Below, piece after piece: positions 1 to 24,059 of a stretch of 24,059 nucleotides of DNA (its first letter is position 1; every line of letters begins with the position of its first letter). Location: positions 1 to 24,059 of IMG/VR virus record IMGVR_UViG_3300026263_000179; one strand, given 5' to 3'. The notes beneath the pieces were generated by a model that was not told where the DNA came from, made no database searches, and saw only the letters and a list, made by a program, of their open reading frames with translations. Source of the DNA: a virus. Both the position numbers and the translations under genes were made by a program.

Positions 1-315
1 TTGATATTATTATACACAACTTCGGCGAGTGCAATCAGCAAACTCTTAATGTATCATAATCCTTATTGTTCTTATTGCGTTAAGTTTATTAAAGAAGTCG
101 CAATAGATTTTAAGCACGATAAAGTAGATTTAAGAATAGTAGTCAGAAATGAAGAACCTTTTTGGTTTACTATGGCAATTAACGAAAATAGAATTAAACC
201 TATAAGAGGTACACCTACTTTTATACTATGGGATGGTGAGAACGAAATAGCACGACTCGTTGGTTATTCAAGTAAAGAAAGTTTTTATAATAGATTGGAT
301 GAAATATTGAAATGA
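1..315 (+). CDS. Thioredoxin-fold protein, 5' end cut by window edge
   Basis: The frame is open from the first base, so the true start may lie upstream. The visible part holds a thioredoxin-type redox motif C-S-Y-C (residues 23 and 26 counted from base 1) after a beta strand, and a G-T-P-T-F segment (Pro72) in the place of the family's cis-proline. The residues before the first strand end in an A-S-A-like sequence. This could be the end of a signal peptide, which would make it a periplasmic thiol-disulfide protein like the SoxW-type thioredoxins; that part is inference. It overlaps the next gene by ATGA, so it is translated with the metabolic block that follows. A dithiol reductase fits beside Fe-S and tetrapyrrole genes, but the substrate is unknown. 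The TTG at base 1 could also be the real start. Confidence 0.8.
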   Translation: MILLYTTSASAISKLLMYHNPYCSYCVKFIKEVAIDFKHDKVDLRIVVRNEEPFWFTMAINENRIKPIRGTPTFILWDGENEIARLVGYSSKESFYNRLDEILK

Positions 316-857
316 AGAATGTAGAGTTATATAAACAATATCATAATAAGCATAAAGAATATGGTAATGGTGGAGCATTAAAATTTTACTTGAACCACAT
401 CGTGGATCTCGTTAAAGATACAAAAGCAAAATCAATATTAGATTATGGTTGTGGTAAAGCAGAAGGTTATCTAAAACATAATCATCACAAACATTGGGGT
501 ATACTACCCGAGTTGTATGACCCAGCAGTTGTACCATTTACTAGATTGCCCGAAGGCACCTATGATGGTGTTATATCGTTTGATGTATTAGAACATATAC
601 CAGAAGAAGAAATTGCTGAAACACTTAAAACAATAATTGACAAAGCAAACAAATTTGTTTTTCTAGGTATTGCTACTGATCCTTCTAAAACGATATTAGC
701 AAATGGAGAGAATGCACATTGCACAATTAAACCACTTGAATGGTGGGTAGAACAAGTTAATAAAATTGAAAAGAAAGTATATACACATATACTAACTACT
801 GGAAAATATGAAGGTTATAAAATATTAAACGATGATTTATATTTTAAAATGATATGA
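312..857 (+). CDS. Class I SAM-dependent methyltransferase
   Basis: This 181-residue protein carries the SAM-binding glycine motif I-L-D-Y-G-C-G (residues 42-48) and the post-motif stretch Y-D-G-V-I-S-F-D-V-L-E-H-I-P (84-97), which are hallmarks of the Methyltransf_11/23-like class I fold. The length is that of a bare catalytic domain with no target-recognition domain, so a small molecule or protein is a more likely substrate than DNA. The substrate cannot be read from the sequence. It starts inside the stop of the thioredoxin-like gene (ATGA) and its own stop overlaps the hemB-like start in the same way, so all three are translationally coupled. Its place directly before a porphobilinogen synthase is suggestive, but I see no resemblance to known tetrapyrrole methylases. 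Confidence 0.82.
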   Translation: MKNVELYKQYHNKHKEYGNGGALKFYLNHIVDLVKDTKAKSILDYGCGKAEGYLKHNHHKHWGILPELYDPAVVPFTRLPEGTYDGVISFDVLEHIPEEEIAETLKTIIDKANKFVFLGIATDPSKTILANGENAHCTIKPLEWWVEQVNKIEKKVYTHILTTGKYEGYKILNDDLYFKMI

Positions 858-1714
858 GATTAATACAACCTATATTCGCTGGAACACAAACTAAAGAAAC
901 TGGTCTTGGAGAACATAATAAAATATACAATGCTTGGAAAGAAGCAGGTGAGAGAGTAAAGAAAGATATTGATTTAGGCGTTAAAGAGTTTCTATTGTTT
1001 TATATACCTGAATTTAAGTTAGGTGAAAAATCATCTGGTTGGAGAGAAGGTGAAGGTATTGATGAACATAAGTTTGACCAAGTGTGTGTTACCGCTGCTA
1101 GTCTTTCACAAATTATACAACCTCAATGTAGATTGATTGTAGATTTATGTTTATGTCCTTATACGCCTGATGGTCATTGTAATATTACAGGCAACCAAGA
1201 ATTAACAGACCGTTATCTTAAAGAAATGGCAAAAGGTATTTACAATGCTTCTGGTGCTACAATAGCGCCAAGTGATTGTGGAGAGAATACGGTTAAGAAT
1301 ATTAAATCTTTAAAAGATGGTAATATAGAAGTGATGAGTTATAGTACAAAATTTCGTTCTAGTTTCTATGTTGGTTGGAGAGATACATTAGGAATTAAAC
1401 CAGGTATACATAGACCATATCAATTAGATGTAGAAACTAAAAAAGGTGATATACTTGCAAGAGCAGTTAAGTATAGAGAAGATGGTGCTGATGAATTACT
1501 AATTAAACCTGGTATGACAAGTATAGATTTAATTAGTGATATAAAACATTTTAATTATAATACTCCTGTTGGTGTATATCAAACAAGTGGCGAATGGTTA
1601 GGTATTCATACAGAAGATAATTTAAAAGAAACATATCAAGTATTCAAAAGAGCAGGCGCTGACTTTATGATAAGCTACGGTGCTAGGAACTTGATAAATA
1701 TTATAGATGAATAA
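854..1714 (+). CDS. hemB: Porphobilinogen synthase (delta-aminolevulinic acid dehydratase), phage-borne short form
   Basis: HemB condenses two 5-aminolevulinate molecules to porphobilinogen, the first common step to heme, siroheme and B12 rings. The family signatures are clear: the metal-binding D-L-C-L-C-x-Y-T-x-D-G-H-C run (Cys99, Cys101, Cys109); the first Schiff-base lysine in M-S-Y-S-T-K (Lys166); F-Y-x-x-W-R-D (Arg176); H-R-P-Y-Q (Arg187, Gln190); the second Schiff-base lysine in L-L-I-K-P-G (Lys218); Y-Q-T-S-G-E (242-247); and a late tyrosine in I-S-Y-G-A-R (Tyr275). All the catalytic residues I know for the family are therefore present. At 286 residues it is shorter than the usual 320-340. 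It begins at the first barrel strand (L-I-Q-P-I-F), so the N-terminal arm that links subunits in octamers is missing. The ATGA overlap with the preceding stop fixes the start, so this is not a truncated reading. It is probably active, but with altered assembly. Confidence 0.92.
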   Translation: MRLIQPIFAGTQTKETGLGEHNKIYNAWKEAGERVKKDIDLGVKEFLLFYIPEFKLGEKSSGWREGEGIDEHKFDQVCVTAASLSQIIQPQCRLIVDLCLCPYTPDGHCNITGNQELTDRYLKEMAKGIYNASGATIAPSDCGENTVKNIKSLKDGNIEVMSYSTKFRSSFYVGWRDTLGIKPGIHRPYQLDVETKKGDILARAVKYREDGADELLIKPGMTSIDLISDIKHFNYNTPVGVYQTSGEWLGIHTEDNLKETYQVFKRAGADFMISYGARNLINIIDE

Positions 1715-1895
1715 GAAATTAAATGATTTGGTATTATTACTTCAACTGATTGTTATAATGTTTTTAGCTTATACAATCTGGCAACTACAAATTGATGTAT
1801 CAATTTTATATAATATGTTAATTGAGTTAGAAGAATTAATATTAGATACTAGCGAAGATATGGGCGATGTATTAGACAATGGTTGGAATGCGTAA
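1707..1895 (+). CDS. Small single-pass membrane protein
   Basis: This 62-residue protein has one strongly hydrophobic segment (about residues 8-28) followed by an acidic, leucine-rich tail likely to be helical. It starts eight bases before the hemB-like stop and its own stop forms TAATG with the next start, so it belongs to the same coupled operon. The very short charged N-terminus (M-N-K-K) suggests insertion with the tail outside, but topology is uncertain. I do not recognise a family. Holin-like or envelope-modifying roles are possible but unsupported. Confidence 0.6.
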   Translation: MNKKLNDLVLLLQLIVIMFLAYTIWQLQIDVSILYNMLIELEELILDTSEDMGDVLDNGWNA

Positions 1896-2179
1896 TGTGG
1901 AAAGTATTTGCTATATTTTGTGTTCTATTACCAGGTGGGGAATGTGAAAAGAAATATGAATTACCAGAAACCATTTATAATACTAAAGAAGAATGTTTAA
2001 TCAAAGCACAATGGAAAGCAGACCAAATGATTAAATTTATAGAAGAAAGTGGTTCTGCATTATCTTTCAATATCGGTTGTGAAAAACAGAAAGTTGGAAA
2101 TAGTCCAGGCCTAAATAATAAAGATGACAAACTTAATTACAATAACAGAAAACGCAAACCAACATCTAACCGAGCTTAG
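1895..2179 (+). CDS. Small cysteine-containing secreted or membrane-anchored protein
   Basis: I chose the start at 1895 because it forms a TAATG overlap with the preceding stop; an in-frame ATG at 1883 would add four residues. The protein is 94 residues. A short hydrophobic N-terminus (M-W-K-V-F-A-I-F-C-V-L-L-P) looks like a signal peptide. The mature part has three more cysteines (G-E-C-E, E-E-C-L, I-G-C-E). The last 20 or so residues are Asn/Lys/Arg-rich and are encoded by the same DNA as the start of the IscA-like gene in another frame, a 56-base overlap. That tail looks like extension after loss of an earlier stop. The family is not recognised. Confidence 0.55.
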   Translation: MWKVFAIFCVLLPGGECEKKYELPETIYNTKEECLIKAQWKADQMIKFIEESGSALSFNIGCEKQKVGNSPGLNNKDDKLNYNNRKRKPTSNRA

Positions 2180-2450
2180 CAAAGAACATAATAAGAAGTA
2201 TGTTAGACTAGAGGTTAAAGGTGGTGGTTGTGCTGGTTTTAAATATGAGTGGTCATTTGAAGATAATAAAGATGACAATGATGAAGTATTAAAATATGAA
2301 AACTTTACATTGTTAATAGATAAGTCTAGCATATTAATGTTAGCAGGAATGACGGTAGAATATCGTAAAGAGATATTTGGTTCATTTTTAGAATTAAAAA
2401 ATCCAAACGCTACAAGCACTTGTGGTTGTGGAGAAAGTTTTGGAGCATAG
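2124..2450 (+). CDS. A-type Fe-S cluster carrier (IscA/ErpA/HesB-like)
   Basis: This 108-residue protein matches the A-type carrier family in length, in its opening (L-I-T-I-T-E-N-A) and above all in its three cluster-ligating cysteines: Cys36 in G-G-G-C-A-G-F, and Cys100 and Cys102 in C-G-C-G near the end. The spacing is almost exactly that of E. coli IscA (35, 99, 101). Such proteins accept Fe-S clusters or iron and pass them to apo-enzymes in the cytoplasm. Its start lies within the end of the preceding gene. An Nfu-type scaffold lies about 1 kb downstream in the same operon, so the phage carries two successive steps of cluster trafficking. Which target they serve is unknown; phage Fe-S enzymes, including the radical SAM protein at 22114-23148, are plausible clients. 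Confidence 0.92.
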   Translation: MTNLITITENANQHLTELSKEHNKKYVRLEVKGGGCAGFKYEWSFEDNKDDNDEVLKYENFTLLIDKSSILMLAGMTVEYRKEIFGSFLELKNPNATSTCGCGESFGA

Positions 2451-2459
2451 AAAGATATA

Positions 2460-2702
2460 ATGACTGAACAAGAATTACAATTATTTGATAATGCTGAAAT
2501 CAATCTACCTTTAGATAAAGATTATGAGTATCAAATGAATTTGTTAAAGAAACAATTACAAATGATATTAGATGACGAAAGAGGTGATTTAGATTTGTGT
2601 AAAAAGATTGAAGTATTGACTATTGAAAATAAGATACTAAAAGAAAAGAATAAGTTTTTAAACGATACAATAAAAGACATTGGCATATTGACAAAAGAAT
2701 AA
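2460..2702 (+). CDS. Small coiled-coil protein of unknown function
   Basis: This 80-residue protein is acidic at the front. From about residue 22 it is a run of Leu/Ile/Lys/Glu heptad-like sequence (K-I-E-V-L-T-I-E-N-K-I-L-K-E-K-N), which predicts a coiled coil. No catalytic motif is visible and I recognise no family. It begins nine bases after the IscA-like stop and lies between two Fe-related genes, but nothing in it points to iron. Confidence 0.6.
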   Translation: MTEQELQLFDNAEINLPLDKDYEYQMNLLKKQLQMILDDERGDLDLCKKIEVLTIENKILKEKNKFLNDTIKDIGILTKE

Positions 2703-2722
2703 TAAACTGATAGAGTAATATT

Positions 2723-3472
2723 ATGACAAAATTTAGAGAAGAAACAATCATACCTCAAATGGTACATCCAGATATAAATGGAGAAGTACTATACCCATTT
2801 GGTCCACCAATCTATCGTTGTGAAATGGATACAAACATAATTGATATGTTGATTGAAGAAGGACAACGAACAAGAAACGATAAAGATAAAGACCATAGAC
2901 CTAAACTTGCAGGTAATATGAAAAAAGGAACTAGTATTCAATATCCTGCAGGACCTAATAACGATATTAGAAATAAAGCTGATAAAGCAATAGTACAAAA
3001 AGTTTTTGAATTTTTTGAAATACTACAATCTAATAATGGACCTCAATGGCCTAATGTACAAAAAACGATGATGGGACAATCTGGTGGTATGGGTGCATTA
3101 AGATTACAACAACTATGGATAAACTTTCAACACGCAGGTGACTTTAATCCAGTACACGACCACGGTGGTTTGTTTAGCTTTGTTATGTATGGAGAAATAG
3201 ATGATGAAATATTTGAAAAGGATATTCCTATTAGCAATAGTCAACACGCAGGTCAAATAGTATTTCAATATGGAGAAAGAATAACAGATTTACAAAGTAA
3301 TAGTTTTTCTATTAAACCATATAAAGGATTAATGTTTGTTTTTCCTGCTGGTTTAAATCATTATGTACCACCATATTATAAAGACTTTGAGAGAATAAGT
3401 ATAAGTGGTAATTATGTATTAGAACAAGTGGACCAATCAAAAATGAAAAATATGAAGTTAGATATAAAATGA
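2723..3472 (+). CDS. 2OG-Fe(II) dioxygenase superfamily protein
   Basis: This 249-residue protein has the double-stranded beta-helix pattern of the phage and marine 2OG-Fe(II) oxygenases (2OG-FeII_Oxy_5-like). The key segment is N-P-V-H-D-H-G-G-L-F-S-F-V (residues 142-154), with His145 and His147 as candidate iron ligands. It is followed by P-A-G-L-N-H (His213) and by R-I-S-I-S-G-N (Arg224, likely 2OG carboxylate anchor). Members hydroxylate proteins or small molecules using 2-oxoglutarate and O2; the substrate here is unknown. Its ATGA overlap with the Nfu-like gene ties it to the Fe-S block. Similar genes are common in T4-like marine phages. Confidence 0.82.
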   Translation: MTKFREETIIPQMVHPDINGEVLYPFGPPIYRCEMDTNIIDMLIEEGQRTRNDKDKDHRPKLAGNMKKGTSIQYPAGPNNDIRNKADKAIVQKVFEFFEILQSNNGPQWPNVQKTMMGQSGGMGALRLQQLWINFQHAGDFNPVHDHGGLFSFVMYGEIDDEIFEKDIPISNSQHAGQIVFQYGERITDLQSNSFSIKPYKGLMFVFPAGLNHYVPPYYKDFERISISGNYVLEQVDQSKMKNMKLDIK

Positions 3473-3762
3473 TAGAAGATAGAACAGAAGAAGAAATAAT
3501 AAAAAATATAAAACATATATTAGATGAGAAAGTAGCTCCATCAGTTGCCGCTCACAAAGGCAAGATTAATTTTATCTCATATAAAGATGGAGTATTAAAA
3601 TTACAGATGGCAGGTTCTTGTAGTGGGTGTCGTATGTCTCAATTAACTTTGAAACAAGGTGTTGAGAGTATGATGAGACACTATGTACCTGAAGTTCAGG
3701 CCATAGAGTCTGAAGATGATAAGAGTGCTAAAGACCAAGGATATACACCTTGGGCAGTTTAA
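3469..3762 (+). CDS. Nfu-type Fe-S scaffold/carrier (NifU C-terminal domain)
   Basis: This 97-residue protein is a stand-alone NifU C-terminal domain. An N-terminal helix (E-E-I-I-K-N-I-K-H-I-L) is followed by two strands, the second being G-V-L-K-L-Q-M-A-G-S, and then the cluster-binding C-S-G-C (Cys51, Cys54) and the helix M-S-Q-L-T-L-K-Q-G-V-E. This is the signature of NfuA-type proteins, which form dimers that hold a [4Fe-4S] cluster between two CxxC motifs and deliver it to apo-enzymes. The degenerate A-type N-terminal domain of bacterial NfuA is absent, but the IscA-like protein encoded upstream could supply that function in trans (inference). It is the last gene of the block; its stop is directly adjacent to the stop of the convergent minus-strand cassette. 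Confidence 0.92.
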   Translation: MIEDRTEEEIIKNIKHILDEKVAPSVAAHKGKINFISYKDGVLKLQMAGSCSGCRMSQLTLKQGVESMMRHYVPEVQAIESEDDKSAKDQGYTPWAV

Positions 3763-3969
3763 TTATTTCTGTTCTTTATACATTTCTTGCGAATACAAAG
3801 ATAATATAAACATAGTTATTCCTAACAATGTAAATACACCACACGCCAACCAATCATTATTCATTGGTATGCCTTTATATCCACCATCTATTGCACCAGC
3901 GGCAGCAACTAAACATAGTGTACCTCCTACTGACAATGCGATAGTCATATATTCTATTAGTTTTTTCAT
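3763..3969 (-). CDS. Small two-pass membrane protein
   Basis: This 68-residue protein has two hydrophobic segments (about residues 8-26 and 40-60) separated by a short polar loop (G-G-Y-K-G-I-P-M-N-N-D-W). A good ribosome-binding site, AAGGAGA, precedes the ATG at 3969. It is the last gene of the four-gene minus-strand cassette, and its stop abuts the stop of the plus-strand Nfu gene with no room for a terminator. The longer frame on the opposite strand here lacks a ribosome-binding site and is not credible. The function is unknown; the size and topology would also suit a holin or superinfection-exclusion protein, but nothing decides this. Confidence 0.62.
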   Translation of the reverse strand: MKKLIEYMTIALSVGGTLCLVAAAGAIDGGYKGIPMNNDWLACGVFTLLGITMFILSLYSQEMYKEQK

Positions 3970-3991
3970 AATGTTCTCCTTATTGTTATTA

Positions 3992-4246
3992 TTAAGCCGC
4001 CTCTAACATTCTCATAGGTACTCTATAAGTTGTCATCTTACATTTAACTAAACAATTTGACCTCATCATTTTAGTAATGACGCCAGGTGTCTTTTTAGTT
4101 TTTTGTACGATATTGACATTTGAGCCAACTTTAAGTGTTGATTTAACCTTAACAGCAATTAAATCATTAATATAGTCTTTTGTTAAGTTTAAGTCCGAAA
4201 CATTAAGACTAGATAATTGTTTATTCAGTTCAGTTAATAGTATCAT
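3992..4246 (-). CDS. Unknown small protein with beta-rich C-terminal half
   Basis: This 84-residue protein has a helical front (residues 1-32) and a basic, beta-rich back half (V-G-S-N-V-N-I-V-Q-K-T; T-P-G-V-I-T-K-M) reminiscent of small SH3/KOW-like barrels. A ribosome-binding site (AAAGGA) lies just upstream of the ATG at 4246. It is the third gene of the minus-strand cassette. The charge and fold guess would suit a nucleic-acid or ribosome-binding host-takeover protein, but this is only inference. Confidence 0.58.
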   Translation of the reverse strand: MILLTELNKQLSSLNVSDLNLTKDYINDLIAVKVKSTLKVGSNVNIVQKTKKTPGVITKMMRSNCLVKCKMTTYRVPMRMLEAA

Positions 4247-4256
4247 AGTGTCCTTT

Positions 4257-4613
4257 CTATTTTAAGTACAATGGACCAGTCCATTGAATTGAGTAATTAC
4301 CATTTAATACATTTCCTCTAGCTTGATTTAGAGCAGGTGCTCTCCAACCAGCAGGTTTCAATATATCGCCTGATTTAAAATGTTTAAAGTCTTCTTTTAC
4401 GATAAAACATTTAACAGAACCGCCATTAGTTATCTTAATATACTTCTGACCTCCTGAAACGGTAAATCCATTTTTGTATTCATTATACATATTATCTCTT
4501 ACAACATCAACTTTATTATGTCTATTAAAACCACCATAGTCTTCAACCATAGCGTCTATCATAAACTTAATACCTTCATCTATGTTTTTTGCTGTTTTAT
4601 TTACTTGTATCAT
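4257..4613 (-). CDS. Unknown protein, possible early phage protein
   Basis: This 118-residue soluble-looking protein has an acidic N-terminal helix (N-I-D-E-G-I-K-F-M-I-D-A-M-V-E-D-Y), then a basic region and a beta-rich C-terminus ending in Q-W-T-G-P-L-Y-L-K. The segment Y-I-K-I-T-N-G-G-S-V-K-C-F-I-V is likely two strands. The gene starts in a TAATG-type one-base overlap with the preceding stop and has GGGAGA upstream of the ATG. I recognise no family. Confidence 0.58.
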   Translation of the reverse strand: MIQVNKTAKNIDEGIKFMIDAMVEDYGGFNRHNKVDVVRDNMYNEYKNGFTVSGGQKYIKITNGGSVKCFIVKEDFKHFKSGDILKPAGWRAPALNQARGNVLNGNYSIQWTGPLYLK

Positions 4614-4939
4614 TATTTTCTCCCTTTGTTGTTATACCAAATTGTATCATAAGAAGGAATCACATTTTTATCGCCAATTTTAAATGCGTTTCTAGTGTAC
4701 ATAGGTCCTCTAATTGAAAAACTAGCTTTTTCCCAATCATTTAAGTACTTACTAGCATTTACATACTTCTCAAAACTATTTTGAGCAGTTTTAAGAGACT
4801 TAAAAGGTCCTTTGTGGTCTGTTATATTTTCTAAACCATCAATTCCCATATGTAATTCAGAAACATAAAAATATTTCTTTTCTAGGAACCAATTTTCTTC
4901 TTTTTTTTCTTTTATCATCATTTTTTTGTTCATATACAT
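4613..4939 (-). CDS. Unknown lysine-rich protein, first gene of the minus-strand cassette
   Basis: This is a protein of up to 108 residues, with a Lys-rich N-terminus and an aromatic-rich body; the segment F-K-S-L-K-T-A-Q-N-S-F-E-K-Y-V resembles small phage proteins that handle time-series-like repeats, but no family is recognised. A sigma70-type promoter ends only four bases upstream of the first ATG. Its predicted transcript would begin at about 4936-4937, inside that codon. The true start is therefore probably a later in-frame ATG (4933, or 4921/4918), translated from a very short or absent leader. No ribosome-binding site is visible before any of these candidates. Confidence 0.58.
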   Translation of the reverse strand: MYMNKKMMIKEKKEENWFLEKKYFYVSELHMGIDGLENITDHKGPFKSLKTAQNSFEKYVNASKYLNDWEKASFSIRGPMYTRNAFKIGDKNVIPSYDTIWYNNKGRK

Positions 4940-4942
4940 ACT

Positions 4943-4971
4943 ATATTACCTTAAATCCAAACAAATGTCAA
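4943..4971 (-). promoter_or_regulatory. Sigma70-type promoter for the minus-strand cassette
   Basis: On the minus strand a perfect -35 box TTGACA (4971-4966) is followed, after exactly 17 bases, by TAATAT (4948-4943), one mismatch from the consensus TATAAT. The box lies immediately upstream of the first minus-strand gene. It suggests reading by unmodified host RNA polymerase early in infection, in contrast to the T4-type late promoters on the plus strand. Confidence 0.75.
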
Positions 4972-4978
4972 GTAAAAA

Positions 4979-5188
4979 ATGAGCAAAATCCAAAAAAAAT
5001 CAATAAAATCAATAGTTTTTTTACTATTTGTTCTCTTTTTGTTCTATGGATGTGCCAGAAATGTGCATAATTGCAAGTTTTTTCCCGAATTGAGTGAATC
5101 TGGTGATGTTGATTCGATTTCTAAAGAAAATTTACTAAAATCTTTAAATGAAGCAAGAAAAACTTTGCAATTCAAATGTAATTTTTAA
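4979..5188 (+). CDS. Small putative lipoprotein
   Basis: This 69-residue protein has a basic N-terminus (M-S-K-I-Q-K-K-S-I-K), a hydrophobic core (about residues 11-23) and a G-C at 24-25 in the context L-F-Y-G-C, which could be a lipobox. The Tyr at -2 is unusual, so the call is tentative. The mature peptide of about 45 residues would be acidic and then helical, with two further cysteines. The gene is divergent from the minus-strand cassette with only 39 bases between them. A tiny phage lipoprotein could be an outer-membrane spanin or an exclusion factor, but no inner-membrane spanin partner is evident here. Confidence 0.5.
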   Translation: MSKIQKKSIKSIVFLLFVLFLFYGCARNVHNCKFFPELSESGDVDSISKENLLKSLNEARKTLQFKCNF

Positions 5189-5195
5189 AAAAAAT

Positions 5196-5203
5196 AATAA
5201 ATA
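5196..5203 (+). promoter_or_regulatory. Candidate T4-type late promoter (AATAAATA)
   Basis: AATAAATA matches the T4 late -10 consensus TATAAATA at seven of eight bases. It lies about 22 bases upstream of the ATG at 5226, with a ribosome-binding site (GAGAGGA) between. The setting is AT-rich, so chance is possible, but the position in front of the first clearly structural gene block is what would be expected. Confidence 0.45.
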
Positions 5204-5225
5204 TAGTAAAAAGAGAGGAAAAATA

Positions 5226-5435
5226 ATGGAAGGCGAATTTAAAGTAAGAATTAAAAATAGAATTTTTACATATAACAACACAAATGATATTCCAAACGAA
5301 ATTGGAGCAGTAATTTCATTTAAACCTGATTATCCAGAACCTCCTCATACTGAAGAACAACATAATTACATATCAACCTTTGAAAGTAAATTAAAACAAT
5401 TAATGGAGAGAGAATGCCTGCGGTTACGAGGATAG
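5226..5435 (+). CDS. Unknown small protein upstream of the PAAR gene
   Basis: This 69-residue protein begins at an ATG preceded by GAGAGGA at good spacing. A longer in-frame reading from 5148 would overlap the lipoprotein gene and has no ribosome-binding site, so I reject it. The N-terminal half looks like two beta strands (F-K-V-R-I-K-N-R-I-F-T-Y) and the C-terminal half like a helix (Y-I-S-T-F-E-S-K-L-K-Q-L-M). It overlaps the PAAR start by 22 bases, so it is likely part of the late structural transcript. I recognise no family. Confidence 0.6.
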   Translation: MEGEFKVRIKNRIFTYNNTNDIPNEIGAVISFKPDYPEPPHTEEQHNYISTFESKLKQLMERECLRLRG

Positions 5436-5701
5436 GAGACGCTGATGTTACCCATTGTTCTGGTATGACTAGAGCAGTAGGTAGTGCAAATGTATTTTGC
5501 AACGGTATTGCTGTTAGTAGACAAGGTGATGTTAATACAGGACACAAATATCCAGGTGTACCTTGTCCATCACACGCTCAACCAATAGCAGTAGGTTCAA
5601 CTACCGTATTTGTTAATGGTGTAGGTTGTGGAAGAATAGGTGACGCAATATCAGGATGTACTTCTGTGGCAGCAGGAAGTCCTAATGTGTTTGCTGGTTA
5701 G
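5414..5701 (+). CDS. PAAR-motif tail spike tip protein
   Basis: This 95-residue protein has the repeating glycine-rich beta pattern of PAAR proteins (R-I-G-D-A near the front, G-S-A-N-V-F-C-N-G, G-S-T-T-V-F-V-N-G, G-R-I-G-D-A-I-S-G-C, G-S-P-N-V-F-A-G). PAAR proteins form the pointed cone that caps the central spike of contractile tails; the T4 equivalent is gp5.4. In known members a metal ion near the tip is held by three His and one Cys. This protein has exactly three His (14, 44, 54) and a Cys at 82 in the usual place, plus Cys15, 29, 51 and 72, which is more cysteine than usual. An internal ribosome-binding site (GGAGAGAGA) precedes the ATG. It lies just before the baseplate genes, as in other T4-like phages. 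Confidence 0.92.
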   Translation: MPAVTRIGDADVTHCSGMTRAVGSANVFCNGIAVSRQGDVNTGHKYPGVPCPSHAQPIAVGSTTVFVNGVGCGRIGDAISGCTSVAAGSPNVFAG

Positions 5702-5703
5702 TG

Positions 5704-5711
5704 TATAAATA
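5704..5711 (+). promoter_or_regulatory. T4-type late promoter (TATAAATA) before gp25
   Basis: This is an exact match to the T4 late consensus. Transcription should begin about six bases past the box, near 5717, only about three bases before the gp25 ATG at 5720. Such a transcript would be almost leaderless, so gp25 may rely on read-through mRNA, or the promoter may mainly serve the genes downstream. Confidence 0.65.
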
Positions 5712-5719
5712 TAAGTGTT

Positions 5720-6145
5720 ATGGCATTTTACGATTCAACTAGTTTAAAAAATAAAGATAGAGTAAATCGGTTATATTCTGATTTAGACTTGGATTTTACC
5801 CGAAATCCTGTTACCTCGGATATAGTTAAATTGCAAGATGTGGATGCTGTAAAAAGAAGTGTAAAGAATTTAATACAAACTAATCATTATGAGAGACCAT
5901 TTCATCCAGAAATAGGTAGTGATGTAAGAGGATTGTTATTTGAAAATATGACACCTCTAACTGCGTTAAACTTGGAAAGAAAAGTTATAGAAGTTTTAAC
6001 TAACTTTGAACCAAGAGCAAAGATAGTAAATGTTATTGCTCAACCACAAGAAGACGCAAACAGATACCATATACAAATCAGTTTCTATGTTATTGGTATT
6101 TCAACTCCAGTAGTAGTAGAAACATATTTACAAAGGTTAAGATAA
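5720..6145 (+). CDS. 25: Baseplate wedge protein gp25
   Basis: This 141-residue protein has the length and sequence signatures of T4 gp25 / the GPW-gp25 family: D-L-D-L-D-F-T-R-N-P near the front, H-P-E-I-G-S-D-V-R-G-L-L-F-E-N in the middle, and a C-terminal alternating strand region (I-Q-I-S-F-Y-V-I-G). In T4, gp25 joins the gp6-gp7 wedge and is part of the sheath-initiation platform. It is followed by a small unknown gene and then gp6, an arrangement also seen in marine T4-like phages. Confidence 0.95.
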   Translation: MAFYDSTSLKNKDRVNRLYSDLDLDFTRNPVTSDIVKLQDVDAVKRSVKNLIQTNHYERPFHPEIGSDVRGLLFENMTPLTALNLERKVIEVLTNFEPRAKIVNVIAQPQEDANRYHIQISFYVIGISTPVVVETYLQRLR

Positions 6146-6146
6146 T

Positions 6147-6374
6147 ATGGCGTGGGTAGATGTACCAGGAAGTAATTCAATATGGCAATATGAAAATACT
6201 GCTACGGCAGCAAATACATATCCAGATTCAGCAGATGGCGCTAATTCAGTAATCGCTAGTGGAATTAGAACATATACTAAACCAGGTGGTGGTACGGTAC
6301 AAGTTTATATAAGATGTAGAAAAAAAGGCACAACGGTAGAACGAGGTGAGTTATCAAAAACTTACTTTGATTAA
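6147..6374 (+). CDS. Small beta-rich protein between gp25 and gp6
   Basis: This 75-residue Gly/Thr-rich protein starts with M-A-W-V-D-V-P-G-S-N-S-I-W-Q-Y-E-N and ends in a basic beta hairpin (V-Q-V-Y-I-R-C-R-K-K-G-T-T-V). It begins one base after the gp25 stop. The sequence is probably all beta. Its constant place between two wedge genes suggests a minor virion component, but I cannot name it. Confidence 0.6.
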   Translation: MAWVDVPGSNSIWQYENTATAANTYPDSADGANSVIASGIRTYTKPGGGTVQVYIRCRKKGTTVERGELSKTYFD

Positions 6375-6390
6375 TAATTAGGAAAGAATA

Positions 6391-8244
6391 ATGGCAAGCA
6401 CCAAACTAGATATTTCGGAATTAGATTTTGACCAGATAAAAGCAAACTTAAAAGTATTTTTACAAAATCAAGCAGAATTTTCAGATTATAATTTTGAAGG
6501 TTCTGGTTTTTCTGTACTATTAGATACACTAGCATACAATACACACTATCTAGGTTTCAATGCTAATATGTTAGCAAATGAAATGTATTTAGATTCTGCT
6601 GATGTAAGAGCTAATGTAGTTTCACTTGCTAAAATGTTAGGTTATACTCCTTCTTCAGCAAAAGCTCCAACTGCTTCAGTTGACATTACCGTTAATGACG
6701 CAACAGGAACAACTTTGACAATGAATAAAGGTCAAACCTTTACAACTGCTGTTGATGGTACTGCTTACAACTATATTACTAATGATGAAATTACAATTAC
6801 ACCTGTTGATGGTGTATTTAAGTTTTCAAATGTAACCTTATATGAAGGAACACCAATTACATATAGATATACGGTTGATACGCAAGATCCCGACCAAAAG
6901 TTTTTAATACCTAGTGTTAATGCTGATACAACAACACTAAAAATAAAAGTTCAAACAAGTTTAACAGAAACAACTCAAACAACATATACTTCGGTTACAG
7001 GTTTAACAAAATTAACTGATACTTCTACCGTTTACTTTTTAAATGAAACAGAAACAGGTAAGTATTGTGTAACCTTTGGTGATGGTGTACTTGGTAAAAA
7101 ATTATCAACAGGTAATATTGTTATAATGGAATATATTGTTACCAATAAAGCAGAATCAAATGGTGCTAAGACATTTTCACCAGCAGGTAACATTGGAATG
7201 TTTTCAAACATATCAGTTTCAACTACTTCTGTATCGCAAGGTGGTAGTGAATCAGAAACAAAAGAGAGTATTAGATTTAATGCTCCTTTACAATACTCAG
7301 CGCAAGATAGAGCAGTAACCACTTCTGATTATGAAACAAAAGTACAATCTTTATATCCAAATGCTATTGCTGTAAGTGCTTGGGGTGGTGAAGATGATGA
7401 AACACCAATTTATGGTGTTGTTAAAATTGCAATTAAGGCAGCTAGTGGTTCTACTTTAACTACTCAAACAAAAGCAGACATTGTTAATAAACTAAAAGAA
7501 TATAATGTTGCTTCGGTTACTCCACAAATAGTTGATCCTGAAACAACAAGTATAATATTATCTACAACTGCAAAATTTAATTCTTCAGCAACTACTAAAG
7601 ACGCTGAAACATTAAAAGCAAATATTACAAGCAACTTAATTGCTTATAATGCTTCTACACTTCAAAAATTTGATAGTGTATTCAGACATAGTAAAGTTTC
7701 TACATTAATTGATAATGTTGATAGTTCAATATTGTCAAACATAACAACTTTAAAGATAAGAAAAGATTTAACACCTTCTATTGGTAGTTCATTAAAGTAT
7801 AATGTATATTTTAGAAACGCATTATACAATCCACATATGGGACATAACGCAACAGCAGGTGGTATACTATCTTCAACAGGTTTTAAAGTAAATGGTTATA
7901 GTGAAGAACAATTTTTAGATGATGATGGTAATGGAATAGTAAGAAGATATTATTTGTCAGGTGCAACAAGAGTTTATTCAAACTCAACGCAAGGTACAAT
8001 AGATTATACGACAGGTGCTATAACAATTAATTCATTACAGGTGACATCAATTTCAAATATAAGAGGAAGTGCTTCAAGTGTTATAGAATTAACCGTGCAA
8101 CCTGATTCCAAAGACATAGTACCAGTAAGAGACCAAATAATAGAAATAGATATTGCTAATTCTAATATTGCGGTTGAAAAAGATACTTTTGTTGCTGGAA
8201 GTTCAGACGCTGGAGTTGGTTACACTACAACAAGCTCTTACTAA
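6391..8244 (+). CDS. 6: Baseplate wedge protein gp6 (Baseplate J family)
   Basis: This 617-residue protein is close to T4 gp6 (660) in length and follows gp25 as in other T4-like phages. The N-terminus (L-D-F-D-Q-I-K-A-N-L-K-V-F-L-Q) and the segment S-V-L-L-D-T-L-A-Y-N-T-H-Y are typical of gp6. The core segment D-R-A-V-T-T-S-D-Y-E-T-K-V (about residues 304-316) and the following W-G-G-E-D-D-E-T-P are Baseplate_J hallmarks. In T4, gp6 dimers link neighbouring wedges into the inner ring that drives baseplate switching. AGGAAAG precedes the ATG. Confidence 0.95.
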   Translation: MASTKLDISELDFDQIKANLKVFLQNQAEFSDYNFEGSGFSVLLDTLAYNTHYLGFNANMLANEMYLDSADVRANVVSLAKMLGYTPSSAKAPTASVDITVNDATGTTLTMNKGQTFTTAVDGTAYNYITNDEITITPVDGVFKFSNVTLYEGTPITYRYTVDTQDPDQKFLIPSVNADTTTLKIKVQTSLTETTQTTYTSVTGLTKLTDTSTVYFLNETETGKYCVTFGDGVLGKKLSTGNIVIMEYIVTNKAESNGAKTFSPAGNIGMFSNISVSTTSVSQGGSESETKESIRFNAPLQYSAQDRAVTTSDYETKVQSLYPNAIAVSAWGGEDDETPIYGVVKIAIKAASGSTLTTQTKADIVNKLKEYNVASVTPQIVDPETTSIILSTTAKFNSSATTKDAETLKANITSNLIAYNASTLQKFDSVFRHSKVSTLIDNVDSSILSNITTLKIRKDLTPSIGSSLKYNVYFRNALYNPHMGHNATAGGILSSTGFKVNGYSEEQFLDDDGNGIVRRYYLSGATRVYSNSTQGTIDYTTGAITINSLQVTSISNIRGSASSVIELTVQPDSKDIVPVRDQIIEIDIANSNIAVEKDTFVAGSSDAGVGYTTTSSY

Positions 8245-8247
8245 TAA

Positions 8248-10803
8248 ATGGCAAAGTTTACTAAAAAGATTACCAGTCTTATTCAAGGTCAGGTACCTGA
8301 ATTTGTAATATCAGACCATCCTCAATTTGTAGAATTTCTAAAAGCATATTTTACATTTATGGAATGTGCTGAATTAGGTATTACTGAATCTCAATCAACA
8401 GAAGGTATCTTATTAGAAACAGAAACAGGTCAATCTAACAAATTATTGTTGGACGCAAGTAGACTTGGTTCAGAAGCAACTCAAATAGACGCTGGCGATA
8501 AAGTTTTACAAGAAACTTCCACTTATGGAAAATTTACTTTCGGCGAAATCATAAAAGGTCAAACTTCTAATGCTCAAACTGCTATATTAGCAGAAGATTT
8601 AAAAAATAATAGATTATTCATAAATGCAAATGATAAATTTATAGATGGTGAGACAATTGTTGGTTTAACTTCTGGTGCTTCAGGTATTGCAGGAAGTTAT
8701 AGACCAAATCCAGTAAAATCAATCCAAGAATTATTAAACTTTAGGGATCCCGATAAAGTTATACAACATTTCTTATCTCAATTTAGAAACGAAGTCTTAA
8801 ATACAATTCCAGAAGACTTACACGGTGATATTAACAAAAGAGAATTAATTAAAAGAGTAAAAACTTTATATCGTACTAAAGGGACTGCAAAAGGACACGA
8901 ATTATTTTTTAGATTGTTATTTGGTGAGAATTCAGAAATATTTTATCCAAAAGAACAAATGTTAAGAGTATCAGATGGAGAGTTTACTTCTAACCAAGTT
9001 TTAAGAACAATTAATAGTGTAGGTAACACAGGAGATTTAGTTGGTAGACAAATTACAGGTTTAACTTCTGGTGCAACTGCAATTATAGAAAATTTAAATA
9101 GATTCCAAATTGGAGACAAACTTGTATCAGAATTATTATTAAACCAAGATAGTATTGTTGGAACTTTTCAAGTTAATGAAATAGTTAGAGGAACAAAAAC
9201 AGATACCGATGATGTTTACATTAAAGCTGAGGTTACTGGTGTTCCTGGAACATTTACAATAACAAATGATGGTGCAAACTATATTAAAGGAGACCAAGTT
9301 AAACTTTCAGGTGGTGGACAAGGTTCAATCTGTCAAGTTGGAGAAGTTGGTGGTTCTGGAATAACAAATTTCTATATTAACGCTTCTGGTACACAATATC
9401 AAATAGGTGACCAATTAGTTTTTGATAATGCAAATACAAATGGTGGTGGAGCTGTTGCTGAAGTTGCTGTTGCTAATGGAGCAATTGGTAATGAAACAGG
9501 TGACGATGGACATATACTTTTTGAAACTGCAACAAGCAGATATGATATTAACCCAGGCAGTAAAATAGTTTTAGAAAATGGAGTAGGTGATATTACAGAT
9601 ATAAGATTAATTAATAGTGGTTCTGGTTATACAAAAACACCTTTGGTTACTATTAATAGTTTAAATGGAGTTAACGCTGAAGTACTTTCATATGGAGACG
9701 AAATTGGAAAATTATTAGGAATTGATATAATAGAAAGTGGTCGTTCACACGAACAAGCGTCAACACCTCCAGCAGTTCAGTTTATAGAATCAATTATTGC
9801 GTTAAGTACAAATGGAAACTATGTAGTTGGCGAAACAATTACTGGTTCTTCTTCTAGTGCAACTGGTGTTGTAGTAAGTTGGGATGCTAATAGAAAATTA
9901 TTAAGATTAAAAGATAGAAATGCTAATTCCTTTTCTGTAGATGAAACTATAACAGGTGGTCTTTCAGGTACAACTGGTTTAATGGGAAAAACAGACCCAG
10001 CAGTTGCAACGATTGATGTTGTTGGATTAGCAACAAGTGAAGGTAGATATGTTTCAGAAGACGGACACTTATCAGAAACAACAATGAAGATACAAGATAG
10101 TTTATACTATCAGGACTTCTCATATGTTGTTAAAGTAGGTCGTACTATTAATGAATGGCGAGACGCATTTAAAAAGACAATGCACCCTGCTGGTTTCTAC
10201 TTTACAGGACAAGTTAATATTGAATTAAAATTAGATAACAGAATTAAAATGCCTGTTGTTGGTAGGGTTACTGGTATTACTTCAAGTCCTTGGATTACAT
10301 TAATGAACACATTGTTTGGTAGTGTATTTGGTAGAAGATTAGGAACAAAAACTGATGGTTCAACTTTAAGAAGTAATCCACTTGAAGGAAAAGCTGCTGA
10401 TGTTGCCCAAGGAGGTAAATCTCCTTTCTCAACAACAACTAGGGATGTTACCTTAACACAAACTCCAATATCGTATTCTTTTCAATTTAAACCATTTTAT
10501 TATTTCAGAACAATCAATACAAACTTCGGTTCTGTATATGCTGGACCAAGATTAAGAGAATTTGATAGAAGATTCCAAGGTATGATTAATACAAGTGCTA
10601 TGAATTGGGCAAGAGTAAAAGATTTGAGAGTAATAGGTTCTAATACGCCTGCTGATGGAACAGAAGTTCAATTTGGCGATTTAGCAACTATAGCAAAGAC
10701 TTATATTACTTTGCCTGTTGAGGTTTTAGTGCCTCAAGGCAAGTTTAGTAATACAAGTAAGAAATTTAGTAGTGGTACAGCTACTTTTGACGCAAGCTCA
10801 TAA
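8248..10803 (+). CDS. Large baseplate wedge protein, probable gp7 counterpart
   Basis: This 851-residue protein lies between gp6 and gp8, where T4 has gp7. The N-terminal domain (1-60) is followed by two beta modules with the pattern G-E-x-I-x-G-x-T-S-x-A (about 96-148). Next comes a helical core (155-240) with Y-R-T-K-G-T-A-K-G-H-E-L-F-F-R-L-L-F-G (208-226), which resembles the R-x-K-G-T signature of P2 gpI-type tail proteins, the simple relatives of gp7. Further G-E-T-I-T-G-type modules (about 262-281, 525-542, 562-580) and G-x-G-Y/N-x-G repeats (335-510) follow. The C-terminus has a conserved H-P-A-G-F-Y-F-T-G (646-654). It starts three bases after gp6 stops. The structural role is near certain; the exact identity with gp7 is inferred from position and that core motif. 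Confidence 0.72.
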   Translation: MAKFTKKITSLIQGQVPEFVISDHPQFVEFLKAYFTFMECAELGITESQSTEGILLETETGQSNKLLLDASRLGSEATQIDAGDKVLQETSTYGKFTFGEIIKGQTSNAQTAILAEDLKNNRLFINANDKFIDGETIVGLTSGASGIAGSYRPNPVKSIQELLNFRDPDKVIQHFLSQFRNEVLNTIPEDLHGDINKRELIKRVKTLYRTKGTAKGHELFFRLLFGENSEIFYPKEQMLRVSDGEFTSNQVLRTINSVGNTGDLVGRQITGLTSGATAIIENLNRFQIGDKLVSELLLNQDSIVGTFQVNEIVRGTKTDTDDVYIKAEVTGVPGTFTITNDGANYIKGDQVKLSGGGQGSICQVGEVGGSGITNFYINASGTQYQIGDQLVFDNANTNGGGAVAEVAVANGAIGNETGDDGHILFETATSRYDINPGSKIVLENGVGDITDIRLINSGSGYTKTPLVTINSLNGVNAEVLSYGDEIGKLLGIDIIESGRSHEQASTPPAVQFIESIIALSTNGNYVVGETITGSSSSATGVVVSWDANRKLLRLKDRNANSFSVDETITGGLSGTTGLMGKTDPAVATIDVVGLATSEGRYVSEDGHLSETTMKIQDSLYYQDFSYVVKVGRTINEWRDAFKKTMHPAGFYFTGQVNIELKLDNRIKMPVVGRVTGITSSPWITLMNTLFGSVFGRRLGTKTDGSTLRSNPLEGKAADVAQGGKSPFSTTTRDVTLTQTPISYSFQFKPFYYFRTINTNFGSVYAGPRLREFDRRFQGMINTSAMNWARVKDLRVIGSNTPADGTEVQFGDLATIAKTYITLPVEVLVPQGKFSNTSKKFSSGTATFDASS

Positions 10804-10811
10804 AGATGGCG

Positions 10812-10819
10812 TATAAATA
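10812..10819 (+). promoter_or_regulatory. T4-type late promoter (TATAAATA)
   Basis: This is an exact late consensus in the 38-base gap before the fibre-like gene. The predicted start leaves a leader of about 17 bases that contains the ribosome-binding site AGGAAAAG. The bases just upstream (AAGATGGCG) resemble those at the next late promoter (AAGATG). Confidence 0.75.
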
Positions 10820-10841
10820 TTAGAATAATAGGAAAAGAGAT

Positions 10842-12479
10842 ATGGCAAAGCAAACAATAAATCTAGGTAGTTCTCCAAATGACGGAACAGGTGATAATCT
10901 TCGTGTCGGTGGTGATAAAATTAATGATAATATAAATGAATTATATACAGCACTAGGAGACGGTTCAGATTTAAAAATTGTAGTATCAGGAGCTTCTTCA
11001 AACCAAATTTTACAATGGTCTACGACTAATAGTAGATTTGAACCAACAAACTCGGCAGCTGCTGGAGACATATCAGTTGACTTAACTCCACAACTTGGTG
11101 GTGATTTAGATGTAAACGGAAACAAAATTGTTTCTGCTTCAAATGGAGATATTGAATTAATCCCACACGGTACAGGAAAAATTAAATTAGATACACTAAC
11201 ATTTCCAACTTCTGCTGGAACATCAAACTATGTACTTGCAACAGACGGCGCAAGTGCAATGTTTTGGAAACAAGTAGGAAGTACAATTACTCTTTCTGCT
11301 GATATTGGTACTAATGATACATTTACGGTAGGCGATACACTTAACTTTGGTGGTGGTAGTGGAATATCAACAACCGTATCAGACGACAATATTTCAATTG
11401 CAATTAATAACACGGTTGCTACATTAACAGATTCACAAACACTTTCAAACAAAACTTATGATGACCCAGCTTTAACTGGAGTGTCAACAGGAAATATTAA
11501 ATTAAGATGTGCTACACTAGGTTCATTTATTGCTCAAGGTGCTAATGCTCTTGCAAGTTTTGAAGCTGCTAGTGCTTACCCAGGTGCTTTTGCTGTTGAT
11601 ACATCAACTCACAAAGGTTACCTTGCTTCTAATAATGCTTGGAACGAAATCGCAACTACATTATCATCAATTGATATTTTTGCTGATGTAAATACGACAA
11701 CTGCAACTCCAACAAACGGACAAGTACTTACTTGGGTTTCTGGAAGTTCAGATTGGAGACCTACATCTATTGTTTCAGAATTATCAGATGACGCAAGTCC
11801 AGTACTAGGTGCTGGTTTAGATACTGCTGGATTTACAATTTCAGGAACAGGTAAATTAGATTTAACTGGTTCTGGTTCAAAAGCAAGATACGATTTTACA
11901 AATACTGCTGGTTTACCAACGGCAGCTACTTATACTGGTATGTTCGCTGTAACCACAAGTGATAGTAAAGCTCACTTTGCTACAGGTTCTGGTTGGATAA
12001 ACATTATAACAGAAAACGATAGTGTTGATAGACTATCAGATGTTGATACTACTACGGTTACTCCAGTTTATGGACAAGTATTAGTATATGAAAATGTTAG
12101 TGGTACTGGAAGATGGAGACCTAATGATTATGTCCCTGCTTCTAAAGTAGCAGCTAATTTTAATGTATCTAATAACGGTTCAACAGACTTTACATTTACA
12201 GGTGATGGATTTACTACTCATAATAGTGGTGGTTCGCAAAATGATCCTGTACTTTATTTAAAGAAAGGACATACATACACTTTTACGGTATCTAGTGGTG
12301 CTTCACATCCGTTTGAAATAAGAACGGCAAGTGGTGGAAGTGCATATGGATTTGGTGTAGATAATAACTCAACAGGTAGTGGAACAATAACTTTCTGCGT
12401 ACCAATGAATGCTCCATCAACATTATATTACCAATGTACAAATCATAGTGGAATGGGAAATACAATAAACATATCTTAA
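10842..12479 (+). CDS. Fibre-like virion protein with C-terminal cupredoxin-like domain
   Basis: This 545-residue protein begins with a conserved N-terminal element of phage fibres (I-N-L-G-S-S-P-N-D-G-T-G-D-N-L-R) and is rich in Gly/Ser/Thr/Asn, as expected for a fibrous virion protein. A module of about 75 residues occurs twice (about 238-310 and 355-431). The last 105 residues form a separate beta domain resembling cupredoxins: a strand Y-L-K-K-G-H-T-Y-T-F-T-V, a His in S-H-P-F-E-I (His489), and C-T-N-H-S-G-M (Cys532, His535, Met538). His...Cys-x2-His-x2-Met is the set used for type 1 copper, though in plastocyanin and azurin the Cys-His-Met spacing is wider. The gene lies between the gp7-like gene and gp8 behind its own late promoter, so it is probably a baseplate-attached fibre. 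Copper binding is unproven. Confidence 0.75.
   Translation: MAKQTINLGSSPNDGTGDNLRVGGDKINDNINELYTALGDGSDLKIVVSGASSNQILQWSTTNSRFEPTNSAAAGDISVDLTPQLGGDLDVNGNKIVSASNGDIELIPHGTGKIKLDTLTFPTSAGTSNYVLATDGASAMFWKQVGSTITLSADIGTNDTFTVGDTLNFGGGSGISTTVSDDNISIAINNTVATLTDSQTLSNKTYDDPALTGVSTGNIKLRCATLGSFIAQGANALASFEAASAYPGAFAVDTSTHKGYLASNNAWNEIATTLSSIDIFADVNTTTATPTNGQVLTWVSGSSDWRPTSIVSELSDDASPVLGAGLDTAGFTISGTGKLDLTGSGSKARYDFTNTAGLPTAATYTGMFAVTTSDSKAHFATGSGWINIITENDSVDRLSDVDTTTVTPVYGQVLVYENVSGTGRWRPNDYVPASKVAANFNVSNNGSTDFTFTGDGFTTHNSGGSQNDPVLYLKKGHTYTFTVSSGASHPFEIRTASGGSAYGFGVDNNSTGSGTITFCVPMNAPSTLYYQCTNHSGMGNTINIS
11553..12134 (+). repeat. Internal protein-level duplication in the fibre gene
   Basis: Two copies of a module of about 75 residues are visible. 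The first (residues 238-310) has Y-P-G-A-F-A-V-D-T-S-T-H-K-G, A-W-N-E-I, F-A-D-V-N-T-T-T-A-T-P and G-S-S-D-W-R-P. The second (355-431) has Y-T-G-M-F-A-V-T-T-S-D-S-K-A, G-W-I-N-I, L-S-D-V-D-T-T-T-V-T-P and G-T-G-R-W-R-P. Order and spacing agree but the DNA has diverged, so the duplication is old. Confidence 0.75.
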
Positions 12480-12489
12480 TGGGAAGATG

Positions 12490-12497
12490 TATAAATA
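12490..12497 (+). promoter_or_regulatory. T4-type late promoter (TATAAATA) before gp8
   Basis: This exact late consensus lies in the 42-base gap before gp8. The expected leader is about 19 bases and contains AGGAAAC as ribosome-binding site. It is preceded by GGGAAGATG, similar to the sequence before the promoter at 10812. Confidence 0.75.
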
Positions 12498-12521
12498 GTA
12501 CAAAGAAACAGGAAACAAACA

Positions 12522-13985
12522 ATGCCAGCGATTATAACAAGTAAATTTAGACGAAATAATGCTCAACAATTTGAGGAATCTTTTGGTGAAGCAAGTCCAA
12601 ATGTCTATTACCTAGGAATAGGAAAACCTTCTGCTTTTGGAACTAAAGATAGAGCAGATGGAAGAACAGATAACATAGGAACTGATTCAGCTCCTATTAC
12701 ACCAGCCGATTCAGTACAAGATGAGTATGATACTTTTGATGATTTACTGGCTGCTAAAAAAATTACTGCTTCAGATGTAGCTTTTGCTGCTCCAAGAATA
12801 AATTGGACATCTGGAACAACTTACGATATTTACAGACACGACTATGGAAACAGAATAACAGGAACTACTAATGTTCAAACTGCTAATAGTGGTGCAACGA
12901 ATTTATATGACGCAAATTTCTATGCGATGAATTCAAACTTTAAAGTCTATAAATGTTTAGACAACGATAACAATTCTGCTTCAACGGTTGAACCAACAGG
13001 AGAAAGTGTTAATATATTAGAAACTTCAGATAACTACAAGTGGAAATATATGTTCACTTTATCTGCAAGTGCTCAAGCTAATTTCTTATCAACAGACTTT
13101 ATGGGAGTTTCAACAAACTCAGCGGTAACAAGTGCTGCTGTAGATGGAGATTTATCAATTTTAAAAATTAAATCAGCAGGTACAGGTGGTACTGATGGTA
13201 CACATACAGGTATCGCAATTAGAGGAGATGGTACTGGCGGAACTTGTTCAATAACTATTGCTTCAGGTGCGGTTACAAATGCTGTGGTTACTGGAACACC
13301 AGTTAACTATTCTTTTGGATATGTTAGAATGGCAGATATAAATGCTGCTGGTGGTGGAAGTTTATCTGGTGCTGAAATAGATGTAATAGCAGAACCAAAA
13401 GGTGGACACGGTTCAGACCCATTTGAAGAATTAGGTGCTTACTTTATAATACTTAATACTTCTTTTGAAGGTGCTGAAACTGCAAACTCTGGAGACTTTG
13501 CTACACAAAACGATTTTAGAAGAGTTGCTTTAATTAGAGACCCTAAATCTGGTGGTTCAGCTGCTAGTACAACAACTTTAAGAGGAACTAAAGCAATTAG
13601 ATTTAATTCAGGTGCAGGAACTTTTACTGCTGATGAAAAAATTACACAAACAAATACAGGTGCTATTGGTAAAGTTGTTCAATGGGATGCTGCTAATTTA
13701 ATTTTATTTTATACACAAACAAGATATACTAACGAAGGTGTTGACGCAAATGGCAATATGACTGCTTTTTCAGGAACCAATGTGGTTACTGGAGATAGTG
13801 CAAGTACACCAACAGGAACTCCAACAGGCACAACTGAAACGGTTAACAATGTTTCTTTAGTTTCAGGTTATTCTGCTTCTGAATTAGACGCTGACTCTGG
13901 CGATGTAATGTACATTGAAAATAGAGCACCAGTAACCAGAAGTGTTGACCAAACGGAGAATGTTAAGTTAATCATAGAATTTTAA
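12522..13985 (+). CDS. 8: Baseplate wedge protein gp8
   Basis: The start (A-I-I-T-S-K-F-R, residues 3-10) and the end (S-G-D-V-M-Y-I-E-N-R-A-P, then D-Q-T-E-N-V-K) match T4 gp8 closely; T4 has A-I-V-T-S-K-F-R and S-G-E-M-I-Y-M-E-N-R-P-P, then D-Q-T-E-E-I-N. The segment D-N-Y-K-W-K-Y-M-F (about 169-177) corresponds to T4 D-G-Y-V-W-E-Y-L-F. gp8 is a dimeric outer wedge protein that bridges gp7 and gp10. At 487 residues it is about 150 longer than T4 gp8 (334). The extra length is in the middle and includes a G-T-F-T-A-D-E-K-I-T module (near residue 366) related to the modules in neighbouring proteins. Confidence 0.95.
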   Translation: MPAIITSKFRRNNAQQFEESFGEASPNVYYLGIGKPSAFGTKDRADGRTDNIGTDSAPITPADSVQDEYDTFDDLLAAKKITASDVAFAAPRINWTSGTTYDIYRHDYGNRITGTTNVQTANSGATNLYDANFYAMNSNFKVYKCLDNDNNSASTVEPTGESVNILETSDNYKWKYMFTLSASAQANFLSTDFMGVSTNSAVTSAAVDGDLSILKIKSAGTGGTDGTHTGIAIRGDGTGGTCSITIASGAVTNAVVTGTPVNYSFGYVRMADINAAGGGSLSGAEIDVIAEPKGGHGSDPFEELGAYFIILNTSFEGAETANSGDFATQNDFRRVALIRDPKSGGSAASTTTLRGTKAIRFNSGAGTFTADEKITQTNTGAIGKVVQWDAANLILFYTQTRYTNEGVDANGNMTAFSGTNVVTGDSASTPTGTPTGTTETVNNVSLVSGYSASELDADSGDVMYIENRAPVTRSVDQTENVKLIIEF

Positions 13986-13997
13986 CGAGGGAAATAA

Positions 13998-16900
13998 ATG
14001 CCAAGTCCAACTGACTTTAATCTCTCGCCTTATTATGATGATTTCTCGGAAAGCAAAAGCTTTCATAGAATATTATTCAGACCAGCTTTCGCTGTACAGG
14101 CAAGAGAGTTAACACAATCACAATCTATACTACAAAACCAGATTGAAAAATTTGGAGACCACATATTTAAGAGTGGTGCTCAAATGATACCTGGTGAGAT
14201 TACTTATGACTTACAATACTATTCAGTTAAGTTAACTTCATTTACAGGAACAACTACACTTTCAGATTTTGAAGGATTAACTTTAGTAGGACAAACTTCT
14301 GCTGTTGAAGCTAAAGTTATGGCAAGTGATATTGCAACTTCAACTGACCCAAATACTTTATACATCAAATATACAAAAACTGGTGTAGGTAATACTACAA
14401 AAGATTTTGTTGCTGGTGAATCAATGGTTGCAACACACGGTACTTTAGGTAATCTAACTGCTGTATGTACATCTTCACATATTGGTTCAGCTGCTTCAGT
14501 TGCTTCTGGAACTTATTACATTAATGGTTTTGCTGTTGGTGTTGACCAACAAACAATCGTATTAGACAAATATACAAACACTCCAAGTTATAGAATTGGA
14601 TTATCTATAGCTGAAAGTTTTGTAACCCCAAACAATGACGCTTCACTTGTAGATAATGCTCAAGGTTCTTCAAACGCAAACGCTCCAGGTGCTCACAGAT
14701 TTAAAATTTCATTAACACTTGCTAAACTTGCTTTAACTTCTATTGAAGATTCAAACTTTATAGAATTATTAAGATTAAGTGATGGTGCTTTACAAAATAA
14801 AGTTAGAAGTTCAGAATACGGAGTATTAGAAGATACTTTTGCTCGTAGAACATATGACGAAAGTGGTGACTATACCGTAAGACCTTTTGATTTAGATGTT
14901 AGAGAACATTTAATTTCTGGAGATAATAGAGGTATCTATACTTCTGCAAATGGTGGTGACGCTACTAAACTTGCACTAGGATTATCTCCTGGAAAAGCAT
15001 ATGTTAAAGGATACGAAATAGATAAAGTAGGAACAGAATTTATTACAATAGATAAGGCAAGAACATTTGGAAGTGAAAATGGTTTCCCTACAAAATTTGA
15101 TGTAGGAAATTTTGTTAATGTATCTAATGTTTATGGTTCTCCAGATGTAAATTTTATAACAGGAAAAGTAGAAGCTTATAAAGCATTACAATTAAAACTT
15201 TCTTCACCTTCTTATACAGCAGGAACAATTACTGCAAACAACGAAAATTTAGTATTAGATATTGGTCGTGCTAAATCTAAAGGATTTGAATATAACGCAA
15301 GTACAAGTTCAGCAATATCTGGTGCAGGAGCTGTAGCTCCACAAACAACTGAAATTTTTAAACACTTCTTATTTGATATAGAAATGTTTAGTCATATAGG
15401 TATCACAACTAACACAGCATTTACAACTGGAGAGAAACTAACTGGTTCAACTTCTGGTGCAACTGGTGTTGTAGAAAATGTATCTACTGGAACAACTGCT
15501 ACAATCGCTTCATCTACAGCAGCTAATCCTGTTGTTATAACAATGACTGCTGATTTAGATATTAGAAATGGTGACGCAATAAAAATTACTGGTGTTACCA
15601 CACAAACAGAATTAAATAACAATACTTACTATGTTCAACAAAAAATAGGTGGTACTGCAAAAAGAGATTTCCAATTACTTGATAGTACAGGTACTCTTGT
15701 TGACGGAACTGCTCACACAGGTGCTGGTACAGGTGGTTCAGCTCAAACTGGAAAAGTAGTTATATCAAATGTACAAGGAGAATTTTCTGATGGCGAAACA
15801 ATTACAGGTGGCACTTCTTCTAATACTGCTATCGTAAAAACAAGTGTAATTGGTAATAGAGGATTTACAAGTTATGGTTCTAGTGATATAAAAGAAATTA
15901 CAATGGCAGGAACTCCAAACTATACTGCTCAAACAGAATTATCAACTGCTTATGGAGACAATCAACAACTATCTGGTTCAATTTCAGTATCAGGTGGTGG
16001 ACAAGATGTAGTAGGTTTCAGTACTAAATTTGATACAGAATTAAAAGTTGGAGATTCACTTCAATTTGCTGATACAGGCGGAACAATTACAACAAGAGAA
16101 GTTTTAGAAATTAAAACTTCTTCATCATTAACACTTGCAAGTGCTATTGGTGGAACTGCTGTATCAAACTCAATCGCTATAAGACGAAGAGCAAAATTAC
16201 AAGAAGCTGATAAAAATATTGCTATCTTTGAATTACCTTATAGTACAATTAAAACATTAAAAACAGAAACAAACTCTGGTATTGCTGATACCTTATTTAC
16301 GGTTAGAAAAACTTTTGTTGGAACATTAACTTCAACAGGAGATATTACTATTACAGCAAATACAGGAGAGACTTTCCTTTCTCAATCAGAAAGAGACTAT
16401 TCAGTAACCATAATGTCAAAAGGTGGTTCTTCTTCTGCTGGTAATGTTGGAGATAAATTATCTACAACTGGAAACCAACACGAAGGTGACGCTGCTTTTA
16501 CTTTATCTGGTTCACCTGTTGGTCGTACATTAACTTTAGATTTTGGAGCTAACCATCAAGGACACGAAGTAAAAATTATTGGAACATTAAGTAAATCAGC
16601 ACAAAACGAAAAAACAAAAACATTAACTTCAAATGCTACTACAACTATTACAACTCAAGCGGCGTGTGAGGCAAATGTTATTGGTTTAGGTAAGGCAGAT
16701 ATTTACTCACTTGCTTCTGTACATATGGCAGCTGATTTCAGTACAACTCCAACAACTAGTGATACAGATATTACAAGTAGATTTACTTTAGATAATGGTC
16801 AAAGAGATAACTACTATGATATTGGAAGATTAAAAAGAGTTGATGGAAGTTTAAATCCAACAGGACAATTATTAATTACATTTAACTATTTCACACACGG

Positions 16901-19900
16901 TAATGGAGATTTCTTTAGTGTAGATAGTTATTCAGGACAAATAGATTACGAAAACATTCCAAATTATACTTCTGACACAACTGGTGCTGAATATAAGTTA
17001 AGTGATGTATTAGATTTCAGACCAAGAGTAGATGACGCTTCAACTATAGACTCTGGTTCACAAAATAGAAGTTATGACGGTACTGGTGCTTCAACGGTTG
17101 ATGTTGTTAAATTTGGAACAAATGTAACCACAGACCACGAATTTTATAAAGGAAGAATAGATAAATTATTCTTAACAAGAGAAGGTGAATTCCAAGTACT
17201 TAAAGGAGCTCCTGATGTTAAACCACAGGCGCCAGATAAGATTGATAACGCAATGCACCTTTACACAATTTCTTTACCTGCGTATAACTTATCAACCGAA
17301 GATGTAGTTTTTGAAACGGTTGACAATAGAAGATATACAATGAGAGATATTGGAGCTATTGAAAAGAAAATTGATAGAGTTGAATATTATACTCAATTAT
17401 CTTTACTAGAAAGTGCTGCTCAATCTTTACAAATACAAGACGCTGATGGTTTTGATAGATTTAAAAATGGAATTATTGTAGATAACTTTAAAGGTCACGG
17501 AATTGGTCAGGTTACAAGTGGTGATTACAGATGTTCAGTAGATATGTCTAAAGGAGAATTAAGACCTCACTTTAACCAACAAGCTGTTGAGGTAGAAGAA
17601 ATAGATAACGATGGAACGGTTTTAGTTGACGCTGATAGAACAGCAGCTAACTACATAAAGACTGGTGATTGTTTAACATTACCATATACAGAAACAGATT
17701 TAATTAATCAACCTTTTGCTTCTAAAGCAATTAATATTAACCCTTTCGCTATTTTCAGTTGGATGGGAACACTAGAATTAACTCCTTCAAGTGATGAATG
17801 GAGAGAAACACAAAGAACACCTGAATTAGTAGTTAACTCTACAACAGGTGCTTGGGATCAATTATTAAGACAAGGAAATGTACCTAATCAAAATCAAATA
17901 GCTATGGGTACGGTTTGGAACGAATGGCAAACAAACTGGACTGGCGCACCAACGCAAGTTTCTTCAACAAGAGTAGGTGGTAGATGGAGAAATGGTAGAG
18001 CAATCCAACAACTAACTAATATTACTTCTATCAATCAAGTTAACCAAAGTAGAACAGGAATTACAACAACTGCAATACCTCAAACGGTTAGAACAAGTAT
18101 GGGAGATAGAGTAGTTGATGTTGCCTTTGTAGCATTTATTAGAAGTAGGGATGTTGCCTTTTCTGGTACAAGAATGAAACCAAATGCTAGAGTTTATCCT
18201 TTCTTTGATAATGTAGATATTACTTCTTATGTAACCCCAACAGGTGGTTCACTTGGAGGAAATTTGGTTACAGACGCAAATGGTTCCGTATCAGGAACTT
18301 TTGCAATACCTGATCCAACTAACAATTCTAATCCAAGATGGAGAACAGGTGATAGAACATTTAGATTAACTTCATCAAGTACTAACTCTATGGATGCCGC
18401 TGCTGTTGATACGGCCGCAAACGCTGAATATGTTGCAAGAGGATTATTGAATACGGTTAGAGATACAATTGTTTCAACTAGAGAATTTTCAAATGTGATG
18501 ACAACGGTAACAGACCAACAAACGGTTAATAGAACAAGTACAAGACAAGTAGTACAAACGGTTGGTTGGCACGACCCATTATCACAAACATTTTTAACAG
18601 ATGAGAAAGGTGGTGTTTCTTTAACATCAATAGATTTATATTTCTCAACTAAAGACGCAAACATTCCTGTAACCGTACAAATTAGAAATACGGTTAACGG
18701 TTATCCAGGAAGTAAAATACTTCCATTTGGAGAGGTTACTTTAAATCCAAGTCAAGTTAATACAAGTTCAGACGCTTCAGTAAAAACAACATTTACTTTC
18801 CCTAGTCCTGTTTATATACAAGACCAAGTAGAGTATGCTTTTGTTGTAATGTCAAACTCAAACGATTATCAAACTTATGTTGCTAGATTAGGTGAAACTG
18901 CGATAGGTTCTAGTAGAACAATATCAGAACAACCATACGCTGGCGTTATGTTTAAATCTCAAAACGGTTCAACTTGGACTTCTGAACCAAATGAAGATAT
19001 TAAATTTACAATTAAAAGAGCTGAATATTCAAATGTAGTTGGAACGGTACATTTAGCTAATAAAGAATTACCTGCTTCAGCTTTAGAACAAAATCCAATT
19101 AGAACAACAAATAGTTCTGCTGTAATTAGAGTATTCCATAAAAATCATAACTTACACGATACGAATTCGTGTATAACTATTGCTGGAGTTCCAGCTGGTA
19201 TTCATAATGGAATTAATGCAACAGATATTAATGGAACATATACTTCTATATCAAATATAACTTTAGATAGTTATGATATAACAACTAGTGGAACTGCAAA
19301 CGCAACTGGAGATATTGGTGGCACAGCGGTTACTGCTACACAAAATAGACAATTTGATGTATTGAATTTAGCTGGTCTACAAACATTAGCAGTACCAGGA
19401 ACTTCAATTGTTCCTTATGTAAGAACAACAACATCTAAAGCAATTCACGGTTCACAAAGTCCGTATGCTTTAACAACCGAAGTTAATAAACAATCGGTTA
19501 CTATGGCAGATGATATTTACTTTACTCAACCACAGGCAGTTATGTCTCAACCAAATGAGACAACTCGTATGTCAGGTAAAAAATCTTTTTATGTTATAAT
19601 AGAAATGTCAACTACAAATACAAAACTAACTCCTGTTATTGACTTAGCAAGAAATAGTGTATTCTGTATTTCAAACAGATTAAATAGTCCAACTTCAAGT
19701 AATACACCAGACTTTGTTCCTGAAACAGCTGCTAGTGATACTTCAGGTGCTTCAAAATATATTATTAAACCTGTTGTATTGGCAAACAACTCAACGGCGT
19801 TAGATATTAGATTGACACAATCAGTTAGAGCTAGTGCTGAAGTAGAAGTTTATTACAGAACAACGAGTGCTGATGAAGTTAGAAATATAAATGATATTAA

Positions 19901-20102
19901 CTGGACAGCATTTAACGGAGATGGTAGTGCTGATAAAGCGGTTACTTCTTCTGAAGCTGATGATGACTTTAGAGAGTATCAATATTCTGTAAGTGGTGTA
20001 AATACCTTTACTGCATTCCAATTAAAAATAGTACTAAAAGGAACTAACTCTAGTTATCCTCCAATAGTACGAGATATGAGAGGAATTGCATTGGCAATAT
20101 AA
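13998..20102 (+). CDS. Giant virion structural protein with DUF4815-type N-terminus
   Basis: At 2034 residues this is the largest gene here and immediately follows gp8. The N-terminus (L-S-P-Y-Y-D-D-F, then H-R-I-L-F-R-P-A-F-A-V-Q-A-R-E-L-T-Q and F-G-D-H-I-F) is the hallmark of the DUF4815-type proteins that occupy this position in marine T4-like phages. Two modules of the form G-E-x-x-T-G-x-T-S lie near residues 477 and 598. The C-terminal third has several beta domains, including a lectin-like S-L-T-S-I-D-L-Y-F-S-T-K-D segment and V-T-V-Q-I-R-N-T-V-N-G-Y-P-G (near 1545-1570). It is probably a peripheral baseplate or fibre-network protein doing the work of T4 gp10 and its neighbours; that equivalence is inference. 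The frame is open and uninterrupted, with CGAGGGA before the ATG. Confidence 0.82.
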   Translation: MPSPTDFNLSPYYDDFSESKSFHRILFRPAFAVQARELTQSQSILQNQIEKFGDHIFKSGAQMIPGEITYDLQYYSVKLTSFTGTTTLSDFEGLTLVGQTSAVEAKVMASDIATSTDPNTLYIKYTKTGVGNTTKDFVAGESMVATHGTLGNLTAVCTSSHIGSAASVASGTYYINGFAVGVDQQTIVLDKYTNTPSYRIGLSIAESFVTPNNDASLVDNAQGSSNANAPGAHRFKISLTLAKLALTSIEDSNFIELLRLSDGALQNKVRSSEYGVLEDTFARRTYDESGDYTVRPFDLDVREHLISGDNRGIYTSANGGDATKLALGLSPGKAYVKGYEIDKVGTEFITIDKARTFGSENGFPTKFDVGNFVNVSNVYGSPDVNFITGKVEAYKALQLKLSSPSYTAGTITANNENLVLDIGRAKSKGFEYNASTSSAISGAGAVAPQTTEIFKHFLFDIEMFSHIGITTNTAFTTGEKLTGSTSGATGVVENVSTGTTATIASSTAANPVVITMTADLDIRNGDAIKITGVTTQTELNNNTYYVQQKIGGTAKRDFQLLDSTGTLVDGTAHTGAGTGGSAQTGKVVISNVQGEFSDGETITGGTSSNTAIVKTSVIGNRGFTSYGSSDIKEITMAGTPNYTAQTELSTAYGDNQQLSGSISVSGGGQDVVGFSTKFDTELKVGDSLQFADTGGTITTREVLEIKTSSSLTLASAIGGTAVSNSIAIRRRAKLQEADKNIAIFELPYSTIKTLKTETNSGIADTLFTVRKTFVGTLTSTGDITITANTGETFLSQSERDYSVTIMSKGGSSSAGNVGDKLSTTGNQHEGDAAFTLSGSPVGRTLTLDFGANHQGHEVKIIGTLSKSAQNEKTKTLTSNATTTITTQAACEANVIGLGKADIYSLASVHMAADFSTTPTTSDTDITSRFTLDNGQRDNYYDIGRLKRVDGSLNPTGQLLITFNYFTHGNGDFFSVDSYSGQIDYENIPNYTSDTTGAEYKLSDVLDFRPRVDDASTIDSGSQNRSYDGTGASTVDVVKFGTNVTTDHEFYKGRIDKLFLTREGEFQVLKGAPDVKPQAPDKIDNAMHLYTISLPAYNLSTEDVVFETVDNRRYTMRDIGAIEKKIDRVEYYTQLSLLESAAQSLQIQDADGFDRFKNGIIVDNFKGHGIGQVTSGDYRCSVDMSKGELRPHFNQQAVEVEEIDNDGTVLVDADRTAANYIKTGDCLTLPYTETDLINQPFASKAININPFAIFSWMGTLELTPSSDEWRETQRTPELVVNSTTGAWDQLLRQGNVPNQNQIAMGTVWNEWQTNWTGAPTQVSSTRVGGRWRNGRAIQQLTNITSINQVNQSRTGITTTAIPQTVRTSMGDRVVDVAFVAFIRSRDVAFSGTRMKPNARVYPFFDNVDITSYVTPTGGSLGGNLVTDANGSVSGTFAIPDPTNNSNPRWRTGDRTFRLTSSSTNSMDAAAVDTAANAEYVARGLLNTVRDTIVSTREFSNVMTTVTDQQTVNRTSTRQVVQTVGWHDPLSQTFLTDEKGGVSLTSIDLYFSTKDANIPVTVQIRNTVNGYPGSKILPFGEVTLNPSQVNTSSDASVKTTFTFPSPVYIQDQVEYAFVVMSNSNDYQTYVARLGETAIGSSRTISEQPYAGVMFKSQNGSTWTSEPNEDIKFTIKRAEYSNVVGTVHLANKELPASALEQNPIRTTNSSAVIRVFHKNHNLHDTNSCITIAGVPAGIHNGINATDINGTYTSISNITLDSYDITTSGTANATGDIGGTAVTATQNRQFDVLNLAGLQTLAVPGTSIVPYVRTTTSKAIHGSQSPYALTTEVNKQSVTMADDIYFTQPQAVMSQPNETTRMSGKKSFYVIIEMSTTNTKLTPVIDLARNSVFCISNRLNSPTSSNTPDFVPETAASDTSGASKYIIKPVVLANNSTALDIRLTQSVRASAEVEVYYRTTSADEVRNINDINWTAFNGDGSADKAVTSSEADDDFREYQYSVSGVNTFTAFQLKIVLKGTNSSYPPIVRDMRGIALAI

Positions 20103-20106
20103 TTTA

Positions 20107-20331
20107 ATGAGTTCTACAATGATTAAAGTAATGAATTTTGACCATTTACAAAGAGATTTAAAATCTAATGCTATTGTAAATACTAGTTCAACTGAATATG
20201 AGATATATATTGCTAGAAAACAACAAAGAGAATTAGATAAAAATAAAATGCAAGATATGTGTAGAGAAATAAATACTTTAAAGGCAGAATTAATAGAAAT
20301 TAAAAGGATGATAAAATCAAATGGCAGTTAG
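20107..20331 (+). CDS. Small coiled-coil protein before the tail fibre
   Basis: This is a 74-residue protein. I take the ATG at 20107 rather than an in-frame start at 20086, which would overlap the giant gene and has no better ribosome-binding site. The middle and C-terminus (I-A-R-K-Q-Q-R-E-L-D-K-N-K-M, then E-I-N-T-L-K-A-E-L-I-E-I-K-R-M) are strongly helical with heptad-like hydrophobics. Its stop overlaps the fibre gene start by 11 bases. A trimerising adaptor or fibre-assembly helper would suit this position, but the function is unknown. Confidence 0.65.
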   Translation: MSSTMIKVMNFDHLQRDLKSNAIVNTSSTEYEIYIARKQQRELDKNKMQDMCREINTLKAELIEIKRMIKSNGS

Positions 20332-21622
20332 ACAAGTCGCAACGACAGATAGTTTAGATAAATTAAGAACGGAATTTAACGCTCTTGCTTTATCTGATTT
20401 TGGAGACATTGCAACACTAGATAGTTCATTGTCAGCAACTACGGTTATAGGTGCTGTAAATGAAATTAACGCAATCGCAATTGCCGCTGCTGGTTTTACA
20501 CTAACAGACGGTACAAACAATCAGGCGGTTGCTTCTGGTAACACATTGACCGTAAGTACTGGTACAGGTTTAGAAGCTATCGTATCATCACCAGATACAT
20601 TAACAATTAACTTGGATACTAATTTAACAGGTTTAACAACTATAGATGTTAATACTTCTGCTGATATTGGAAATATAACTATTTCAAATGGTTCAATTAT
20701 ATCTTCAAGTGGTACAATAGATTTCGGAAACGAACAATTAAATACAAGTGGTGGAATAACTGCTGGTGGAACGGTAGTAGGTGCTGGTGTAACCATTAAT
20801 GGTGCTTCAATGAAATTTGAAGGTGCAACTGCTAACTCTTTTGAAACTACATTAAGAGTTGATGACCCAGGACAAGATAATACAATTACTTTACCAGATA
20901 GAAGTGGAACCGTAATCACAACAGGTGATACAGCTACGGTTACTCAAACAATGATAGCTAATGACGCTGTTAGTACAGACCAAGTTGCTGACACTTCAAT
21001 AACGGTTGCTAAATTAAAAGATTTTCCAACTTCAACATTAACCGTAGATACTTTAATTGCAAATAATATTACAGGTACCGCTTCACAATCAAATGCTGTT
21101 GCTATTACTGCTGACAACACAGCAAACGCAACAAGATATATTACTTTTGCTGACGCAACTTCTGGTAACCAAGGATTAAAAACAGATACAGATTTATATT
21201 ACAATCCTTCAACAAATACATTAACAACAACTGCTACAAAAGCAAACTATGCTGACTTGGCAGAAAAATATTTAACTGATAAAGAATATCCAGTAGGTAC
21301 CGTCTTATGTATAGGTGGTGTTGCTGAGGTAACTTCTTGTAAACAAAATCATTGTACAAAAGTTGTAGGTGTTGTATCAGAAAAACCTGCTTTCATAATG
21401 AATGGAAAATTAGAAGGACTAACTGCTGATGTTGCATTAACAGGAAGAGTTCCTTGTAGAGTATGTGGACCTGTAAGAAAAGGCGATATGATTGTTAGTT
21501 GTGAAAAAGAAGGTTGTGGAAGAGCAGAAGCAGAACCTAGAACAGGTGCATTAATTGGAAAATCTTTAGTCAATGATGACTCAACAGGAGAAAGAATTGT
21601 TGAAATAGTTGTTGGTAAGTAG
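20321..21622 (+). CDS. Tail fibre protein with cysteine-rich C-terminal domain
   Basis: This 433-residue protein has three parts. Residues 1-55 are a helical N-terminal attachment region (L-S-A-T-T-V-I-G-A-V-N-E-I-N). Residues 56-305 are Thr/Asn/Gly-rich beta repeats typical of phage fibres (L-P-D-R-S-G-T-V-I-T). Residues 308-433 are a compact domain starting N-Y-A-D-L-A-E-K-Y-L-T-D, of a type found at fibre ends in many phages. All seven cysteines lie in this last domain (330, 340, 345, 379, 382, 394, 399), in C-K-Q-N-H-C, C-R-V-C and C-E-K-E-G-C arrangements, where relatives as I recall them mostly carry hydrophobic or small residues. Disulfides, a metal site or enzymatic modification are all possible. 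The gene is followed by two putative protein-modifying enzymes. Confidence 0.82.
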   Translation: MAVRQVATTDSLDKLRTEFNALALSDFGDIATLDSSLSATTVIGAVNEINAIAIAAAGFTLTDGTNNQAVASGNTLTVSTGTGLEAIVSSPDTLTINLDTNLTGLTTIDVNTSADIGNITISNGSIISSSGTIDFGNEQLNTSGGITAGGTVVGAGVTINGASMKFEGATANSFETTLRVDDPGQDNTITLPDRSGTVITTGDTATVTQTMIANDAVSTDQVADTSITVAKLKDFPTSTLTVDTLIANNITGTASQSNAVAITADNTANATRYITFADATSGNQGLKTDTDLYYNPSTNTLTTTATKANYADLAEKYLTDKEYPVGTVLCIGGVAEVTSCKQNHCTKVVGVVSEKPAFIMNGKLEGLTADVALTGRVPCRVCGPVRKGDMIVSCEKEGCGRAEAEPRTGALIGKSLVNDDSTGERIVEIVVGK

Positions 21623-21631
21623 GAGTATATA

Positions 21632-22111
21632 ATGGACGAACAAACTCAATTGTGGATTAAACGATTAAAAGACGAAATCCAAAATCATAACAGATACGAA
21701 GCAAGACAACTATTTTACATAGATGATAATGGACTTGACCGAGAGGTTAAAGAACATATGACTTATGGAGAATGGTTAAGAGAATTTAATAGATTTAAAG
21801 TTATTAAGGTGGAAGGTTTAGAAGATGTCTCTTGGTTAAGAGAAGTTTTAGATGAAGTAGTAAAGAATATCACAGGTAAGACTAGACAAGATATTCATTT
21901 ATTTGTGAATCAAAAACCAGGTGTTAGTTTCAAATCTCATAAAGACGACAAAGATGTTTACTTATATGTTGTAAAAGGCAAAAAGAAAGTAAATATGAAT
22001 AATGAGGTTAAACCGATATATGATGATGAAGGAATTATCATTAAACAAGGTGTTGAACACTTTGTTGAAAGTGAAGCTGATACTTGGGGGTTAAGTATTG
22101 GAGTTATATAA
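21632..22111 (+). CDS. JmjC/cupin-type putative Fe(II) oxygenase
   Basis: This 159-residue protein has the pattern of small JmjC (ROX/cupin_4) oxygenases. The stretch S-H-K-D-D-K-D-V-Y-L-Y-V-V-K-G-K-K-K-V (102-120) contains the H-x-D iron motif (His103, Asp105) followed by the family's D-V-[FY]-L...G-x-K. G-V-E-H-F-V-E-S (140-147) supplies the third ligand, His143. Known family members hydroxylate ribosomal proteins or other proteins using 2-oxoglutarate. It is shorter than bacterial ROX enzymes, with no C-terminal dimerisation domains, so a non-catalytic cupin is possible. It lies ten bases after the fibre gene and two bases before the radical SAM gene, with AGGAG before its ATG. A role in modifying virion proteins is inferred from this context. 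Confidence 0.65.
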   Translation: MDEQTQLWIKRLKDEIQNHNRYEARQLFYIDDNGLDREVKEHMTYGEWLREFNRFKVIKVEGLEDVSWLREVLDEVVKNITGKTRQDIHLFVNQKPGVSFKSHKDDKDVYLYVVKGKKKVNMNNEVKPIYDDEGIIIKQGVEHFVESEADTWGLSIGVI

Positions 22112-22113
22112 TA

Positions 22114-23148
22114 ATGAATTGGATGTTTTATGTCAAAACAACCGAAACCTGTAATCTAAATTGTAAACATTGTTTTACTTCAGGTACATCTGGACCTAAA
22201 GTATATTGGGACACAACAAAGATTATTAAATGGTTCAAAGCATTTCGCAAATTTAACTATCACAAAAACGACACAGCACATTTAGAATTTCACGGTGGTG
22301 AACCATTTTTGGTTCCTGTATCTGAAATGGATTATGTGTATGACGCAACTAAAGGATTGTGGGACAATCAATCTTATGGTGTAACCACTAATCTTTGTTT
22401 CAAATTAAAACAAGAACACATAGATTTTATGAAAGGTCCTCTTGGTGGCAGATGTGGAACATCTTGGGATCCGAAGATTCGTTTTGAGAATGAAAAACAA
22501 TTAAACTTATGGAGACGAAATGTTGCTACTTTAGTTGATGAAGGTATAACGGTTAAACTTTTTATATCAGTAACCAAAGATACAATAGCAATTGAGCCAA
22601 TTGAATTATTGAAATGGGTAAAGGATTTAGGTGTTAAAGAAATGGCACTTGAAAGATTGACAGGTAATGGTAATGCAAACTTACATCCAGAAATATTCCC
22701 ACGAAACATAGACCAAGATAAATGGTTTTTAAAAATGCACGAGCAGATGATACAATACAATGCTAGAAAGTGGTTTGAAAATGAATTTTTTGAAACTATT
22801 TACTCAAAATTTACTGCTGGAGACAATACGCAAGGAACTTTCTGTAGAGATTGTGAACAAAAACTATTTACACTAAACGCAACTGGCACAATAGGTGGTT
22901 GCCCTAATGCTGCTCCTGAATTTACTTTTGGAACGCTAGATGACCCTTTGGATGGTCTTATAAATAGTCCTAAGCGATTACACAATATAGCGTGTGAAGT
23001 GGCAAGAAACCCATTGTGTTGGGAATGTCCAGTTTTCAAGTATTGTGGTGGAGATTGTCACCAATTAGGATGGCAAGGTGATATATGTGGCGCTCCGAAA
23101 TCACTTATGAAACATTTGGCGCAAAATAGAAGTGAGGCAATATGGTAA
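22114..23148 (+). CDS. Radical SAM-SPASM enzyme, peptide/protein maturase type
   Basis: This 344-residue protein has the radical SAM motif C-N-L-N-C-K-H-C (Cys13, 17, 20), the following H-G-G-E-P (60-64), and a C-terminal SPASM domain. The SPASM signature C-x2-C-x5-C-x3-C is exact (Cys302, 305, 311, 315), with further cysteines at 244, 247, 263, 294 and 325, enough for two auxiliary [4Fe-4S] clusters as in anSME. This architecture is typical of enzymes that modify proteins or RiPP precursors (thioether links, C-C links, formylglycine). The start at ATG 22114 follows the previous stop by two bases with GGAG upstream; a TTG at 22084 would overlap the previous gene and is less likely. Its stop overlaps the start of the C-H-S-S repeat protein, the obvious candidate substrate. 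The Fe-S carriers at 2124-2450 and 3469-3762 could help to mature it. Confidence 0.9.
   Translation: MNWMFYVKTTETCNLNCKHCFTSGTSGPKVYWDTTKIIKWFKAFRKFNYHKNDTAHLEFHGGEPFLVPVSEMDYVYDATKGLWDNQSYGVTTNLCFKLKQEHIDFMKGPLGGRCGTSWDPKIRFENEKQLNLWRRNVATLVDEGITVKLFISVTKDTIAIEPIELLKWVKDLGVKEMALERLTGNGNANLHPEIFPRNIDQDKWFLKMHEQMIQYNARKWFENEFFETIYSKFTAGDNTQGTFCRDCEQKLFTLNATGTIGGCPNAAPEFTFGTLDDPLDGLINSPKRLHNIACEVARNPLCWECPVFKYCGGDCHQLGWQGDICGAPKSLMKHLAQNRSEAIW
22959..22966 (+). promoter_or_regulatory. Possible internal late promoter (TATAAATA) within the radical SAM gene
   Basis: An exact late consensus occurs inside the coding sequence, 176 bases upstream of the C-H-S-S protein gene. All the clear late promoters here lie in gaps, so this may be chance. 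If real, it would give extra transcript of the putative substrate relative to its maturase. Confidence 0.25.
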
Positions 23149-23915
23149 CATTAACAAGTCCGATAACGGCACAGAACATTGTAGATAGATTTAAAGAATT
23201 GGTAACAGATGTAGCTGATACTCAAATAGTATGGGGTACAGATAGTTTACCAGGACACTCAGCGTTTGCTGCTTCAGATTTTGGTGGAGTAGTAGATGGT
23301 ATGTCTTTAGTATTAACTAGTGCTAGTGGAACTTTTACAGCAAGCGAAACGGTTACAGGTTCTATTTCAGGTACGGTAGGTACGGTTGTAGATTATTCTA
23401 GTAATACATTAAAAGTTAGAAATATAGTAGCAGGTTCTGGACAAACAAATTTTTTACAAAATGATGTTTTAACTGGTTCTAATTCTGGTGCAAGTGGAAC
23501 TATTTCAACAATGACAGAAGTATCAGCAGTTAGTCTTGGTATATCAGGAACTAATATTGGTACGGTGGGAAGTAATATTAACGCTTTCAACATATACAAT
23601 ACATTAAAAACAGAAATGTTGCTTTACACTAATATTAAAAATACAAATGCTGTGGTTACAATGACAGGTGCTGGTCAACAATATTCAGATACACAAATTG
23701 CACACTTACCAACAGGACAAAGAACAAATCCCACAATTTCTCAACCAGGTACATTAACGCAAGGACAAGTTGTTAGTTCAACAAGTATAGAGAGCTTTAT
23801 GTCATCACTTGCAAGTACATATAATACTGAAAGAGGAACAACTTATACATTGACAAAAACTATTTGCCATTCAAGTTGCCACTCTAGTTGCCACGGAAGT
23901 AGGAGCAGAAGATAA
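23142..23915 (+). CDS. Virion-like beta protein with C-terminal Cys-His-x-Ser repeat; putative maturase substrate
   Basis: This is a 257-residue protein. The N-terminus (1-55) is a mixed domain. Two modules related to those in the baseplate proteins follow (S-E-T-V-T-G-S-I-S-G-T-V-G-T-V at 68-82; D-V-L-T-G-S-N-S-G-A-S-G-T-I at 108-121), then a helical region (145-180) and a Ser/Thr-rich linker. The last 16 residues read C-H-S-S-C-H-S-S-C-H-G-S followed by R-S-R-R. These three cysteines are the only ones in the protein. The tail resembles the core of a modified peptide, and it also contains three H-x-S units, the motif of the HxsA precursors served by radical SAM maturases HxsB/HxsC. The gene overlaps the radical SAM stop by seven bases. 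I infer a virion or baseplate protein whose tail is modified by that enzyme; simple metal binding by Cys/His is the main alternative. Confidence 0.75.
   Translation: MVTLTSPITAQNIVDRFKELVTDVADTQIVWGTDSLPGHSAFAASDFGGVVDGMSLVLTSASGTFTASETVTGSISGTVGTVVDYSSNTLKVRNIVAGSGQTNFLQNDVLTGSNSGASGTISTMTEVSAVSLGISGTNIGTVGSNINAFNIYNTLKTEMLLYTNIKNTNAVVTMTGAGQQYSDTQIAHLPTGQRTNPTISQPGTLTQGQVVSSTSIESFMSSLASTYNTERGTTYTLTKTICHSSCHSSCHGSRSRR
23865..23900 (+). repeat. Triplicate C-H-x-S repeat at protein C-terminus
   Basis: Three 12-base units encode C-H-S-S, C-H-S-S and C-H-G-S. His is written CAT once and CAC twice, and Ser uses TCA, TCT and AGT. The protein repeat is exact while the DNA differs at silent positions, which points to selection on the peptide rather than recent slippage. 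Confidence 0.85.
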
Positions 23916-24059
23916 TGATTGAAACTATAGTACCAATTGATTTAAAGAATTTAAAAAAATATTTTGAAGATAAATCTGAAAGTTATATGATAGATTATGA
24001 AAAGAGTAAATTAAAAGGTGCTCAATTCTTAACTTATATAAGCAATTTAGATATACCTT
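23915..24059 (+). CDS. Start of an unknown gene, cut by window end
   Basis: An ATG in TAATG overlap with the stop of the C-H-S-S protein opens a frame that runs 48 codons to the window edge. The visible part begins M-I-E-T-I-V-P-I-D-L-K-N-L-K-K-Y-F and is rich in Lys, Tyr and Asp, so it is soluble and probably helical. No family can be named. The tight coupling makes it a candidate third component or recognition partner of the radical SAM system. Confidence 0.6.
   Translation, partial: MIETIVPIDLKNLKKYFEDKSESYMIDYEKSKLKGAQFLTYISNLDIP

Follow-up and report, generated by a model that had tools for sequence, protein, structure and literature searches.

A cassette of genes for 5-aminolevulinate synthase (ALAS), haem oxygenase (HemO) and the bilin reductase PcyX is already known in pelagiphages and freshwater phages, and ALAS and HemO encoded by phages of this kind proved active in vitro (PMC11480375). 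In E. coli, the viral ALAS alone led to porphyrin overflow, which phage HemO and bilin reductase did not relieve (PMC11480375). Also known are the coproporphyrinogen oxidase (hemF) and porphobilinogen deaminase (hemC) genes of 'deep ecotype' pelagimyophages (PMC7029224). The text of PMC11480375 is without hemB; the HemB step is added here, together with HemC, HemE and HemF in relatives. The pelagimyophages of PMC7029224 share hemF and hemC with the viruses described below and probably correspond to our lineages L031-L039, but, unlike in those viruses, hemB is not named in the main text of that study. A literature search covering open-access texts, supplementary tables aside, found no report of a viral hemB or of these hem operons.

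The stretch of DNA analysed here (the window) is an IMG/VR virus record of 24,059 bases. The explanation that we favour, and hold to be quite probable, is that its ORF at 854-1714 encodes a competent Zn-dependent porphobilinogen synthase (HemB) of a T4-like (pelagimyophage-type) marine virus, which would feed viral 5-aminolevulinate (ALA) to haem and partly to bilin. The features of the window that bear on this explanation were as follows:

1-315, plus strand: thioredoxin-like ORF (Pfam PF13098), directly 5' of hemB in contig G005
312-857, plus strand: methyltransferase ORF (Pfam Methyltransf_23) overlapping the HemB start (ATGA), missing from G005
845-847, plus strand: in-frame TAA stop, two codons 5' of the HemB ATG, read from the sequence
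854-1714, plus strand: viral HemB, Zn-type and arm-less, 286 aa with an ATG start (Pfam, AlphaFold2, PDB folds)
1148-1180, plus strand: catalytic Zn site C99, C101 and C109, equivalent to E. coli C120, C122 and C130; Cys at each in 54/54 viral sequences
1349-1351, plus strand: Schiff-base lysine K166, equivalent to E. coli K195; invariant, 54/54
1379-1381, plus strand: substrate/lid arginine R176, equivalent to E. coli R205; invariant, 54/54
1412-1414, plus strand: R187, one position past the E. coli R216 column; invariant in viral sequences
1505-1507, plus strand: Schiff-base lysine K218, equivalent to E. coli K247; invariant, 54/54
1586-1588, plus strand: S245, equivalent to E. coli S273; invariant, 54/54
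1676-1678, plus strand: Y275, equivalent to E. coli Y312; invariant, 54/54
5414-8244, plus strand: PAAR, gp25 and gp6 baseplate genes, T4-like context (family matches, synteny)

The ORF at 854-1714 had been read from its sequence as a phage-encoded porphobilinogen synthase, and family search, fold, invariant residues and synteny bore this out: by family and fold, it is a genuine member. The Pfam family PF00490 (ALAD) matched residues 3-281 (E 7.9e-42, 143.9 bits, cut-off 24.6), and the solved structures matched by sequence search were all ALA dehydratases. The NCBIfam HemB equivalog PRK09283 gave 131.6 bits and its cut-off of 297 was not reached, a shortfall that matters for automatic naming but is no test of function; since the score lies so far under the cut-off, the viral HemB is divergent. 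No PHROGs family matched it. The AlphaFold2 model reached a pLDDT of 94 and a pTM of 0.92 using a 104-sequence alignment, while the 11 closest viral sequences as input gave a pLDDT of 44. All fold matches of the model were ALAD proteins, the best of them from human, yeast, E. coli and P. aeruginosa (TM 0.80-0.85). The viral protein shares the TIM-barrel of known Zn-type HemB (EC 4.2.1.24, PF00490), with TM 0.84-0.85 to 5hms (human), 1h7o (yeast) and 1b4e (E. coli), but differs from it by several loop deletions and is 25-37% identical to cellular HemBs.

The active site was examined in an alignment of the window protein and 53 distinct viral relatives (54 viral sequences), 38 cellular HemBs and an enterobacterial reference. 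All 54 viral sequences were identical at the equivalents of D118, C120, C122, H129, C130, S165, K195, Y201, R205, Q220, K247, S273 and Y312. The sequence-only reading was therefore right about both Schiff-base lysines, the three metal cysteines and the late tyrosine. Its claim of two substrate-binding arginines held for R176, which aligns with R205, but not for the R216 column, which carries H, E, V, Y or F and never Arg, the invariant R187 standing one position later. The column of E232 (E. coli full-length count), which we take to be the allosteric Mg glutamate, was occupied by R, S or K in every viral sequence. In addition, the PSDMMDGR motif was altered to PSDCQxNT, the lid was altered too, and shorter deletions, which the sequence-only reading did not mention, lie behind the metal site and within the C-terminal lid region. 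The dN/dS ratio was 0.10-0.42 in 13 of 14 computable pairs (0.80 in the remaining, little-diverged pair), indicating mostly purifying selection. Altogether, family, fold, invariant catalytic residues and dN/dS values mostly well below 1 suggest that the viral HemB is probably active.

The absence of an N-terminal arm of about 30-40 residues, also pointed out by the sequence-only reading, proved to be a trait of the whole family. The TAA at 845-847 lies in frame before the ATG, so no in-frame arm is possible in the window. The arm was gapped in all 54 viral sequences, which miss the octamer-type RRxR segment and some 30-35 residues compared with canonical HemB, and every viral relative starts at the first barrel strand, mostly with MRLIQPIF or a close variant. 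In the cellular sister HemB described below (L087-L089), the arm is also reduced, to an 18-residue start without the RRxR segment; arm shortening therefore probably began before viral capture, an order that is read from an unrooted tree. Human HemB is active as an octamer, and its hexamer, with a destabilised lid, is relatively inactive, while the R. capsulatus enzyme is highly active as a hexamer (PMC535902). By analogy with the human assembly with the unstable lid, loss of the arm could lower activity; since the R. capsulatus hexamer is highly active, arm loss alone does not predict inactivity. Having lost both the arm and the allosteric-Mg glutamate, the viral HemB would stand outside the classical octamer/hexamer switch and may form an arm-less dimer or another assembly.

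In a broad scan, this HemB was encoded by at least 95 viral contigs (80 were kept, with 41-99% identity), indicating that it is not a stray gene. In a maximum-likelihood tree, the 24 viral representatives all fell into one clade (support 100/97), whose sister was the HemB of marine Alphaproteobacteria L087-L089 (support 100/97). Cellular relatives appeared in a genome scan with a mixed alignment but not in one with a narrow viral alignment. We also considered a derivation from the SAR11-type HemB. SAR11 genomes were recognised by an exact match in G371, taken with its relatives, to a 16S probe sequence that we assume to be a SAR11 marker. Their HemB is full-length with a Mg-type DxALDPY site, and an AU test rejected a clade of virus plus SAR11 (p 8e-5); the virus therefore does not carry a copy of the SAR11-type host gene. 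The streamlined marine alphaproteobacteria L087-L089 and L093 have a complete operon, hemC(D)-hemB-hemE-hemH-hemF, with the arm missing (L087-L089) or divergent (L093). The sister HemB of L087-L089 is Zn-type, its 18-residue start replacing the RRxR arm; the viral copies, in contrast, are without even this start and also without hemD and hemH. Judged by gene order and best matches, an L087-L089-type heme operon is a plausible source of part of the viral hem set.

The gene lies among viral genes, with gp25, gp6, gp7 and gp8 downstream of hemB. The sole DNA-level match among named phages was Pelagibacter phage Mosig EXVC030M (72% identity over baseplate genes). Other hemB contigs bear phage DNA polymerase, DnaB helicase, ribonucleotide reductase, baseplate or DNA ligase families. 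Viral hallmarks were weaker in G016 (ribonucleotide reductase, DNA ligase and a weak tail spike), whose close relative G015 had a baseplate hub match. Several neighbouring genes were recorded as well. IscA/ErpA-like and NifU/NfuA C-terminal domain Fe-S assembly proteins are encoded near hemB (2124-2450 and 3469-3762 of the window), suggesting an iron-cofactor theme. A predicted membrane protein of 68 aa (3763-3969, minus strand) is kept in L009 (9490-9696, minus strand) and G010, and the tail-gene region contains a cupin-like ORF and, after it, a radical SAM/SPASM protein (phrog_1802; 21632-23148), which may form a pair for protein or peptide modification. Elsewhere, L009 encodes ribosomal protein bL12 with both L7/L12 domains 1.4 kb downstream of hemB (10273-10635), the hemB-bearing viral contig L003 a tryptophan-halogenase-like protein (phrog_2928; 190-1746), and the 107-kb hem-operon virus G016 a membrane fatty-acid desaturase/hydroxylase-family protein (PF00487; L229 1383-2447).

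Linkage to further tetrapyrrole genes was found through contig G005 (60.6 kb), which is 99.92% identical to positions 841-24059 of the window over 23,219 bp and is without the insert at about 316-840 only. Presence of the methyltransferase (312-857) in the window and its absence from this nearly identical contig point to a recent gene gain or loss 5' of hemB. G005 carries the following genes:

51446-52102: haem oxygenase (HemO; PF01126)
52062-52796: ferredoxin-dependent bilin reductase (PF05996)
52796-53998: 5-aminolevulinate synthase (ALAS; TIGR01821, 563 bits)

This cassette adjoins gp13 and terminase; the cassette of PMC11480375 likewise lies in T4-like pelagiphage contigs beside gp13, and the window's virus population has a cassette of that type. 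The link from window to cassette is the identity of the two contigs, as the window contig itself does not span both. A 268-aa ORF without Pfam match overlaps the HemO start (G005 50643-51449, L227 10643-11449) and may belong to the cassette.

Among the viral HemB loci, 26 had another hem gene within the locus. The arrangements were hemF-hemB-hemC (L031-L037, L039), hemE-hemB-hemC (L038, L046), a hemF-hemB pair (L055/L056), a hemF-hemB-hemO operon (L057/G014) and, in twelve loci (L062, L064-L067, L070-L075, L077), hemF-hemC-hemE-hemB; overlaps of a few bases between neighbouring hem genes were common. Two long genomes carried larger sets, G010 (177 kb) with ALAS, HemB, HemC, HemF, HemO and bilin reductase, and G016 with these and HemE. 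In contrast, the 200-kb hemB contig G011 had no ALAS, HemC, HemE, HemF or HemO, which counts against a pathway explanation. Searches of 15 viral records detected neither HemD nor ferrochelatase, both of which must then come from the host. Since ALAS, HemO and bilin reductase occur in the same population and hem operons in relatives, HemB appears as a single step in a tetrapyrrole pathway carried by viruses. These genes strengthen the earlier suggestion that the enzyme could boost haem supply. That suggestion had also named sirohaem and B12 as destinations, to which nothing in the gene content points, and had contrasted the early HemB step with the late bilin steps of cyanophages, a contrast that falls away because early and late steps co-occur in these viruses.

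In the pathway that we propose, viral ALAS would make 5-ALA from glycine and succinyl-CoA, and viral HemB would condense two 5-aminolevulinate molecules into porphobilinogen via its two Schiff-base lysines. HemC, HemE and HemF of host or virus would carry porphobilinogen onward and the host would insert iron; viral HemO would then open part of the haem, and the viral bilin reductase would reduce the product. The porphyrin overflow caused in E. coli by viral ALAS alone (PMC11480375) fits this scheme, as does the removal of a control point that would come with a separate HemB free of Mg allostery. Gene content, clade, residues, arm loss and gene linkage are shown here, while activity, assembly state, flux and benefit to the virus are inferred. 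We see an even chance of a wider picture, in which T4-like and other marine viruses carry a mobile, near-complete haem-to-bilin pathway (ALAS, HemB, HemC, HemE, HemF, HemO and bilin reductase) derived partly from an alphaproteobacterial heme operon. In this picture, only HemD, ferrochelatase and the protoporphyrinogen step would be missing or provided by the host, and HemB would be a constitutively active, arm-less form free of octamer/hexamer allostery.

An origin of hemB by host contamination or assembly chimera was rejected, and its probability is close to nil. Such contamination does occur: in INPHARED, no genuine phage with HemB, HemC, HemE or HemF was present among the matches listed (unannotated human-faecal 'Bacteriophage sp.' records aside), the matches of readable origin being bacterial contamination, and the GenBank 'phage' records OR847151, OR844993, OR851529 and CAKLQH020000030 contain bacterial HemB/HemC/HemE from host DNA. 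The viral gene, however, adjoins gp25, gp6 or gp7 in the same gp5-gp25 slot in about 30 loci from different metagenomes, its clade is monophyletic and its GC content equals that of the window (0.322 vs 0.331). A more serious alternative, which we regard as possible though somewhat doubtful, is that HemB is active and serves to draw down 5-ALA, averting photo-toxic porphyrin or ALA build-up from viral ALAS, or supplies host haemoproteins or B12, rather than bilin. The porphyrins formed in E. coli from excess ALA, unrelieved by HemO and bilin reductase (PMC11480375), agree with it, as do several hemB contigs that show no HemO. Nevertheless, the hemF-hemB-hemO operon and the HemO and bilin reductase genes of G005, G010 and G016 tie hemB to haem opening, and a HemB feeding HemC would raise rather than lower porphyrin unless later steps kept pace.

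It is improbable that the viral homologue has little or no catalytic activity of its own and instead joins host HemB or alters its behaviour, for instance as a subunit without the arm. The lost arm, the shifted second arginine, the replacement of E232 by R, S or K and the low equivalog score would fit such a role, but the invariance of all catalytic and Zn residues in the 54 sequences does not, and the hemC, hemE and hemF partners imply pathway use; mixed viral/host oligomers are also unlikely, given that host HemB of the SAR11 type is divergent and Mg-type. We consider a different reaction on an ALA-like substrate very improbable: the change of PSDMMDGR to PSDCQxNT and the modified lid speak for it, while conservation of both Schiff-base lysines and of the substrate-binding residues speaks against it, as does the linkage of hemB to ALAS and HemC, the steps immediately before and after.

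Viral tetrapyrrole genes known until now either start haem synthesis (ALAS) or degrade haem (HemO, PcyX). With a viral HemB and the HemC/HemE/HemF operons of related viruses, some viruses that infect very abundant ocean bacteria would provide several steps in a row, which would make phage use of haem testable with defined gene sets. Moreover, since the morpheein model of HemB regulation gives the arm a central role, the arm-less viral HemB constitutes a natural test of the need for the arm in catalysis.
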